Of a DNA stretch of 64,000 nucleotides, positions 1-64,000 are shown piece after piece. Every line of letters starts with the position of its first letter. The first letter of the stretch is position 1. This DNA comes from Chitinophaga pinensis. Its GTDB lineage: Bacteria > Bacteroidota > Bacteroidia > Flavobacteriales_D > Crocinitomicaceae. A model generated the notes under the pieces. It saw only the letters and a list, made by a program, of their open reading frames with translations. It searched no databases and was not told the origin of the DNA. The DNA is taken from positions 1-64,000 of the forward strand of contig CAMDNE010000001.1 in NCBI GenBank assembly GCA_945902745.1. Reading direction: 5' to 3'. The position numbers and the translations under genes were made by a program.

Positions 1-225
1 CAATTATCGAAAGAATTTGTGCGTCAATGGTTGATTGAAAATGATTTCCAAGGATTAGATGGTCAGACAATGCCTGTCATGCCAGATGAATTTGTTCAAA
101 CAGTTACCGATCGTTATATAGAATTGTACGAAGTAATTACTGGTAAAAAATTCGAAAGAGCTGATACATCGAACATTGAAGAAAGAATTCAACACAACGT
201 TGAGGCCTTTTTAAAAACGATGTAA
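1..225 (+). CDS. purC: SAICAR synthase PurC, C-terminal end (5' cut by window edge)
   Basis: This is the last 74 codons of phosphoribosylaminoimidazole-succinocarboxamide synthase, which joins aspartate to CAIR in purine biosynthesis in the cytosol. The reading frame is open from base 1, so the gene enters from the left edge. The fragment has the family's C-terminal pattern: LSKEFVRQWL, then a GQxMPxMPDEF segment, then RYIELYEVITGKKF. A GTG at 19 is internal and not a start. The catalytic N-terminal part lies outside the window, so only the family assignment can be supported. Confidence 0.9.
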   Translation, partial: QLSKEFVRQWLIENDFQGLDGQTMPVMPDEFVQTVTDRYIELYEVITGKKFERADTSNIEERIQHNVEAFLKTM

Positions 226-329
226 AATAATTTCAAAATTTAACCATATTAGTAGGTTTTTGAAAATACATGCCACATAGTTCCTGTTCGGAGGAAAACA
301 CTTCATTTTATAGTATAGTCTATGTTTTC

Positions 330-346
330 TATGTGCCTATGTGTTT
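330..346 (+). repeat. Direct repeat copy 1 (CTATGTGCCTATGTGTT)
   Basis: This 17-base word recurs exactly at 3745-3761, so one copy lies on each side of ccsBA in the same orientation. The word itself contains CTATGTG twice. It probably belongs to a low-complexity intergenic family; its genome-wide copy number cannot be judged here. Confidence 0.7.
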
Positions 347-435
347 AAATTTTTGTTTCCCTTTCGATTCTAGCTTTATAACTAATTCACAAATTCTTTT
401 AACAACAATTACATATTTTTCACCGTGTCAATGTG

Positions 436-443
436 TACTTTTG
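436..443 (+). promoter_or_regulatory. Putative sigma-A -7 element of ccsBA
   Basis: TACTTTTG matches the Bacteroidota -7 consensus TAnnTTTG, 25 bases upstream of the ccsBA start codon. No clear -33 TTTG is seen at the usual distance. Confidence 0.45.
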
Positions 444-468
444 CACCTGATATTTTAGAATAAAACAA

Positions 469-3400
469 ATGGAAAAATTTTCAAAAGCATTTTTTTCGAT
501 GCGCATGATGGCAACTGGAATGATTGTCTTCCTTTTAGCTATTGCAACTGCAACATTTTTAGAATCTGCTTACGATATTCAAACAGCAAAGATTATTGTA
601 TACAATGCGAAGTGGTTTGAAATATTATTGGTTTATCTTGGGTTAAATCTGATTGCCAATATTTTTAAATACAACATGTTTCAACGTGCAAAAATCGCAC
701 AATTGACTTTCCACCTTTCGTTTATTGTCATACTTATTGGAGCAGGTGTAACACGCTATATCAGTTTTGAAGGATTAATGTTGGTAAGAGAAGGAGAGAA
801 AACCAATTTTATTTATTCTTCTGATCCATATGTTTGGTTCCAAATCAATGATGGGAAGTTAAAATATACGTATGCGGAAAAGCATTTTATGTCAATGCAA
901 ACGAATAATGATTTTGACATTGATGTAGAATTTCCTAATCACAAAACTCCGATTACAATTGAATATGTTGATTTTCAAAAGAAAATGATTGATTCACTTG
1001 TTATCAATGATTCCATCAAAGGCGTTGCTTTAGAAATCATTACAGATGGAATGAAATTCAATTATTTGACCAAAGGAGGTTTTTTAATGGCAGGAGAAGA
1101 AGCTATTTCATTTGAAAAAAGTGATGCGATGCCTGGAATAGAATTATTCCAAGAAGGTGCGAAAATCATGATTAAATCTGCAAAGGAATTCCGTTACTTG
1201 CCAATGGCTGAAATGCAAAAAGCAAGACAATCGGGGAAAGAAGTTTCTGATTCTTTATTTGTTCATGTTGCGGCAGATACAAAGGTTCCTTTTCAAACAA
1301 CAACGCTATACCAAGTTGGAGCGCAACAAATTGTTTTTAAGAAAGTGATTAATCATGCGCGACTAATGTTAATGCCAACAGGAAAAAGAAATGTTGGTTC
1401 AGATTATTTAACCTTAAAAATTTCAGACGGTTCTCAATTTAAAATTATTCAATTAAAGGGAGGAATTGGAGCTATTCCAGAACATGCTGTTTTCACTTTA
1501 AATGGCTTAGTGTATGAAATGGAATACGGTTCATCCAAAATTGAAATTCCATTTTACATTGCTTGTCGCGATTTTAAATTAGACCGTTATCCAGGTTCGA
1601 TGGCAGCGTCATCGTTTGAAAGTCAAGTTTCCATTTTAGATGAAAAGAATAATTATACAAGAGATCAAAAAATATTTATGAATAACGTGATGGATTATAA
1701 TGGCTATCGTTTCTTTCAATCAAGTTATGATCCAGATGAAAAAGGAACACGGTTAAGTGTGAATCACGATTGGTGGGGAACAAACATTACCTATTTAGGA
1801 TATTTATTAATGGCGATTGGAATGATTGCTTCCTTATTTGCACCGATTGGACGATTCAGAGAATTGAATGAAAAACTGAGAAAATCGAGAGAGAAAAGAG
1901 AGTTGTTGATGAAATCAGTTTTATTTGTTTTAGGTTTTGGATTAGTTGGTGGTGTAAATGCACAAGAGCAACATACTGCTGGAGATGGGCACAATCATAA
2001 TAATGCGGCAGCTCAAACGCAAAGAAAACCAATTTTCAGAGTTATATCCGAAGAGCATTCAGATCAATTAGCTTCCTTGTTAGTGCAAGATTTTCAAGGT
2101 CGAATTATTCCAATGCACACGATGTGTGATCAATTGTTGCGCAAAGTTCACCGTGGAAATAAATTTGAAGATTACAATGCTGTGCAAACAATCATGAGTA
2201 TGCACATGTATCCAGATCATTGGATGGATGTAAAAATCATTCAAGTTTCAAGCAATCTTAAGGAAAAATTAAAAGTGACAGATGAATTTGCTTCATTCAA
2301 GGAATTGGCTGACAAAACAGGTCAATTCAAATTGATGGCTGATTATGATTTGGCGCATCAGAAATTGGAATCTAAACGCAATGAATACGACAAGAAATTG
2401 ATCAAATTGGTGGAGAAATTCCAAGTTGTTCAATCAATCTTCAGCTGGCAGTACATGAAAATTATGCCAGTTGCTAATGACAAAAACAATACGTGGTTTG
2501 TGCCGTTGAGCATGGAATTGATGCAAATTGATTCTATTTCATCTGGATTGGCTTTGCGTTACATTTCGAAATTGGATCGTGCAGCAGAATTTAACAAATA
2601 CGATGAGGTAAATAATCTTCTTGTTGATTTGAAAAAATTTCAACGGGAAGAAGGAGTGAAAGTGGTGCCATCCGAAAAGAAAGTGAATTTGGAAATCAGG
2701 TATAACAAGATGAGTATTTTCAAAAATTCAAGTATGATGTATTTGTCTTTTGGATTCATATTATTAATCATTTTCTTTATTCGAATTTTCATCAAACCTT
2801 CACCAACGACCTCCAAAATTTTCAAAAGAATTGGACAAGTCATAACAGGATTAATGATCGTTGTTTTCGTTTATCATGGCGTTGGTTTAGGATTTAGATG
2901 GTACATTTCTGGTCACGCTCCATGGAGTAATGGATACGAAGCTGTTATTTTTATTGCTTGGGTTACAATGATTGCCGGATTTGCATTCTCACGGAAAAAT
3001 CCAGTTATAATCGCTGGAACAGCAATTTTAGCAGCAATGATGATTTTCGTGACAGAAATGAATTTATTAGATCCTGAAATCACACCTTTGCAACCAGTAT
3101 TAAAATCGTATTGGTTAATGATTCACGTTGCGATCATAACAGGTAGTTATGGTTTCTTAGGATTAGGAGCAATTCTTGGTTTGGTTAATTTGAAATTATA
3201 CATTTTTAGAACACAGAAAAATGGTAAAATCGTTACCTTGAATATCAACGAATTGACATACGTTTCTGAAATGACCATTACAATTGGATTGTTCATGTTG
3301 ACCATCGGAACATTCTTAGGTGGAATATGGGCCAATGAATCATGGGGTAGATATTGGGGCTGGGATCCAAAAGAAACGTGGGCATTGGTCTCCGTTCTAG

Positions 3401-3675
3401 TATATGCGGTGATTTTGCACTTACGTTACATTCCAGCTTTGAGAAGTAAATTTGTTTTCAATGTTGTAAGTCTTTGGGGTTATTCTGCCATTTTATTTAC
3501 CTTCTTCGGAGTGAATTTCTACTTAGTAGGATTACATTCTTATGCTCAAGGTGAAGGATTAGGAAAAATACCAAATGGAATCATTGCTGCGGTTGTTATC
3601 TTTGTTTTGTTTACTGTTTTTGCAGCTATTCGAAATAAACAATACACAAACAAAGTGAAGGAATTGGAGCTATAG
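469..3675 (+). CDS. ccsBA: ResB-CcsA fusion cytochrome c biogenesis protein (system II)
   Basis: This 1068-residue inner-membrane protein exports haem and ligates it to CXXCH motifs of periplasmic c-type cytochromes. The N-terminal part (about 1-480) is ResB-like, with membrane segments near residues 15-33, 47-60, 78-95 and 440-465. A hydrophobic segment near 480-495 ends in a signal-peptide-like VNAQ and is followed by a His-rich HNHNN stretch and a long periplasmic region (about 500-740). The C-terminal third is CcsA, with several membrane helices and the tryptophan-rich haem-binding WWD motif (WGRYWGWDPKE, about 958-970). Fusion of the two halves is common in Bacteroidota. The likely clients in this window are the CcoNO and CcoP cytochromes, but the gene stands alone here. 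Confidence 0.92.
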   Translation: MEKFSKAFFSMRMMATGMIVFLLAIATATFLESAYDIQTAKIIVYNAKWFEILLVYLGLNLIANIFKYNMFQRAKIAQLTFHLSFIVILIGAGVTRYISFEGLMLVREGEKTNFIYSSDPYVWFQINDGKLKYTYAEKHFMSMQTNNDFDIDVEFPNHKTPITIEYVDFQKKMIDSLVINDSIKGVALEIITDGMKFNYLTKGGFLMAGEEAISFEKSDAMPGIELFQEGAKIMIKSAKEFRYLPMAEMQKARQSGKEVSDSLFVHVAADTKVPFQTTTLYQVGAQQIVFKKVINHARLMLMPTGKRNVGSDYLTLKISDGSQFKIIQLKGGIGAIPEHAVFTLNGLVYEMEYGSSKIEIPFYIACRDFKLDRYPGSMAASSFESQVSILDEKNNYTRDQKIFMNNVMDYNGYRFFQSSYDPDEKGTRLSVNHDWWGTNITYLGYLLMAIGMIASLFAPIGRFRELNEKLRKSREKRELLMKSVLFVLGFGLVGGVNAQEQHTAGDGHNHNNAAAQTQRKPIFRVISEEHSDQLASLLVQDFQGRIIPMHTMCDQLLRKVHRGNKFEDYNAVQTIMSMHMYPDHWMDVKIIQVSSNLKEKLKVTDEFASFKELADKTGQFKLMADYDLAHQKLESKRNEYDKKLIKLVEKFQVVQSIFSWQYMKIMPVANDKNNTWFVPLSMELMQIDSISSGLALRYISKLDRAAEFNKYDEVNNLLVDLKKFQREEGVKVVPSEKKVNLEIRYNKMSIFKNSSMMYLSFGFILLIIFFIRIFIKPSPTTSKIFKRIGQVITGLMIVVFVYHGVGLGFRWYISGHAPWSNGYEAVIFIAWVTMIAGFAFSRKNPVIIAGTAILAAMMIFVTEMNLLDPEITPLQPVLKSYWLMIHVAIITGSYGFLGLGAILGLVNLKLYIFRTQKNGKIVTLNINELTYVSEMTITIGLFMLTIGTFLGGIWANESWGRYWGWDPKETWALVSVLVYAVILHLRYIPALRSKFVFNVVSLWGYSAILFTFFGVNFYLVGLHSYAQGEGLGKIPNGIIAAVVIFVLFTVFAAIRNKQYTNKVKELEL

Positions 3676-3744
3676 TTACAAGTTATTAGTTGCTAATTAC
3701 AAATTACAAATTACAAATCCCTAATTACACCCAACCTATGTGTC

Positions 3745-3761
3745 CTATGTGCCTATGTGTT
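3745..3761 (+). repeat. Direct repeat copy 2 (CTATGTGCCTATGTGTT)
   Basis: This is an exact second copy of the 17-mer at 330-346, located just downstream of ccsBA. The preceding bases 3676-3730 are AT-rich with tandem TTACAAAT-like words and no coding potential. Confidence 0.7.
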
Positions 3762-3787
3762 AAAAATAAATCCTTAATCCCACGAAC

Positions 3788-4249
3788 ATGAATTTTCATA
3801 GTTTTAAAGTAAACGATATTGCTGGTCATGAATTTGACTTGGCTTTGTTAAAAGGAAAAAAAGTATTGGTTGTCAATACGGCATCTGCTTGTGGATATAC
3901 GCCTCAATTTGGATTGTTAGAAGAGTTGTATGAAGAGTTTGGTGACGATGGTTTAGTGATCCTTGGTTTCCCTTCCAATGATTTTGGAGCACAAGATCCA
4001 GGTACAAATGATGAAATCGCTGCTTTTTGTCAAATGAATTATGGTGTTACTTTTCCAATGATGGAGAAAATCAACGTTATAGGTGAAAACGAACATCCTT
4101 TATACAAATGGTTGAAAGAACAATCGAAATCAGAAGTGAAGTGGAATTTTCATAAGTTTTTGATTGACGAAGAGGGAAATGTGATAAAAGATTTTGCACA
4201 TTCCGTGGAGCCGAATAATACTGAAATCGTTTCTTTAATTCAATCTTAA
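3788..4249 (+). CDS. Glutathione-peroxidase-family thiol peroxidase
   Basis: This 153-residue cytosolic protein has the glutathione peroxidase fold and should reduce hydroperoxides. Members of this size in bacteria usually use thioredoxin or another low-molecular-weight thiol rather than glutathione. The peroxidatic Cys is C35 in NTASACGYT, where Cys replaces selenocysteine. The second Cys in AAFCQMNYGV fits the resolving position. The Trp-Asn part of the catalytic tetrad is present in KWNFHKFLID. The family's FPCNQFG motif reads FPSNDFG, so the usual catalytic Gln is Asp. The gene is followed by bshB1, which suggests bacillithiol could be the cellular thiol, but that is inference. Confidence 0.88.
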   Translation: MNFHSFKVNDIAGHEFDLALLKGKKVLVVNTASACGYTPQFGLLEELYEEFGDDGLVILGFPSNDFGAQDPGTNDEIAAFCQMNYGVTFPMMEKINVIGENEHPLYKWLKEQSKSEVKWNFHKFLIDEEGNVIKDFAHSVEPNNTEIVSLIQS

Positions 4250-4386
4250 ACGGACACCGAGCTTAGTCGAGGTGGAAGTTGAGTGCTATAATAATTTAAT
4301 TAGTTTTTGTATTTTTGACCACTAAGGCACAAAGTTCACTAAGGCGTTTTATTAGTTAAATATTTACAAATACCGAATCCCAAATT
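4250..4386. repeat. Intergenic repeat debris typical of Bacteroidota
   Basis: The spacer carries a GAGCTTAGTCGAGG-like word (about 4259) and a CACTAAGGCACAAAGTTCAC word (about 4321-4340). Both resemble short dispersed intergenic sequences often seen in this phylum. No gene is visible. Confidence 0.4.
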
Positions 4387-5118
4387 ATGAATCCCGAATC
4401 ATTTAAAGTAGACATCCTCGCTTTTGCAGCTCACCCAGACGATATTGAATTATCTTGTTCAGGAACAATCATGAAACACATTGCTGCAGGCAAGAAAGTT
4501 GGAATTGTTGATTTGACACAAGGGGAATTAGGTTCGCGAGGCACAATTGAAACGCGTTATGCAGAAGCAAAAGAAGCGTCTGAAATAATGGGGATTTCCG
4601 TTCGTGTAAATTTGAAAATGGCTGATGTTTTTTTTGAAATCAATGAATCAAATAAAAGATTAATTGTAGAACAAATAAGAAGATTTCAACCAACTATTAT
4701 TTTAGCTAATGCCATTGAGGATCGCCATCCTGATCATGGAAGGGCTTCCCAATTAATTTCTGAAGCTTGTTTTCTTTCTGGATTGAAAAATTTTGAAACA
4801 ACTTGGGAAAACGAAATTCAAGTTGCATTTCGGCCAAAATCCGTTTACCATTATATTCAAGATCATTATATTAAACCTGATTTTGCAATTGATATCACTG
4901 AATTTATTGACCGAAAAATAGCTTGCATTAAAGTCTTCAAAACACAATTTTATGATCCAAATTCAAAAGAGCCTCAAACACCAATATCAGGTGAAGAGTT
5001 TTTTGATTTCATCAAAGGTAGAATGCTGGAAATGGGCAGACCGATAGGAGCGAAGTATGCAGAAGGTTTCACAGTTGAAAGAAGAATAGGAGTGAAGAGT
5101 TTGTTTGATTTGGAATAA
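4387..5118 (+). CDS. bshB1: Bacillithiol biosynthesis deacetylase BshB1
   Basis: This 243-residue LmbE/PIG-L family zinc hydrolase should deacetylate N-acetylglucosaminyl-malate, the second step of bacillithiol synthesis in the cytosol. The zinc-binding AHPDDIEL motif is at residues 15-22, and the second conserved motif, DRHPDHGRAS, is near 116-125. LTQGELGSRGT near residues 43-53 is characteristic of BshB1 rather than of general LmbE proteins. Length and domain span match the family. The gene stands alone after the thiol peroxidase gene; bshA and bshC are not in the window. Confidence 0.9.
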   Translation: MNPESFKVDILAFAAHPDDIELSCSGTIMKHIAAGKKVGIVDLTQGELGSRGTIETRYAEAKEASEIMGISVRVNLKMADVFFEINESNKRLIVEQIRRFQPTIILANAIEDRHPDHGRASQLISEACFLSGLKNFETTWENEIQVAFRPKSVYHYIQDHYIKPDFAIDITEFIDRKIACIKVFKTQFYDPNSKEPQTPISGEEFFDFIKGRMLEMGRPIGAKYAEGFTVERRIGVKSLFDLE

Positions 5119-5206
5119 AAGAATAAATTCTTGCTAATAGATTATAATTATTTGCAACCTTTTGTAAGGTTTAATTGTCTTACTTTGGAAAACCAACAAT
5201 TATAAA

Positions 5207-7006
5207 ATGAAATTTATTCTAATTCTGACAGTATTAATTACTGGAAATCAACTTTTTGCTCAATGTAATGGTTCTGAACCTCAAATAAATCTTGGAAATG
5301 ATACTGTTCTCTGCACTGGAGAAACGTTGAATCTATTAGTTCAACCTATCTATGATTTTTATTCATGGTCAACAGGTTCTTCTAATAATAGCATTACCGT
5401 CAATTCTTCAGGTGTTTATTCTGTGAATGCATCTATTATTGGAGCAAATGTTATTTTAAATGGTGATTTTGAAGGTGGTAATACTGCGGCTTTAAATAAT
5501 TTCTCAACAGCTTATATTCCTGGGACAGGAGGTTCATGGGGAATATTATCAAATCCAGGAACTTATGCAATTTCTACTTCTCCAAACAATGTTCACACTA
5601 ATTTTAGTAATTGTCCAGATCATACAAGTGGGACGGGTAATATGTTGATTGCGAATGGTTCAAGTACAGCTGGTACAAGTGTATGGTGCCAAACAGTAAA
5701 CGTTTTTCCAAATATCGATTATATTTTTTCTTGTTGGGCAATGAATGTAATTTCTGATCCAAATATTTCAAATTTGCAATTTTTTGTAAATGGTGTACAA
5801 ATTGGTGGTATTTTTTCAACTACTCCAATTGGGTGTGAATGGCTGGAATTTAATGATGTTTGGAATTCAGGAGCAAACACAACTGCACAATTATGTATTG
5901 TAAACCAAAATATATCGGGAGGCGGAAATGATTTTGCACTTGACGATATTTTTTTCGCTCCAGTTTGTTTAATCTCAGATACGATTGTTGTTAGTTATGA
6001 TAATACGATCATTGATGCTGGTCCAGATTTAGTTTTTTGTGAAAATATCCCTGAAAATTGTGTCGCAACTTCAAACGGAAGTGTTAGTAATTATTTATGG
6101 AATGATGGTACTCAAGGAAATATTCTTGCACCTATTTCATCAGGGACATATAGCGTAACTGGAACGTCGGCAAATGGCTGTGTAATTTCAGATTTTGTTG
6201 ATATTACCGTTAAACAGGTTGATTGGGCAATTGATCAAATCTTCACGGGACCAACTGATTGTGGTGCGTCGACTGGTTATGTTTCAGTTGCAACAAATGG
6301 AGTTTTTGAACCTGGTTTTCCTGCAATCTATACTTGGTCAGGTCCTGGTTCGGGAAGTTCAAATTTTATTAATGCTTCAGTTTGGGATAATCTTTCATCG
6401 GGCTGGTATTATATTGATATTGTTTCAAATGGTTGTCATGAAGTTGATTCAGCTCAGGTGGTGCCATTAAATTCACCAATTGCAGGGATTATTGCTACTC
6501 CGCTTTTTGGATATACTCCGCTTACGGTTGACTTCTCCAATACGAGTCAAAATGCAACATCCTATTTGTGGGATTTTGGTAATGGAATAACGCTCCCAAT
6601 TGGTAATCAGAATAGTCAATCACAAATATATACAACAGGTGTTTATGAGATAATGTTGGTTGCATACAATGGTAATTGTTCTGATACTGCATATACAACG
6701 ATTAATGTTCTTGACCCACCAATAATTCTTCCGGTTTCTTTGATAACGAGCAATGTATTTACTCCCAATTCGGATGGTTCAAATGACGTATTCACTTTTC
6801 AACTTGAAAACATTGTTCAGCTAGAAATCAGTATTTTAAATAGATGGGGAGCGGTTGTGTTCACTTCAACGGATATTAATTTTTCTTGGAATGGCAAAGT
6901 AAACGGCAATCTTGCTTTAGAAGGAGTTTATTTTTACACCTATAAAGCAGTTGGTGCACAAAATGAGCAATTTGAAGGTCAGGGCTTTCTTCATTTAGAA
7001 TATTAA
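5207..7006 (+). CDS. Secreted protein with PKD domain and type B T9SS sorting domain
   Basis: This 599-residue exported protein has a Sec signal peptide (residues 1-18, ending LFAQ). The body contains immunoglobulin-like or adhesin-like segments, including repeats of the form GxYSVxxT. A PKD-like domain lies near 430-500 (TPLTVDFSNTS, then YLWDFGNG). The C-terminus (about 515-599) is the CHU_C / gliding-motility-associated type B sorting domain: VFTPNSDGSNDVF, then ILNRWGAVVF, then LEGVYFYTYKA. Such proteins cross the outer membrane through the type IX system and stay at the surface or are released. No enzymatic domain is recognised, so adhesion or a structural role is only a guess. Confidence 0.85.
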   Translation: MKFILILTVLITGNQLFAQCNGSEPQINLGNDTVLCTGETLNLLVQPIYDFYSWSTGSSNNSITVNSSGVYSVNASIIGANVILNGDFEGGNTAALNNFSTAYIPGTGGSWGILSNPGTYAISTSPNNVHTNFSNCPDHTSGTGNMLIANGSSTAGTSVWCQTVNVFPNIDYIFSCWAMNVISDPNISNLQFFVNGVQIGGIFSTTPIGCEWLEFNDVWNSGANTTAQLCIVNQNISGGGNDFALDDIFFAPVCLISDTIVVSYDNTIIDAGPDLVFCENIPENCVATSNGSVSNYLWNDGTQGNILAPISSGTYSVTGTSANGCVISDFVDITVKQVDWAIDQIFTGPTDCGASTGYVSVATNGVFEPGFPAIYTWSGPGSGSSNFINASVWDNLSSGWYYIDIVSNGCHEVDSAQVVPLNSPIAGIIATPLFGYTPLTVDFSNTSQNATSYLWDFGNGITLPIGNQNSQSQIYTTGVYEIMLVAYNGNCSDTAYTTINVLDPPIILPVSLITSNVFTPNSDGSNDVFTFQLENIVQLEISILNRWGAVVFTSTDINFSWNGKVNGNLALEGVYFYTYKAVGAQNEQFEGQGFLHLEY

Positions 7007-7145
7007 ATTGAATCTCGAATAGTTGAAATTGGAAATATACTGAGACGTCTTGTTTTTTAGAAGAATCAGCACTTAAATTAGTATAAATCCGCTTATTAAC
7101 TTTTCACGTTGTTTAATTCATATCTTTAGAATTAAATTCTTAGCT

Positions 7146-8282
7146 ATGAAAAAACTTCTACTATCATTTTGTTTACTTCCTTTGATTGGGATTTCTCAAG
7201 TATGCAACCCTTCAGGAAATATGATGCTATTCTCTAATTATGATGGTGGCGTATTAAATATTAATATTGATGCAAATATTCCTAATTTAAAAATTGGCGT
7301 TGTTACTTATGAAGGCACAACGATCAATCTTTCTGGAGCTTTTGTAAATAATGTTACTGCAGTTTATTATGCAGGATATAATGCATCGAACGGGCATTGT
7401 GGTTCTGTGATAAATACTTCAATTAATGGCGCACCTGTTGCGGCTAATTCAACTATTGCTATTATGCCTGCTTCAACTTTGTCAAATCCGAATGGATATA
7501 ATAATATTATTTGTGCTTATTCTTGTGATAATACAACAAATCAAGGAGGTTGCAACACTATTGATCAAGTGGAAGCATTCTTTCAAACTCAATTTGGAGG
7601 CAGTTTGTATGCGCATTATGTCCAGTATGGTTGCTGGTCTGGTTCTTACAATTTAAGTGCAGGAGGAACGTGTTGTCCTGTTATACCTTTAGGAGCGACA
7701 ACGAATAGTGTTACTAATAGTTCATGTTTTAATTCTTGCAATGGTGCAGCAGATTTGACTGCTTTCGGAGGTACACCTCCATACACTTATACATGGGGAA
7801 ATGGTGATATTGGGAATCCATTAACTGGGGTTTGTGCTGGTGTATACAATGTTATTATTACGGATGGAGCAGGGGGTAGTTACTCAACATCTGTTACCAT
7901 TACTGAGCCTTCACAAATAACAGCAACTTTTGTGAATTCAAATGAAACTGGTGCTTGTGATGGTATTTCAACTGCGATTGCATCAGGCGGAACTCCAAGT
8001 TATTCTTTTCTTTGGGACGATCCTTCATTACAAACAACAGCTACAGCGACAGGACTTTGTCAAAGTTCACCTTGTGTATCAATCACAGATAATTTAGGCT
8101 GTGTTGAAACCCTTTGTACAACCATACTTTCGGTTGCGGGTATAGATGAATTACAGGCAGATAATAAACAAATTTTAAAAATAATTGATGTTACCGGCAG
8201 AGAAACTCAATTCCGACCAAATACGGTATTGATATATATTTATAATGATGGCTCACATCAACGAATTCTTGTAAATGAATAA
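7146..8282 (+). CDS. Secreted SprB-repeat-like surface protein
   Basis: This 378-residue exported protein has a signal peptide (about 1-18, ending GISQ). Residues 20-175 form a Cys-containing domain that I do not recognise. Residues about 185-265 match the SprB-repeat type of gliding adhesins (GGTPPYTYTW, then AGVYNVIITD), and a second, partial unit follows with GGTPSYSFLW. The C-terminal end (IIDVTGRETQFRPNTVLIYIY) is a short variant tail ending in YNDGSHQRILVNE, different from the usual KxVxVYPNP type A signal. Export by T9SS is therefore likely but less certain. A terminator follows at 8289. Confidence 0.75.
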   Translation: MKKLLLSFCLLPLIGISQVCNPSGNMMLFSNYDGGVLNINIDANIPNLKIGVVTYEGTTINLSGAFVNNVTAVYYAGYNASNGHCGSVINTSINGAPVAANSTIAIMPASTLSNPNGYNNIICAYSCDNTTNQGGCNTIDQVEAFFQTQFGGSLYAHYVQYGCWSGSYNLSAGGTCCPVIPLGATTNSVTNSSCFNSCNGAADLTAFGGTPPYTYTWGNGDIGNPLTGVCAGVYNVIITDGAGGSYSTSVTITEPSQITATFVNSNETGACDGISTAIASGGTPSYSFLWDDPSLQTTATATGLCQSSPCVSITDNLGCVETLCTTILSVAGIDELQADNKQILKIIDVTGRETQFRPNTVLIYIYNDGSHQRILVNE

Positions 8283-8288
8283 TTTATA

Positions 8289-8316
8289 GAAGCTCTTCAG
8301 AAATGAAGGGCTTTTT
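8289..8316 (+). terminator. Rho-independent terminator after the SprB-repeat gene
   Basis: AGCTCTTCA pairs with TGAAGGGCT (one G-T pair) around a short loop and is followed by TTTTT. It lies between the convergent stop codons of the neighbouring genes. Confidence 0.65.
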
Positions 8317-8763
8317 CTACATTATAGTAACAATCACAATCTTCTTTTCTTGCCAATCAATTTCAGTACCAGCTGTTTTCCCAAGTAATTCTTTCCCTAA
8401 AGGAGCAGCGGCGGTCATGCAGAAGATTGTAGTGTTCTCTATTTCAATTGCACCAATTCCAACCGAGATGTAAAATACACCAATAGTTGTTTCAACCAAA
8501 CTTCCGAGTTGAATTTTAATGTGCTTTTGAGTTGCATCTATGCGGTGAAGGATTTCTGCCAATTTATTCATTTCGGAGAGTTGTCCAGCAATCTTTTCTT
8601 GTTCCAAATGCGCCATTGCTCTGCCAGTTTCATGTTTGTCACCAGCTGAACTTTTTGTTTCATTTGAATTGGCGTCTAATGCATCTGTAAGCATTAAATT
8701 TAATTGGGAAATCCGAGAATTAACTTCCTTGGTTACAATAGCGTGAATATGTTCTTTGTCCAT
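8317..8763 (-). CDS. GreA/GreB-like C-terminal domain protein
   Basis: This 148-residue protein has a helical N-terminal half (about 1-75) and a C-terminal half resembling the FKBP-like domain of GreA/GreB, with TAAAPLGKELLGKTAGTEI near 117-136. True Gre factors rescue backtracked RNA polymerase. This protein lacks a recognisable acidic tip in its N-terminal hairpin, so that activity is not assured. Homologues in this phylum are sometimes mislabelled as 3-oxoacyl-ACP synthase. It sits just downstream of the flippase gene, with 11 bases between them, and a decayed copy of its 5' half lies on the other side of that gene. Confidence 0.65.
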   Translation of the reverse strand: MDKEHIHAIVTKEVNSRISQLNLMLTDALDANSNETKSSAGDKHETGRAMAHLEQEKIAGQLSEMNKLAEILHRIDATQKHIKIQLGSLVETTIGVFYISVGIGAIEIENTTIFCMTAAAPLGKELLGKTAGTEIDWQEKKIVIVTIM

Positions 8764-8774
8764 TTAAAATTGAG

Positions 8775-10022
8775 TCAAAACTTTTTTCTTATTGCTGTAA
8801 AATCACTTTTATTGAAAAGAAGATGATGAATTTTTGTTTTGGTTGATTTGTTAAATTGATAAATGAGATAAAACATCATTATTAAATTCACAGTATTATA
8901 AGTCAAAATTGCACCGTGAACGCTGTAGGATTTAATTAAAAACCAACCCATTCCAATACAAAAGATATTTCCGAGGAATGATGCTCTTAAGTTGATTATT
9001 AATTGTCCTTTACTTGCATAATACTGTGAAATAATAGCTAATACAGAAAAAGATAAGATAGTAATGCTTAAAGGGAGTAAATGAGATTTTACTTCTGTAA
9101 AGTCTTTTCCAAAAATAAAGGAATAAAAATCAGAAGGAATGATCAGTAGTATAGATGTTGCGATAATACTCAAAAACAAACTTAATTTGATTGAATTAAG
9201 GGTGTATTTTGTTTTCATTGATTCATCCTTCTCGTTTACCAATTTTGCTAATAAGTTAGTGCTTATTCCTTTGCAGATAACCCAAACTGATTCAATTATA
9301 GAGATGGAAATTGAGAATACACCTAAAACTTCAATGCCTTTCCATTTTTCGATTAAATAAAACAGATAGCGATAATTTAATAGTTGAGAGAAATTATTTA
9401 TTTGATTTTGAAAACCATACATGAACATTTCGAAAAATAGTTTTTCATTGTTTTTCAAGTTTTTGAATGAAAGATATTTACCAATATAAAGTAACCCAAT
9501 AAATGCCGCAAGGCTGAATGAAACAATGTATGATAGATAAACGGCATCAAGGTTTTTCTCGTTGAAAAGTAAAAAACATATTCCAATTGAAACAATTAAA
9601 AAAATGCTTTTTGAAAATTCAATTAAGTTATGTTTTGAAATTTGTTCATGTCCCACCAATAAGCTTTGGAAGATACTTATTCCACCTTGTAAAAAAGAGA
9701 TTAGAAATAACTCTTCAATTAATCTAAATGGCGTTAAATCTAAAAAGGCAATAATAAAACTAAAAACTAAAGCAATAAGAAAATTCCAAATAAAAGAATA
9801 TATGAAAAGTTTGAGATTACTGTATTTAGATGCTAGATAGATTAAACTTGGACCGCCTACAATTCCTTGTATTATATTAATCAAAGAAACTGAAACTAAT
9901 AATATGGAAATTTCACCTCTTGCATATTTACCTAAATAATAAGCAGTGATAACGACAATAAGAAAGTTAATAATAGAACTTAATCCTTTAACGAAAATTG
10001 TTTCAATAATCTTTTTAAACAT
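8775..10022 (-). CDS. Polysaccharide flippase-like (Wzx/MOP superfamily) membrane protein
   Basis: This 415-residue protein is almost entirely hydrophobic, with about 12 predicted membrane helices, which is the layout of Wzx-type O-antigen or teichoic-acid flippases. It would move lipid-linked saccharides across the inner membrane. The glycosyltransferase gene upstream on the same strand supports a glycan role, although only one such enzyme is present and no complete locus surrounds it. The gene is strongly AT-rich. It is flanked by a complete GreA-like gene downstream and a degenerate piece of that gene upstream, which suggests it was inserted or moved by a duplication. Confidence 0.75.
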   Translation of the reverse strand: MFKKIIETIFVKGLSSIINFLIVVITAYYLGKYARGEISILLVSVSLINIIQGIVGGPSLIYLASKYSNLKLFIYSFIWNFLIALVFSFIIAFLDLTPFRLIEELFLISFLQGGISIFQSLLVGHEQISKHNLIEFSKSIFLIVSIGICFLLFNEKNLDAVYLSYIVSFSLAAFIGLLYIGKYLSFKNLKNNEKLFFEMFMYGFQNQINNFSQLLNYRYLFYLIEKWKGIEVLGVFSISISIIESVWVICKGISTNLLAKLVNEKDESMKTKYTLNSIKLSLFLSIIATSILLIIPSDFYSFIFGKDFTEVKSHLLPLSITILSFSVLAIISQYYASKGQLIINLRASFLGNIFCIGMGWFLIKSYSVHGAILTYNTVNLIMMFYLIYQFNKSTKTKIHHLLFNKSDFTAIRKKF

Positions 10023-10124
10023 AAACGGCTTAAACTCTTAATCAAAGATTAAATATAACGACAAAGGATGAATATTGATTAATTAAGATGAAATGATTAA
10101 AAAATTACTTTTTTGAGGCTATTT

Positions 10125-10315
10125 TTTTTCACTTTGACCTGCAATCTTTTCTTGTTCCACATCTGCCGTTGCTCTTTCCGTTTTCTATTTGTTGCCAACC
10201 GAACTATAAGCTTCATTCGAATTGCTGTCTAAAGTATCTGAAAACAACAAAATCACTTGCGAAATTTGAGAATTAACTTCCTTATTTACAATCGAATGAA
10301 TGTGTTTTTATCCAT
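10125..10315 (-). pseudogene. Degenerate 5' fragment of the GreA-like gene at 8317-8763
   Basis: Read on the minus strand from ATG 10315, this stretch aligns with the first 64 or so codons of the intact gene at 8317-8763. After a one-base deletion at about codon 4, the frame gives HIHSIVNKEVNSQISQ, matching HIHAIVTKEVNSRISQ in the intact copy. It continues through DSNSNE and ends near EQEKIAGQ, and a TAG stop interrupts it where the intact gene has His in GDKHETGRA. The 3' half is missing. The first bases overlap the end of the glycosyltransferase gene (stop at 10308). The rest of the spacer (10023-10124) is AT-rich with no gene. Confidence 0.85.
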
Positions 10316-11435
10316 TAAACTGGTTATAAAGTACTGTTAATTGTTCGAGAATTTTTTCATCGGAATACTGCAGTGAATTGGTGCGAATGATCTCTGCGTC
10401 AAAAGTTAATCCTTCAAGAATTTTTTCCATTCCTATAGCCAGTGACAATGGATCGTTGATTTTTACTTGAATTCCCATTTCCTGAGATAAATCAAATCCA
10501 ATTCCAACAGGTGTTGTAATGGTTGGAATGCCACATGCCCAAGCTTCAGCTAAAACAATTGAGAATGTTTCGTATGCGGAAAACAACACAAAAGCATCTG
10601 ATTGTTGGTAATAAGAAACGAGTTCTTCGGGAGTACAAGGTCCACCGAAATTTATCAGATTTGCCAACTCTTTGGAAGCAACTAATGATTTTAATTCAGT
10701 TGTTGATTCATCAGAAATGATTGTTAATTTGAAATCAGTATATCCTTTGTCTTTCAATAATGAAACTGCTTCAATAATGCCAATTGGATTTTTCAAAGCT
10801 TTATCGAGCGTTGAAATGTGAAGAAAATGTTTGGTTGTTGATGGCTTTTTTTCTTTTGGTGCAAAAAGGTTTGTGTTTATTGGATTTGGGATTACTTGAA
10901 TGTCTTTATCAACAAAAAAAGAGGTTAAATCTCGTTTCAAGAATTCGGAAACAGCGATTAATTGATCAATGTGTTTTCTCGTGTATTTCAAAATGAATTT
11001 ATCCTTTAACGACCAGCTATTTCTTTTCTCGGCTCTATAATAAGAACCATGTTCTGTAACAATTAATGGACATGAAAACTTCTTTTTTGCACGGACATAT
11101 AAATATCCTTTTGGAACAATAACATGGGCATGAATAAGATCTACCTGCTCAATTAAATTTAAACCAAATTCAAAGGCTTTGTCTTGTTCTTTTCTTCTTG
11201 AAAGGAAGTTTGAACCTTTCGGATGATAAACTACAATTTCTTTCAGGTTTTCGGATTCAGCAATTGAGCAATCTAGATCCTTTAAATCCGGGTCTGCAAC
11301 AGTATATAAAACTGTTGTTTTATAAGATTCAGAAAGGATTTGTGCTTGACGTTGAACAAAATTACCCAAGAATGGAGCAAATTTATTTGGATACCAAGAA
11401 CTTAATATGAGAATATGTTTTTCCTTTTCAATCAT
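10308..11435 (-). CDS. Family 4-type glycosyltransferase
   Basis: This 375-residue cytosolic or membrane-associated GT-B enzyme transfers a sugar from a nucleotide donor during glycan assembly. The N-terminal acceptor domain begins HILILSSWYPNKFAPFLGNF, typical of family 4. The donor-binding C-terminal domain has HISTLDKALKNPIGIIEA near 208-225 and the conserved E-x7-E region in YETFSIVLAEAWACGIPTIT near 293-312. The donor and acceptor cannot be told from sequence. Its stop codon overlaps the start of a GreA-like pseudogene; the flippase gene lies downstream. Confidence 0.85.
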   Translation of the reverse strand: MIEKEKHILILSSWYPNKFAPFLGNFVQRQAQILSESYKTTVLYTVADPDLKDLDCSIAESENLKEIVVYHPKGSNFLSRRKEQDKAFEFGLNLIEQVDLIHAHVIVPKGYLYVRAKKKFSCPLIVTEHGSYYRAEKRNSWSLKDKFILKYTRKHIDQLIAVSEFLKRDLTSFFVDKDIQVIPNPINTNLFAPKEKKPSTTKHFLHISTLDKALKNPIGIIEAVSLLKDKGYTDFKLTIISDESTTELKSLVASKELANLINFGGPCTPEELVSYYQQSDAFVLFSAYETFSIVLAEAWACGIPTITTPVGIGFDLSQEMGIQVKINDPLSLAIGMEKILEGLTFDAEIIRTNSLQYSDEKILEQLTVLYNQFNG

Positions 11436-11454
11436 TCAAAGGACAAAATACGGA

Positions 11455-12594
11455 TTATACTAACGTCTTTTCAAAAACTGACTTAACTTGTTCCAAAGCA
11501 AAATCAATTTCTTTTATTGTTGTATAACGAGAAAAAGAAAAACGAACATTTGGTCGAGTAGGGTCTGCATTTATTCCTTCCAAAACGTGAGAACCTTTGA
11601 TTGCACCAGATGAGCATGCACTTCCTCCACTTACTGCAACTCCTTTTAAATCTAACGTAAATAATAAAATCCCTGCTTTCGGTGTTGGAGGAAAACTAAC
11701 ATTCAGCACTGTATAAAGAGATTTCTCTGGATCTGTTTCACCATGAAAGTGTACAGTCGGAAATGCTTCTTTTAAATTCTCTAAAAGATAAGTCTTCAGT
11801 GATTGAACGTGTTCTTGGTGTCCCAAAACATCTTCATAGGCCAATTCCATCGCCTTTGCAAGTCCAACAATTCCATAAACGTTTTCAGTACCGCCTCGTA
11901 ATCCTCTTTCTTGCGCTCCACCATGAATTAGAGGTTCCACTTTGATGCTCTTATTGACATATAAAAAACCAATGCCTTTTGGTCCATGAAATTTATGTGC
12001 GGCACACGTAATAAAATCAATATCTAATTCTTTCAAATCAAACGTATAATGTCCCATTGTTTGGACAGTATCTGAATGAAATAAAGCGTTGTATTTTCTG
12101 CAAAGTAAACTAACTTCTGTCATTGGTAATAATGTCGAAATTTCATTGTTTGCATGCATTAAGGATACTAATGTTTTTTCTCCAGTTTGTAAAAGTTTTT
12201 CTAAATCAACTAAATCTACTTCACCTTTATCGTTGATTTTTACATAGCTAACTGTTGCCTCACCAGCATTTGCAATCATTTCAGCTGTATGGCCAACTGC
12301 ATGATGTTCAATAGTCGATGTGATAATATGTTTCACACCCATTTGATGAACTGATGAATAAAGTGCCATATTATCTGCTTCAGTTCCGCCAGACGTGAAA
12401 ATTATTTCAGAAGGTTGACAATTCAATAGTTTTGAAATAGTTCTGCGTGATGTTTCAATTAATGCTTTTGTTTGACGGCCATAAAAATGGGTTGAAGATG
12501 GATTCCCAAAATCATTTGTTAAAACTGGAAGCATCACCTCAACTACTTCTGGCGCAATTGGAGTTGTTGCAGCATTGTCTAAATAAACACGCAT
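11455..12594 (-). CDS. Cysteine desulfurase (NifS/IscS family)
   Basis: This PLP enzyme converts cysteine to alanine and passes persulfide sulfur to Fe-S cluster or tRNA thiolation pathways. The start at 12594 gives 379 residues beginning MRVYLDNAATTPIAP, the usual family N-terminus. An upstream ATG at 12651 would add 19 residues with no family match. The PLP lysine is in CAAHKFHGPKG (about residue 200), and the active-site Cys is in SGGSACSSGAIKG (about 327). The SSGAIKG sequence and short active-site loop place it nearer the NifS-like group. No isc or suf partners are adjacent, so its pathway is unspecified. Confidence 0.92.
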   Translation of the reverse strand: MRVYLDNAATTPIAPEVVEVMLPVLTNDFGNPSSTHFYGRQTKALIETSRRTISKLLNCQPSEIIFTSGGTEADNMALYSSVHQMGVKHIITSTIEHHAVGHTAEMIANAGEATVSYVKINDKGEVDLVDLEKLLQTGEKTLVSLMHANNEISTLLPMTEVSLLCRKYNALFHSDTVQTMGHYTFDLKELDIDFITCAAHKFHGPKGIGFLYVNKSIKVEPLIHGGAQERGLRGGTENVYGIVGLAKAMELAYEDVLGHQEHVQSLKTYLLENLKEAFPTVHFHGETDPEKSLYTVLNVSFPPTPKAGILLFTLDLKGVAVSGGSACSSGAIKGSHVLEGINADPTRPNVRFSFSRYTTIKEIDFALEQVKSVFEKTLV

Positions 12595-12684
12595 ATACTT
12601 TTTTTGGCGAATATAAGGAATTGTTAGATAAAATTTGGGGTAAAATGACATTCATTCTTGAAGACTTATTCTTGAAAATGGACA

Positions 12685-12720
12685 TAAAAAAAAGCGACCT
12701 GTTGAATAGGTCGCTTTTTT
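12685..12720 (-). terminator. Terminator between the coiled-coil gene and the cysteine desulfurase gene
   Basis: AGCGACCT (12693-12700) pairs with AGGTCGCT (12708-12715) around a 7-base loop. It has A and T runs on both sides, so it could work in either direction. It lies just downstream of the minus-strand gene ending at 12736. Confidence 0.85.
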
Positions 12721-12735
12721 TAAATTAAGTTCTAA

Positions 12736-13119
12736 TCACATCCATTTTGAAGCAAAACGATTGAAATCTTCTCTTAAATTATTGAAATTTGTTTCGAAAG
12801 ATTCAACCAATTCTTTTTCTTTTGCATGATATTCCACTTTTCTATGGTCTATAGCGACTGGATTACTTTTAATTTCTTCAATTAAGGCTTGTTCATTCAA
12901 GTTAACTAAGTGAGCAATTTCGTCGATATTGTTTCGCTGAATAATCAATTGATTTTGATATCTTTCTACTTCAGCAAGTGCATCGTTTCCAGAGTTTTTT
13001 GAAGCAATTTCTTCAAGTCTGCCAGTTAGAATAACAACTTCATCTTTGTAAAACTTCAATTTGCTCGTCCACTCAGTATTTTCAGCATGCTGATTGTAAA
13101 CAGATTCATTTGCACTCAT
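12736..13119 (-). CDS. Conserved-looking coiled-coil protein, unknown function
   Basis: I do not recognise this 127-residue protein. It is highly charged and predicted almost all alpha-helical, with heptad-like spacing in residues 20-60 and 85-125. It has no signal peptide, no membrane segment and no Cys. Its promoter region contains a -7 element (13179-13186, TATTTTTG on the minus strand) and an FNR-type palindrome about 33 bp from that element. This suggests induction with the low-oxygen genes nearby. The gene is monocistronic, ending at a strong terminator. A stress- or ribosome-associated role is possible but not supported by any motif. Confidence 0.6.
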   Translation of the reverse strand: MSANESVYNQHAENTEWTSKLKFYKDEVVILTGRLEEIASKNSGNDALAEVERYQNQLIIQRNNIDEIAHLVNLNEQALIEEIKSNPVAIDHRKVEYHAKEKELVESFETNFNNLREDFNRFASKWM

Positions 13120-13178
13120 AATTTTTATTTTAGTTTTTTTATCTTAATAGTAGGTTAATTCCCTCGTACCCTACATAT

Positions 13179-13221
13179 CAAAAATACGTTACTTACGATT
13201 AAAAAAACATGACAAAAGTCA
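13179..13221 (-). promoter_or_regulatory. FNR-type box and -7 element upstream of the coiled-coil gene
   Basis: The palindrome TGA-CAAAAG-TCA is at 13210-13221, preceded by ACA to give ACATGA. On the minus strand a -7 element TATTTTTG (matching TAnnTTTG) occupies 13186-13179. The distance between centres is 33 bp, which puts the box near -40, the usual activating position for FNR/CRP proteins. Confidence 0.6.
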
Positions 13222-13244
13222 GTATACCGAAATATTTTTGAATC

Positions 13245-14372
13245 TTATTCTTTGTTGTATCCAAGTTCAGTTGCTTTTTTCAATAAGCTTTCATTTACGG
13301 ATGTTCCAAAATCATCTTTCTTCACACCATCAGCTTGTTTTTTCATTTCTTCAGCTATGAATTCTTGTCGATTTATAGCCAAGGTGTTTATTTTTTCTTG
13401 GTATAATTCTCTTTCTTTTTTCTTTTCTTCAATCAAAGCAGTTTTCTCTTCTGCAGTCTTACCTTGAAATTCAGTTGGAAGTTCGTCTTCGGTCATCTTT
13501 GTAATGTCTTTTCCATCCTTATCAACAGCATCAATGATATCCCAAGATGCATTCGAATATACTTCTTTAGATTTCACGATTGACCGTTCTGTTTTTGAAG
13601 ATGGAGATTGTGATTCTGCATTAGCGTCTTCTGATAATTGATTGGATTTTTTTGATTGACCCAATGATCCATAACCATAATATGTTTTGTTTAATGAATC
13701 ATTGTATTGGTTAATGTCATTATCAAAGGGAGTAGCAATTTGTACAACTGTTTGGTCTGAATCAATATTAAAATAATCACCTTTTGAAATTGTTGCACAA
13801 TCTTTCCAAAATTCAGCTATTCCCTGTGCATGATTGCCACAATAAATAGTATTGACAAAAATATTTTTTGAGGCGGCTGTATTACAAACTTCTTTGTAGG
13901 CAATTGATCCTTGATTGAATGGTTCGTTTCCAGCGATATAAATAATTTTTAAATCTAATTGGTTATTTGACCAGGCTAAATCTTGCATTGATTTTTGAAT
14001 TACCGCTCCACAAAACTCATCTCCTCCGTTTGTGGAAAGTCCAAATAATTTGGCTGAAATGACATCTAAATCTGTGGTTAAAGCAACTTGTTGTCGGATA
14101 TAGTTGGACTCGGCAGTTAATCCAGAGTTTCCATAGTCATATAATGCAATTTCGATTAATGGTGTTTGTCCTAAAAACCGAAGTGAACTTAATTCATTAA
14201 TGATACTCCAAATGCGGGTTTTTGCTTGATCAATCAAACCATCCATACTATTTGATGTGTCAAATAAAATTGCGACTTGGACTTTTCTACCGTTTGGATT
14301 GTTAACGGGCTGTGCGATTGCTTGAAGAGACAGCATAGCAATTGCGAAAATTGAAGGAAATAGCTTTTTCAT
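13245..14372 (-). CDS. Exported von Willebrand factor A domain protein
   Basis: This 375-residue protein has a Sec signal peptide (1-20, AIAQ). A VWA domain (about 31-220) begins with a complete MIDAS first motif, FDTSNS (D38, S40, S42), which binds Mg2+ and mediates protein contacts. The C-terminal part (about 240-375) is Ser/Lys/Glu-rich and helical, with a region near 275-300 that reads like a linker. It has no T9SS tail, so a periplasmic location is likely. It lies 73 bases downstream of the oxidase accessory genes in the same direction. A metalloenzyme-insertion or chaperone role, as for some VWA proteins, is speculation. Confidence 0.8.
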   Translation of the reverse strand: MKKLFPSIFAIAMLSLQAIAQPVNNPNGRKVQVAILFDTSNSMDGLIDQAKTRIWSIINELSSLRFLGQTPLIEIALYDYGNSGLTAESNYIRQQVALTTDLDVISAKLFGLSTNGGDEFCGAVIQKSMQDLAWSNNQLDLKIIYIAGNEPFNQGSIAYKEVCNTAASKNIFVNTIYCGNHAQGIAEFWKDCATISKGDYFNIDSDQTVVQIATPFDNDINQYNDSLNKTYYGYGSLGQSKKSNQLSEDANAESQSPSSKTERSIVKSKEVYSNASWDIIDAVDKDGKDITKMTEDELPTEFQGKTAEEKTALIEEKKKERELYQEKINTLAINRQEFIAEEMKKQADGVKKDDFGTSVNESLLKKATELGYNKE

Positions 14373-14445
14373 AATTCTTAGTTTGGACTAGCATACAGTC
14401 TTTTATAAGAATGGTTCAAATGACACTTAGAAAAAGTAGTTCTTA

Positions 14446-15183
14446 TTATTTTGCTTTGTGGCAGCAACTCATTTCAACTTGAGGCGCTTGTTTCTTTTCA
14501 GTTTTTGTAATCGAAACTTTTGGACTGATATAAGGAATATCAAGGTTCATTCCGCGTAAGATAATTAAAGCACCCACTAAAGTGAGTAAAATAGGAACTG
14601 CTTTGTTCATTTTTTTTCTCATTGCTGGGTTAATTCTATTTGCTGCAAAACCAACTGCAATCATGGATGGCAATGTTCCAACTCCAAAGGCTATCATTGC
14701 AAAAGAGCTGTTTAATAAACTTCCTCCGAGTAAAGCATTCATCATGGCAACGTAAACCATTCCACAAGGTAATAACCCGTTTAAAACGCCTAATAACATG
14801 ATTTTAAAAGGAGAGTTTGAAGCGATTACGGTACCAAGACCTTTGCTTACGAAAGTTTGAATTCCTAATTGCGGCAATTTAGCATCAATTTTAGCAGAAA
14901 TCCATTTTCTCCAAGCGAAAAGAATTAGAAATACACCTGAAATAATACTTAGCCATTGCAGAAAACCAAAGGTTTGGACTGTGATTCCTATACTTCCAAC
15001 TAGCGCACCTAAAAGAGCATAAGTAAAGATTCGACCAAAATTATATTGAAGAATTCCACTTAAAATTGTCCAATTTGATTTCCTGTTTACAGGGATCGCC
15101 ATGGCAATTGGGCCGCACATTCCAATACAGTGCAAGTTGGATGTAATTCCTAAAATAAGACCAGTTATTAGTAAAGTTTCCAT
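14446..15183 (-). CDS. SafE/UreH-like membrane protein of the cbb3 oxidase cluster
   Basis: This 245-residue protein has about six membrane helices and belongs to the TauE/SafE - UreH/DsbD-like transmembrane group. It has the conserved N-terminal HCIGMCGPIAMA motif (C19, C23), which suggests metal or thiol chemistry, and ends in a Cys-Cys-His tail (MSCCHKAK). Relatives of this type are regularly found beside ccoGH genes and are thought to help copper supply to cbb3 oxidase. It is the last gene of the cco cluster here. Sulfite export, implied by the family name, is not indicated by context. Confidence 0.78.
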   Translation of the reverse strand: METLLITGLILGITSNLHCIGMCGPIAMAIPVNRKSNWTILSGILQYNFGRIFTYALLGALVGSIGITVQTFGFLQWLSIISGVFLILFAWRKWISAKIDAKLPQLGIQTFVSKGLGTVIASNSPFKIMLLGVLNGLLPCGMVYVAMMNALLGGSLLNSSFAMIAFGVGTLPSMIAVGFAANRINPAMRKKMNKAVPILLTLVGALIILRGMNLDIPYISPKVSITKTEKKQAPQVEMSCCHKAK

Positions 15184-15281
15184 TTTGTTTAATTTTTCTT
15201 ACAAATTGCTAGTTTTTGAACCAAAATAAGTTGTTGTTTTCTTAATTTAACTTGTCACTAATCACTCGCAATTAGCAACTA

Positions 15282-15704
15282 TTAAATTATAATAGTTTCT
15301 TTTTGTAAACACGTTGTTGAATTGCTTTCGAATCGTATTTCAACATTATAAGTTCCTTTCGATAATTCTGTTTTAGGAATTAAGTAGGATTTTGTTCCTG
15401 AAACCAAGAAAGATTTGTCTAACTTTTTATTATCAGGTCGAATAAAAATTACTTGAATTTTTGAGAGATTTTCTTTTTCAGGAATTTGAACTACCACAAA
15501 TTCTTTTTGAGATATCATTTCGATTTTACTCTTCAATTTGTTGCCATTTTCCATGGCAGTAATTTCTTGTTCATAATTGATTTCTTTTGTATAGTAATCT
15601 TCACTTTCTAGATCAATTGTGTGCGAAACAAGACTGATAACTAAAAATGTTATGAATCCAATAAAAAGTGCCATTGCGATAATTATTCCTTTTCCCCAGT
15701 TCAT
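15282..15704 (-). CDS. ccoH: FixH/CcoH family cbb3 oxidase assembly protein
   Basis: This 140-residue protein has one N-terminal membrane helix (about 7-30) and a periplasmic beta-rich domain, matching FixH. The family stabilises early assembly intermediates of cbb3 oxidase. The N-terminus (MNWGKGIIIAMALFIGFI) and the DYYTKEINYEQEI segment just after the helix are typical of Bacteroidota CcoH. It lies 33 bases after ccoG in the same operon. Confidence 0.85.
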   Translation of the reverse strand: MNWGKGIIIAMALFIGFITFLVISLVSHTIDLESEDYYTKEINYEQEITAMENGNKLKSKIEMISQKEFVVVQIPEKENLSKIQVIFIRPDNKKLDKSFLVSGTKSYLIPKTELSKGTYNVEIRFESNSTTCLQKETIII

Positions 15705-15737
15705 TTTTTCTTTTTTTAAAGTATTGAATCTAATCTA

Positions 15738-17135
15738 TTAAAGACTAGGTCCTATGAATTTTGTTTTAACAGTTTCTATCTCTTCTCCATTACCAAGTAC
15801 TTTCACGTGGATGATTTTCTTGCCATTTTTTATTGAAGCCAAAGGCAATTTAACGATAAAACGTTCTTTTAAATAATTTTCTTTCTTCAAGATTAATTTG
15901 TGAACGACCATTTCTATTTCACCTTCATTGTTCTCAACTTGAAGTTGAATATTATAGGTATTACTCGTTTTATTAATCAAATTGATTTCAAAAATATTAC
16001 TTACTTTTCCATCAGAAGTCATTTGAAAAGTTGTTCCACGTTGACGCATGATGTCTGTTTGAAAGTCTTTTCTTGTAACAAGTAAAACAACTAACACTGC
16101 CAACATCGCTCCTAATAAAACTGTATACGCTTTTACACGTTTTGTCCATTGGAAAGGAGTTCTGTTTTTAATTCCATTTTCAGAAACTATCCGAATCAAT
16201 CCTTTTTCGATACCTACAGATTCCATTATATGATCACATGCATCGATACAAGCTGTGCAGTTAATACATTCTAACTGTGTTCCATTTCTGATATCGATAC
16301 CTGTTGGACATACATGAACACATTGTCCACAATCAATGCAATCACCTTTTCCAGCTGTTTTTCGATCTTCATCTTTTTTGAATTTCGCTCTACTTTCTCC
16401 TCTAACATGGTCATAAGCTACAACCATTGAATTTGGATCTAAAAGAACACCTTGTAGTCTTCCATATGGACAAATAGTAGTACAAACTTGTTCTCTTAAT
16501 CGTGCAAATACTAAATAGAAAACAGTTGTAAAAATTGCAATTGAAATAAATCCTGCAAAATGTTGACCAATTGGATCTGTTTGAATTCGATATAATTCAT
16601 CTGCCCCAATAATATAAGCAAAAAAAGTATTGGCAATTAAAAATGATATGATCCAGAAAACCGAATGTTTTGCAATTCGTTTAAAGATTTTTTCGCGGTT
16701 CCATGGTGAAGCATCTAATTTTTTTTGATGCGTCCAATCACCTTCAATGAAATATTCAATTCTTCGAAAAACCATTTCCATAAAAATCGTTTGTGGACAT
16801 AACCATCCACAAAAGAATCTTCCATAAATAATCGTGAAAAGAATGATAAATATTACCCCGACGATAATCGTTAGGGCAAATAAGTACATGTCTTGAGGCC
16901 AGAAAACCTTTCCAAATAAAATGAATTTGCGTTCAATGATATTAAAAAGCAACAATTGATGCCCCCCAAGTTTTATGTGAGGGGCAATAAAAAGTGCTAA
17001 TAATAATATATAACTAACAATTTTGCGTTTGTTGTAAAATGGTCCAACAGGTTTCTTTGGAAAAATCCAAACACGTTTTCCTTTCTCATTTACTGTGGCA
17101 ATCCTGTCTCTAAAACCTTCTTCTTCGTCGTTCAT
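15738..17135 (-). CDS. ccoG: CcoG, cytochrome c oxidase accessory ferredoxin
   Basis: This 465-residue membrane protein carries polyferredoxin motifs and takes part in cbb3 biogenesis, where CcoG (RdxA/FixG) is reported to act as a cupric reductase. It has membrane helices near 35-55, 85-110, 155-175, 190-210 and 340-360. Cys motifs occur at GWLCPQTIFME and TTICPYGRLQG, and two 4Fe-4S sets are CIDCGQCVHVCPTG and CINCTACIDACD (about 263-305). The C-terminal domain (about 365-465) is Ig-like and periplasmic. It is 90 bases downstream of ccoP and just upstream of ccoH. Confidence 0.93.
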   Translation of the reverse strand: MNDEEEGFRDRIATVNEKGKRVWIFPKKPVGPFYNKRKIVSYILLLALFIAPHIKLGGHQLLLFNIIERKFILFGKVFWPQDMYLFALTIIVGVIFIILFTIIYGRFFCGWLCPQTIFMEMVFRRIEYFIEGDWTHQKKLDASPWNREKIFKRIAKHSVFWIISFLIANTFFAYIIGADELYRIQTDPIGQHFAGFISIAIFTTVFYLVFARLREQVCTTICPYGRLQGVLLDPNSMVVAYDHVRGESRAKFKKDEDRKTAGKGDCIDCGQCVHVCPTGIDIRNGTQLECINCTACIDACDHIMESVGIEKGLIRIVSENGIKNRTPFQWTKRVKAYTVLLGAMLAVLVVLLVTRKDFQTDIMRQRGTTFQMTSDGKVSNIFEINLINKTSNTYNIQLQVENNEGEIEMVVHKLILKKENYLKERFIVKLPLASIKNGKKIIHVKVLGNGEEIETVKTKFIGPSL

Positions 17136-17225
17136 GGTGTATAATTTGTCTACCTTGAAAAGTGTAATAATCAGTCAGTGAATAGAGGAAAGGTAAACGT
17201 ATTTGCTTTATAATTATTAATTATT

Positions 17226-18650
17226 TTATTTCTTGTAAATTTTTCCTTGAGGTTCTTTTCCTGCAGTAATTGGGAGGGAAAGAACAAAAGAAGATACTTG
17301 CTGAATTTGTATAGGATTCAATTTTGAAGCATGTTCTGGCATACCATTCGGTGTTCCATATTTCAAAGTTTTAAATAAATCCTTAACATCTGGCCCATAG
17401 ATCCAAGCGTCATCTGTCAAGTTAGGACCTATATTTCCTTCTCCTTTAGGATTATGGCATACAACACAATTGGCATCAAACAATGCTTTTCCGGAAGAAA
17501 TCGCACCAGCATCTGTTAATAAAGTTGCATTCGTTTCATCCACATTCATTGCCATTTTTGATAAGTATGCATCAACATCGATTTTTGATTGTGCAATTTC
17601 TTTATCATAGGCTTGAATTTGAAGATCTGAAGTACGTAAAATATGATAATCAAAAATGTAAATTACAGCAAAAATGATAGTTGCATAGAATCCCCAAACC
17701 CACCATGGTGGCAAATTGTTGTCTAATTCACGGATTCCATCGTATTCATGTTGCATAAGAATTGTATGTTCTTCATCAATTGCAACTGCATCCGTTAGAA
17801 TTACATTAATCTTCTTAATTCTTCTCTCTTTTTTCAATTTCACTGCTTCTGGTCTTACCATTAGAATGAAATCTCTAAACATCCGTCTTAAATAAAGAAG
17901 AACAAATAGTAAAATAATATTAATGAACAGCATAAAGTATAAATCAATATCCTCAACCAAAATCCATGTTGCATCTTTTGCTCCTTCACCTGGATAAGAG
18001 AATGTCAATGCATGAGAAGGGTTGTTTGTCGCCATTAAGCCTAAGAAACCGATTAAGACTAAAATTGCATTTACGCTTGTTGACGTTTTTGAGCTATTTT
18101 CTTCAATTTTTTTCTTGAAATAATCTGATTTTACTAATGATGTAATGGAAGTAGACATAATGATAATTCCAATAATTAAAACCACGATAACTACAATCAA
18201 CAAATAAAATAATGTGAGGTTTTTCTTGTAATTTGGAACAGTTATAACGTTCGTTACATCGCCACCTGCAGTTGCAGTTGCAGTTGGTTCAACAACTGGT
18301 GGTGTGTAAGCATCAATATAGCCTAAAATCGCATCTATTTCTTCATTCGTAACAACCTGAGGGGTCATTGCAGAAGGACTAAAAGATTGAATTTTATTTG
18401 CCATTTGACTTTTTCCAGTTGCAATTAACGTTGTCGAATTTTTCACCCAATCGTATAACATTTCTGCTTCACCTGCATCTACCCATTTTTGTTTTACTCC
18501 TTTTAAAACTGGACCAGTAGAGTTTTTATCAACCATGTGGCAAGCGTTGCATTTTGCCTTGAAAAGTTGCTCACCATCTTGAGCAAATGTGAATTGCGTC
18601 CCTATGAAAAGGATAATCGCAGCTAAACTTATGTTGAAATACTTTTTCAT
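17226..18650 (-). CDS. ccoP: CcoP, c-type cytochrome subunit of cbb3 oxidase, with an extra N-terminal cytochrome c domain
   Basis: This 474-residue subunit passes electrons to the CcoNO core. After a signal peptide (1-23, TFAQ) comes a cytochrome c domain with CNACH at 34-38. Membrane helices lie near 145-165, 195-215 and 230-255, then the CcoP N-terminal-type helix follows with PPWWVWGFYATIIFAV near 315-330. A C-terminal cytochrome c domain has CVVCH near 393-397 and a GMPEHASKLN Met-ligand region. Classical CcoP has two haem domains together at the C-terminus; here one is at each end. It follows ccoQ in the operon. Confidence 0.9.
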   Translation of the reverse strand: MKKYFNISLAAIILFIGTQFTFAQDGEQLFKAKCNACHMVDKNSTGPVLKGVKQKWVDAGEAEMLYDWVKNSTTLIATGKSQMANKIQSFSPSAMTPQVVTNEEIDAILGYIDAYTPPVVEPTATATAGGDVTNVITVPNYKKNLTLFYLLIVVIVVLIIGIIIMSTSITSLVKSDYFKKKIEENSSKTSTSVNAILVLIGFLGLMATNNPSHALTFSYPGEGAKDATWILVEDIDLYFMLFINIILLFVLLYLRRMFRDFILMVRPEAVKLKKERRIKKINVILTDAVAIDEEHTILMQHEYDGIRELDNNLPPWWVWGFYATIIFAVIYIFDYHILRTSDLQIQAYDKEIAQSKIDVDAYLSKMAMNVDETNATLLTDAGAISSGKALFDANCVVCHNPKGEGNIGPNLTDDAWIYGPDVKDLFKTLKYGTPNGMPEHASKLNPIQIQQVSSFVLSLPITAGKEPQGKIYKK

Positions 18651-18671
18651 ACTATTATTTTTTAATATATG

Positions 18672-18872
18672 TCAGATATTTTCTGTTCTATTATTGTCTG
18701 AATCACCATCAAGGAAAGGAATATTCCCTAATTCTGTGACTTCCTTTTTACTCATTCGAATTACTCTTGTAAGCACAACTGCAAAGAACAAAACAAAGAT
18801 CATTAAGGATAATAGCGGATAGATTTCTACTCCATCAATACTTGTTAAATTATGTTTGATAAATCGTAACAT
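18672..18872 (-). CDS. ccoQ: CcoQ-like small subunit of cbb3 oxidase
   Basis: This 66-residue single-pass membrane protein (helix about 19-38, PLLSLMIFVLFFAVVL) has a short charged tail, the usual form of CcoQ/FixQ, which stabilises the oxidase complex. Its identity rests on size, topology and location between ccoNO (18 bases upstream) and ccoP (21 bases downstream); sequence conservation in this family is weak. Confidence 0.82.
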   Translation of the reverse strand: MLRFIKHNLTSIDGVEIYPLLSLMIFVLFFAVVLTRVIRMSKKEVTELGNIPFLDGDSDNNRTENI

Positions 18873-18890
18873 GGTTCTTGTATTTAACGG

Positions 18891-21059
18891 TTATTTTTTT
18901 GCTTTTACTTTGATGTCAGTTCCCAATCGTTGCAAATAAGCTATGATAGCAACAATCTCTTTTTTCTTCATCTTATTGATTTCAGCTTTTTTGTTCAACC
19001 CTTTTTGAACTTCTTTTGGAAGGTTGTTGACGATATCAGTTGCAATCAATTCTGCTTGAATTTGCAAATCTTTCAGAGCTTGCTTTTCGTACCCTTTTTT
19101 ATACGGTACTCCGAGTGTTTGCATTGCTGAAATCTTCTTTTCTATCATTGACTCATCAATGTCATTATCTTTCATCCAAATGTAAGCAGGCATAACAGTT
19201 CCAGGAGACACATCTTTTGGACGAATCATGTGCTGATAATGCCAATAGTTGCTTCTTAATCCACCTTCACGTGCTAAATCTGGTCCAGTTCGTTTAGAGC
19301 CCCATTGGAATGGGTGATCGTATACAAACTCTCCTGATTTTGAGTATTCACCGTAACGTGCAGTTTCGAATCGTAAAGGTCTAATCATTTGAGAGTGGCA
19401 ATTGTAACATCCTTCTTTGATGTATAAATCACGACCTTCCAATTCAAGTGGTGTATACGGTTTAACACTTGCTATTGTAGGTATATTGCTCTTGACAATC
19501 ATAGTTGGAATAATTTCAACTAATCCACCAATCGCAACAACAACGATTGCAAAAATCATGAAGCGAATTGGTCGACGCTCAATAGCTCTGTGCCAGTATT
19601 CTCCTTTTACCTTCGCATTTGCTTTAATTAAAGCAGGTGCTTCAGCTTCTTCGTTTGCTAAGAAATTACCAGATTTCGCTGTTTTAATCAAGTTGTAGAA
19701 CATCATAACCGCTCCAACAATGAATAACAATCCTCCTAAAGATCTTAAGATATAGTATGGTTTCATTGCATCAACCATTTTCAAGAAGTCAGCATTAACG
19801 AGTGTTCCGTCAGCGTTGAAATCTTGCCACATCAATCCTTGCATGAATCCGGCAATATACATTGGAATTGCATAAAGAATAATACCCAATGTAGCAATCC
19901 AGAAATGTTGATTTGCTAATTTTTTAGAATACAATTCAACTCTAAACATTTTAGGGAATAACCAGTACAACATACCGAATGTCATCATACCATTCCAACC
20001 TAAACCTCCAACGTGCACGTGAGCAATTGTCCAATCGGTAAAGTGAGAAATCATGTTTACATTTTTCAAAGACAATAATGGTCCTTCAAATGTTGCCATA
20101 CCATAACATGTTAATGCCACAACCATGAACTTAAGCAAAACGTCATCACGAACTCTGTCCCATGCTCCACGCATTGTCAATAATCCATTCAACATTCCTC
20201 CCCAAGATGGAGCAATTAACATAACAGAGAAAACAACTCCTAAACTTTGCGCCCAATCAGGCAAAGAAGTATATAAAAGGTGGTGAGGACCAGCCCAGAT
20301 ATACAAGAAAATCAATGCCCAAAAGTGAATAATGGAAAGTCTATATGAATAAACAGGGCGTTGCGCTGCTTTAGGAACAAAGTAATACATCAATCCTAAA
20401 TAAGGTGTTGTTAAGAAGAATGCCACCGCATTATGTCCATACCACCATTGAACAAGCGCATCTTGCACACCAGCATACCAAGAATAACTTTTAAAGAATG
20501 AAATTGGTAGTTCAAAAGAATTGAAAATATGTAAAATTGCTACTGTAACAAATGTTGCGATGTAGAACCAAATTGCAACATAAATGTGCTTTACTCTTCT
20601 TGTTAAGATGGTTGCGAACATGTTGAATCCGAAAACTACCCAAAGAAGTGTAATCAAAATATCAATCCACCATTCTAGTTCTGCGTATTCTTTACCTGAA
20701 GTAATTCCAAATGGTAGGGTTAATACTGCACAAAGAATTATGAACTGCCATCCCCAAAAGTTGATATAACTCAGTTTATCACTCCACATCCTTGCTTTCA
20801 ATAACCGTTGCAAAGAATAATAAACTCCCATGAAGATTCCATTTCCAACGAATGCGAAAATCACAGCATTTGTGTGTAATGGTCTGAGACGACCAAACGA
20901 CAAGAAACTGAATCCTAAATACTCATTAAAAAATTCTGGAAAGGCTAATTGCAGTGCCGCAATTAATCCAACCAACATACCTGTTATACCCCAAATTACT
21001 GTGGCATAAGCGAAATACTTCACGACTTTATTGTCGTAACTAAACTTCTGAACTTCCAT
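18891..21059 (-). CDS. ccoNO: CcoN-CcoO fusion, catalytic core of cbb3 cytochrome c oxidase
   Basis: This 722-residue fusion combines the haem-copper oxidase subunit I (about 1-470, 12 or more helices) with the membrane-bound cytochrome c subunit CcoO (about 500-722). The His-rich helices of CcoN are present (RPLHTNAVIFAF near 57-68, WYGHNAVAFFLT near 210, AGPHHLLYTSLP near 257 and DWTIAHVHVGGLGWN near 340). The CcoO part has a haem site, CYNCHSQMIRPLR, near 550 and GPDLAREGG near 595. It reduces O2 with high affinity while pumping protons. Fusion of N and O is common in Bacteroidota. Its start overlaps ccoS by 20 bases. Confidence 0.95.
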   Translation of the reverse strand: MEVQKFSYDNKVVKYFAYATVIWGITGMLVGLIAALQLAFPEFFNEYLGFSFLSFGRLRPLHTNAVIFAFVGNGIFMGVYYSLQRLLKARMWSDKLSYINFWGWQFIILCAVLTLPFGITSGKEYAELEWWIDILITLLWVVFGFNMFATILTRRVKHIYVAIWFYIATFVTVAILHIFNSFELPISFFKSYSWYAGVQDALVQWWYGHNAVAFFLTTPYLGLMYYFVPKAAQRPVYSYRLSIIHFWALIFLYIWAGPHHLLYTSLPDWAQSLGVVFSVMLIAPSWGGMLNGLLTMRGAWDRVRDDVLLKFMVVALTCYGMATFEGPLLSLKNVNMISHFTDWTIAHVHVGGLGWNGMMTFGMLYWLFPKMFRVELYSKKLANQHFWIATLGIILYAIPMYIAGFMQGLMWQDFNADGTLVNADFLKMVDAMKPYYILRSLGGLLFIVGAVMMFYNLIKTAKSGNFLANEEAEAPALIKANAKVKGEYWHRAIERRPIRFMIFAIVVVAIGGLVEIIPTMIVKSNIPTIASVKPYTPLELEGRDLYIKEGCYNCHSQMIRPLRFETARYGEYSKSGEFVYDHPFQWGSKRTGPDLAREGGLRSNYWHYQHMIRPKDVSPGTVMPAYIWMKDNDIDESMIEKKISAMQTLGVPYKKGYEKQALKDLQIQAELIATDIVNNLPKEVQKGLNKKAEINKMKKKEIVAIIAYLQRLGTDIKVKAKK

Positions 21060-21225
21060 CTGTTTGTTTATTTGATTTTTGATTTAATTCGTCTTCAAAG
21101 AGAATTCTTACTGAAGGTGTGTAGTCGTCATCAAATTGCCCATTTTTTGTAGCCCAGAAAAAGGAGACCAAAAAGATTAAAGCGATTACTAAACTGACGA
21201 TTAACATTAAATAGATAATTCCCAT
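21040..21225 (-). CDS. ccoS: CcoS, cbb3 oxidase maturation protein
   Basis: This 61-residue protein has one membrane helix (about 4-26) followed by FFWATKNGQFDDDYTP, the CcoS family signature. CcoS is needed for cofactor insertion into the oxidase core. It is the first gene of the cco operon and its 3' end overlaps ccoNO. An FNR-type box lies 58 bases upstream of its start codon. Confidence 0.9.
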   Translation of the reverse strand: MGIIYLMLIVSLVIALIFLVSFFWATKNGQFDDDYTPSVRILFEDELNQKSNKQTDGSSEV

Positions 21226-21253
21226 GCATCAAAATTACCAACTGGGTAGATTT

Positions 21254-21294
21254 CAAATTATGACTTATATTGTCCAAAAACCTGATTTCTGTCA
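21254..21294 (-). promoter_or_regulatory. FNR-type box and -7 element of the cco operon
   Basis: TGA-TTTCTG-TCA lies at 21283-21294 and is extended by TGT, so the minus strand reads ACATGA-N6-TCA. A close -7 match (TAATTTG, one base shorter than consensus) is at 21260-21254 on the minus strand, about 31-32 bp from the box centre. This is consistent with activation of ccoS-ccoNO-ccoQ-ccoP by the FNR-type protein encoded nearby. Confidence 0.6.
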
Positions 21295-21340
21295 TGTTTT
21301 TGAATACAATTATTTTAACCTATAAAAAGAATGGCAATTT

Positions 21341-23695
21341 TTATTTCTTAAATCTGACAAGCAAAGTACTCAAAAGCACAACTGTAATTGAGCTTATTGG
21401 CATTAAAATAGCTGCGACAAGTGGTGTTAAATTTCCCGAAATAGCAAAACTCAACCCAACTACATTATAGGAAACAGAAAATAAAAGACAAATTTTCAAA
21501 ACTGTTTTGGAGAAATTTGAAATGCTTAATAAGTTTGCCAACTGGGACAATTTATTTGCTTCAATAATTGCATCAGATGATGGTGTGAATCTAAAAACAT
21601 CTTCGGAAACGGCGATGCCAACATCAGCAATACCAAGCGCTCCAGCATCATTTAAACCATCACCAACCATTAAAACATGTTTGCCATTGTTTTTTAATTT
21701 TTCAATGTATTCATGCTTGGCCTTTGGCGTTTGTTCAAACAATAATTGACTATTATTAGGGAAAATTTCTTCAAGAATCGACTTGTCTTTGTCTTTGTCT
21801 CCTGATAAAACATGCAAGGTATATTTGTGAAGTGAAGTCATTAATTCTGAAATTCCATCTCTCAGTTCTGAAGTGAATACAAACCGTCCTTTTACTGAAT
21901 CATTTATGGTAATAAAACTTGATGTTTCATTCGTGTCAATAGCATTCTGACCGCAAAATGCTGGGCTTCCAATTTTGATATTCATTAGGTCGATTTGCCC
22001 AGAAATACCTTTACCTGAAATTTCTTCAAATTGTAGAATTTCTTCATTCGAAAAGATGTTTTGGGAACGTAAAAAATGAACTATTGACCTTGAAAGGGGA
22101 TGAGTTGAGGAATTAGTTAACGCATATAACGCTTCGAGTTGTTTCTTTTGAAGTTGATCACCAATATATTCAACATGATGAGAAGATCCTTTAGTTAACG
22201 TTCCTGTTTTGTCAAATACAATATCTGTGATGTCATTGATTCTTTCAATTACACGCGTATTTTTCAAATACAAACCTTTTCGCCCAAGTAAGCGCATAAC
22301 ATTCCCGAAAGTAAAAGGTGCTGAAAGCGCTAATGCACATGGACAAGCAACAATTAAAATAGAAACAATTATTTGAGTGATACGCGTTGGGTCAACAAAA
22401 GCCCATGCAATTCCAGAGCATAAAGCAATGACAAGGATTATAGCAAGAAAGTAGGCGGAAAGCTTATCTTGATAAAGAAAACTTGTCGCATTTTTTTTAT
22501 CGGTTTTAACATCATTCCACAGTTGCGTTAAATGACTTCTATTACTTTCTTTCTCAACTTTTAATTCAATTCTTTGACCAATTAATTTCCCTCCGGCATA
22601 GATAAAATCGCCTTTAAATTTATTAATTGGTATGGATTCCCCTGTAACGAAACTATAATCAATTTTAGCACTATCTGAAAGAAGAATACTGTCGCAAGGA
22701 ATTACCTCCTCATTTCTAACGAGTATATGGTCATTTATTTTAAGGTTTTCAATTTCAGTGATTTCTTCAGTTTGTTCAACTACACGCGTAACGGCCACTG
22801 GGAAATAAGATGTATAATCGCGCTCAAAAGAAAGCGTTTTATAGGTTTTGTTTTGAAACCATTTACCAATCAATAGGAAAAAGATGAACCCAGCAAAAGA
22901 ATCCATATAACCTGGCCCATTTCCAGCAAATATACTGTAAGAGCTTTGGAGATATAAAGCAATTATTCCAATTGTAATTGGTACGTCAAGGTTTAAACTT
23001 TTAAAACGCAAGGCTTTGTATGCAGAAATGAAATAATCATTTGCAGAATATAAAACTACTGGAATAGAAATCGCAAAAGACAAATAGGATGTAAAATTTC
23101 TGAATTCAGGATTATCAGTTCCCAAACCTAAATATTCAGGAAAACTCCATAACATAATACTACCAAATGCAAATCCAGCAACACCAAGTTTATATAAATA
23201 TGTTTTATCAAATTTCTTTTCTGTTTCAGAGCGATTTCCAAAGTTAGGAGCGTAACCAATTTTGTCTAAAAGCACAGCTAATTGACTCAATGTAAATTCT
23301 TCTTTTTTAAAGATAATTGTTGCTTCACGTTTTGTGAAATTCACTTGACATGAAAGGATATTTGTCTCAATCTTAGTTAGATTTTCTAACAAATAAATAC
23401 AGGACGAACAATGTATTTGAGGCAAAAAAAGCGTCGTTCGAACTGTTTGATCATCTTCAAAATCTATAAATTTATCACGGATAGATTGAACCTCTAAAAA
23501 AGCGAATTTATGAATTGAACTCTCGCTAGGTTTTACCCCTGCATTTGCTTCAAGACTATAAAACGCACCAAGATTGTTGTCTTTTAATAATTGATAAACT
23601 GTTTTGCAACCATTACAACAAAATGCTTTTTCTTCAATAAAATATCCTTTGCCGATAACTTCGTCACCACAATGGTAACAATTTAATTCACTCAT
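21341..23695 (-). CDS. ccoI: CcoI, copper-transporting P1B-type ATPase for cbb3 assembly
   Basis: This 784-residue P-type ATPase exports Cu(I) to the periplasmic side for assembly of cbb3 oxidase. The start at 23695 gives MSELNCYHCGDE and an ATGA overlap with the hemN stop; an upstream ATG at 23764 lies inside hemN. A Cys-rich N-terminal domain (CYHC at 6-9, CCNGC at 26-30) precedes an HMA domain with HCSSCIYLL. Membrane helices carry the CPC ion site (VACPCALALSA, about 455). The phosphorylation motif is DKTGTLTKG (about 495), and the hinge is VGDGLNDAGAL. Translational coupling to hemN ties copper and haem supply together. Confidence 0.93.
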   Translation of the reverse strand: MSELNCYHCGDEVIGKGYFIEEKAFCCNGCKTVYQLLKDNNLGAFYSLEANAGVKPSESSIHKFAFLEVQSIRDKFIDFEDDQTVRTTLFLPQIHCSSCIYLLENLTKIETNILSCQVNFTKREATIIFKKEEFTLSQLAVLLDKIGYAPNFGNRSETEKKFDKTYLYKLGVAGFAFGSIMLWSFPEYLGLGTDNPEFRNFTSYLSFAISIPVVLYSANDYFISAYKALRFKSLNLDVPITIGIIALYLQSSYSIFAGNGPGYMDSFAGFIFFLLIGKWFQNKTYKTLSFERDYTSYFPVAVTRVVEQTEEITEIENLKINDHILVRNEEVIPCDSILLSDSAKIDYSFVTGESIPINKFKGDFIYAGGKLIGQRIELKVEKESNRSHLTQLWNDVKTDKKNATSFLYQDKLSAYFLAIILVIALCSGIAWAFVDPTRITQIIVSILIVACPCALALSAPFTFGNVMRLLGRKGLYLKNTRVIERINDITDIVFDKTGTLTKGSSHHVEYIGDQLQKKQLEALYALTNSSTHPLSRSIVHFLRSQNIFSNEEILQFEEISGKGISGQIDLMNIKIGSPAFCGQNAIDTNETSSFITINDSVKGRFVFTSELRDGISELMTSLHKYTLHVLSGDKDKDKSILEEIFPNNSQLLFEQTPKAKHEYIEKLKNNGKHVLMVGDGLNDAGALGIADVGIAVSEDVFRFTPSSDAIIEANKLSQLANLLSISNFSKTVLKICLLFSVSYNVVGLSFAISGNLTPLVAAILMPISSITVVLLSTLLVRFKK

Positions 23696-25056
23696 ATGGT
23701 TTGCGAAAACATGCGTTCTAGTTTCTGATTTGGTTCTAAATCTTGATCGAAAATCATACAACAATTTCTAACAAAAGGAATTCCAATGGAAGTAACTGAA
23801 ACTGTATTATTTTCAATTGTTACTAGTCCATCATCAACCATTTCTTGTAGTTGATTTTTTATTCTTTCATGAACCTCTTTGAATTTTGAATTTTGATCAA
23901 ACGTCATTTTGAAATGACACATTAAATCTAAAATATAGGCTCGAATTTCAACATCTAAATCGGAAAGAATATGACCTCTGAATATCGGTATTATACCTTT
24001 TTCAATTTGATTGATGTACGCTTCCACCGTTTTCTCGTTTTGTGCAAATCCAAACCAACTATCTGAAATTGAAGACATCCCAAGTCCAATCATTAAATCA
24101 GTTTTTTGGGTTGTGTACCCCATAAAGTTACGGTGTAAATTTTTAGCATTAAAAGCAATTGCTAAATCATCATGGGCTAGAGCGAAATGATCCATTCCAA
24201 TCTCCATATACCCACTTGATTCAAGCATCGTTTTGGCAGTTTCGTAAAGCGCTCTTTTTTCTTCACTTTTAGGAAGGTCAGATTCATCATAACCACGTTG
24301 CCCTGTGCCTTTAATCCATGGGACATGGGCATAACTATACAGTGAAATGCGATCTGGTTTTAATTCAATAGTTTTGGTAACGGTGTCAATAATGTCATTT
24401 AAAGTTTGTTTGGGTAATCCAAAAACCAAATCATGACTAATAGATTTATAACCAATTTTTTTTGCAGATTCATGCACCTTTTTCACTTGTTCAAATGATT
24501 GAATTCTGTGTATCGCTTTTTGAACTACAGGGCTATAATCTTGAATTCCAAGGCTTAATCTGCGAAATCCAAAATGGAATAATTTAGTTAAATGATCATT
24601 TGTTGTATTGTTTGGGTGAGCTTCAAAACTCAATTCAACAAAATCTGAATTTATTTGATTCGCATTAAAAATGGTGCTAACCAATCTGATTAATTCATCA
24701 GCCTTGAAAAATGTTGGAGTACCTCCGCCAAAATGCATTTCTCGAATAATTGGACTAAATGGTAAATTATCTATATATAGCTTCCATTCCTTAATTAATG
24801 CATCAATATATGGTTTTTCAACAGAATGATTTTTTGTAATTCTTTTATGACAGCCACAAAATGTGCAAAGACTTTCACAATAGGGTAGATGTATATAAAC
24901 ACTGATATCTGAAGACTTGAAAAAGGAATAGTTTTTCTGAATTGTTTTTAACCATTCATTTTCATTGAGTTGATCATTTCTCCAAAATGGAACGGTAGGG
25001 TAAGATGTATATCTCGGTCCTGCTACATTGTACTTTTCAATTATATTTTTGTCCAT
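23692..25056 (-). CDS. hemN: Oxygen-independent coproporphyrinogen III dehydrogenase HemN
   Basis: This 454-residue radical SAM enzyme converts coproporphyrinogen III to protoporphyrinogen IX without oxygen. The cluster-binding motif is YCESLCTFCGC (C60, C64, C67, plus C69), matching the true HemN pattern CxxxCxxCxC, and the length is near that of E. coli HemN. EMHFGGGTPTF (the SAM-binding glycine motif) follows near 108-118, and RRLSLGIQDY is near 165. The 3' end overlaps ccoI by 4 bases. The promoter region is shared with a divergent FNR-type gene, and the single palindrome there lies about 33 bp from a perfect TAACTTTG -7 element for hemN. Confidence 0.93.
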   Translation of the reverse strand: MDKNIIEKYNVAGPRYTSYPTVPFWRNDQLNENEWLKTIQKNYSFFKSSDISVYIHLPYCESLCTFCGCHKRITKNHSVEKPYIDALIKEWKLYIDNLPFSPIIREMHFGGGTPTFFKADELIRLVSTIFNANQINSDFVELSFEAHPNNTTNDHLTKLFHFGFRRLSLGIQDYSPVVQKAIHRIQSFEQVKKVHESAKKIGYKSISHDLVFGLPKQTLNDIIDTVTKTIELKPDRISLYSYAHVPWIKGTGQRGYDESDLPKSEEKRALYETAKTMLESSGYMEIGMDHFALAHDDLAIAFNAKNLHRNFMGYTTQKTDLMIGLGMSSISDSWFGFAQNEKTVEAYINQIEKGIIPIFRGHILSDLDVEIRAYILDLMCHFKMTFDQNSKFKEVHERIKNQLQEMVDDGLVTIENNTVSVTSIGIPFVRNCCMIFDQDLEPNQKLERMFSQTI

Positions 25057-25075
25057 TGACTCAAATGATGAGGGT

Positions 25076-25150
25076 CAAAGTTAGAGTAAGTTGGCGTAAA
25101 AAAAAATGATTTTAATCAGCTTTCATTTTATTAGATTAATTTTATCTTTA
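25076..25150. promoter_or_regulatory. Divergent hemN-fnr promoter with one central FNR box
   Basis: The palindrome TGA-TTTTAA-TCA occupies 25107-25118 (ATGATTTTAATCAG, near the FNR consensus TTGATnnnnATCAA). On the minus strand TAACTTTG (25083-25076) is a consensus -7 element for hemN; on the plus strand TATCTTTA (25143-25150) is a near-consensus one for the regulator. Their centres are 33 and 34 bp from the box centre, so one site would sit near -41 for both promoters. Confidence 0.7.
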
Positions 25151-25179
25151 TCCTGTTTAAATATTAAATATCAAAAACG

Positions 25180-25869
25180 ATGTTAGATAAATCACACAAA
25201 CATGTTACATGTGCTACATGTGGAGCAAGGAAAGACTCACTTTTTGGAAGTTTTTGTGATCATGATGTTGAATTAACAAACGAACAAAAAACATGCGCCT
25301 ATTTTAAAAAAGGTCAGGCAATTTTCATTGAAGGAAGTTTTCCTAGAGGAGTTTTTTGTTTAAATCAAGGAAAAGTTAAGGTTTTTACCAGAGGAGACGA
25401 AGGGAAGGAGCAAATAATACACATTGCAAAGGAAGGAGAAATTATAGGTTTTCGTGCCATGTTCAGTGGTGAAGCGTATAAGGTTTCTGCATTAACGCTT
25501 GAAGAGTGTAATATCTGTTATATAGCCAAAGATGATTTTTTGAATATGATAGATACCAATTCTACCCTAAGAAATGGTATTATGAAAGAATTGTCAAAAG
25601 AATTAGGAGATAGAGCTGTTTTCATTACAAATATGGCACAGAAGTCAGTAAGGGAAAGATTAGCTTTCGCACTAATGATTTTAGGTGATATTTATGGTGA
25701 CGAGCAAATAAATTTGACACGTGAAGACATGGCTAATTTTGTTGGGACAGCTACAGAAACACTGATTCGCCTTTTAAAAGATTTCAAGGATGAGGGTATA
25801 ATTGAAATTCATACCCGCAAACTTGAAATATTAGACCAAGAAAAATTGATTCATTTGGCTGGTAAATAA
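25180..25869 (+). CDS. FNR-type Crp/Fnr family transcriptional regulator
   Basis: This 229-residue regulator has a cyclic-nucleotide-binding-like sensor domain (about 40-150) and a C-terminal winged helix. N-terminal cysteines at C11, C14 and C26, with others at C39, C60, C110 and C113, could supply the ligands of an oxygen-labile 4Fe-4S cluster as in FNR, although the spacing is not that of E. coli. The recognition helix reads GTATETLIRLLKDF: the Glu and Arg that contact TGA/TCA in FNR (ETISR) are kept, and Ser is replaced by Ile. It is divergent from hemN with a box between them, which points to autoregulation. Its stop abuts that of the convergent paaC. Confidence 0.88.
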   Translation: MLDKSHKHVTCATCGARKDSLFGSFCDHDVELTNEQKTCAYFKKGQAIFIEGSFPRGVFCLNQGKVKVFTRGDEGKEQIIHIAKEGEIIGFRAMFSGEAYKVSALTLEECNICYIAKDDFLNMIDTNSTLRNGIMKELSKELGDRAVFITNMAQKSVRERLAFALMILGDIYGDEQINLTREDMANFVGTATETLIRLLKDFKDEGIIEIHTRKLEILDQEKLIHLAGK

Positions 25870-26619
25870 TTACCATTTAGCATCTGGATATTTACTTGGT
25901 AGGAATTGCATCTCAGTCAATATGTAACCCATATATTCTGTATGATTACCTTGTTTTCCTCCAGTTAATTGAAAATCATTTTCAGGTATTTTTAAATGAG
26001 CCATAAAGAAAATTTCATTGACTTTCTGACTCCACAGACTTTTCACTTCTTTTAAATCAACTCCAACACCAGATTTTTTCATCTCAATATCCACTTCGTT
26101 TTCAGTGAAAAATTCATTGGAATATTTCCATAATGTATTTACAGCATGTTGCGTTTTGTCGTTTGCAAGTTGTGTTCCGTCACCTAATCGAATAAGCCAT
26201 TCCGAACTTCTTCTTAAATGATAAGTGATTTCTTTCAACGATTTAAAAGCAATTGCTGATAAAAATTTATCCTTACTTTTTGTCAATTCTGAATAAAAAT
26301 AGAAATGAAATGCATCAGTTAAAAATTGACGCACCATAATAAAGGCAAAATCTGTATTTGGTTGTTCAACTAAAAGGCAGTTGTAAAACTCATGTTCTCC
26401 TCTTCTGTAAGCCAAATCGTCACCGGTCAATCCTTTTCCGTCAATCTTTGCAGTTTGTTCTAAAATTGATTCGGCAATTCCAATTAAATCCAACGCAACA
26501 TTTGTATTGGCTAAATCCTCTTCTAGAAAAGGTCCGTGGCTTGAGTATTCACTTAAGCGATGACTCAAAATCAACGCATTATCTGCTAGTTGTAAATAGT
26601 ATTTTTTTTGCGCTTCCAT
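25870..26619 (-). CDS. paaC: Phenylacetyl-CoA epoxidase subunit PaaC
   Basis: This 249-residue ferritin-like helical protein is the structural partner of PaaA in the multicomponent monooxygenase that epoxidises phenylacetyl-CoA. It starts YLQLADNALILSHRLSEYSSHGP and contains DDLAYRRGEHEFYNCLLVE and KEITYHLRRSSEWLIRLGDG, all typical of PaaC. It is the last gene of this paa operon. paaD and paaE, which supply cluster assembly and electron transfer, are not in the window. Its stop codon is directly adjacent to that of the convergent regulator gene, with no terminator between them. Confidence 0.92.
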   Translation of the reverse strand: MEAQKKYYLQLADNALILSHRLSEYSSHGPFLEEDLANTNVALDLIGIAESILEQTAKIDGKGLTGDDLAYRRGEHEFYNCLLVEQPNTDFAFIMVRQFLTDAFHFYFYSELTKSKDKFLSAIAFKSLKEITYHLRRSSEWLIRLGDGTQLANDKTQHAVNTLWKYSNEFFTENEVDIEMKKSGVGVDLKEVKSLWSQKVNEIFFMAHLKIPENDFQLTGGKQGNHTEYMGYILTEMQFLPSKYPDAKW

Positions 26620-26629
26620 ACTTTTTAAA

Positions 26630-26923
26630 TTACATGTTTTTCACACCTTCTGGCATTGAATAAAATGTTGGGTGACGGTAAATTTTTTCATCTGCAGCTT
26701 CGAAGAAATATTCAGCTTCATTTGCTGTTACCGCAACGATTTCTTTGCTTGGCACAACCCATAATGCCGTTCCTTCTCCTCTTCGAGTATATACGTCACG
26801 TGCGTTTTCAATAGCTAAATTTTTATCAAAGGCATGAACACTCCCAACATGTTTAAAAGCTTGACCTGGTTTAGATTGAAGAAAAACTTCCCATAATTCT
26901 CCTTGATTTTCTTTTGCTTCCAT
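26630..26923 (-). CDS. paaB: Phenylacetyl-CoA epoxidase subunit PaaB
   Basis: This 97-residue PaaB holds PaaA-PaaC dimers together and is needed for epoxidase activity. LWEVFLQSKPGQAFKHVGSV and the end of the protein (TVFYSMPEG-like) match the family closely. It lies 10 bases from each neighbour in the operon. Confidence 0.93.
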   Translation of the reverse strand: MEAKENQGELWEVFLQSKPGQAFKHVGSVHAFDKNLAIENARDVYTRRGEGTALWVVPSKEIVAVTANEAEYFFEAADEKIYRHPTFYSMPEGVKNM

Positions 26924-26933
26924 ATTTTTTTAT

Positions 26934-27377
26934 TTACTGTATTTCTAAAATAGTATAATTGTTTTCTGAATAGGAAAAACTATCTCCAGCTATTTTTCCT
27001 TTAATACTTGGATAGATTGGTGAATCAACTGAAATTCCAACAATTCTTTTTCCTTCAAATTCAAATGGTATAGCTGCAAATCCAATTAAAAAATGGAAAT
27101 TCTCAGTGGATACTAAAGCACCTGATGTTGCTTCTTTCTTTTCTGAAAAGTCCATGTGTATCAGCGTATCTAATTCAATTTGAGCTTTATTTAATTTTTG
27201 TTCAAATAAGTTTTTAATTTCCAATGATTCAGATTGGTGAGATAAATCTTCCGGATCAATCGTGTCTGTTTCATCAATGTCAACCATCGTCAAACTTGAG
27301 TCAATTTTTTCTTTTAATTCAGAAATCAATTGTTTTTGAGCTGCAATGATTGATTCCTTTAAATGCTTTTTGTTCAT
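26934..27377 (-). CDS. GreA/GreB-like protein embedded in the paa operon
   Basis: This 147-residue protein has a helical, acidic N-terminal half (about 1-75, with DIDETDTIDPEDLSHQ) and a C-terminal domain like that of GreA/GreB (SPIYPSIKGKIAGDSFSY, about 118-135, then YTILEI). Gre factors act on backtracked RNA polymerase, and the acidic residues between helices could play that part, but this is uncertain. It is not a Paa enzyme subunit, yet it lies between paaA (2 bases away) and paaB (10 bases away) and must be cotranscribed. It is distinct from the GreA-like gene at 8317. Confidence 0.65.
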   Translation of the reverse strand: MNKKHLKESIIAAQKQLISELKEKIDSSLTMVDIDETDTIDPEDLSHQSESLEIKNLFEQKLNKAQIELDTLIHMDFSEKKEATSGALVSTENFHFLIGFAAIPFEFEGKRIVGISVDSPIYPSIKGKIAGDSFSYSENNYTILEIQ

Positions 27378-27379
27378 AT

Positions 27380-28318
27380 TTATATGTTATGTTTTTTTGC
27401 TGATGCGATTGCAGTTTCACGAACCCAAGCACCTTCTTTATGGGCACGAATATGGTGTTCTAATCGTTGTTGATTGCACGGTCCATTTCCTTTTACAACT
27501 GCCCAAAATTCATCCCAATTAATATCACCATGTTTATATGTTTCATCTTCCAGCAATTGTAAATTTTGATCAGGAACTTTTAATCCTATTAACTCAGCTT
27601 GTGGAATTGTTTTATTGATAAATTTCTCTCGTAATTGGTCATTTGATTCACGCTTTATTTTCCATTTCATTGCAAGTGTCGAATGAGGAGAATCAGAATC
27701 ATGCGGTCCAAACATCATTAATGCCGGCCACCACCATCTATTCAGCGCATCTTGTGCCATTTGTTGTTGGTCTTTTGTTCCTTCCATCATGCGCCACATA
27801 ATTTCATAACCTTGTCGTTGATGAAACGATTCTTCTTTACAAATTTTCACCATCGCACGAGAATAAGGACCATATGAGGTTCGTTGCAGTGAAACTTGAT
27901 TGGTTATTGCAGCTCCATCAACTAACCAACCAATTGCACCCATATCGGCCCAATTTAAGGCAGGATAATTAAAAACAGAAGCATATTTAGCTTTCCCTTC
28001 GTGAAGCGCTTGAATAAACTGTTCGCGACTAACACCTAGGGTTTCAGCGGCACTGTATAAATAAAGTCCATGACCGCCTTCATCCTGTATTTTAGCTAAT
28101 AATATTTTCTTACTTCTCAATGAAGGAGCACGAGTAATCCAATTTCCTTCAGGCTGCATGCCAATCACTTCTGAATGTGCATGCTGAGACATTTGTCGAA
28201 TTAAATTTTGACGATATTCCTCCGGCATCCAATCGCGCGGTTCGATTTTAATTTCTGCATTGATTTTAGATTCGAAATCAGCAAGTAATTGTTCTGTTGA
28301 GGGTGCAACTATTTCCAT
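27380..28318 (-). CDS. paaA: Phenylacetyl-CoA epoxidase catalytic subunit PaaA
   Basis: This 312-residue carboxylate-bridged diiron oxygenase subunit is the catalytic centre of the phenylacetyl-CoA epoxidase, part of aerobic phenylacetate degradation. Iron-ligand motifs of the E-x2-H type are visible as [11 protein letters not shown] (about 77-87) and [13 protein letters not shown] (about 160-172). [20 protein letters not shown] near the N-terminus is highly typical. It is the first gene of the operon and is preceded by an FNR-type palindrome, so an oxygen-using pathway may be under oxygen-linked control. Confidence 0.95.
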
Positions 28319-28427
28319 GTGTTTCTTTGTTAAATTTTAAGAGTCGCAAGAAAAATGTTGGCGACTAAATATCTTAGCAAAGAAATTAATTTTGCTTAAA
28401 ATGGAATATGATTAAATGCAATTGAAA

Positions 28428-28445
28428 ACATGATTTAGGTCATGT
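28428..28445. promoter_or_regulatory. FNR-type palindrome upstream of paaA
   Basis: ACATGA-TTTAGG-TCATGT is a perfect 6+6 inverted repeat, 110 bases upstream of paaA. It contains the TGA-N6-TCA core of the other three sites and shares the extended ACATGA/TCATGT end. No TAnnTTTG element is seen 33 bp away toward paaA, so the mode of action (activation or repression) is open. Confidence 0.6.
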
Positions 28446-28482
28446 ATTTTTATGAGTATATGCGATATTCTTAAAATGATGT

Positions 28483-29724
28483 TTAGAAAATAACAAAATG
28501 TATATTCTCTATTTTGTCGCCTTCAATTATTTTTATAATGTAATTGCCTCTATTTAATATTGGTAAAACAGCATTTGAAATATTTTCATCATAGTTTTTA
28601 GATGAAATTAATTTGCCTTCAGTGGTAAAAATCTGAATAGTTGGATGATTTAAAACCCGATTAAAATTTAGTTGATCACTAGCTTGAGCAGGATTTGGAT
28701 ATACCTCAATGTTTTTATCCTTTTGCACGTGTTTTAATTCTAATTGCCCTTCCAATAATCTCACAAGTCCTTTTGAATAGGTACCAATCCAAATATAATT
28801 GTTCGAATCTTTTGCGATAGATAATATGTGATTCTCAGGAATTCCTGAATTGGAAACAGTATAGTTTTCCCAAAGTGAATTATATGTTTTAACAGATAAA
28901 CCATTTTGGTGGGTACCAAGATAAAAGTTCTGGGAATTGTCAATAATCATACTTGTTAAACTATTGGATGCTAATCCAGAATTACTGCTATTTTGCAATA
29001 ACCAGGTTTGATTGCCTGTATCGGTAAATAATCCTTGAGCTGGACTCGCGTACCATGGTTTTCCGAGTTCATCTATTTGAACGGCAGCAACAGAATTATC
29101 AGGAACACCGGCATTCAGGATGGTGTAATTCTGCAAAATTCCGTTAACAATGTATATCAACCCACCATTTATTGTCCCAATATACTTATTGTTTTGACTA
29201 TCAATTCCTATTGAAGTTATGTTGTTCGAGAAAATTCCAGAATTTGCAATCGTCCAAGTTTGCCAATTTGTGTCATCAAACATTGTTAATCCTTCCACAG
29301 TACCTATCCATTTATTTCCGGCAGTATCAATAGAAATTGCACGGATAAAATTATCAGGTATATTCGAATTTAAAGTGTTAAAGGATTGCCAAGTGGAGCC
29401 GTTAAATTTTAACAACCCACCCAAAGTTGTGCCTATCCAAATGTCATTATTCTCATCAACAGCTAATACCCGAATGTAATCATCTGTTAAACCGGAATTA
29501 GTTGAATTGAAAATTTCCCAAGTTCCATTTGATAGATGCGCCAATCCATGATCTGTGCCAATCCAAAGTGCATTTGTTCGATCAACTAATAGACAACGAA
29601 TTGTATTATTTGGTAAAAGTGAATTGGATTCATCGAAGATTTCCCATTCGGTTATTTGACCATAAAAAAAACTTCCACTGCATAAATACAGCGGAAGAAA
29701 TAGAATTATTATTTTTTTATACAT
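28483..29724 (-). CDS. Secreted beta-propeller protein with T9SS type A tail
   Basis: This 413-residue exported protein has a signal peptide (about 1-22, FFYGQ). Residues 30-330 contain about seven propeller-blade repeats of the form NSGLxDDYIRVLAVDxxNDIWIGT, the type seen in the sensor region of hybrid two-component proteins. No kinase or membrane segment follows. The end (about 335-413) is a type A sorting domain: IEVYPNPAQ, then LISSKNYDENI, then LNRGNYIIKI. The protein is therefore a free surface or extracellular propeller rather than a membrane sensor. The gene stands alone. Confidence 0.82.
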   Translation of the reverse strand: MYKKIIILFLPLYLCSGSFFYGQITEWEIFDESNSLLPNNTIRCLLVDRTNALWIGTDHGLAHLSNGTWEIFNSTNSGLTDDYIRVLAVDENNDIWIGTTLGGLLKFNGSTWQSFNTLNSNIPDNFIRAISIDTAGNKWIGTVEGLTMFDDTNWQTWTIANSGIFSNNITSIGIDSQNNKYIGTINGGLIYIVNGILQNYTILNAGVPDNSVAAVQIDELGKPWYASPAQGLFTDTGNQTWLLQNSSNSGLASNSLTSMIIDNSQNFYLGTHQNGLSVKTYNSLWENYTVSNSGIPENHILSIAKDSNNYIWIGTYSKGLVRLLEGQLELKHVQKDKNIEVYPNPAQASDQLNFNRVLNHPTIQIFTTEGKLISSKNYDENISNAVLPILNRGNYIIKIIEGDKIENIHFVIF

Positions 29725-29732
29725 TTTCAGAA

Positions 29733-31832
29733 TTATTCAATAATCATTCTTGATGTGTAATTTTTTCCTTCGAAAAAGATATTGAATAAATAAACACCTT
29801 TAGACAAAGAATTTTGATTCATTTGCCACGTATTTAAACCTGTAGAATGATTGATTTCTTCTGAATAAACCACTTGACCAACTATATTTAGAATTTCAGC
29901 TTTTAACGAACCAGTGTAATTAGTTTCAAATTCAATATTGAATTTACCATTATTTGGGTTTGGAACAATTTTAATTGATTTTTTGAAAGGAATATTTTCT
30001 CCAATTCCAGCACAAGACAAAACCACTGCTTCCACAGGAACTAATGCACTTGAACATGTGCTGTTTGAAGTCAAGATTTCCCAATCATAGAAGAAGTAAT
30101 AATAAGACGCTCCAGCTGAAGCCCCATTTATTGAAACAATGTTTGGAATTTCATATGGATAAGTCGCACTGTTGTTATTTCTGTACAAACCTGTTGTTGT
30201 AATATTTTTTCCAACAAGTCTCAAATTTGAGTCAATTGGAACATTGAAATTCAATGTTGCACGACTAGATCCAGCAGGAACATTTACTGTTGTTGTAGCT
30301 AAAACTTGCGCAGTTTCATCCTGTAATTGAATCGTTACATTTCCAGCAGATTGAGAATACAACAAAACCGACTCTAATGTGAAATTGGTGTAACTGTTAA
30401 ATACTTCGTATTGCTCAGAAGTCACATATCCACCACCACCAATACCATTTGTATATGGTTCTGCGTGAATTGAATCAAGGTATGAATCTGTATTTTGAAC
30501 AAAATAAGTTGTAGATGTTGTTAAAATAGGCGTAGTAAAAGTGTTTCCATTTCCAACATAATTATTATTACTATCATACCATGTAATATCTCCACTTGAA
30601 GTTGCATTTAAAACAACCGAACCTGAAATACATACTGTATCTCCCATTGTAACAGGTGCATTAGGTACAACGTTGTTAACAATAAATGGTAGTGATGTGC
30701 TAATTCCACAGTAATTTGTTACCTCACATGTATATGAATCAGGTTGTGTTACTGTAATTGACTGAGTTGTTTCACCATTAGACCAAAGGAAAGAACTTCC
30801 TGCTGTAGCAGTTAATGTTATTGATTGACCCTCACACAAGTTATTAGAATTGTTTGAAGAAATCTCAGGCAGAGCCGATGATCCCGAAGGCAATTGCTGC
30901 GTTAACGTAACAGGTACGGCGGTCCAATTGTTGTCTTCATTTTCTTCTAGAAAAATATTGTTTTTGTCAACTTCTAAAACTATGTAGTAATCACCATTAC
31001 ACGTATTTGCAGGAACATTAATCCACATTCCATCTAAATGTTTACCATAAACATCTGTCCAACCAGAAGAAATACCTTGCTCAACAACCGAACAGTTATA
31101 ATTTCCTCCGCCTAGATTCCAATTTGGAAAATCAACATTATGCAGCGTGTTTCCTCCTAAATAAACAGTGTTATTATCTCTACAATGTCCGTCATAAGTA
31201 CTGCCTGTTGACCCACATTGTCCATAGTCCATTAAACAAAAACCAATTTTTGCTCCTGTTCCTACAATTGGCCAATTTAAAGGATTTGGATCTGTTGTTT
31301 GAATTCGTAAAGTCATAACTGCCCAATCATCAACGTGATTATGACCATGAGAAGGGTGGTAGGTAACACTTCCAGCATAGTGATCCTCGTAACTCATTGC
31401 ATTCCCATTTTTATGGTAAATTCTTTGCGTAATAAGTTGTTTTGGGTTTAAATAACCATTCGGACAAGTAAATGAACCAGTAGCTGATACATTAAACACT
31501 GTGTCATTTCCGCAAAGAAAAGTTCTTTTTCCATTGTCATCTTGACCTCTCACAGTAAATGAGCCATGACCAATATTAGGTGTAGATCCAGTAACTCTCA
31601 ATCTTCCATCATCAGAACCTTGTCCACCATAATTAGTCCCAGCTCCAGTTTGAGGATATTCAGTATACCCGCCATTACTGATGCCTTTCCAAGATGCCGT
31701 AATATCTGGAAATAAAAGGCAATTTGCTGTTCCGTCTTCACAAAGACACGATGTTGCATTAGTTGTGGTACATTGTGAGTTAGCTTGATATGATATGAAG
31801 CTTAAAAAAGTTAGTAGTAGTATTTTTCTCAT
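29733..31832 (-). CDS. Secreted lysyl-oxidase-like protein with T9SS sorting domain
   Basis: This 699-residue exported protein has a signal peptide (1-19, QANSQ). Residues about 40-310 match the lysyl oxidase fold: copper-binding HxHxH (HGHNH, H162/H164/H166), a GAKIGFCLMD segment where K195 aligns with the cofactor Lys of LOX, GISSGWTDVYGKHLDG where Y262 aligns with the cofactor Tyr region, and a closing EENEDNNW segment. Lysyl oxidases deaminate peptidyl lysine or other amines using copper and lysyl tyrosylquinone. An Ig-like domain (about 325-400), a beta-rich domain and a type A sorting tail (KIVPNPNNGKF, then LSKGVYLFNIFF) follow. Many LOX-fold bacterial proteins remain untested. Confidence 0.75.
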   Translation of the reverse strand: MRKILLLTFLSFISYQANSQCTTTNATSCLCEDGTANCLLFPDITASWKGISNGGYTEYPQTGAGTNYGGQGSDDGRLRVTGSTPNIGHGSFTVRGQDDNGKRTFLCGNDTVFNVSATGSFTCPNGYLNPKQLITQRIYHKNGNAMSYEDHYAGSVTYHPSHGHNHVDDWAVMTLRIQTTDPNPLNWPIVGTGAKIGFCLMDYGQCGSTGSTYDGHCRDNNTVYLGGNTLHNVDFPNWNLGGGNYNCSVVEQGISSGWTDVYGKHLDGMWINVPANTCNGDYYIVLEVDKNNIFLEENEDNNWTAVPVTLTQQLPSGSSALPEISSNNSNNLCEGQSITLTATAGSSFLWSNGETTQSITVTQPDSYTCEVTNYCGISTSLPFIVNNVVPNAPVTMGDTVCISGSVVLNATSSGDITWYDSNNNYVGNGNTFTTPILTTSTTYFVQNTDSYLDSIHAEPYTNGIGGGGYVTSEQYEVFNSYTNFTLESVLLYSQSAGNVTIQLQDETAQVLATTTVNVPAGSSRATLNFNVPIDSNLRLVGKNITTTGLYRNNNSATYPYEIPNIVSINGASAGASYYYFFYDWEILTSNSTCSSALVPVEAVVLSCAGIGENIPFKKSIKIVPNPNNGKFNIEFETNYTGSLKAEILNIVGQVVYSEEINHSTGLNTWQMNQNSLSKGVYLFNIFFEGKNYTSRMIIE

Positions 31833-31882
31833 AGTTTAGCAATATAAATTTCAGGACAATATAAGAAAAAAATATCAGAAAC

Positions 31883-31922
31883 GATAATATCTTTTTAAAT
31901 CAGTTCTTTTATGATAATATCT
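31883..31922 (+). promoter_or_regulatory. Paired GATAATATCT sites upstream of the second Crp/Fnr gene
   Basis: The decamer GATAATATCT occurs at 31883-31892 and 31913-31922, exactly 30 bases apart. Its first nine bases are a palindrome (GATA-A-TATC). They lie 42-81 bases before the start codon, so they are candidate binding sites of an unknown regulator or of the gene's own product. Confidence 0.4.
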
Positions 31923-31963
31923 ATACACACTGTATAATTACAATTTATTATATACTTTTAAAC

Positions 31964-32623
31964 ATGACAAGATTAGAAATTGAGGAATCGACTATTCAGA
32001 TTATTAATGATTCATTAAGTTATTTTTTGGAAAAAGAATTAATTGAAGAAATAATAAAAATTGGACAATTAAAAAATGTTTCTACCGATGAGTTAATACT
32101 TAATGTAGGTGATACCATGAAGATGATTCCCATAGTTTTAAGTGGCTCTGTGAAGGTTTCCCGTGAAAATGAAAATGGCGATGAGCTATTGTTGTATTAT
32201 ATTGAAGGTGGAGATACGTGCGCAATGACATTGCAATGTTGTGTTCGTCAGTCAGCGAGTGAAATAAAAGCAACAGCAATGGAACCATCACTATTGTTGA
32301 TGATTCCTATTCAAATGATGGAAAATTGGATGGGTAAATACAAATCTTGGAGGGAATATATTTTACAAAGTTATCATACCCGATTAATAGAATTAATGGA
32401 AGCTGTGGATGCAATAGCATTCATGCGCTTGGATGAACGTTTGAAGAAATACCTTATTGATCAAGCTAAGTTATTAGGTAGTTTGGAAATCAATCATACA
32501 CATCAGCAAATTGCAGAAGATTTGCATTCGTCAAGAGTTGTTATTTCACGCTTATTGAAGCAATTAGAAATTAAAGGAGAAATCAAATTACATAGAAACA
32601 AAATTATTCTTGGGTCTATCTAA
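31964..32623 (+). CDS. Crp/Fnr family regulator with Cys motif in the sensor domain
   Basis: This 219-residue regulator has a cyclic-nucleotide-binding-like barrel (about 25-135) and a winged helix with HTHQQIAEDLHSSRVVISRL (about 168-187). It lacks the N-terminal Cys of FNR. Instead it has C86, C92 and C93 in GDTCAMTLQCC within the barrel, a pattern I recognise from a Bacteroidota Crp/Fnr subgroup of unknown ligand. It also has the IAFMRLDERLKKYL dimerisation-helix signature. A near -7 element (TACTTTTA, about 31954) and the paired GATAATATCT sites lie upstream. The next genes in the same direction form the phosphodiesterase-sulfotransferase cluster; regulation of that cluster is inference. 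Confidence 0.82.
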   Translation: MTRLEIEESTIQIINDSLSYFLEKELIEEIIKIGQLKNVSTDELILNVGDTMKMIPIVLSGSVKVSRENENGDELLLYYIEGGDTCAMTLQCCVRQSASEIKATAMEPSLLLMIPIQMMENWMGKYKSWREYILQSYHTRLIELMEAVDAIAFMRLDERLKKYLIDQAKLLGSLEINHTHQQIAEDLHSSRVVISRLLKQLEIKGEIKLHRNKIILGSI

Positions 32624-32709
32624 AGGTTAAGTTAGAATTAGTTTGTTCAATTAAAACTAACCTAAACATTCTTAAAAATTGTTCGACTTGAAACTTTATT
32701 GAAACAGAA

Positions 32710-32862
32710 ATGAAAGCTAGTAAAACAGAAGAAGAATTTAAATTAACAGCACAAGGATCAATTGGAATATTAGCACTTGGATCCGTTGGAATTCGAAAGT
32801 GGCGAGAAGTTGTTAAAGAGAAACAGAAGTCTAAAAAAGCCAAATCTAAAAAAGATGAGTAA
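32710..32862 (+). CDS. Small Gly-rich protein, family member 1 (SP1)
   Basis: This 50-codon gene starts at ATG 32710. Its TAA overlaps the ATG of the following phosphodiesterase gene by 8 bases (ATGAGTAA), which suggests translational coupling. The product has a hydrophobic, Gly-rich core (GSIGILALGSVGIRKWRE, residues 16-33) followed by a Lys-rich tail. The core matches that of the 49-residue protein at 38081 (GTLGLLALGNIGIRAWKK), so two genes in this cluster encode a shared small family. I do not recognise the family. It has no Cys or Tyr and no signal-peptide cleavage site; the core is short for a membrane helix. Confidence 0.65.
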   Translation: MKASKTEEEFKLTAQGSIGILALGSVGIRKWREVVKEKQKSKKAKSKKDE

Positions 32863-35398
32863 CCCACCAACAAAAAAAATACTTTTGATAGGTTGGGATG
32901 CAGCTGATTGGAAGGTCATTGACCCATTAATCGCTCAAGGTAAAATGCCTGCTTTAAAATCTCTTATTCAACGAGGTGTTTATGGTAAATTACAAACCTT
33001 AGACCCTCCGCTTTCTCCCATGTTATGGACAAGTATAGCAACTGGTTTTCGTGCCGATAAACATGGTATTGGTGGTTTTATTGAACCTAATCCAGATGGA
33101 ACAGGTTTACGTCCTGTCACATCAACTTCTAGAAAAGTAAAAGCAATATGGAATATCTTGCATTATGAAGGCAAGAAAAGCAACATAGTAGGTTGGTGGC
33201 CAAGTAATCCAGCGGAGCCTATTAATGGTGTAATGGTATCAAACCTCTATCAAGTTGCGAATGCGAAAATCGAAGAGGAATGGGTGATGAGTAAAGGCAC
33301 TGTTCACCCTGATTCAATGATTGATGAAATGAAAGAATGGCGTGTTCATCCAGGTGAAATAACATTGGCAATGACTATTCCATTTATTCCAAATCTAATT
33401 GACGATTTAGAATTAAGAAAAGAAAAAAGAACCGCAGGTGTTGTTAAAGTAATCGCCAATGCCGCAAGTATTCATGCTGCTTCTACACATTTAATTGAAA
33501 ATACGGAGTGGGATTTTATGGCAGTTTATCATGATGCAATTGACCATTTTAGCCACTTATCGATGAAGTTCCATCCCCCTCATAGACCTGAAATTGATAG
33601 TAAAGATTATGAAAATTACAATGGAGTAGTTGAAGCAGGTTATCGTTTTCACGATATGATGTTGGAAAGAACTTTGGAATTGATTGATGATAATACTACC
33701 GTAATCATTATTTCTGATCATGGTTTTCATTCTGACCATCAGCGTCCTCTGAGTATTCCAAACGAACCATCAGGTCCTGCAATTGAGCACAGTCCTTATG
33801 GTGTAATGATCATGGCTGGTCCAGGAATAAAAAAAGGTGGCGAACGAATTAGTGGCGCATCAGTTTTAGATATTACTCCAACCTTGTTAGCTCTTTTTGG
33901 CTTGCCTGTCGGAAAGGACATGGAAGGGCGCGTTCTACAAGCTGTATTTGAAAAAAATGATGTGCCACAATATATCGAAAGTTGGGAAAAAATTGAGGGA
34001 GATTTTGGAATGCACCCATCAGATTTGCAAGAAGATCCATGGGAAGCAATGCAAGCTTTACAGCAATTAGTAGAATTAGGATATATTGATGAAATTGGGG
34101 ATGATAAATTACTTGCTGTCGATAAAGCAAAAAGAGAGAATCAGTATTATGTTGCTAGAAATTTAATTAATGGTGGAAAAATTGAAAAAGCAATTGAAAT
34201 TTTAGAAATAATTTTTGCTGAATCAAAAATTCTTCGGTATGGCCAACGATTGGCATTTGCCTATTTAACCGTTAATAAGTTGATTAAATGTCAAGAATTG
34301 ATTGACGAACTAAGGGAAGAGGAAAAGAAAATATTTATAACAAGGAAAAAAGATATTTTAGAAAAGAATCCAGCTGATCCATTTGGAAATCAAGAAATGG
34401 AGGAACCCATGTATTTGGAGTTTGTTGAAGGTTTATTGAATCTTCAAATTAACAAACCTAGAAAAGCATTGCCTATTTTAGAGCGGGTTCAAAAGAAAAA
34501 CCCAAATAACATTCAGGTTGCAGTAAATATTGGGAAGATTCACAATGTACATAAAAACTATCAAGCGGCAGAAAAACAATTTATCAAAGCACTTGCTATA
34601 GATGATCGAAATCCCCGAGCCCATCATGGTTTGGGTTTAGCATTTTTAAGGAGTAATAAAATAGAACTGGCAATTGACGAATTTTTATTAGCAATAGAAG
34701 AGAATTTTTTCATGCCAAATGTTCATTATCATTTGGGCGAAGCATTTTTCAAAGCAGAATATTTTCAGCAAGCATTAGAAGCATTTGAAGTTGCGGTGCG
34801 GTTGTCACCTGGAATGACGAAAGCGCATAAATGGTTAGTAGAAATTTACAGTAAGCATATAGTGAATAATACTGCTAAAGCTGAACATGAATTATTTTTA
34901 AAAGACAATATTAAAGGGGAGCTGAATATTATAACAGGATTGATTGGCTCCGGTTTTGAAGAAATATTGGAAGAATTGGTGAATAACGGAATTGGTGTTG
35001 AACAAAATAACAGCGCAAAAAATCTTTGGGATAAATTCCTGCTTCCTAAGACAAAAAAATTACACTTAGAATCGGATTGGTTAAAAGAAATAGGTAGCAA
35101 TTTGTTATATGTACAACCTCAATTCTTAAGTTTTCTACCTCCAAATTTCAATTATAAACTTATAGTCGTGAAAAGAGATATGAAAGAAGTGATTGAAATT
35201 GAACTTAAGATAATGGGTAAAAGAATTAAAAAGGAAACGTTACCAATAGTCCATTTTCATAAGAATGAAAAAAATCTTTTCAAAATTGATAGTTGGATTG
35301 AATCACAACCTAATATTGAAATATCAATTAACGATTTTACTGAATTTAATTCGAATTCTAAGGAACAAATTGATCAACTAATAAATTTCCTTGGGTAA
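32855..35398 (+). CDS. Alkaline-phosphatase-superfamily phosphodiesterase with TPRs and a degenerate sulfotransferase-like C-terminus
   Basis: The start at 32855 (847 residues, MSNPPTKKILLIGWD) is preferred because it overlaps SP1 in ATGAGTAA; an in-frame ATG at 32777 would lie inside SP1. Residues about 8-400 are a type I phosphodiesterase / nucleotide pyrophosphatase domain: metal Asp in IGWDAADW (D15), nucleophile region PPLSPMLWTSIATG (51-64), DHGFHSDHQ (about 286-294) and EHSPYGVMIM. TPR-type helices fill about 515-665. Residues about 685-847 align with the neighbouring sulfotransferase, but the PAPS loop GLPRSGTS is GLIGSGFE, so that part is probably not catalytic. There is no signal peptide, so it is likely cytosolic. 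The substrate is unknown. Confidence 0.8.
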   Translation: MSNPPTKKILLIGWDAADWKVIDPLIAQGKMPALKSLIQRGVYGKLQTLDPPLSPMLWTSIATGFRADKHGIGGFIEPNPDGTGLRPVTSTSRKVKAIWNILHYEGKKSNIVGWWPSNPAEPINGVMVSNLYQVANAKIEEEWVMSKGTVHPDSMIDEMKEWRVHPGEITLAMTIPFIPNLIDDLELRKEKRTAGVVKVIANAASIHAASTHLIENTEWDFMAVYHDAIDHFSHLSMKFHPPHRPEIDSKDYENYNGVVEAGYRFHDMMLERTLELIDDNTTVIIISDHGFHSDHQRPLSIPNEPSGPAIEHSPYGVMIMAGPGIKKGGERISGASVLDITPTLLALFGLPVGKDMEGRVLQAVFEKNDVPQYIESWEKIEGDFGMHPSDLQEDPWEAMQALQQLVELGYIDEIGDDKLLAVDKAKRENQYYVARNLINGGKIEKAIEILEIIFAESKILRYGQRLAFAYLTVNKLIKCQELIDELREEEKKIFITRKKDILEKNPADPFGNQEMEEPMYLEFVEGLLNLQINKPRKALPILERVQKKNPNNIQVAVNIGKIHNVHKNYQAAEKQFIKALAIDDRNPRAHHGLGLAFLRSNKIELAIDEFLLAIEENFFMPNVHYHLGEAFFKAEYFQQALEAFEVAVRLSPGMTKAHKWLVEIYSKHIVNNTAKAEHELFLKDNIKGELNIITGLIGSGFEEILEELVNNGIGVEQNNSAKNLWDKFLLPKTKKLHLESDWLKEIGSNLLYVQPQFLSFLPPNFNYKLIVVKRDMKEVIEIELKIMGKRIKKETLPIVHFHKNEKNLFKIDSWIESQPNIEISINDFTEFNSNSKEQIDQLINFLG

Positions 35399-35448
35399 TA
35401 AGGATAAAATAATGCACTTTTAACTTTAATTTATTTAAACAATTGAAA

Positions 35449-36327
35449 ATGAAAAGAGTAATTACTATAAATGAATCAAGACTAGCTCGGTTTTCTGCTG
35501 TTGCTGGAGCTGTTCTTGCATCAAGTGCTGTAAATTCGCAGATTGTTTATACCAATGTTGATCCTGATATAATCATTGATACAGCTAGTGGTCAATATAA
35601 CTTGGATTTTAATGCCGATGCGATGATTGATGTTACTTTAAATGTTATGAATGTAATGGAATTTACCTCTATAAGCACTTCTACTTCAGCTGTATATGCG
35701 GGTTCTCTTGCAGTAGTTACTCCTGGAATAGGGGCAGGTGTAGTTAGTGCTATCCTAGGCTCTAGTTCATCTTCTTATGTTACTGCAATGAATAATGGTG
35801 ATTTAATTGGAACTGCAGCTGTATTTGGTGGAAGTTCAATGGCTGCTTTAGCTGTTGATATTACGATAACTTCAAGCTCATCCTCGTATCAAATTTCTAA
35901 TGGTGCATTCTTGGGTGTTACTGATAAATTTTTAGGGGTTAAATTCTTAATCGGTACAAATACACATTATGGTTGGGCTCGTTTAGACGTTTCAGCGAAT
36001 GCAGATACAATTCGATTGAAAGATTATGCGTATAATGTTGCAGCAGATTCACCAATTCTTGCAGGTCAAACCCTAGGACTTGATGCTATATCTGTTGAAA
36101 ATAAAGTAACGATTAAAACAACATTAGATAATGCAACAATTAATGTTACACCAGATTTAATTGGTGGCCGTGTTGTGATGTTTAATATAGCTGGACAAGA
36201 AATCAAAGTAGTTCAAATTACAGATGTTAATACCGAAATTCTTTATGAAGGAGTAGAAACAGGGATTTATACTATTACTGCTCAATTTGATGGTGGAATG
36301 GTAAATAAAAAGGTCTATATAAAATAG
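35449..36327 (+). CDS. Secreted protein A of a tandem pair with T9SS tail
   Basis: The chosen ATG at 35449 gives 292 residues; an in-frame TTG two codons upstream is less likely. The N-terminus ITINESRLARFSAVAGAVLA is an unusual, strongly conserved signal-peptide region shared with the next gene, with cleavage likely after VNSQ. IVYTNVDPD follows, then a DxNxDxxxD calcium-loop-like sequence (DFNADAMID), a Ser-rich middle and a conserved HYGWARLDVS element (about 180-189). The C-terminus is a type A sorting domain (LIGGRVVMFNIAGQE, then GIYTITAQF, then KKVYIK). Function is unknown; 36330-36390 holds its terminator. Confidence 0.78.
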   Translation: MKRVITINESRLARFSAVAGAVLASSAVNSQIVYTNVDPDIIIDTASGQYNLDFNADAMIDVTLNVMNVMEFTSISTSTSAVYAGSLAVVTPGIGAGVVSAILGSSSSSYVTAMNNGDLIGTAAVFGGSSMAALAVDITITSSSSSYQISNGAFLGVTDKFLGVKFLIGTNTHYGWARLDVSANADTIRLKDYAYNVAADSPILAGQTLGLDAISVENKVTIKTTLDNATINVTPDLIGGRVVMFNIAGQEIKVVQITDVNTEILYEGVETGIYTITAQFDGGMVNKKVYIK

Positions 36328-36349
36328 AAATAATTACACGTAAAGTTTA

Positions 36350-36385
36350 CAAAAAGCGATATCAATTTAGATTTCGCTTTTTTTG
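36350..36385 (+). terminator. Terminator after secreted protein A
   Basis: AAAAGCGA and TCGCTTTT flank a short loop and are followed by a T run. It separates gene A from the promoter of gene B. Confidence 0.8.
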
Positions 36386-36451
36386 TTTTCAGCTCTTAAG
36401 TCTTTTCAGTTCAACTGTTTATATAGAACAAATGAACGTTTAAATAAAAAT

Positions 36452-36483
36452 TTTGGAATTAATTTAAAATAAACTTACATTTG
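36452..36483 (+). promoter_or_regulatory. Sigma-A promoter of secreted protein B
   Basis: TTTG (36452-36455), 20 bases, then TACATTTG (36476-36483): a full match to the Bacteroidota -33/-7 pattern. The -7 element overlaps the alternative TTG start at 36481, so translation must begin at ATG 36511. Confidence 0.75.
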
Positions 36484-36510
36484 ATTCCTAACTTATCTAA
36501 AACTAAAAGG

Positions 36511-37401
36511 ATGAATAAAAAAATTACTATAAATGAGTCTAAATTAGCTCGGTTTTCTGCTGTTGCAGGAGCTGTTTTAGCAACTGGTGCCGTAAATTCT
36601 CAAATTGTATATACGGATGTTAATCCAGATGTTCTTGTTGACGCAATTAGTGGCCCTTATGATTTAGATTTTAATAGTGATGCTGTTGTAGATGTAACAT
36701 TTGGAGTTCAAGCAATTGTAAATCAAACTGGTTCTCAATCAGGAATTTCTTTCACCTTTAATGGTTCTGTTGCGACAGTTTTTCCTGCTGCTGGAAATGG
36801 TGTGCAACAAATTTTAGGAAGTGGTAGTAGCTCAACTATGGCTGTTACGCCATTAAATAATGGAGATTTGATTAGTTCTGGAGCTGTTTTTGGTGGTTCT
36901 GTAAGTGGCAGTCTTTTAGGAATTGCGGGAATTGCCGATATTCCATTATTATCAATGACTTATCCAATAAGTCAAGGACCATTCCTTGGGGTTTCAGATA
37001 AATTTCTGGGTGTTAAATTCATGGTTGGTGCAAATACGCATTATGGATGGGCTCGTTTAAATGTTACTTCAGGTGCAGATAAAATTCTTATAAAGGATTA
37101 TGCTTACAATCAAAATGCTGATTTACCGATTCTTGCAGGAATGATGGTTGGATTAGATGATGTTGCTGTTGATCAAAAAGTAACTATAAAAACTACTTTA
37201 AATAACGCTACCATTAATGTTACTCCAGATTTAATTGGAGGTCGAATTGCACTGCTTAATATGGCTGGGCAAGAGGTGAAAATTGTCTCAATTAATGATG
37301 TTAACACTGAAATTCAATTAGAAGGAATAGATACTGGAATTTATATAATTTCAGCTCAATTTGAAAAAGGTAATGTTACTAAAAAAGTATATGTGAAATA
37401 A
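36511..37401 (+). CDS. Secreted protein B, paralogue of protein A, with T9SS tail
   Basis: This 296-residue paralogue of the preceding gene has the start at 36511 supported by the promoter position. ITINESKLARFSAVAGAVLA is nearly identical to protein A, and cleavage is likely after VNSQ, followed by IVYTDVNPD. A calcium-loop-like DFNSDAVVD, the sequence HYGWARLNVT (about 189-198) and the type A sorting domain (LIGGRIALLNMAGQE, GIYIISAQF, KKVYVK) repeat the same architecture. The middle (about 70-160) has diverged most. The pair looks like a recent duplication kept with its own promoter and terminator. Confidence 0.78.
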   Translation: MNKKITINESKLARFSAVAGAVLATGAVNSQIVYTDVNPDVLVDAISGPYDLDFNSDAVVDVTFGVQAIVNQTGSQSGISFTFNGSVATVFPAAGNGVQQILGSGSSSTMAVTPLNNGDLISSGAVFGGSVSGSLLGIAGIADIPLLSMTYPISQGPFLGVSDKFLGVKFMVGANTHYGWARLNVTSGADKILIKDYAYNQNADLPILAGMMVGLDDVAVDQKVTIKTTLNNATINVTPDLIGGRIALLNMAGQEVKIVSINDVNTEIQLEGIDTGIYIISAQFEKGNVTKKVYVK

Positions 37402-37420
37402 TATTTTTTTTCTTTAATAG

Positions 37421-37455
37421 GAAAAGCGAAGTTAGTAATGACTTCGCTTTTTTTA
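37421..37455 (+). terminator. Terminator after secreted protein B
   Basis: AAAGCGAAGT pairs with ACTTCGCTTT around a short loop and a T run follows. This is a strong hairpin. Confidence 0.85.
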
Positions 37456-37480
37456 TGAATGAAAATGGAATCTATTTTAA

Positions 37481-37516
37481 TTTGACCTTCCAACGAATCA
37501 ATTTTGATTAAATTTG
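37481..37516 (+). promoter_or_regulatory. Sigma-A promoter of the sulfotransferase gene
   Basis: TTTG at 37481-37484 and TAAATTTG at 37509-37516 are separated by 24 bases. The -7 element lies within the reading frame that would begin at TTG 37504, so ATG 37534 is the start and the leader is about ten bases. Confidence 0.65.
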
Positions 37517-37533
37517 TGGAAAATCTAATAATA

Positions 37534-38094
37534 ATGTCTGAAATAATTGTAATAACTGGATTACCGCGATCTGGAACATCTTTGATGATGCAAATAATAG
37601 ATAAAACTGATATTCCAGTTCTGTCAGATGGAAAAAGAAATAAAGATATTAGTAATCCAGAAGGATATTTTGAACTCGAGGCAGTAAAAGGAATCGTTGT
37701 AAATAATTCATTCTTAAATGATGCAATAGGAAAAGCAATTAAAATTGTTACCCCGCTCCCAATCTATTTAGATCTCAAACACAAATATAAAGTGATTTTT
37801 ATGAGAAGAGAAATGGATGAGATATTGAAATCTCAGGAAAAAATGCTTCAAAAAGATCAATTAAGTGAAAGAGAAAAATTTAAAACAATATATGAATTTC
37901 ATTTAAAAAAAACATATCGTTTTTTAACTGAAAATAAAATTTCTTTCATTGATATCAACTATAACGAGCTCATGAGAAATCCAGAGGATGAGTTAACGAA
38001 ACTTATTTCCTTTTGCAATATCACTAGTGAAATTCAAACATTAGCGCAAGTTGTTAAACCAGAATTATATAGAAATAGAAATGAAGTCAACTAA
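37534..38094 (+). CDS. Sulfotransferase-family protein
   Basis: This 186-residue cytosolic protein begins MSEIIVITGLPRSGTS. The GLPRSGTS P-loop (residues 9-16) binds the 5'-phosphosulfate of PAPS, and VIFMRREMDEILKSQ (about 88-102) is the 3'-phosphate-binding region. PVLSDGKRNKDISNPEGYFE (near 29-48) is characteristic of a prokaryotic sulfotransferase branch. The acceptor is unknown. The tail of the phosphodiesterase-TPR protein upstream is a degenerate copy of this protein. Its 3' end overlaps SP2 by 14 bases. No PAPS-synthesis genes are in the window. Confidence 0.82.
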   Translation: MSEIIVITGLPRSGTSLMMQIIDKTDIPVLSDGKRNKDISNPEGYFELEAVKGIVVNNSFLNDAIGKAIKIVTPLPIYLDLKHKYKVIFMRREMDEILKSQEKMLQKDQLSEREKFKTIYEFHLKKTYRFLTENKISFIDINYNELMRNPEDELTKLISFCNITSEIQTLAQVVKPELYRNRNEVN

Positions 38095-38230
38095 AAAAAC
38101 AAAAGTTGTTTCAATTATTTTAGACGGTAAGCCTTTTGAAGTTCCTCCAGGAGGAACTCTAGGTTTGTTGGCTTTGGGAAATATTGGGATTAGAGCTTGG
38201 AAAAAGTCAAAAGCAGAATGGTTGAAATAA
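38081..38230 (+). CDS. Small Gly-rich protein, family member 2 (SP2)
   Basis: This 49-codon gene begins at ATG 38081 inside the end of the sulfotransferase gene, in another frame, which suggests coupled translation. The product reads KVVSIILDGKPFEVPPGG, then a core GTLGLLALGNIGIRAWKK (residues 25-42), then KSKAEWLK. Core positions match those of SP1 at 32710: G-[ST]-[LI]-G-[LI]-L-A-L-G-[NS]-[IV]-G-I-R-x-W-[KR]. SP2 has an extra beta-like start (SIILDGKPFEV). No known family is recognised. Confidence 0.65.
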   Translation: MKSTKKTKVVSIILDGKPFEVPPGGTLGLLALGNIGIRAWKKSKAEWLK

Positions 38231-38327
38231 AAGGAGAAATTTACATCCAGCAAAAATAAAAGACAGAATTTAACAATCCAATGTTCAATTAATTTTGTTT
38301 TATTTTTTTTAAACTTTTTATTTAACG

Positions 38328-38335
38328 TATATTTG
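38328..38335 (+). promoter_or_regulatory. Putative -7 element of the secreted protein at 38365
   Basis: TATATTTG matches TAnnTTTG and lies 30 bases before the start codon. No exact -33 element is seen at the standard distance. Confidence 0.45.
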
Positions 38336-38364
38336 AAAACGTTTAACTTAATATTAATTAGAAT

Positions 38365-39261
38365 ATGAAAAAAATTTTACTTTCAATTGGAGTTGTTTTA
38401 ACTTCTTTAGTATCTAACGCACAAGTTGATACATTAACAGAGTTCTTTACAGGAACACCAACAATTTATGGAGCTGCTCTTGCTGATGGTGGTGGTTATG
38501 TTACTGGAAACAATGGTTATGGTGATATCGCAAAAGGAATGCGTTTTAACAATGCAAATGGAATAGTTAATGGTGGATCTATTTCAAATGTATTACTTTG
38601 GGCACCAGTTATCACTAACAATGGTGGTTCTTTTACAGTAAAAGTTCACGAATATCTTTCAGCTACTGCTTTAGGAGCTGTTTTAGGAAGTGTAACTATT
38701 CCTTTGAGTGCGGTTGATACTACTCTTGCAACTGGTTATTCTATTGCAGGTGGACTTCCATACAACGTGAATGCAACTTTCTCGGCACCAATTACTATTC
38801 CTGCATCTAAGGACATCGTAGTTTTAGTTTATCTACCAACTGTTGTTGGAGATACTATTGCATTAGTTTCTAACACTTCAGGTGATTGGGCAAATGCTGC
38901 AACTCACACGTTTGAAGTTTGGAATGATAATACAGTTCATGATTTCACATCTGCATGGGGTGGTGGTGTAGATGTTGCTATGGCAATTTTCCCTGTTGTA
39001 AACTTTGTTCTTGGAGTTGATGAAAACGCAATTACAACTTCAGTTTACCCTAATCCTGCTAATGATGTATTGAACTTTAACTTATCTGTTAATGCTACTT
39101 CTGTTTCTATCATTGGAATGGATGGAAAAGTTATCTCTACTGAGGTAATCAACGCTAATACAGCTGCAGTAAATGTTTCTAACTTAGTTTCAGGAGTTTA
39201 CTTCTATGAAATCGCTACTGAAAACGGTTCTTTAGTTCGTAACACTTTCGTTAAAAAATAA
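38365..39261 (+). CDS. Secreted protein with T9SS type A sorting domain
   Basis: This 298-residue exported protein has a signal peptide (1-20, SNAQ) and an unrecognised beta-rich body. A region at about 50-210 carries sequences such as GSFTVKVHEYLS and VLVYLPTVVGD that fit a jelly-roll or lectin-like fold, but this is a guess. The C-terminal domain is a clear type A sorting signal (TTSVYPNPANDVL, then SIIGMDGKVIS, then LVSGVYFYEIAT, then FVKK). It has its own promoter and a strong terminator. It lacks the ITINES-type N-terminus of the two secreted proteins upstream. Confidence 0.78.
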   Translation: MKKILLSIGVVLTSLVSNAQVDTLTEFFTGTPTIYGAALADGGGYVTGNNGYGDIAKGMRFNNANGIVNGGSISNVLLWAPVITNNGGSFTVKVHEYLSATALGAVLGSVTIPLSAVDTTLATGYSIAGGLPYNVNATFSAPITIPASKDIVVLVYLPTVVGDTIALVSNTSGDWANAATHTFEVWNDNTVHDFTSAWGGGVDVAMAIFPVVNFVLGVDENAITTSVYPNPANDVLNFNLSVNATSVSIIGMDGKVISTEVINANTAAVNVSNLVSGVYFYEIATENGSLVRNTFVKK

Positions 39262-39280
39262 TTAAGATTCTCTTAATATG

Positions 39281-39311
39281 AACGGGGCTATTTTTAGTCC
39301 CGTTTTTTTTT
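39281..39311 (+). terminator. Terminator after the secreted protein at 38365
   Basis: AACGGGGCTA and TAGTCCCGTT pair (with a G-T wobble) around a TTTT loop and are followed by a run of T. Confidence 0.85.
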
Positions 39312-39376
39312 GCCTAATTATTTAATTTGAACCGGTTGAACTTGCTTCTTTGAAGCTTCTTCTTTATTTCAGGATA

Positions 39377-39406
39377 CAAAAAAGCCCCATTCAGTGAATG
39401 AGGCTA
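39377..39406 (-). terminator. Terminator of the aminotransferase gene
   Basis: On the minus strand AGCCTCATTC and GAATGGGGCT pair (with one G-T) around an ACT loop and are followed by TTTTTT. It lies 22 bases beyond the aminotransferase stop. Confidence 0.8.
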
Positions 39407-39427
39407 ATACTATTTTGTAGCATACAA

Positions 39428-40627
39428 TTACATTGTTCTGCCAGGATAAACTTTCAACGCTTCTTCTAAACATATTACTGCTTTGCGCAATGAGTCTTGA
39501 TTCAACACATAAGCAATTCTAGCTTCTTGCTGACCTGCACCTTTGGTTGAATAAAAACCATTCGCTGGTGCCATCATAACCGTTTGACCTTCAAATTCAA
39601 AGTCTTCCAATAACCACTGACAGAATTTCTCTGCATCGTCAACTGGGAATTTTGCCACACAATAAAATGCACCACTTGGTTTTGGACAAAATACTCCTGG
39701 AATTTTGTTTAATCCTTCGATCATGATGTTTCGACGTTGCACATATTCAGCCACAACATTATCAAAATAGGATTGTGGTGTGTTCAATGCTGCTTCTGAT
39801 GCAATTTGATCTATTGTTGGAGGAGAAAGTCGCGCCTGACCAAATTTCAATGCCGCAGCCATGATTTCTTTATTCTTCGTGATTAATGCACCGATTCGAG
39901 CGCCACACATTGAATAACGTTTTGAAACAGAATCAATCATGATGACATTTTCTTCTAAACCATCTAAGTTCATCACAGAAAATGGAATAGCTCCATCATA
40001 ACAGAATTCTCTGTAAACTTCATCAGCGAAAAGAATTAAATCATGCTTTAATACAATAGCACGTAATTGTTCTAGTTCTTCTTTAGAATATAAGTATCCA
40101 GTAGGATTTCCAGGATTACAAATGACAATTGCTTTCGTTTTTGAAGTGATTTTTTTCTCAATTTCTTCTACTGGCGGTAAAGCAAATCCTGTTTCAATTG
40201 TTGATGTTACCGGAACAACATTCAAACCAGCCATTACTGCAAACCCATTGTAATTTGCATAAAATGGTTCTGGAATAATTACTTCATCACCAGGATTACA
40301 GGTAACCATAAATCCGAAAATCAAAGCCTCAGAACCTCCTGTTGTAATTAAAATATCCTCAGGATTAACATTGATTCCAGTTTTTTGATAATATGCCGAC
40401 AAACCATTTCTGTAACTTTCAAATCCAGCTGAATGGCTGTATTCTATTACTTTTCGGTCCATGTTTTTAATTGCATTTAAAGCAACTTCAGGAGTTTCAA
40501 TATCTGGTTGACCAATATTTAAATGGTATACAATTTTTCCTTTAGCCTTTGCTATTTCAGCATAAGGAACCAATTTACGGATTGGTGAAGCAGGCATTTC
40601 TATTGCCTTTTGAGATAATTTTGGCAT
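39428..40627 (-). CDS. Class I/II pyridoxal-phosphate aminotransferase (aspartate aminotransferase-like)
   Basis: This 399-residue cytosolic fold-type I transaminase is likely to use aspartate/2-oxoglutarate or related amino acids. NPGNPTGYLYS (about 168-178) contains the substrate-binding Asn-Pro-x-Gly, ADEVYREFCY (about 202) the Asp that holds PLP nitrogen, and DSVSKRYSMCGARIG (about 232-246) the Schiff-base Lys. The N-terminal PASPIRKLVPYAEIAK is typical of the AspC-like group in Bacteroidota. Exact substrate cannot be told. The gene is monocistronic with its own terminator. Confidence 0.88.
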   Translation of the reverse strand: MPKLSQKAIEMPASPIRKLVPYAEIAKAKGKIVYHLNIGQPDIETPEVALNAIKNMDRKVIEYSHSAGFESYRNGLSAYYQKTGINVNPEDILITTGGSEALIFGFMVTCNPGDEVIIPEPFYANYNGFAVMAGLNVVPVTSTIETGFALPPVEEIEKKITSKTKAIVICNPGNPTGYLYSKEELEQLRAIVLKHDLILFADEVYREFCYDGAIPFSVMNLDGLEENVIMIDSVSKRYSMCGARIGALITKNKEIMAAALKFGQARLSPPTIDQIASEAALNTPQSYFDNVVAEYVQRRNIMIEGLNKIPGVFCPKPSGAFYCVAKFPVDDAEKFCQWLLEDFEFEGQTVMMAPANGFYSTKGAGQQEARIAYVLNQDSLRKAVICLEEALKVYPGRTM

Positions 40628-40708
40628 CTTGTTTTTTATTAGTGGTCAAATTTACGTCAAATGTTCAAATTGCATCGCTGTTTTCGTTTCTTTTTAGAAC
40701 TTTGGAGT

Positions 40709-41458
40709 ATGAAAACGCTTTTGCCCTTCTTACTTCTTTTGTTATTTGTAGGTTGTAAATCTGATTATACTCCAAATAAAGAATCTAATAAAGCTAAAAT
40801 TGCAACATTTAAAGTTCGCAATATTGCGAACAGTAGTGTAAATATGGATTCTGTTTTATTGCTGAATAATCTTGTCGATGTTCATTCTTTGAATAGTGTT
40901 ATTTGGTTTGATTTGAAATATAGTACAATAGATAATTTCATGGGAATAAAATTATATGATCGAATTAATAAACCCTATTTACAAAAAGATGTTGCAGAAC
41001 GCCTTTCGAAATGTCAAGATTTTTTAACAGAAATTGATACTAGTTTCCATTTACTGATTTATGATGCTTTTCGTCCAGTTTCGATTCAAGAGAAAATGTG
41101 GAAGGCACTTGACTCAATTCCAAGCAAAGAACGCGGTAAATATGTTTCTAATCCATTAAATAAAAGTTTACATAATTTTGGAGCTGCTGTTGATTTGACT
41201 ATTTGTAATTCAAAAAGAGTTCCATTAGATATGGGAGCAGATTTTGATGAATTTAGAAAAATTGCCTATCCAAGTATGGAGAATTATTATTTATCGATAG
41301 GTGATTTGACAATTCAACAAATTGAAAATAGAAAATTATTGAGAAAAGTAATGCGCTCTCAAGCTTTTAGAAATTTACCTACTGAATGGTGGCATTTTAA
41401 TGCATGTTCTAGGGCTGAAGCACTTACAAAATATCAGGTAATTGAAAATGAACCTTGA
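40709..41458 (+). CDS. VanX-like D-Ala-D-Ala dipeptidase lipoprotein
   Basis: The start at 40709 gives 249 residues with a lipoprotein signal peptide (MKTLLPFLLLLLFVGC, lipobox FVGC, Cys16). An upstream ATG at 40661 would put 16 extra residues before it. The mature domain is peptidase family M15D: YDAFRPVSIQEKMW, then SLHNFGAAVDL (zinc-binding SxHxxGxAxD), then EWWHFNA (catalytic Glu and zinc His). VanX-type enzymes cleave D-Ala-D-Ala; in non-resistant species they probably recycle peptidoglycan fragments. There are no vanHA-like partners, so a vancomycin-resistance role is not indicated. Confidence 0.85.
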   Translation: MKTLLPFLLLLLFVGCKSDYTPNKESNKAKIATFKVRNIANSSVNMDSVLLLNNLVDVHSLNSVIWFDLKYSTIDNFMGIKLYDRINKPYLQKDVAERLSKCQDFLTEIDTSFHLLIYDAFRPVSIQEKMWKALDSIPSKERGKYVSNPLNKSLHNFGAAVDLTICNSKRVPLDMGADFDEFRKIAYPSMENYYLSIGDLTIQQIENRKLLRKVMRSQAFRNLPTEWWHFNACSRAEALTKYQVIENEP

Positions 41459-41461
41459 TTT

Positions 41462-43741
41462 TTATTTTATAGAATAACGCAATCCAAAAAACACTCTAAT
41501 CCCTTGATTTGGGCCATAAACATAAGTTGGGTCAAATGTTAAAGCATAAGGATTCTCATAAGTAGATTGCGCAGAACCGTCGGGATTGAAATTCACAAGT
41601 TTATCAAAAGGGTCATGAGGTCTAGCAATTAAGAATGGCGCTTTTTTTCCAGGTAACCAATTTAATAAATTTTTAATTCCAATGTATAGTTCGAAACCAG
41701 TAAATCCTTTATAGTTCATTTGAATGTTTTGAATGGACCACCAAGGTGAATTAGAAGGTCTTGGGTCAAGCGGACCTAAGAGTGGTAATTTCATGGGGCT
41801 ATAGATATTTCCTGTATAATCTATATCAAGAGGAAGGTTTTTAAAGGAATAACTAATTGTCCAAGTTCCTGTGAATCGTTCTGTCAACAATTGTCTTGTT
41901 TTAATGCCATTTTCTGTTTTTGAAACCTCCATTAGTGTACCACCAACTATAAATTTGAATTGTGAAGTTCTAAATTCAGTATTTAAACTAATTCCCATGC
42001 TTTCAGCATAACCAGTAATGTTTTTGTAAATAATCTTGGTAACATCTGTCAGATAATCAGGTATGATTTTATTTGTAAAATACGTGTAAAATGGACTTAA
42101 GTCAATCCTCAAGTTTGTGCCGTTTTTAAAATAGACAGTTCCATAATAATTTAAATTAATATTCATCGACTTTTCGGGCTTGAGCTCTTCTGCAATTTCT
42201 GTTTTTCTAGCACCAGTTAGGGCCGCATGATCTTCTGTGAAAATTGAAACTACCCGGTATCCAGTTCCAGCATTTATTCTGATTAAATGGTTCTTGTTCA
42301 ACATAAATTTATAACCGAGTCGAGGAGTTAAAATTGATTTATGAACACTTGAATAATCATAACGTAGACCAAATAATAGGTTGTGTTTATCTGAAATTGC
42401 CCAGTCATCTTGAAAAAATATTCCAGGTAAAAAGACATTATTCGGTTTGTTTATTGAATTTATTGAATCACCAGAACTAGTAGCAACAGTATTGTCGTCG
42501 TAATACGTATTTCTTGCTGATGAGCCAAGAACCCAATCGTGGCGGACAAGGTGTTTGTACCAAGTAAGTTGATTGTAAATTACACGTTGATTTGCTTTAA
42601 ATGGAATTAGACCATAAAAACTATTCTGATAATGCTGTGTAAAAGAAGAAGTCAGAATAATTTTTTCTTTTGTGGGTAGTTCGTAATTCCCAAAAAGTTC
42701 ATAGCGAGTTGTATAAATACTCTCACCATAAATACTATCACTGCCTCTGAATTCTGGTATCCAGTTCATTTCTCCTCCCCAACGATCTTCGTAGAAAAAA
42801 CGTCCCGCAAGAGAAAAAGCCTTTGAATTCTTTCTTTTTACAGTGAATTTTTGAAACAGCGAAATACGATTTTGCAACGTTAAATCAGTGAAATTATCGT
42901 TGTTATTGTCTGTTGGATTAGAATAATTAAAATAATTGATGCCACTTAATCCCATTATCTTTTTTCCAAATTTTGTTTTAAAACCTATGTCGATATTGGT
43001 CTCTAACCAGGTGTTTAAAAATGCATCTATTGATACTAATGGAGCTTTGTCAGGTGATTTTGTAATTATATTGATGATTCCTCCGATTGCTTCACTTCCA
43101 TAGAGCGCAGATGATGGCCCGCGCACAATTTCCATTCTCTCAACCAATGATATTGGAATTCCTGATAACCCATAAACGGTTGCTAAACTACTTACTACGG
43201 GCATTCCATCAATTAAAATCATGGTATATGGTCCTTCAAGTCCGTTTATATGAATATCACCGGTGTTGCAAATGTTGCAGTTGAGTTGCGGCCGAACACC
43301 ATTGATATTTTGAAGTGCCTCGTAAATATTTGGAATTGGATTTTTTTTAAAGAAAGTTGAATTATATACCTCAACAGGAACAGTACTTTTTAATTTATTC
43401 ACTTCTCTCAACGTCCCACTTATTACGACTTCATCGATGAGGTGTTCATTCAATTCTAAATTATATTCATAGCGGTTGTTTGGAAGAATGTTTTTTGTGT
43501 CTATGTTAAAAACTAAAGGTTTGGAATCAAATGTTTGAATTTTAAAGGTGTAGGTTCCTGATTTTAAATTGAGATTAAAAAAACCAAGTGAATCGCTCGA
43601 AAGTAACAAGTTGAGTTCTTTTATACCAATTGTAGCGTTCACAACAGGTTTTCCATCGAGCTTTACGAATCCTTTGAATGCAATTTGCCCAAAAGAAGTA
43701 TATGTAAAGGTTAATGTTAAAAGAAGAAGAATGTAACGCAT
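41462..43741 (-). CDS. TonB-dependent outer-membrane receptor, probably for a metal
   Basis: This 759-residue outer-membrane protein has a signal peptide (1-18, SFGQ), a carboxypeptidase-regulatory-like domain (about 20-105), a plug (about 118-235) and a 22-strand-type barrel to the C-terminal Arg-Tyr-Ser-Ile-Lys. The plug contains an unusual Cys pair in NCNICNTGDIHINGLEG, followed by ILIDGMPVVSS and VRGPSSALYGSEAIGGIINI. Transport is energised by TonB-ExbBD. A divergent DtxR-family regulator and an inverted-repeat operator over its promoter suggest uptake of iron or manganese, but the ligand is not known. Confidence 0.88.
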   Translation of the reverse strand: MRYILLLLTLTFTYTSFGQIAFKGFVKLDGKPVVNATIGIKELNLLLSSDSLGFFNLNLKSGTYTFKIQTFDSKPLVFNIDTKNILPNNRYEYNLELNEHLIDEVVISGTLREVNKLKSTVPVEVYNSTFFKKNPIPNIYEALQNINGVRPQLNCNICNTGDIHINGLEGPYTMILIDGMPVVSSLATVYGLSGIPISLVERMEIVRGPSSALYGSEAIGGIINIITKSPDKAPLVSIDAFLNTWLETNIDIGFKTKFGKKIMGLSGINYFNYSNPTDNNNDNFTDLTLQNRISLFQKFTVKRKNSKAFSLAGRFFYEDRWGGEMNWIPEFRGSDSIYGESIYTTRYELFGNYELPTKEKIILTSSFTQHYQNSFYGLIPFKANQRVIYNQLTWYKHLVRHDWVLGSSARNTYYDDNTVATSSGDSINSINKPNNVFLPGIFFQDDWAISDKHNLLFGLRYDYSSVHKSILTPRLGYKFMLNKNHLIRINAGTGYRVVSIFTEDHAALTGARKTEIAEELKPEKSMNINLNYYGTVYFKNGTNLRIDLSPFYTYFTNKIIPDYLTDVTKIIYKNITGYAESMGISLNTEFRTSQFKFIVGGTLMEVSKTENGIKTRQLLTERFTGTWTISYSFKNLPLDIDYTGNIYSPMKLPLLGPLDPRPSNSPWWSIQNIQMNYKGFTGFELYIGIKNLLNWLPGKKAPFLIARPHDPFDKLVNFNPDGSAQSTYENPYALTFDPTYVYGPNQGIRVFFGLRYSIK

Positions 43742-43761
43742 GAATTTAATTATTAGATTAG

Positions 43762-43793
43762 CAAATATAATAAAGTTAGATAAGCCTAACTTT
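43762..43793 (-). promoter_or_regulatory. DtxR-type operator next to the TonB receptor -7 element
   Basis: AAAGTTAG (43772-43779) and CTAACTTT (43786-43793) form an inverted repeat with core TTAGATAAGCCTAA, close to the DtxR/IdeR consensus TTAGGTTAGCCTAA. On the minus strand TATATTTG (43769-43762) is a consensus -7 element. The operator directly abuts it and fills the -33 to -7 spacer, the usual geometry for repression. Confidence 0.65.
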
Positions 43794-43839
43794 AAATATT
43801 AGAAATATATTTTTAACTTTATTTTTTTACTTCAATTAC

Positions 43840-44508
43840 ATGGAAGATTTACACTTGTCATTTACCGAAGAAAATTATCTTAAATCTCTTATACATTTGA
43901 CTGTATTGTCATTGGCTAAAATCGAGGTGGGGACTAATGAATTGGCAGTTAATTTGAATGTGAAGCCAGCAACGGTTAATGACATGCTTAAAAAACTAAA
44001 AGAAAAAAAGTTGATTAACTATGAGCGTTATGGCAAAATATCACTTACAGAAATTGGCAGATTAGCTGGGATGGAAGTTTTACGAAAACACAGATTGTGG
44101 GAAACATTTCTTGTCGAAAAATTGGATTTTTCTTGGGATGAAGTGCATGAAGTTGCAGAACAATTAGAACATATTCATTCTAGAAAATTAATCGATCGAT
44201 TGGATTCATTGCTAGATTTTCCAAAGTTTGATCCACATGGTGACCCAATACCAAACGCCAAAGGAGAAATTGAAATTTTAACAAGAAAGACATTAAATGA
44301 AATTGAAATAGGGGAGAAATGTCGTTTAGTTGCCGTGAAAGACAATTCTTCTGCCTTTTTGCAATATGTGAATAAACTTGGGCTTACTATCGGTTCTGAA
44401 ATTGAAATAGCCTCGAAGGAAATATATGATGAGTTATTGCATTTGATTATTGATGACCAAACATTTACCGTTTCAAAAAAGTTTGCTGAGAATTTATTTG
44501 TTGTTTAG
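43840..44508 (+). CDS. DtxR/MntR-family metal-dependent repressor
   Basis: This 222-residue regulator has an N-terminal winged helix (about 1-65; KPATVNDMLKKLKEKKLINY is the recognition region), a metal-binding dimerisation domain (about 66-145, with the signature HRLWETFLVEKLDF and a HEVAEQLEHIHS segment), and a C-terminal FeoA/SH3-like domain (about 155-222). Members repress iron or manganese uptake when the metal is bound. It is divergent from a TonB receptor gene with a matching operator between them. The metal (Fe or Mn) cannot be settled from sequence alone. Its stop lies 5 bases from the convergent peptidase gene. Confidence 0.9.
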   Translation: MEDLHLSFTEENYLKSLIHLTVLSLAKIEVGTNELAVNLNVKPATVNDMLKKLKEKKLINYERYGKISLTEIGRLAGMEVLRKHRLWETFLVEKLDFSWDEVHEVAEQLEHIHSRKLIDRLDSLLDFPKFDPHGDPIPNAKGEIEILTRKTLNEIEIGEKCRLVAVKDNSSAFLQYVNKLGLTIGSEIEIASKEIYDELLHLIIDDQTFTVSKKFAENLFVV

Positions 44509-44513
44509 TCCTC

Positions 44514-46493
44514 TTATCGTTTAATAATTCTCCTCACAATCTGCTCAGAATTCTTTTCTGAAATTACTTCAATAAGGTAAGATCCAGCAGTGAAATTTTC
44601 AATGTTTAAGAGGTAATTACTTTCAAAAAGTAAGGTGCGGAGTAACTTTCCTTTTGTGTCAAATACAAGTAAGTTATAGTTGCCTTGATCCTTCATCTCA
44701 ATTGAAACTAGATTTTCGGATGGATTCGGAAAAATGGAGATTTCTTCATTTATGTTGCTTTCAGACAAATCTGCATAAGCAACAAATGTTGGGTCATTTA
44801 CTGGAATTCCTGCATTGTTGATAATCCAATTGTTAGGATCGATAGAAACTACCGCTGTAACAAGTCCTATGTTTTCTATAAAGAACTGATTTGAATTAGA
44901 ATTTATATCAAATCGAATAGTTGTATCGCCTAAACCACTTCTTGTAAATTTAATTTCAATTGGATTTGTAAACGTTGGTGTAACACTTGACATTGAAGCC
45001 GTATGCGTTATTTCAAGGACTAAATTATTTCCCATTGCATTCCAACGTGAAGCATAAGTTGGATACCCTTCTCCAAAATACCATTCTTGAAAGAAATTTG
45101 TCAGATCAATTCCAGTTGCTACTTCAAATGTATTTTTGAGGTCTAAACCAATAGCTACGCTGTCATGAAATTGAATTTGAAAATCATGCAATGTTTGAAA
45201 GAAGAGATTATCGTTGTTCACGATGTGACGCAACGTGTTAATGATGGATGCACCTTTTTTATAGGTTAATCGGCTGTTGTAAATTCTTGAAATATTTAAG
45301 GTATCCGTAAACCAAACACTTCCACTTGGAGCACTTTTAACTGCACTATGCCAGGCAGACATTAATGGTGCTTTTTCAGAAGGGTACATGTTTTCCAACA
45401 TTAAAAATTCAGAATACGTAGCAAATCCTTCGCTGACCCAAACATCAGAAAATGAAGCGATACCTATGTGATCGCCCCACCAAGAATGTGATAGTTCATG
45501 GGCCGTTATTTTCTTTTCAAAAACTCCAATGGTTGTCATTGTTTGATGTTCCATTCCGCCGCCTAAAGGCGCAACACATTGGCCATATTTTTCATTCGAA
45601 AAAGGATAAAGGCCATATAAATCTGAGTATAATTCAAGAAATGACGGTAATAAATCACATTGTGCGGTTATGGAAGGTAAAGTAGACGCGTTTCCGTAGA
45701 TGTAATTTTGAATTAAAACTGAATCTCCGGGCATTTGAGTTGGATGAGCGTAAACAGTATATTCAGTATACGGCGCAATAGTGGCACAAATCAAATAGTA
45801 CAAAATTGGATTTCGTTCTTTCCATTCAAAGCGTGTTGTGCCATTTCCAAGATCCACAACATTTTCTAAAACGCCATTTGAACCTACTTTACACGTCGAT
45901 GGAACCGTTATATTTACAGCACTACTATCCGCCTTATCTTTTAAAATTTGTTTACATGGAAACCACTCATGTGCAAGAAAAGGACAAGAAACGGTCCATG
46001 TGATGCGATCTGTCATCGAAGCAACATACGCACTCGTTACACCACTTCCACCGAATGGATTCGATCCTGGATTTGGTGGCGTGCCAGCATAATCGACTTC
46101 AATTATAAATGAATAATTTGCAACTGCATTAATTGGAATCTTTAAGACAGAGTTTGTTCTATTATACGGCGTAGGTGTCCCATTAAGTCGAACTTCAGAA
46201 ATTACTAAAGAAGGAAATAATTCCAATACAACAGAATCCAAATTATTCAGTGTTTTAGCATGGATTGAAGCTGTTCCACTCACATCTGTATTGAGATTCG
46301 ACATGTTCAAATCCAATTGATAGTAATGAATATCATATTTATTCGCTTCAGATTCTTCAAGAGGAGTGAGGGTTTTAATACCTGCCCCAACCGTTTTACT
46401 ACCTTTTACATGTGCACAACTTTGAAGCTCTTCTTGGGCAGAGATTACCACTCCAATAAATAAACAAAGTACTAGGATTAAAGCTGATTTCAT
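44514..46493 (-). CDS. Secreted M1-family aminopeptidase 1 with T9SS tail
   Basis: This 659-residue exported zinc peptidase has a signal peptide (1-19, VISAQ). The M1 gluzincin site is HELSHSWWGDH (about 331-341), followed by the third zinc ligand in VSEGFATYSEF, and the exopeptidase-type GGGMEHQTM motif comes before it. It would release N-terminal residues from peptides outside the cell. A type A sorting domain (about 585-659, ISIFPNPSENLV, then FTAGSYLIEV) closes the protein. A close paralogue lies immediately upstream. Confidence 0.88.
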   Translation of the reverse strand: MKSALILVLCLFIGVVISAQEELQSCAHVKGSKTVGAGIKTLTPLEESEANKYDIHYYQLDLNMSNLNTDVSGTASIHAKTLNNLDSVVLELFPSLVISEVRLNGTPTPYNRTNSVLKIPINAVANYSFIIEVDYAGTPPNPGSNPFGGSGVTSAYVASMTDRITWTVSCPFLAHEWFPCKQILKDKADSSAVNITVPSTCKVGSNGVLENVVDLGNGTTRFEWKERNPILYYLICATIAPYTEYTVYAHPTQMPGDSVLIQNYIYGNASTLPSITAQCDLLPSFLELYSDLYGLYPFSNEKYGQCVAPLGGGMEHQTMTTIGVFEKKITAHELSHSWWGDHIGIASFSDVWVSEGFATYSEFLMLENMYPSEKAPLMSAWHSAVKSAPSGSVWFTDTLNISRIYNSRLTYKKGASIINTLRHIVNNDNLFFQTLHDFQIQFHDSVAIGLDLKNTFEVATGIDLTNFFQEWYFGEGYPTYASRWNAMGNNLVLEITHTASMSSVTPTFTNPIEIKFTRSGLGDTTIRFDINSNSNQFFIENIGLVTAVVSIDPNNWIINNAGIPVNDPTFVAYADLSESNINEEISIFPNPSENLVSIEMKDQGNYNLLVFDTKGKLLRTLLFESNYLLNIENFTAGSYLIEVISEKNSEQIVRRIIKR

Positions 46494-46504
46494 TGCAATA
46501 AAGA

Positions 46505-48478
46505 TTAATTTTTCTGAACCTTTTCGATTTTGATTAGTGTGTCATTCAATTCAAAAACGAATAAATATGTTCCCGCATGATATTCTTCTAATGAGATTTT
46601 TGTTGAACTTGAAATAATGGATTTTTTAAGAACTTTCCCATTTAAATCGGTTATTTTCAGTGAACAATTACTCATCTCATTTGGTAAATTAATTTGAACT
46701 GTTCCGGCAGTTGGATTTGGGAAAATGGTAATGAAATCACTTGAAGAAAATTCGCTTATTTCAGTATAAAAATTAGCGTCATTGACATTCGTTCCAACTT
46801 GATTGATAACCCAGTTATTTGGATCTATTGCCACAACATTGGTTACCGCTCCAATATTTGGAATGAAGTATTGCGTAGAATTTCCAGTGATATCAAATCG
46901 AATCGTAGTATCTGCTTGACTCGTTCTTGAAAATTTAATTTCAATTGGATTCGTAAAAGTAGGTGTTACACTTGGTTTTGATGCAGTATGTGTAATCTCG
47001 AAATTCAAGTCGTTTCCAACGGCATGCCTGCGTGTGGAATAAGTAGGATAACCTTCACCGAAGTACCATTCGTTGAACATGTTGGTGAAATCTATTCCAC
47101 TTACTGTTTCTAATGCTGCTTTAACATCCAATCCTTTTGCTACGCTGTCGGCGAACATCGTTTGATAATTTCTTAATGCTTGAAAGAATTGAGTATCGTT
47201 ATTTACCATGAAACGCATGGTATGAATAATAGCCGATCCTTTATCATATGTCAATCGACCACTAAAGATTCGTGTTTCATTTAAGCTATCTAACACCCAA
47301 ACACTTCCTCCAAGTGAACTCATCACATTCGTATGAACATCCAACATGTACTGAACTTTTTCGGCTGGATATAAATTTTCAACCATTAAATAATCAAGGT
47401 AAGAAGCAAATCCTTCATTTACCCAAATATCCGCCCAAGTAGCGCAAGTAACATGATCACCAAACCACATATGACCAAGTTCGTGAGCTGTTAAACTTTT
47501 CTCAAAGAAACCTTGGGTTGTCATTGTTTGGTGCTCCATTCCACCTGAAAGTGGTGCCATACAATGACCGTATTTTTGATCATCAAAAGGATAAGGACCA
47601 ACTAAAGTTGCAAACAATTCCATGAAATCTGCAGTTTCATTTATATCTGCTTGGAAATTAGGCAAGGTCGCTGGATTGTCGTAAATATAATTTTGAATCA
47701 ATACAGGAGCAGGTGAGCCAACAGGATTTGCATAAACATTGTATTCAACGTAATGCGCAACTGCAACTGAAATAAGATAATAATCAATTAAATGTGTATT
47801 TTTCCATTCATATCGAGAGGTGCCATTTCCTAAGTCAACAACATTTTGTAACATTCCATTTGACCCAGCTTTACACGCATTCGGAACAGTAATTTTCACA
47901 GAACAACTATCTGCTTTATCCGTAAGAGATTGCTTACATGGCCACCATTCATATGCTGAAAAAGGTTGCGATAAAGACCAGGTTACCTCATTCCCCCATG
48001 ATGGTGAATTGGCATTCGACATCCCCGCTCCACCTAATGGATTTGTAGCAGCAGTTGGAGGAGTGCCATTATAATCAATAGCAATAATAAATGACTGTCC
48101 TGCAGTTGCATTTACAGGTGCTTTAACAGCAGATAAATTTCTTGAAAAAGGAACAGGCGTGCCATTCACTCTAATTTGTGTAATCGTCATTGTCTGAAAC
48201 AATTCAAATAACGCAGAATCTAAAGCCATATTTGCCGTAGCATGAATTTCAACTGTACCGCCAATGTCAGTAGATAAATTATCCATCGCTACATCTAAAG
48301 CATAAAAATGCACGTTGTATTTTTCAGATTCTGCAATTTGAGCGACAGTCAAAGTGTTACTTTTTGCTATTTGAGATCCTTTGATGTCTCTTTTATAACA
48401 GTGAGTTGAATTTTCATTTTGGGAGAAAGAGAAAAGCGTTGACAATCCGAAAACGCAAGGAAGTATTATTTTTTTCAT
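46505..48478 (-). CDS. Secreted M1-family aminopeptidase 2 with T9SS tail
   Basis: This 657-residue paralogue of the previous entry has the same architecture: signal peptide (1-19, FSFSQ), GGMEHQTMTT, zinc site HELGHMWFGDH, third ligand in VNEGFASYLDY, and a type A sorting tail (ITIFPNPTAGTV, then YHAGTYLFVFE). The active-site motif here is nearer to the classical M1 HELAHxWFG pattern. The two genes are 11 bases apart and likely cotranscribed, the result of a tandem duplication. Confidence 0.88.
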   Translation of the reverse strand: MKKIILPCVFGLSTLFSFSQNENSTHCYKRDIKGSQIAKSNTLTVAQIAESEKYNVHFYALDVAMDNLSTDIGGTVEIHATANMALDSALFELFQTMTITQIRVNGTPVPFSRNLSAVKAPVNATAGQSFIIAIDYNGTPPTAATNPLGGAGMSNANSPSWGNEVTWSLSQPFSAYEWWPCKQSLTDKADSCSVKITVPNACKAGSNGMLQNVVDLGNGTSRYEWKNTHLIDYYLISVAVAHYVEYNVYANPVGSPAPVLIQNYIYDNPATLPNFQADINETADFMELFATLVGPYPFDDQKYGHCMAPLSGGMEHQTMTTQGFFEKSLTAHELGHMWFGDHVTCATWADIWVNEGFASYLDYLMVENLYPAEKVQYMLDVHTNVMSSLGGSVWVLDSLNETRIFSGRLTYDKGSAIIHTMRFMVNNDTQFFQALRNYQTMFADSVAKGLDVKAALETVSGIDFTNMFNEWYFGEGYPTYSTRRHAVGNDLNFEITHTASKPSVTPTFTNPIEIKFSRTSQADTTIRFDITGNSTQYFIPNIGAVTNVVAIDPNNWVINQVGTNVNDANFYTEISEFSSSDFITIFPNPTAGTVQINLPNEMSNCSLKITDLNGKVLKKSIISSSTKISLEEYHAGTYLFVFELNDTLIKIEKVQKN

Positions 48479-48728
48479 AATATAGTTTATGCACCTAAAT
48501 TACGAAAATCTATTTGAAACTTTTAACTTTTTTGTTTTGGTGGTTGAGATGAAGTAGGAACGGTTTATTCAAGATGATAATTACAAAATTGTCTAACTCA
48601 AATGAGTAATAGAAATTGAAGAATTAACAACGACAAATCCTTTAGTTCTTTTGTCCGCGTTTTCAGCGGGAATTGTTTTTATATTATTACTATCTCATAT
48701 TTAATGGATACTAAATCAAGTCGAATTA

Positions 48729-49169
48729 TCAACGTATCATGTCCTCTTCCAAAATTCGAATAAAATGAAATCCTTTGGGACCAAAACCTTCATTGTAAAA
48801 GAATTTGTGCGCTTTGAAATTTGCTGTATAGGAATCTAATGCCATCATCGAACAACCTTCTACTTTCGCTTTTTCACTGAGGTAGTTGAAGATTAATTTA
48901 CCAACACCTCGCGAGCGAAATTTAGAAGAAACAACCATGTTGTCAATTTCTAAATATTTACCGCACCACAATTTTGTACCTATCCAATAACCTGCAATTC
49001 CGAGGCAAGCATCTCCATCAAATACAGCCACTTGCCCATAGTTATTATTTGGGATCATTGCTGTTAAATCAGTAGCGTAATCTTCTAATGTCAATGAAGG
49101 ATAAAGTTCTTGCATGACGGATAAATAATTCAACATTTCCGCTTTTTCTGCTAATTCTCGAACAATCAT
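48729..49169 (-). CDS. GNAT-family N-acetyltransferase
   Basis: This 146-residue protein has the Gcn5-related acetyltransferase fold. The acetyl-CoA-binding motif is VSSKFRSRGVGKLIFNYL (about 79-96), with a C-terminal ALDSYTANFKAHKFFYNEGF region. The acceptor is unknown. Its ATG overlaps the stop of the S9 peptidase gene upstream in a 4-base ATGA, so the two are translationally coupled. Confidence 0.87.
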   Translation of the reverse strand: MIVRELAEKAEMLNYLSVMQELYPSLTLEDYATDLTAMIPNNNYGQVAVFDGDACLGIAGYWIGTKLWCGKYLEIDNMVVSSKFRSRGVGKLIFNYLSEKAKVEGCSMMALDSYTANFKAHKFFYNEGFGPKGFHFIRILEEDMIR

Positions 49170-51514
49170 TTTGCGTTTTTAAGTATTAATTCTGTATAAA
49201 ATAACTCATATATTCTGCGGTACTCATCATTCCAAGAATAACTTTCTTTGAATCCATGTGCCTCAATAGGAAATACCGCTAATTCCCAATTTTCTTTCCC
49301 TAATTCAATAAACCGTTGACTCAAGCGAACAACATCTTGAAATTGAACATTGTCGTCCACCATTCCGTGAAGCATTAACAATTTTCCTTGCAATTGGTTC
49401 GCATAATAAATGGGTGAACTCTTTTTATATGCTTCTGGATCGGAACCTGGGTAATTTAAAATATTGCTCGTGTATTCGTGGTTATAATGCGCCCAATCCG
49501 TTACTGATCTTAATGCTGCAGCACAAGGAAATTCAGTTGGTGTTGTGAGCATTGCCATTAGTGAAATGAATCCACCATACGATCCGCCATAAATTCCAAT
49601 TCGATTTGAATCGATACCGAAATTATTAACCAAGAAATCTTTTCCATCCAAATGATCTTGTAAATCACGTCTGCCCATGTGGCGGTAAATCGCCGTTCTA
49701 TAATCACGACCGTACCCTTCACTCGCTCGGTAATCAATATCCAAAACGGTAAAACCATTGTCAACTAGTAAATTATGGAACATGTATTCTCTGTAATAAT
49801 TACTCCAATAATTATGAGCATTTTGAAGATAACCAGCGCCGTGCACAAAAATGACAGCAGCTTTGTTTTTATCTTTTATTGTAGGTTCATAAATTCTTGC
49901 ATAAACATCTATACCGTCTGACGCTTTGAAGGTTGAAACTTGAGGTTTTCTCCATTGATAGGCATTAAATGCTGCTGTCGTTGAATTCGTTATTTTCTTC
50001 AATTGAGTATTCGGAATGTTTGGTGCAGTAAATAATTCCCATGGTTGATTTTTATATGAATAACGAATAGCCAACGTTTTTTCGTCTGGAGAGATTGAAA
50101 CTTCATGAGCTCCATCAGACGTTAAGATTGGAATCAGTTTTTTCGAAGCTATTTCCAATTTCCAAAACTCACGATTTCCAGGATGATTCCTGTTTCCTGT
50201 GATGTAGAAATGCTTCCCATCATTCGATAATTGTGCCTGATGAACTTCCCATTTTCCTGAAGTTAATTGGTGTTTCTCTTTCAGTTTGATAGAGTAGGTG
50301 TACAAATGAGAATACCCACTGTCTTCCGAGTGGAAATAAACCGTTTGACCATCATTCAACCAACCCAAAGTTCCTTCCTCTGCATTCCAACTAGAGATTC
50401 CAGGTCCTCCAATCCACGCTTCATCATGTTGATGTTCGATTTCAAAAACTTCTTTTGTCGCAAGGTCAATTAAAACAATCCACCTGTCTTTGTTATCATA
50501 CGCTCTAATATCGCAAACAGCAACACTATTCGTAGTTGAGAACTTCAAAGAATGCATCACAATTTTTCGGTCCTTGTCATAAAGTGAAGCATCATTCAAA
50601 TAACTTGGTTTTTTGCGAATATCACTCAATTTAGAAAAGTTGAGGATGAATACTGAATCTTGCTCGATAGAATAAATTCCCAAGCGATGACTTGGATCTT
50701 CATCACTCACTTTTGCACGAGCTGGACTTGCAAACGTATGCCCGTCTGAAGAAATGTGATTTTCAACATGTGTTTCTTTTTCTTTAGGGTATGCTGAAAG
50801 TCTAAATCCCACAAAACGGTTGTCAGGTGAAATCTGAATATTTTCGATTGCATCATCCCCAAAATAATACGATTCAGGAAATTTATAAATTGTTGTCTCT
50901 TGTTCTTTTCGCCAATCCTTGCGTTCTTTTTTATCTTGAAGAAATTGAAATAAATCAGCTTCTTCTTTTGTAACAAACGAATCATCCTTTTTTGATGGCT
51001 TTTCGTCCCCAGGTTGAAAATTGGTGAGTTGAATGATTGTTCCTGCTAATGCATTATAAGAATACACGTTGTTTTCTTGTTGAAAGCAAATGATATTTTC
51101 AAATTTCGTGCGTTGGATATTATAAATAGGGTAGGATGCTTGATAAATTAACGTTGAAACTTTTGTCTTCTTGTTATATGCAACTAATGCTCCTTCTATA
51201 CTATAATAATTGATGAGGTTATTTCTTTGAGCATGATCAAATTCAAAGATTGATTTAGAATCTGCTTTTGCCGTCAAATTCGTTTTACCATTTACAAGGT
51301 AAGTATACGTTGAATTTCCAAGTTCATTTTGTGGATTCCATTCGAAGAAAATAGTTTGCCCATCTGCGCTCCAACGAATGCTTTCCGGCAGATTCCCAAC
51401 GAACTCATTTCCTTTCATTATTTCCTTGATAGAAAGCGGTGAATTGTTCGGGATTATTTGACTTAAAACACTCTGATAAGAGAGGATTAGAATTGGAAGA
51501 AGGAACTTGAACAT
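49166..51514 (-). CDS. S9-family (DPP4/prolyl oligopeptidase-like) serine peptidase, exported
   Basis: This 782-residue protein has a signal peptide (1-18, VLSQ), a beta-propeller (about 40-510) and an alpha/beta-hydrolase domain (about 530-782). The nucleophile is in GIYGGSYGGFISL (Ser about 644), the catalytic Asp is in HGMVDDNVQF (about 725-734) and the His is in EAHGFKESY (about 756-764). There is no T9SS tail, so it is probably periplasmic. It should cleave short peptides, probably dipeptides with Pro or Ala in the second position, as DPP4 does, but specificity is inferred from family only. Confidence 0.9.
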   Translation of the reverse strand: MFKFLLPILILSYQSVLSQIIPNNSPLSIKEIMKGNEFVGNLPESIRWSADGQTIFFEWNPQNELGNSTYTYLVNGKTNLTAKADSKSIFEFDHAQRNNLINYYSIEGALVAYNKKTKVSTLIYQASYPIYNIQRTKFENIICFQQENNVYSYNALAGTIIQLTNFQPGDEKPSKKDDSFVTKEEADLFQFLQDKKERKDWRKEQETTIYKFPESYYFGDDAIENIQISPDNRFVGFRLSAYPKEKETHVENHISSDGHTFASPARAKVSDEDPSHRLGIYSIEQDSVFILNFSKLSDIRKKPSYLNDASLYDKDRKIVMHSLKFSTTNSVAVCDIRAYDNKDRWIVLIDLATKEVFEIEHQHDEAWIGGPGISSWNAEEGTLGWLNDGQTVYFHSEDSGYSHLYTYSIKLKEKHQLTSGKWEVHQAQLSNDGKHFYITGNRNHPGNREFWKLEIASKKLIPILTSDGAHEVSISPDEKTLAIRYSYKNQPWELFTAPNIPNTQLKKITNSTTAAFNAYQWRKPQVSTFKASDGIDVYARIYEPTIKDKNKAAVIFVHGAGYLQNAHNYWSNYYREYMFHNLLVDNGFTVLDIDYRASEGYGRDYRTAIYRHMGRRDLQDHLDGKDFLVNNFGIDSNRIGIYGGSYGGFISLMAMLTTPTEFPCAAALRSVTDWAHYNHEYTSNILNYPGSDPEAYKKSSPIYYANQLQGKLLMLHGMVDDNVQFQDVVRLSQRFIELGKENWELAVFPIEAHGFKESYSWNDEYRRIYELFYTELILKNAK

Positions 51515-51654
51515 GTAAAAATCGTTTTTGTAAAAATAAGTATTTTAGAGTTTGAATTGAATTTTTTGAACTACCAATCATTTTTAAAAGCGTTGATGAA
51601 ACAAAATCTAAACTGAAATAATTAAGGTCGAATTAAATTTTGAATTATTTGCAT

Positions 51655-51767
51655 CCTCCCCCTTTTATCCCCCTCTAAAGGGGGAGATTTAAATTCTCAT
51701 TCTAAAATTGAGTTTGAAGTTTTAGTGGGTCATGTTTTCCCCCTTTGGAGGGGGACTAAGGGGGAGG
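51655..51767. repeat. Inverted repeat of CCCCC/GGGGG runs
   Basis: The left arm (51655-51686) reads CCTCCCCCTT...CCCCCTC-TAAAGGGGG and the right arm (51739-51767) is its near reverse complement (CCCCCTTTGGAGGGGG...AAGGGGGAGG). The arms enclose about 52 AT-rich bases. It resembles short palindromic intergenic elements common in Bacteroidota; no ORF is inside. Confidence 0.75.
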
Positions 51768-51900
51768 GATTTCCTTTTTAAACTATACATTTTTTTATGT
51801 AAGTCCCATAAATGAAGTTTTTCAACAGTCAAAAATCAAAGATTTTAGAACGAAACAAAAATATTTCTAACTCCTGAATTCCGAATTCCAAATAAAATAC

Positions 51901-51908
51901 TATCTTTG
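51901..51908 (+). promoter_or_regulatory. -7 element of the rpsP-rimM operon
   Basis: TATCTTTG, followed by CA, is a strong Bacteroidota -7 match 60 bases before the rpsP start. No clean -33 TTTG is visible upstream. This fits a highly expressed ribosomal gene. Confidence 0.7.
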
Positions 51909-51932
51909 CACCCTTAAATTAATTTATAAACC

Positions 51933-51947
51933 GGGGTTTCGAACCCT
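51933..51947 (+). other. Hairpin in the rpsP 5' leader
   Basis: GGGTT (51934-51938) pairs with AACCC (51942-51946) around TCG, with a possible G-T extension. It lies between the -7 element and the start codon and so should be in the mRNA leader. It could affect translation or stability; this is inferred. Confidence 0.4.
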
Positions 51948-51967
51948 ACATTGTAAAAACAAAAATT

Positions 51968-52636
51968 ATGGCAACTAGAATTAGATTGCAAAGACATGGT
52001 AAGAAAAGCAAGGCTTTTTACCATATCGTAGCTGCAGACAGCAGATCAAAAAGAGATGGTAAATTCATCGAGAAATTAGGAATTTACAATCCAAACACAA
52101 ACCCAGCAACAATCGATATCAATTTTGATCGTACATTAAGTTGGGTACAAGTTGGTGCTGAAATGTCAGACACAGCGCGTGCTATTTTATCTTACAAAGG
52201 TGTTTTGTACAAAAACCACTTAATTAAAGGTATCGCAAAAGGTGCTTTAACTGCAGAGCAAGTTGAAGAAAAGTTTGCAGTATGGTTAGCTGAGAAAGAC
52301 AATAAAATCACTGGTAAAAAAGATGGTTTAGCTAAAAATGATGCTTCTGATAAAGCAGCTCGTTTAAAAGCAGAAACTGAAGCAAACGAAGCTAGAGCGA
52401 AAGCTGTAGAAGCGAAAAACAATCCAGTTGAAGTTGTTGAAGAAGCTCCAGTAGCGGAAGAAGCATCTGAAGAAGTTGTTGAAGAAACTCCAGAAGTTGA
52501 AGCAGTAGCTGAAGAGGTTGTTGAAGAAGCTCCAGTTGTTGAAGCAGTAGCAGAAGAAGTTGTTGAAGAGGCTCCAGTAGCAGAAGCTCCAGCTGAAGAA
52601 GCGGCTAGCGAAGAGGAAGCTCCAGCAGCAGAATAA
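51968..52636 (+). CDS. rpsP: Ribosomal protein S16 with a long repetitive acidic tail
   Basis: This is a small-subunit ribosomal protein. Residues 1-115 form the S16 core (MATRIRLQRHGKKSKAFYHI, then DSRSKRDGKFIEKLGIYNP, then GAEMSDTARAIL). Typical S16 is about 80-90 residues; this protein is 222. Residues about 120-150 are a Lys/Ala/Glu helix-like linker, and 156-211 consist of four 14-residue acidic repeats (VVEEAPVVEAVAEE type), with an EAPAAE end. The tail is likely unstructured and surface-exposed. rimM follows 14 bases downstream, as in the common rpsP-rimM operon. Confidence 0.95.
   Translation: MATRIRLQRHGKKSKAFYHIVAADSRSKRDGKFIEKLGIYNPNTNPATIDINFDRTLSWVQVGAEMSDTARAILSYKGVLYKNHLIKGIAKGALTAEQVEEKFAVWLAEKDNKITGKKDGLAKNDASDKAARLKAETEANEARAKAVEAKNNPVEVVEEAPVAEEASEEVVEETPEVEAVAEEVVEEAPVVEAVAEEVVEEAPVAEAPAEEAASEEEAPAAE
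52433..52600 (+). repeat. Four tandem 42-base repeats in rpsP
   Basis: They encode four 14-residue units: VVEEAPVAEEASEE, VVEETPEVEAVAEE, VVEEAPVVEAVAEE and VVEEAPVAEAPAEE. Each begins GTTGTTGAAGA. The repeats are in frame, so copy number can change without a frameshift. Confidence 0.85.
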
Positions 52637-52650
52637 ATATTAGACATTGA

Positions 52651-53178
52651 ATGAATAAAGCGGATTGCTTTCATTTTGGATATGTAGCGAAACTTCACGG
52701 ATTTAAAGGTGAAGTTTCGCTGTTTTTAGACGTTACGAATCCAGAAGATTATGTAACGCTCGATGCCGTTTTTGTTGAAATAAACGGACAATTATCCCCC
52801 TTCTTTATTAAATCCTTTAAGTTAAAAAACAACGGTTTCGCCGCTGTGAAATTTGAAGGAGTTGATACAGAAAACGCAGCTAGAGTAATGTTGCGTAATA
52901 ACCTTTATTTGCCCGCTCAAATTTTACCAAAACTTTCAGGAAAGAACTTTTACGATCATGAAATAGTTGGTTTTAAAGTAATCGATGTGAATTATGGTGA
53001 AGTGGGAATTATGGAGTCAGTTATTGACTTAAAAGTAAATCCTTTGCTACAAATCATGAACGGCAAGAAAGAAGTGCTTATTCCCTTGATTGAAGGAATT
53101 GTTGAACAAGTTGATCGAAAGAACAAAACATTAACAATCAACGCACCCGCTGGATTAATAGAATTATATTTAGCATAA
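52651..53178 (+). CDS. rimM: Ribosome maturation factor RimM
   Basis: This 175-residue RimM aids 30S maturation, near the 16S head where S19 and S13 bind. The N-terminal domain has FGYVAKLHGFKGEVSLF (about 9-25), and the C-terminal PRC-barrel has FYDHEIVGFKVID (about 100-112) and KKEVLIPLIEGIVEQVD (about 141-157). It is in operon with rpsP. The usual next gene, trmD, is not here. Confidence 0.93.
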   Translation: MNKADCFHFGYVAKLHGFKGEVSLFLDVTNPEDYVTLDAVFVEINGQLSPFFIKSFKLKNNGFAAVKFEGVDTENAARVMLRNNLYLPAQILPKLSGKNFYDHEIVGFKVIDVNYGEVGIMESVIDLKVNPLLQIMNGKKEVLIPLIEGIVEQVDRKNKTLTINAPAGLIELYLA

Positions 53179-53205
53179 TGAATCTTGACTTTTACCTTTT
53201 TTGTT

Positions 53206-53300
53206 CCTGAGCTGACTCCACTGAGCTCGTCGAAGTGTGTCGAAGGATTACTTTTTTCCCCTGAGCTTATTGAAGGGTCCTTTGTCTTTTAGTCCTTTGT
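53206..53300. repeat. Intergenic repeat fragments (CTGAGCTCGTCGAAG family)
   Basis: CTGAGCT and TCGAAG words occur twice (about 53206-53246 and 53258-53277), and TCCTTTGTCTTTT is repeated close by (about 53278-53307). Such stretches are frequent in Bacteroidota spacers. No gene is present. Confidence 0.5.
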
Positions 53301-53316
53301 CTTTTTATCCCTTTAA

Positions 53317-54021
53317 ATGCCTCCCTTTTTATTTAAACATTTTTCTATAACACAAGATCGTTCAGCTTTAAAAGTTGGAACGGATGCAATGCTTCTTGGT
53401 GCGTTCATCAATTCTGAACATCAACACCTAGGTTTGGATATTGGAAGTGGAACAGGCGTTTTATCACTCATGGTTGCGCAAAAGAATCCTAATATTCAAA
53501 TTGATGCAATTGAATTGGATAGTGAAAGTATAGTTGATTGTCAAGAGAATTTCACTCATTCAAACTGGTCAGAACGGTTATCAGCCATTTCAGCAGATTT
53601 CTTGCATTATTCCTTTGATAAAAAATATGACCTCATTTTTTCCAATCCGCCATTTTTTCAAAATTCCTTAGTAAACGAAAATCACAGAGCTGCAGTTAGT
53701 AAACACGCCGTTCATTTGCCGTTCGACCAATTATTTAAAAAAGTTTCAAGTTTACTATCTGACACTGGTTGTTTTTGGATCATTTTTCCTTTTGATGATT
53801 TTGAAAAAGTTCATGCTCTTGGCAAATCGAATGGAATGTTGATCGAAAATAAAATCACCATAGAAAGTAAATTAAGCGTCCCAACGCGAATAATTCTTTC
53901 CTTTCGAAAAACCGTAAATCAAGTATTAGAAAAATCGCTTGTAATTCGAAATTTAGATAATTCTTTTTCAGATGAATACATTGAATTAACCAAAGAGTTT
54001 CACGGTAAAAAATTACATTAA
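53317..54021 (+). CDS. TrmN6-like tRNA1(Val) adenine-37 N6-methyltransferase
   Basis: This 234-residue class I SAM-dependent methyltransferase is of the TrmN6/YfiC type, which methylates A37 of tRNA1(Val). The SAM-binding motif is LDIGSGTGVLSLMVAQ (about 44-59). The adenine-N6 catalytic motif is NPPFF (about 108-112), and N-terminal FKHFSITQDRSALKVGTDAM is characteristic of the subgroup. Methylation of another RNA cannot be excluded. It has no operon partner here. Confidence 0.85.
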   Translation: MPPFLFKHFSITQDRSALKVGTDAMLLGAFINSEHQHLGLDIGSGTGVLSLMVAQKNPNIQIDAIELDSESIVDCQENFTHSNWSERLSAISADFLHYSFDKKYDLIFSNPPFFQNSLVNENHRAAVSKHAVHLPFDQLFKKVSSLLSDTGCFWIIFPFDDFEKVHALGKSNGMLIENKITIESKLSVPTRIILSFRKTVNQVLEKSLVIRNLDNSFSDEYIELTKEFHGKKLH

Positions 54022-54095
54022 TTTAATCGATAGAAAATAGTGTTTTAACATCAGTATAAATAAGATTGCCTTTTTTTTAAAAGATTCTTTGAAAA

Positions 54096-54129
54096 TTGAT
54101 AGTAAAGATGAAACTAAACAATAAATTTG
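54096..54129 (+). promoter_or_regulatory. Putative promoter of the nuo operon
   Basis: TTG (54096-54098) and TAAATTTG (54122-54129) are separated by 23 bases. The -7 element matches TAnnTTTG exactly. It lies 94 bases upstream of nuoA. Confidence 0.5.
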
Positions 54130-54223
54130 CGTAGGTTTTTTTAATTGAGTTGAAATTTGGTAGTTTTCGTAACTCTCATTCTCTTAAAAAACAAAAGATT
54201 TATTGACTAAATTGATTTAAGAT

Positions 54224-54592
54224 ATGAAATCAACGAGTATAGATTATTTACCAATATTACTGCAGATTATTGTAGTTGGCGGTTTTGTGATGTTTGTATT
54301 GTTCATCACCCAATTTTTAGGACCAAGATTACATTCTAAAAAGAAAGATTCCAACTGGGAATGTGGAATTGAATCAGTTGGAGACGCTCGTTTTCCTGTT
54401 TCTGTTCGTTATTTCATGACTGCAATTCTTTTCGTGTTGTTCGATGTAGAAGTTATCTTCTTCTATCCATACGCAGTCAATTTTAAAGCATTAGAACTAG
54501 AAGGGCTTTTCGCTGTTATACTATTTGTAGCCTTTTTCTTAATAGGCTTTTTCTATGTACTTAAAAAAGGAGCTTTAGAATGGGAAAAATAG
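54224..54592 (+). CDS. nuoA: NADH-quinone oxidoreductase subunit A (NuoA)
   Basis: This 122-residue membrane subunit of Complex I has three helices. [20 protein letters not shown] (about 43-62) contains the conserved loop and the Cys and acidic residues of NuoA, and [13 protein letters not shown] (about 69-81) follows. It is the first gene of the operon and overlaps nuoB by 13 bases. Confidence 0.95.
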
Positions 54593-55125
54593 AAGACTTA
54601 GAAGTGTTTAATGGTGAAGGTTATCAACTTTCACGCTTAGATAAAGTAATAGCTGCTGCTAGAGCGAACTCTGTTTGGCCATTGCCATTCGCAACATCAT
54701 GCTGTGGAATTGAGTACATGGGTTCAATGGGAAGTAACTACGACGTGGCACGTTTCGGGATGGAAAGAATGTCCTTCTCACCAAGACAAGCAGATCTTTT
54801 AATTGTAGCTGGAACAATTTCGAAAAAATTAGCACCAATTCTTAAACAAGTATATGAGCAAATGTCTGAACCGAAATGGGTTTTGTCGGTTGGTGCATGT
54901 GCTTCTTCAGGAGGAATTTTTGACACATATAGTGTTTTGCAAGGAATCGATAGAGTAATTCCAGTTGATGTATACGTTCCAGGATGCCCGCCAAGACCAG
55001 AGCAAATTATCGATGGTATTATGAAAATTCATGAATTAGTAAAACATGAAGGAATAAGAAATCGCTATTCAGAAGAATATAAAGCGAAGTTGGATAAATA
55101 CAATATTGAGATAAATGGCAAGTAA
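54580..55125 (+). CDS. nuoB: NADH-quinone oxidoreductase subunit B (NuoB)
   Basis: This 181-residue peripheral-arm subunit binds the terminal 4Fe-4S cluster N2 that reduces quinone. Its four ligands are C41 and C42 ([11 protein letters not shown]), the Cys of VGACASSGG (about 106) and that of [11 protein letters not shown] (about 136). Overlaps nuoA at its start and nuoC at its end suggest tight translational coupling. Confidence 0.96.
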
Positions 55126-55624
55126 ATTGACAAACGAAGCGGTAATCGAGCGAATCAAAGGTCAATTTGGTTCTGATATTTTATCGTCTGAAACTCCTTA
55201 CGATTTTTTGACAATCGAAGTTCAAGCGAACAAACAACACGAAATTATTGAATGGTTGAAAAAGGATGAAATGTTAAAAATTTCGTTTTTGACAAATCTT
55301 GGTGGAGTGCATTATCCAGAACAAGCCGGGAGAGAATTTGCTGTTGTTTATCACTTACAAAGCATGGTGAACAATTTCCGATTGAGACTTAAAACATATG
55401 TTTCGAAAGAAAATCCAGAAGTTGCTTCTATTGTAGATTTATATGTTGGTGCAAATTGGATGGAAAGAGAAACGTTTGATTTCTTTGGAATTACTTTTAA
55501 AGGTCATCCTAATTTAGTGAGAATTTTGAACGAAGATTCAATGGATTATTTCCCAATGAGAAAGGAATACCATTTAGAGGATGCGACTAGAGAAGATAAA
55601 GACGACCGATTCTTCGGAAGATAA
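55115..55624 (+). CDS. nuoC: NADH-quinone oxidoreductase subunit C (NuoC)
   Basis: This 169-residue 30-kDa-type hydrophilic subunit has the signature [18 protein letters not shown] (about 125-142), followed by the basic-acid tail region [11 protein letters not shown]. It is encoded separately from nuoD, unlike in E. coli where the two are fused. Confidence 0.94.
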
Positions 55625-55636
55625 AACTACAGCGTT

Positions 55637-56869
55637 ATGAGTACTTGGGAAGAAGAAAAAATACACGACGATGGAACATACGAATCATCACTTGATACAA
55701 TTGATGGTAGTATTGCAACATTAAATCTAGGACCTACACACCCTGCAACACACGGTATATTTCAAAATATTCTGAAAGTTGACGGTGAAAAAATTCTTGG
55801 TTCAGAACAAACTATTGGTTACATCCACAGAGCGTTTGAAAAATTAGCTGAAAGAAGACCTTATAATCAAATCACGACAATTACTGACCGATTGAACTAT
55901 TGTTCATCTCCTATTAATAATATTGGATGGCACATGACAGTTGAGAAATTGATTGGTGCTGAAATTCCAAAACGTGCGCAATACATGCGTGTTATCATCA
56001 TGGAATTAGCAAGGATCTCAGATCACTTGGTGTGTAATGCCGTAATTGGTGTTGATACTGGTGCATTGACAGGATTTACTTATTTGTTCCAACAACGTGA
56101 AAAAATATACGACTTATTCGAAGAAGTATGTGGTGCGCGTTTGACAACAAACATGGGTCGAATAGGTGGATTTGAAAGAGATTTCTCTCCTGCCTTTAAT
56201 GAAAAATTAAAAGCATTTTTAAAGGATTTCCCAAAAGTGTTTAATGAGTTTGATGCCTTGTTGTCTAGAAATAGAATTTTCATGGACAGAACAAGAGGTG
56301 CTGGACCTATTTCTGCTGAACGTGCTTTAGAATATTCATTTGTTGGTCCAAATTTGAGAGCAGCAGGTGTTGATTATGATGTGCGTGTCATGGAACCATA
56401 CTCGTCTTATGAAGATTTTGATTTTGAAGTGCCAGTTGGAACTACAGGTGATACATACGATCGTTTCCAAGTGCGACAAGAGGAAATTCGTCAGAGTTTA
56501 AGAATCATTGAACAAGCATTGGCAAAAATGCCGGAAGGAAGTTACAAGGCGGATCTTCCAGAATTTTATTTACCTCCGAAAGAAGAGGTGTATAACAACA
56601 TGGAAGCTTTAATCTATCACTTTAAAATTGTAATGGGTGAAACGCCAATTCCAGCAGGAGAAGTGTATCACTGTGTTGAAGGAGGAAATGGAGAACTTGG
56701 TTTTTATTTAATTAGTGATGGTGGAAGATCTCCTTACCGTTTACAATTTAGAAGACCTTGTTTTATATATTATCAAGCATATCCTGAAATGATTACAGGG
56801 TCGTCAATTAGTGATGCTGTATTGACATTAAGTAGTATGAATGTAATCGCTGGTGAATTAGACGCATAA
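55637..56869 (+). CDS. nuoD: NADH-quinone oxidoreductase subunit D (NuoD)
   Basis: This 410-residue 49-kDa-type subunit forms the quinone chamber with NuoB. NLGPTHPATHGIFQNILKVD (about 30-49) contains the conserved His of the quinone site, and YIHRAFEKLAERRPYNQI follows. The C-terminal end has SSMNVIAGELDA, close to the usual end of NuoD. Confidence 0.95.
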   Translation: MSTWEEEKIHDDGTYESSLDTIDGSIATLNLGPTHPATHGIFQNILKVDGEKILGSEQTIGYIHRAFEKLAERRPYNQITTITDRLNYCSSPINNIGWHMTVEKLIGAEIPKRAQYMRVIIMELARISDHLVCNAVIGVDTGALTGFTYLFQQREKIYDLFEEVCGARLTTNMGRIGGFERDFSPAFNEKLKAFLKDFPKVFNEFDALLSRNRIFMDRTRGAGPISAERALEYSFVGPNLRAAGVDYDVRVMEPYSSYEDFDFEVPVGTTGDTYDRFQVRQEEIRQSLRIIEQALAKMPEGSYKADLPEFYLPPKEEVYNNMEALIYHFKIVMGETPIPAGEVYHCVEGGNGELGFYLISDGGRSPYRLQFRRPCFIYYQAYPEMITGSSISDAVLTLSSMNVIAGELDA

Positions 56870-56871
56870 TT

Positions 56872-57411
56872 ATGAGTAGCACACACGTTGATTTAAGTAA
56901 AAGACACTCTGAAACACCATGTTTCAGTGCAGAAAAACTGGCTGAAGCTCAAAAGCTGATGAGCCTTTATCCTGAAGGAAAACATAAAAGTGCGTTGATT
57001 CGTATTCTCCACATGGCCGAAGAAGAATTCGGTGGTTGGTTGAGTATCGAAACAATGGATTACGTTGCAGGAATAGTAAACATTGAACCAATTGAAGTAT
57101 ACGAAGTAGCGAGTTTCTACACGATGTTCAATTTGGATCCAGTTGGAAATTATGTATTTGAAGTGTGTAGAACTGGACCTTGTATGTTGGTTGGAAGTGA
57201 CAATATCATTTCATACATTGAAAATAAATTGGACATCAAAGTTGGTGAAACAACGAAAGATGGAATGTTTACATTGAAAACAGCTGAATGCTTAGGAGCA
57301 TGTGGTTATGCACCGATGCTACAATGTGGTAAAAAGTACCATGAGCATTTAACAAATGAGAAAGTTGACGAATTGATTGCTGCTTACCGTTCAGGTGAGT
57401 TGCCAAAATAA
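56872..57411 (+). CDS. nuoE: NADH-quinone oxidoreductase subunit E (NuoE)
   Basis: This 179-residue subunit carries a thioredoxin-like 2Fe-2S cluster (N1a). The cluster ligands are in CRTGPCMLVG (about 103-112) and ECLGACGYAPML (about 142-153). VASFYTMFNLDPVGNYVFEV is also typical. It starts 2 bases after the nuoD stop. Confidence 0.94.
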   Translation: MSSTHVDLSKRHSETPCFSAEKLAEAQKLMSLYPEGKHKSALIRILHMAEEEFGGWLSIETMDYVAGIVNIEPIEVYEVASFYTMFNLDPVGNYVFEVCRTGPCMLVGSDNIISYIENKLDIKVGETTKDGMFTLKTAECLGACGYAPMLQCGKKYHEHLTNEKVDELIAAYRSGELPK

Positions 57412-57423
57412 TTACAAAAAAGC

Positions 57424-58764
57424 ATGGCAAGAAAGTTACTTTTAGAACATGATAGTGTACCTGGAATCGAAACCTTTGAGGTGTATCGAAAACATGGTGG
57501 TTATCGTTCTGTAGAAAAAGCCTTAAAGAAAATGTCTCCTCAAGAAGTTGTTGAGGAAGTTCAAAAGTCTGGTTTAAGAGGTAGAGGTGGAGCTGGATTC
57601 CCAACAGGGATGAAATGGTCTTTCCTTGCGAAACCCGAAGGTGTTCCAAGATATTTATTGTGTAATGCTGACGAAAGTGAGCCTGGAACATTCAAAGATC
57701 GTTATTTGATGGAAAAACTTCCGCATTTATTGATTGAAGGAATGATCGTTTCAAGTTATGCTTTGGGTGCAAATTTATCGTACATCTATATTCGTGGAGA
57801 ATATATGTGGATTTTAGATATTCTTGAAAAGGCAATCGATGAAGCCTATGCAAAAGGATTTTTAGGAAAAAATATCTTAGGATCTGGTTTTGACCTTGAT
57901 TTACGTGTTGCTCCAGGCGGAGGTGCATATATCTGTGGGGAAGAAACGGCTTTGATTGAATCACTTGAAGGAAAAAGAGGAAATCCAAGAATGAAACCAC
58001 CATTCCCAGCTGTTAAAGGTTTGTGGGGATGTCCAACTGTGGTAAATAACGTTGAAACATTAATGGCGGTTGTTCCAATCATCAATGAAGGTGGTGACGA
58101 ATATGCTAAAATTGGAGTCGGAAAAAGTACTGGGACAAAATTAATATCTGCAGGTGGAAATCTTGCTCGACCAGGAGTTTACGAGCTTGAAATGGGTCTT
58201 TCTGTTGAAGAATTTATTTATGGTGACGATTGGTGTCGTGGAATTGCAAATGGTAAGAAGTTGAAAGCGTGTGTGCCTGGAGGTTCTTCTGTTCCAATTT
58301 TACCAGCGCATTTAGTTACAAAAACGGCTGCAGGTGAAGATCGTTTGATGACATACGAAAGTTTGGCTGATGGTGGATTTGCAACTGGTTCTATGTTAGG
58401 TTCAGGTGGATTCATCGTTTTTGATGAAGACCAATGCATCGTTCGAAACACATGGAATTTTGCACGTTTCTATGCACACGAATCATGTGGACAATGTTCA
58501 CCATGTCGTGAAGGAACGGGTTGGATGGAAAAAGTCTTGAACCGTTTGGAGCATGGACAAGGAAACTTGCGTGATATTGACTTGTTAGAAGAAATCAATA
58601 AGAAAATCGAAGGAAATACAATTTGCCCGCTTGGTGATGCGGCAGCATGGCCAGTAGCAGCAGCAATTCGTCATTTCCGAGAAGAATTTGAATGGCACGT
58701 TTCTCACCGTGAGGAATCGCAAACGAGAAATTATGGCTTGTTGAAAGAGTCATTAGTAGGATAA
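57424..58764 (+). CDS. nuoF: NADH-quinone oxidoreductase subunit F (NuoF)
   Basis: This 446-residue subunit binds NADH, FMN and a 4Fe-4S cluster (N3). RGRGGAGFPTGMKWSF (about 53-68) binds NADH/FMN, GAYICGEETALIESLEG (about 166-182) is the FMN-site loop, and ESCGQCSPCREGTG (about 355-368) supplies the Fe-S ligands with a distant Cys in TICPLGDAAAW. All key elements are present. Confidence 0.96.
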   Translation: MARKLLLEHDSVPGIETFEVYRKHGGYRSVEKALKKMSPQEVVEEVQKSGLRGRGGAGFPTGMKWSFLAKPEGVPRYLLCNADESEPGTFKDRYLMEKLPHLLIEGMIVSSYALGANLSYIYIRGEYMWILDILEKAIDEAYAKGFLGKNILGSGFDLDLRVAPGGGAYICGEETALIESLEGKRGNPRMKPPFPAVKGLWGCPTVVNNVETLMAVVPIINEGGDEYAKIGVGKSTGTKLISAGGNLARPGVYELEMGLSVEEFIYGDDWCRGIANGKKLKACVPGGSSVPILPAHLVTKTAAGEDRLMTYESLADGGFATGSMLGSGGFIVFDEDQCIVRNTWNFARFYAHESCGQCSPCREGTGWMEKVLNRLEHGQGNLRDIDLLEEINKKIEGNTICPLGDAAAWPVAAAIRHFREEFEWHVSHREESQTRNYGLLKESLVG

Positions 58765-58802
58765 GAGGTTAAACGCTTTTAAGCAAAAAAAATAAATTTA
58801 TT

Positions 58803-59771
58803 ATGGTAAAAGTTACCATTGACGACATCCAGATAGAAGTAGAAGACGGGACATCAATCCTGAACGCTGCTCGTTTAATTGGAGGAGAAGTGGTGCCGCC
58901 TGCAATGTGCTACTACAGTAAACTTCCAGGAACTGGAGGAAAATGTAGAACATGTTTAGTAGAAGTTGCTGCTGGTTCTGAAAAAGATCCACGTCCAATG
59001 CCGAAACTAGTTGCTTCTTGCTCTACACCAGTGCAGGATGGAATGATTGTAAAAAACAAAACAAGTGAAAAGGTTCATACGAATCGTGGCGCTGTTGTTG
59101 AGTTTTTATTAATCAATCACCCATTAGATTGCCCAGTTTGTGATCAAGCGGGTGAATGCCATTTGCAAGATTTAGGTTTTGAGCACGGTTCTGAAGGTAC
59201 GCGTTACGAAGAGGAAAGAAGAACATTTGATCCAATTGATATCGGGAACAAGATCAAATTGCACATGAACCGTTGCATCCTTTGCTACCGTTGTGTGCAT
59301 GTTGCAAATCAATTGACAGACAAACGTGTGCACGGTGTTTTGAATCGTGGTGAACATACAGAAATAAGCACGTACATTGAAGCTGCAGTAGAAAACGACT
59401 TCTCAGGAAACATGATTGACGTGTGTCCAGTTGGAGCGTTAACAGATAAAACATTCCGATTCAAAAGTCGTGTTTGGTTCTTAAAACCAATGGAAGCGTC
59501 TTGTGAATGTACAAAGTGTTCTGGTAAAACAGTCGTTTGGATGTTTGGAAATGAAATCTACAGAGTTACAGCAAGAAAAGATAAATACGGAGAAGTTGAA
59601 GATCAAGACGGTAAAGCTGGATGGATTTGCAACGAATGTCGTTTTGAGAAAAAAGATCCTGCACAATGGAACATCATTGGACCAAGAACGATTAACCGTC
59701 ATTCGGTGATTTCTCAAGGAAAATATAGTGCTGCAAGAGCTAATTCACAAAAAAAGATAGAGAATGAGTGA
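58803..59771 (+). CDS. nuoG: Short NuoG-type Fe-S subunit of Complex I
   Basis: This 322-residue protein corresponds to the N-terminal part of NuoG; E. coli NuoG has about 900 residues. The 2Fe-2S motif is MCYYSKLPGTGGKCRTC (about 36-52). DCPVCDQAGECHLQDL and RCILCYRCVHVANQ follow for 4Fe-4S clusters N5 and N4. A Cys-rich segment (CECTKCSG, about 233-240, and ICNECRFE, about 276-283) remains. The large molybdopterin-like domain is missing, as is usual in this phylum. The ATG of nuoH lies 8 bases inside its 3' end. Confidence 0.9.
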   Translation: MVKVTIDDIQIEVEDGTSILNAARLIGGEVVPPAMCYYSKLPGTGGKCRTCLVEVAAGSEKDPRPMPKLVASCSTPVQDGMIVKNKTSEKVHTNRGAVVEFLLINHPLDCPVCDQAGECHLQDLGFEHGSEGTRYEEERRTFDPIDIGNKIKLHMNRCILCYRCVHVANQLTDKRVHGVLNRGEHTEISTYIEAAVENDFSGNMIDVCPVGALTDKTFRFKSRVWFLKPMEASCECTKCSGKTVVWMFGNEIYRVTARKDKYGEVEDQDGKAGWICNECRFEKKDPAQWNIIGPRTINRHSVISQGKYSAARANSQKKIENE

Positions 59772-60807
59772 ACTGATTGAGAAATTCATTGTAATCGTTG
59801 TTTTATTTACAGTGTCATTAGGTGTTGCTGCTTACGCTACCTATTTTGAAAGAAAAGTGGCTGCTTGGTTTCAAGACCGTATCGGTCCAGATAGAGCAGG
59901 GCCATTTGGTATTCTTCAACCATTAGCAGACGGTGGAAAATTATTCTTCAAAGAAGATTTCATTCCCGAAAAAGCAGAGAAATGGTTATTTATCTTAGGA
60001 CCTGGAATTGCAATGTTCGTGGCCCTGATGACAGGTTGTGTGATTCCTTGGAGTACAGCGCTTGAATTCGGAGAAAATATCGTTGAAATGCAAGTTGCAG
60101 ATGTCAACATTGGAATCTTATTCATCATGGGCTTTTTGTCAATCGGTGTGTATGGAATTATGATTGGTGGATGGGCTTCAAACAACAAATTCGCCTTGTT
60201 TGGTGCTATTCGTGCAAGTTCTCAAATGATTTCATACGAACTAGCAATGGGAATTTGTGTGATTACGATTGTCATGATGACAGGAAGTTTGAGTTTAAAA
60301 GACATCGTTAATCACCAACACGGTTTTTGGGCAGACGGTTATTTTACTTGGAACGTGTTCAAGCAACCGTTAGCATTTATCATCTTCTTTATATGTGCAT
60401 TGGCAGAAACGAATCGTGCACCATTCGATTTACCAGAATGTGAAAGTGAATTAATTGGAGGATACCATACAGAATACGGTTCTATGAAAATGGGATTCTA
60501 TTTGTTTGCTGAATACACAAGTTTATTCATATCATCAGCTGTAATTGCAGTATTGTTCTTCGGAGGATTCAACTTCCCAGGAATGGATAATTTTGAAGGA
60601 AACACATTAGCACTTTTAGGAATTGCAGCAATGTTTGCAAAAACATTCGTCTTCATCTTCATTTTCATGTGGATCCGTTGGACAATCCCACGTTTCCGTT
60701 TCGATCAATTAATGCATTTAGGTTGGAAAAAATTAATTCCAATCTCTCTGATTAACATGTTAGTTACAGGTCTTGTCATTGCCTACAATGAAGGCTGGTT
60801 TAATTAA
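59764..60807 (+). CDS. nuoH: NADH-quinone oxidoreductase subunit H (NuoH)
   Basis: This 347-residue membrane subunit connects the peripheral arm to the proton-pumping arm. AAWFQDRIGPDRAGPFGILQ (near 35-54), the quinone-binding first loop, and AETNRAPFDLPECESELIGG (about 214-233), with its acidic residues, are the family hallmarks. About eight helices are present. Its start overlaps nuoG by 8 bases. Confidence 0.96.
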   Translation: MSELIEKFIVIVVLFTVSLGVAAYATYFERKVAAWFQDRIGPDRAGPFGILQPLADGGKLFFKEDFIPEKAEKWLFILGPGIAMFVALMTGCVIPWSTALEFGENIVEMQVADVNIGILFIMGFLSIGVYGIMIGGWASNNKFALFGAIRASSQMISYELAMGICVITIVMMTGSLSLKDIVNHQHGFWADGYFTWNVFKQPLAFIIFFICALAETNRAPFDLPECESELIGGYHTEYGSMKMGFYLFAEYTSLFISSAVIAVLFFGGFNFPGMDNFEGNTLALLGIAAMFAKTFVFIFIFMWIRWTIPRFRFDQLMHLGWKKLIPISLINMLVTGLVIAYNEGWFN

Positions 60808-60820
60808 GTATTTATAAGCT

Positions 60821-61363
60821 ATGCAAAGTTTAACAGATAGAAAAAAAGTTGTTGGTAATAAAGAGATGACCTTTAAGGAAAAACTCTATTTACCTGCTAT
60901 TTTCAAAGGAATGGGGATTACATTTAGTCACTTGTTCCGTAAACACAATACCTTGAGATACCCAGAAGTAAAACGTGAGTTTGCTCCTGTTTATAGAGGA
61001 CAACACGTTTTGAAAAGAGACGAACAAGGACGCGAAAATTGCACTGCTTGTGGATTATGCGCTGTTGCATGTCCAGCTGAAGCAATTACAATGGTTGCCG
61101 GAGAACGTAAAAAAGGAGAAGAAGGACTTTACAGAGAAGAGAAATACGCTGAAATGTATGAGATCAACATGCTTCGTTGTATTTTCTGCGGTTTGTGTGA
61201 AGAAGCGTGTCCGAAAGAAGCAATTTTCTTGACTGACCGACTTGTGCCGTCTACATTTGAAAGAGATGAATTTATTTATGGTAAAGACCTTTTGGTAGAA
61301 GATGTAAATCTTCGTATTGATATTACGAAAAGACAACTTACCGGTAAAAGAACTGAGAAATGA
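60821..61363 (+). CDS. nuoI: NADH-quinone oxidoreductase subunit I (NuoI)
   Basis: This 180-residue subunit binds two 4Fe-4S clusters (N6a and N6b). The ligand sets are CTACGLCAVACPAEA (about 74-88) and CIFCGLCEEACPKEA (about 127-141). N-terminal GITFSHLFRKHNTLRYPE is as in other members. It overlaps nuoJ by 4 bases. Confidence 0.95.
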   Translation: MQSLTDRKKVVGNKEMTFKEKLYLPAIFKGMGITFSHLFRKHNTLRYPEVKREFAPVYRGQHVLKRDEQGRENCTACGLCAVACPAEAITMVAGERKKGEEGLYREEKYAEMYEINMLRCIFCGLCEEACPKEAIFLTDRLVPSTFERDEFIYGKDLLVEDVNLRIDITKRQLTGKRTEK

Positions 61364-61872
61364 ATTTAGAAACAATCGCAATTATCTTGGGTGGATTAAC
61401 TATCGGTTCAGCACTGATGGTTATTATCAGTAAACACCCTGTTCGAAGCGTACTATATTTAGTATTGACTTTCTTCATGATTTCAGCCAATTACATTTTG
61501 ATGAATGCACAATTTATCGCTATTGTAAACATCATCGTATATGCGGGAGCAATCATGGTATTATTCCTTTTCGTACTGATGTTACTGAACTTGAGTCGGG
61601 AAAACGAACCCAAAAGCAGTATCATGGTGAAATTAAGCGCTGTCATTGCTGGCGGAACGTTATTCACTGTTTTTATCGCAGCGTTGAAAGATGGCGTGGC
61701 GGTAGCAGCAACAACTGCGACAGATGCTGACAGTATCGGTTTGGTTGAAAGCCTTGGAAGGTTATTATTTACGAAATATGTTTTACCGTTTGAAATGTCT
61801 TCAGTACTGTTTATTGCCGCAATGGTAGGTGCTGTGTTATTAGCGAAACGTGAAAAACAAATAATAGAATAA
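61360..61872 (+). CDS. nuoJ: NADH-quinone oxidoreductase subunit J (NuoJ)
   Basis: This 170-residue membrane subunit has five helices. IAIVNIIVYAGAIMVLFLFV (about 53-72) contains the conserved helix with the pi-bulge region. It overlaps nuoI by 4 bases and ends 2 bases before nuoK. Confidence 0.93.
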   Translation: MNLETIAIILGGLTIGSALMVIISKHPVRSVLYLVLTFFMISANYILMNAQFIAIVNIIVYAGAIMVLFLFVLMLLNLSRENEPKSSIMVKLSAVIAGGTLFTVFIAALKDGVAVAATTATDADSIGLVESLGRLLFTKYVLPFEMSSVLFIAAMVGAVLLAKREKQIIE

Positions 61873-61874
61873 GT

Positions 61875-62204
61875 ATGGTTTTAGCAACTATTTTCCAAAA
61901 TGGTGTTTCGATAGAATTTTATATCGTTCTGTCCACCATATTATTTGTCATCGGAATGATTGGCGTAATGATTCGTCGAAATGCAATTATTTTGTTGATG
62001 TGCATCGAATTAATGTTGAATGCAGTAAACCTGTTGATGGTTGCGTTCTCAACTTATTTTGGTCAGGCTGACGGACAAATCTTCGTGTTCTTTATCATGG
62101 TTGTCGCAGCGGCAGAAGCTACTGTTGGACTTTCAATCTTGGTAATGGCATATAGAAATCTTCGCACGACTGATGTCAGTATTTTTAACAAATTAAAAGG
62201 ATAA
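61875..62204 (+). CDS. nuoK: NADH-quinone oxidoreductase subunit K (NuoK)
   Basis: This 109-residue membrane subunit has three helices. NAIILLMCIELMLNAVNLLM (about 36-55) carries the conserved helix-2 Glu, and VAAAEATVGLSILVMAYR (about 77-94) the helix-3 Glu. Both carboxylates belong to the proton path. Confidence 0.95.
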   Translation: MVLATIFQNGVSIEFYIVLSTILFVIGMIGVMIRRNAIILLMCIELMLNAVNLLMVAFSTYFGQADGQIFVFFIMVVAAAEATVGLSILVMAYRNLRTTDVSIFNKLKG

Positions 62205-62207
62205 GCG

Positions 62208-64000
62208 ATGTCAGTAGATCAATTAATATTAATGATTTTGGCGTTACCTCTTTTAGGAGCGCTTATCAATGGTACGCTGGGAAAAAACATGTCAAAGCAA
62301 TTAGTAGGTTCAATCGCTACAGTTGTGATGTTTGTTTCTTTCGCACTTGCTTTAATGGTTTTCAATTCAAACCATACCACTCAACTGATTCAGTTATTTG
62401 ATGTCATCAAATTGGATGATTTCACTTTGCACGCACGTTTACAAGTAGATTCGTTGTCTATCTGGATGACATTGATTGTAACAGGTGTTGGTTCATTGAT
62501 TCACTTGTTCTCAATGGGCTACATGAGCCACGATAAAGGATATTACAAGTTCTTTACGTATTTGAACTTGTTCATCTTTGCGATGTTGATTCTTGTGCTT
62601 GGAAGCAACTACTTCATGTTGTTCTTCGGATGGGAAGGAGTAGGGATTTGTTCTTACTTGTTGATTGGTTTCCATTACAGCGACGAACAAAAAGGAATGT
62701 TGAACGGTGTTGCAGCGCGCAAGGCGTTCATCATGAACAGAATTGGTGATTTAGGATTGCTAATCGGTTTGTTCTTAATCTTGTCACAGTTTGGAACATT
62801 AGAATACACAGAATTAGCAGATAAATTGACAATCGAAAACATTGAACCATCAACGTGGATGATGTTTGGAATCACTCTTTGTTTATTCATCGGTGCAACT
62901 GGTAAAAGTGCGCAAATTCCATTGTTCACGTGGTTACCAGATGCGATGGCGGGACCAACTCCTGTTTCAGCATTGATTCACGCAGCAACGATGGTAACAG
63001 CAGGTATTTTCTTGGTTGTTCGTTCCAACTTCATGTTCGAAACACCGGGAGCACAAATCACGCAAGACATCATGTTGTACGTTGGTTTAGCAACTTCTTT
63101 GGTTGCAGCGTTCATTGCGATGCGTCAAAACGACATCAAAAAAGTATTGGCGTATTCAACTGTTTCACAATTGGGATTGTTGTTCGTTGCATTGGGAATG
63201 GGAGCGTACACTGCTGCGATGTTCCACGTTACAACACATGCATTCTTTAAAGCACTTTTATTCTTAGGATCGGGTAGTGTGATTCACGCCATGTCCGACG
63301 AACAAGATATTCGTAAAATGGGTGGATTGAGAAAATTTATTCCGATTACACATGCAACATTCTTAATTGGAACATTGGCAATTGCTGGTTTTCCATTGTT
63401 ATCAGGTTTCTATTCAAAAGACGAAATTCTTGCACATGCTGTAATGCACAGTCCAGTGATTTATGCAATCTTGATGGTTTCTGTTGCGATGACAGCGATT
63501 TACATGTTCAGATTATATTTCATAACGTTCCATGGTTCTTTCCGCGGATCAGACGAAGCAAAACACCATTTGCATGAAAGTCCAAAAAGTATGACAATTC
63601 CATTGTTGGTTTTGGCAATTCTTTCTGTATTTGGAGGATTATTGAATTTACCAGGTGTCATTCTTGCGAAAGGAACACATTGGATGTCACATTATTTGGA
63701 GCACAATACACGTGGACTTGAATTAATCAAAACAGAACATCTGACAAACAGTCAAGCGATGCTTTTAATGGGCGGTGCTGTATTGATGACGATCATTATT
63801 CTATTTGGAACATTTGTCGTGTATGTGAAACGCAATAGCGTTGCGAAATCTGACGAGCAATTGAAAGGATGGGAATTGGCGTCGAACCAAAAATTGTATT
63901 TCGATGAGATTTACAATGCCTTGTTTGTGAAACCAATTGAATGGATTTCAGTGAAATTACACCAGTTTGTAGAATTGTTTGTCTTGAATAAATCAATTCT
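62208..64000 (+). CDS. nuoL: NADH-quinone oxidoreductase subunit L (NuoL), 3' end cut by window edge
   Basis: The frame opens at ATG 62208, four bases after the nuoK stop, and stays open to the window end (about 597 codons). It encodes MSVDQLILMILALPLLGALI and then the antiporter-like core: FFGWEGVGICSYLLIGFHY (about 140-158), then WLPDAMAGPTPVSALIHAAT (about 243-262, with the conserved Pro and His) and VLAYSTVSQLGLL. NuoL is the distal proton-pumping subunit; the C-terminal lateral helix lies outside the window. nuoM and nuoN presumably follow. Confidence 0.95.
   Translation, partial: MSVDQLILMILALPLLGALINGTLGKNMSKQLVGSIATVVMFVSFALALMVFNSNHTTQLIQLFDVIKLDDFTLHARLQVDSLSIWMTLIVTGVGSLIHLFSMGYMSHDKGYYKFFTYLNLFIFAMLILVLGSNYFMLFFGWEGVGICSYLLIGFHYSDEQKGMLNGVAARKAFIMNRIGDLGLLIGLFLILSQFGTLEYTELADKLTIENIEPSTWMMFGITLCLFIGATGKSAQIPLFTWLPDAMAGPTPVSALIHAATMVTAGIFLVVRSNFMFETPGAQITQDIMLYVGLATSLVAAFIAMRQNDIKKVLAYSTVSQLGLLFVALGMGAYTAAMFHVTTHAFFKALLFLGSGSVIHAMSDEQDIRKMGGLRKFIPITHATFLIGTLAIAGFPLLSGFYSKDEILAHAVMHSPVIYAILMVSVAMTAIYMFRLYFITFHGSFRGSDEAKHHLHESPKSMTIPLLVLAILSVFGGLLNLPGVILAKGTHWMSHYLEHNTRGLELIKTEHLTNSQAMLLMGGAVLMTIIILFGTFVVYVKRNSVAKSDEQLKGWELASNQKLYFDEIYNALFVKPIEWISVKLHQFVELFVLNKSI

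Follow-up and report, generated by a model that had tools for sequence, protein, structure and literature searches.

In relatives of the genome studied here, a small protein (SP), a phosphodiesterase–TPR–sulfotransferase protein (PDE-TPR-ST), and a secreted protein (SEC) are encoded in that order as a repeating unit. We observed well-supported linkage and co-occurrence of these genes, conserved active sites, replacement of a fused by a free sulfotransferase (ST), and an SEC motif that tracks PDE. The cassette is apparently widespread in Bacteroidota yet undescribed. Tentatively, and with somewhat less than even confidence, we read the locus in our window (the whole stretch of 64,000 nucleotides that was analysed) as one copy of it, and the cassette as a cytosolic module that modifies its co-encoded type IX-type cargo.

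Gene layout and conservation of the cassette

ORF calling on the window confirmed all six cluster genes on the + strand (Table 1), as described in the initial annotation, which had also noted two gene overlaps and a Crp/Fnr gene just upstream. These were recovered as well: SP1 and PDE1 share an 8-nt ATGAGTAA overlap, ST and SP2 overlap by 14 nt, and the Crp/Fnr-type gene, which may regulate the cassette, is found 5' of it in relatives too. Promoter scans gave matches at chance level only.

Table 1. Features of the cassette locus and its immediate flanks (window coordinates).
Feature	Position	Strand	Evidence or remark
Crp/Fnr-type regulator	31964..32623	+	cNMP_binding 5.4e-9, HTH_Crp_2 1e-7; orthologue group 5' of cassette in 15 loci
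SP1, 50 aa	32710..32862	+	ORF; core GSIGILALGSVGIRKW, Lys-rich C-terminus
PDE1 (PDE-TPR), 847 aa	32855..35398	+	Pfam; NPP-like phosphodiesterase, TPR superhelix, degenerate sulfotransferase
Degenerate sulfotransferase domain, PDE1 C-terminus	34913..35398	+	hhalign vs stand-alone ST; PRSGTS loop lost
SECA, exported protein	35449..36327	+	N-terminal ESRLARFSAVAGAVL motif, YGW/DYAY body domain, atypical T9SS-type tail; A4/A5/A6 family
SECB, SECA paralogue	36511..37401	+	As SECA; AlphaFold model, tail matches T9SS CTD structures
Stand-alone ST, 186 aa	37534..38094	+	Sulfotransfer_3 (PF13469) 1.4e-11; intact PRSGTS loop
SP2, 49 aa, shortened SP remnant	38081..38230	+	G021 orthologue has 58 aa, PDE2 directly 3'
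Replacement segment	38240..39435	.	G021 carries PDE2 and a third SEC there; here the gene of the next row
Unrelated T9SS cargo gene	38365-39261		Inside the replacement segment

The proposal that these genes are linked in a so far unlabelled system was supported by related genomes, where adjacency is conserved across Bacteroidota. PDE loci were found in Crocinitomicaceae, Vicingaceae, Chitinophagales, Saprospiraceae, Cytophagales, Marinifilum, and one Chlorobiota record. An SP gene lies upstream of 73 of 85 PDE genes (at no more than 100 nt in 66, overlapping or abutting in 52), and a SEC gene follows within 400 nt in 69/86. Among 60 relatives, SP was present in 14/15 PDE-positive and 0/45 PDE-negative genomes, and in the sole PDE-positive genome lacking it (G055) the PDE gene is cut by the contig end. 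Other genomes thus do not keep the genes apart, the outcome set as a refutation, and the linkage idea survived this test because adjacency is conserved and SP occurs with PDE throughout.

The cluster had also been interpreted as a duplicated unit of enzyme plus small protein, PDE with SP1 and ST with SP2. This pairing is one gene off, since relatives show SP, PDE (with or without fused ST), and SEC as the unit. The partner of SP2 was a second PDE (PDE2), which relatives retain immediately 3' of SP2 and this genome has lost. The blastn alignment of the window with the closest relative, G021, stops at 38240 and resumes at 39435, and G021 has PDE2 and a third SEC gene where the replacement segment stands. 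Both are gone here, and SP2 is therefore a shortened remnant. The order ST-SP2-PDE2 is also found in G011, G014, G017, G019, and G022.

Predicted enzymes of the cassette

PDE1 matches Phosphodiest (PF01663, 9.8e-26) and TPRs in Pfam, and its fold resembles ENPP1/NPP and OGT-type TPR. Its metal and nucleophile residues are D15, T59, D230, H234, D288, H289, and H312; NPP-type residues are conserved in 60/60 PDEs, with position 59 being Thr in 57 and Ser in 3. By its domain, Thr nucleophile, and Asp/His ligands, PDE is a predicted NPP-type phosphodiesterase. In common with the NPPs of the alkaline phosphatase superfamily it has the catalytic fold and all seven metal/nucleophile residues, but unlike them it appears to reside in the cytosol, carries TPR and sulfotransferase domains, and has SP as a partner. 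No apparent signal peptide was seen in PDE, ST, or SP. We rejected a sulfatase assignment: the formylglycine nucleophile motif C/S-x-P-x-R is missing and almost all members carry Thr in SPMLWTSIATG. A plasmid search with PDE returned only distant archaeal alkaline-phosphatase-family proteins, covering 13-34% of the query.

The C-terminus of PDE1 had been taken for a degenerate sulfotransferase copy, and hhalign profile comparison with the stand-alone ST bore this out (probability 99.2, E 2.9e-19). In it, GLIGSGFEE replaces GLPRSGTSL and the 5'-PSB loop is not intact. PDEs of other lineages have an intact C-terminal sulfotransferase domain, to which the stand-alone ST is homologous (37% identity). 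PRSGTS (5'-PSB) and R92 and S100 (3'-PB Arg...Ser) of the stand-alone ST are invariant in alignment A7, and by such sequence criteria the protein is a predicted PAPS sulfotransferase. The stand-alone ST takes over from the fused domain: loci with a free ST have a decayed PDE C-terminal domain in 32 cases and an intact one in none, and loci without it have an intact domain in 39/45 and a decayed one in 6/45. An ST-profile match in the PDB, Gloeobacter Glr2806, spans 51 residues only and was set aside as a likely chance hit.

Secreted proteins and proposed working of the cassette

The SEC proteins carry the N-terminal motif [KR]Lxx[YF][ST]AxAG, and within the family the 30-residue N-terminal profile was found in 36/39 PDE-positive versus 0/161 PDE-negative genomes (Fisher 1.4e-36, with no correction for relatedness). 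The unusual N-terminus noticed initially in the two paralogues is thus conserved and tracks PDE in the family. In PDE-negative genomes, the signal peptides of SEC-body homologues are ordinary, and 9/12 of these homologues carry the usual PNP tail, versus a PNP in 3/129 SEC-family ORFs of PDE loci. At the few SEC genes outside PDE loci in PDE-positive genomes, the motif is present in three of G055 and absent from one each of G014 and G023. Because the motif-bearing SEC genes form a subfamily, the motif-PDE link may reflect common descent of the operon and not recognition. Low signal-peptide hydrophobicity also separates PDE-linked SECs from PDE-negative homologues; we dropped it as a marker of delayed export, the linked SECs being like this genome's other cargo in this respect.

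In its own genome, the SEC body is matched only by SECA and SECB, and some 78 other loci share just the tail with them. The body has no match in Pfam/NCBIfam. The T9SS tails of the initial annotation proved partly right. In the AlphaFold model of SECB, the tail is predicted to have the fold of a T9SS C-terminal domain, matching the RemA, NucA, and mirolase CTDs with Z about 9.6-9.9 (Foldseek/VIA matched essentially the tail domain alone). The tails are nevertheless atypical: SECB passes TIGR04183 (26.9 versus a cut-off of 23) and SECA falls below it, and neither passes PF18962 or has a PNP motif. SECs resemble type A cargo (TIGR04183/PF18962) in the CTD fold and the terminal GIY...KKVYVK strand but differ from it in lacking PNP (126/129 ORFs), in sub-threshold Pfam scores, in their special N-terminus, and in having their own operon with enzymes. 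They also recall the YSIRK-type signal sequences known from Firmicutes (mentioned in PMC1569441), since in both cases some of the surface proteins are set apart by a short conserved motif just ahead of the hydrophobic segment, although the SEC motif is different, occurs in another phylum, and is tied to the PDE cassette.

For substrate, chemistry, tethering, and order of steps, we infer the following working. SEC proteins would be made with their dedicated N-terminal signal, and PDE-TPR would bind them, or a shared precursor, in the cytosol, with the SP helix tethering or stabilising PDE at the inner membrane. The sulfotransferase, fused or (as here) separate, would use PAPS to sulfate this substrate, on which the PDE domain would break, transfer, or edit a phosphodiester-linked group. 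SEC would then be exported via Sec and displayed through its atypical T9SS-type tail. With PAPS cytosolic and no signal peptide evident on PDE, ST, or SP, any action on SEC would precede export. The exported proteins or their surface anchor are probably chemically tagged before or during export. A more specific version, possible but doubtful, is that a membrane-tethered PDE-TPR-ST assembly, with a free-standing PEP-CTERM-like helix as tether, reads the N-terminal cargo signal in the cytosol and that a sulfate- or phosphodiester-containing tag decides display through the PNP-less tail. If true, surface proteins of a major phylum would have a dedicated modification/sorting system, complete with a signal, enzymes, and cargo of its own, that has escaped notice because each part is small or generically named. 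How a phosphodiesterase and a sulfotransferase act on exported cargo is a question that can be addressed in cultured relatives.

The initial suggestion, that the cluster modifies a lipid, glycan, or protein of the cell surface, may hold. NPP-type enzymes and sulfotransferases commonly use small molecules, lipids, and sugars as substrates, which fits a reading in which they make or edit a lipid or glycan of the surface, sulfated and/or joined through a phosphodiester, that SEC, not itself a PDE or ST substrate, binds or is attached to. Also in its favour, T9SS cargo of Porphyromonas is anchored to a surface glycolipid (PMC7468200), and the neighbourhood of the cassette repeatedly includes genes for fatty-acid hydroxylase (11 loci) and CotH (17 loci). 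However, no recurrent glycosyltransferase or flippase group was seen beside the cassette, and the reading leaves unexplained why it is the SEC N-terminus, a part that the mature protein should lack, that tracks PDE. We consider this reading a minority possibility. Cargo modification aside, PDE and ST may handle PAPS/PAP or another nucleotide in turnover or signalling, with SEC as the regulated output of a Crp/Fnr-linked operon. The catalytic fold, nearest to NPP/ENPP nucleotide phosphodiesterases, and the recurrence of the Crp/Fnr gene 5' of the cassette agree with this, but it accounts neither for a dedicated SEC family and the SP-PDE fusion nor for the joining of ST and PDE via a long TPR array, typical for protein or peptide binding, and we regard it as improbable.

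The small protein SP

SP1 and SP2, rightly given weight in the initial annotation and noticed there to have a common core, indeed belong to one family (A2), with the core [IV]PxEGSLGLLALGxxGLxAWRxxR and invariant G16, A22, G24, G27, and W31. Both are under purifying selection, with dN clearly below dS, and are therefore genes and not chance ORFs. SP occurs as a stand-alone protein of 45-90 aa or fused N-terminally to PDE, as in G022, where the two form one ORF. It is not indispensable, because a clade (L059-L071) plus L083 and L117 keeps PDE with SP absent, genome-wide where tested; L059-L071 and L083 retain the SEC motif and L117 does not. In the AlphaFold model of a natural SP-PDE fusion, the SP helix has a pLDDT of 31-49 and no confident docking on PDE.

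That SP is itself a substrate, either a PEP-CTERM-like sorting tail or a small sulfated peptide, seems very unlikely to us. RaxST is a bacterial protein/peptide sulfotransferase, and RaxX is a small secreted peptide with a sulfated Tyr. The cassette resembles this pair in placing a gene for a cytosolic PAPS-type sulfotransferase beside a secreted substrate but differs in lacking a RaxX-like Tyr peptide, in its added NPP and TPR domains, and in its cargo, T9SS-type proteins of about 290 aa. SP has no conserved Tyr and no apparent signal or leader peptide, and we rejected a RaxX-type role for it. Profile matches speak for a sorting tail: 22/52 SP members match PFE-CTERM (best 2.6e-4) and 13/52 PEP-CTERM (best 0.0093), and the hydrophobic segment followed by basic residues is similar to that of exosortase (EpsH) substrates (PMC1569441). 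In the window, SP1 matches neither model and SP2 reaches 16.2 bits, below the PFE-CTERM cut-off of 24. Unlike those tails, SP is free-standing or an N-terminal fusion (the SP-PDE fusion of G022 itself argues against a substrate), has P-x-x-G in place of PEP, and is too weakly hydrophobic for a clear transmembrane helix (KD19 median 1.06). Exosortase (PF09721) was found neither in this genome nor in its genus; it exceeded the cut-off in 9/60 relatives in a pattern that does not follow PDE. With exosortase absent and hydrophobicity weak, SP as an exosortase substrate was rejected. A stand-alone PEP-CTERM-like helix without exosortase bears on the origin of such tails. Neither SP nor the SEC body nor the cassette as a whole is described by a library model or paper that we found, and no paper turned up on COG3379 links or on T9SS with sulfotransferase.

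Adjacency by chance or common descent only, with no shared function, is already contradicted by SP/PDE co-occurrence, gene order, and SEC motif counts and has almost no credence left: the DUF983 and lysyl-oxidase-like cargo flanks are syntenic in close relatives, but the SP-PDE-SEC arrangement persists between orders and classes whose PDEs share 40-45% identity, and SP-PDE co-occurrence is complete where testable among the 60 relatives.

The SP-PDE-SEC unit and its distribution

The window encodes a small helical protein (SP1), a phosphodiesterase with TPR and C-terminal sulfotransferase domains (PDE1), two paralogous secreted proteins (SECA and SECB), a stand-alone sulfotransferase (ST) and a second small protein (SP2), and the gene overlaps of 8 nt and 14 nt given by the initial annotation are correct. 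The order SP, PDE, SEC is repeated in genomes of the same genus and phylum-wide. An alignment scan with the PDE returned 469 relatives, and among the best 80, which we studied, all but one carry names of Bacteroidota or Chlorobiota; the exception, a contig filed under Hyphomicrobiales, is possibly misbinned. Where 400 nt or more of sequence was available upstream of the PDE gene (85 genes), an SP gene precedes it in 73 (at most 100 nt away in 66, overlapping or abutting in 52); where 700 nt or more was available downstream (86 genes), a SEC gene follows within 400 nt in 69. Tandem SEC arrays reach four copies (L096), and in one genome (G022) a single ORF comprises SP and PDE. Among 60 relatives, SP was present in 14 of the 15 genomes with PDE and in no others. 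In a distant member of the Bacteroidota (G301), an SP-like gene occurs by itself, the surrounding 18 kb containing neither PDE nor ST nor SEC.

Coordinates of the cassette genes and associated features
Feature	Position	Strand	Remark
T9SS cargo with lysyl-oxidase domain	29733-31832	-	PF01186, 4.9e-7; upstream of cassette, opposite strand
Crp/Fnr	31964-32623	+	window cluster
SP1	32710-32862	+	window cluster
PDE-TPR	32855-35398	+	window cluster
SECA, secreted	35449-36327	+	paralogue of SECB
Hairpin, then T run	36350-36386		after SECA
SECB, secreted	36511-37401	+	paralogue of SECA
Hairpin, then T run	37418-37455		after SECB
ST	37534-38094	+	window cluster
SP2	38081-38230	+	window cluster
CotH-kinase/LTD protein with T9SS tail	L064:10429-13461		downstream of cassette
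Fatty-acid hydroxylase	L107:11383-12282		downstream of cassette
SP-like protein, 82 aa	L129:9148-9393	+	distant Bacteroidota genome G301

The GCGA/TCGC hairpins, found by eye, were not among the output of a terminator scan with a loop limit of 8; they suggest separate transcripts for SP1-PDE-SECA, SECB and ST-SP2. Relatives of the lysyl-oxidase cargo flank the cassette in 13 loci, and the CotH-kinase/LTD and fatty-acid hydroxylase genes recur in 16 and 10 related loci, respectively.

SP1 and SP2 form one family: each was retrieved in searches with the other or with the family profile. Because dN is well below dS in both (in small samples, with several dS values saturated), SP1 and SP2 are genes. 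Their family consensus, [IV]PxEGSLGLLALGxVGLxAWRxxR, is similar to the PEP-CTERM tails that PMC1569441 describes, and weak profile matches were obtained to PFE-CTERM (22/52 members, best 2.6e-4) and PEP-CTERM (13/52, best 0.0093); SP2 fell under the cut-off for PFE-CTERM and SP1 had no such match. We rejected SP as a PEP-CTERM protein, since it fails on all four counts: position, signal peptide, PEP motif and exosortase. At most, SP acts like a short membrane-associated helix.

No model in Pfam or NCBIfam covers SP or the SEC body, and a limited literature search found no paper describing the cassette. Its parts belong to known superfamilies; taken together, with a dedicated signal and cargo family, they correspond to no system that we could name. 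What may be called categorically new is the cassette, not its domains, a judgement that rests on that limited search.

The SEC cargo and its N-terminal motif

In a model of SECB, the C-terminal domain of the SECA/SECB family has the T9SS CTD fold. SECA and SECB both lack the usual T9SS tail motif, PNP, which 14 of 15 further T9SS cargos in a sample from this genome possess. In this genome the SEC body is matched by SECA and SECB only, and the tail alone at approximately 78 other loci. Across PDE loci, 126 of 129 SEC-family ORFs lack PNP, and SEC-body homologues from genomes without PDE have ordinary signal peptides and retain PNP in 9/12. A simple regular expression for the N-terminal motif [KR]Lxx[YF][ST]AxAG detected it in 91 of the 129 linked ORFs; by eye, most of the remainder carry it in a spelling that the expression misses, such as LKSYSAIAG. 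A cleaner test, a profile of the first 30 SEC residues, matched 36/39 genomes with PDE and 0/161 without among 200 Crocinitomicaceae genomes (Fisher 1.4e-36, uncorrected for relatedness). Because this profile was built from linked SEC proteins, what it shows is an association of a gene subfamily with PDE; recognition of the SEC N-terminus is what we infer. The motif is retained in a clade that lost SP, and thus tracks PDE/ST rather than SP. Longer proteins (approximately 400-1175 aa) near PDE at L080, L085, L088, L095, L104 and L114 combine this motif with a YTDxxPD-like start, a PNP-less tail and extra domains.

Putative action of the enzymes

The PDE catalytic domain resembles NPP/ENPP enzymes, and D15, T59, D230, H234, D288, H289 and H312 are kept in 60/60 aligned PDEs (T59 being Ser in three). 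Its TPR superhelix resembles those of O-GlcNAc transferase and SPINDLY. Direct reading found no signal peptide at the start of PDE, ST or SP. Because PAPS is cytosolic and the enzymes carry no export signal, any action on SEC proteins would take place before export, and only then is the SEC N-terminal motif exposed. In our preferred model, a cytosolic SP-PDE-ST module would modify the co-encoded cargo or a cargo precursor by a putative chemistry, after which SEC would undergo Sec export and T9SS-type display. Alternatively, a surface lipid or glycan might be modified instead, or the enzymes might serve nucleotide turnover.

Sulfotransferase retention and probable loss of the second unit

The C-terminus of the PDE is formed, in most lineages, by an intact sulfotransferase domain (GLPRSGTS), to which the window ST is 37% identical. 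Where a free ST is present, this domain is decayed, its loop lost, in 32 PDEs and intact in 0, and where it is absent the domain is intact in 39 and decayed in 6, counts that are not independent trials and probably reflect one or a few evolutionary events. Of these six, five belong to two-unit loci and one (L070) occurs as a lone copy. Among the 39 is the first PDE in L025, which has an imperfect loop (GPARSGMS); the second unit of that locus has a free ST. The C-terminus of PDE1 is still recognisable as a sulfotransferase (hhalign 99.2). The direction of the pattern is nevertheless clear: nearly always, one working sulfotransferase is retained per locus.

A genome 97% identical to the window over this locus (G021) has a second PDE (PDE2) directly after SP2, plus a third SEC (SEC3). 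The alignment of the two stops at base 38240 and restarts at 39435; the interval comprises PDE2 and SEC3 (3.46 kb) in G021, and another T9SS cargo gene (1.2 kb) in the window. Since the order ST-SP2-PDE2 is also present in G011, G014, G017, G019 and G022, loss in this genome is the more parsimonious interpretation. When the window is compared with G021, synonymous divergence is 0.03 in ST and rises sharply to 0.48 in SP2, which suggests that the replacement segment was acquired through recombination, the joint lying within SP2. The last nine residues of SP2 are lost.
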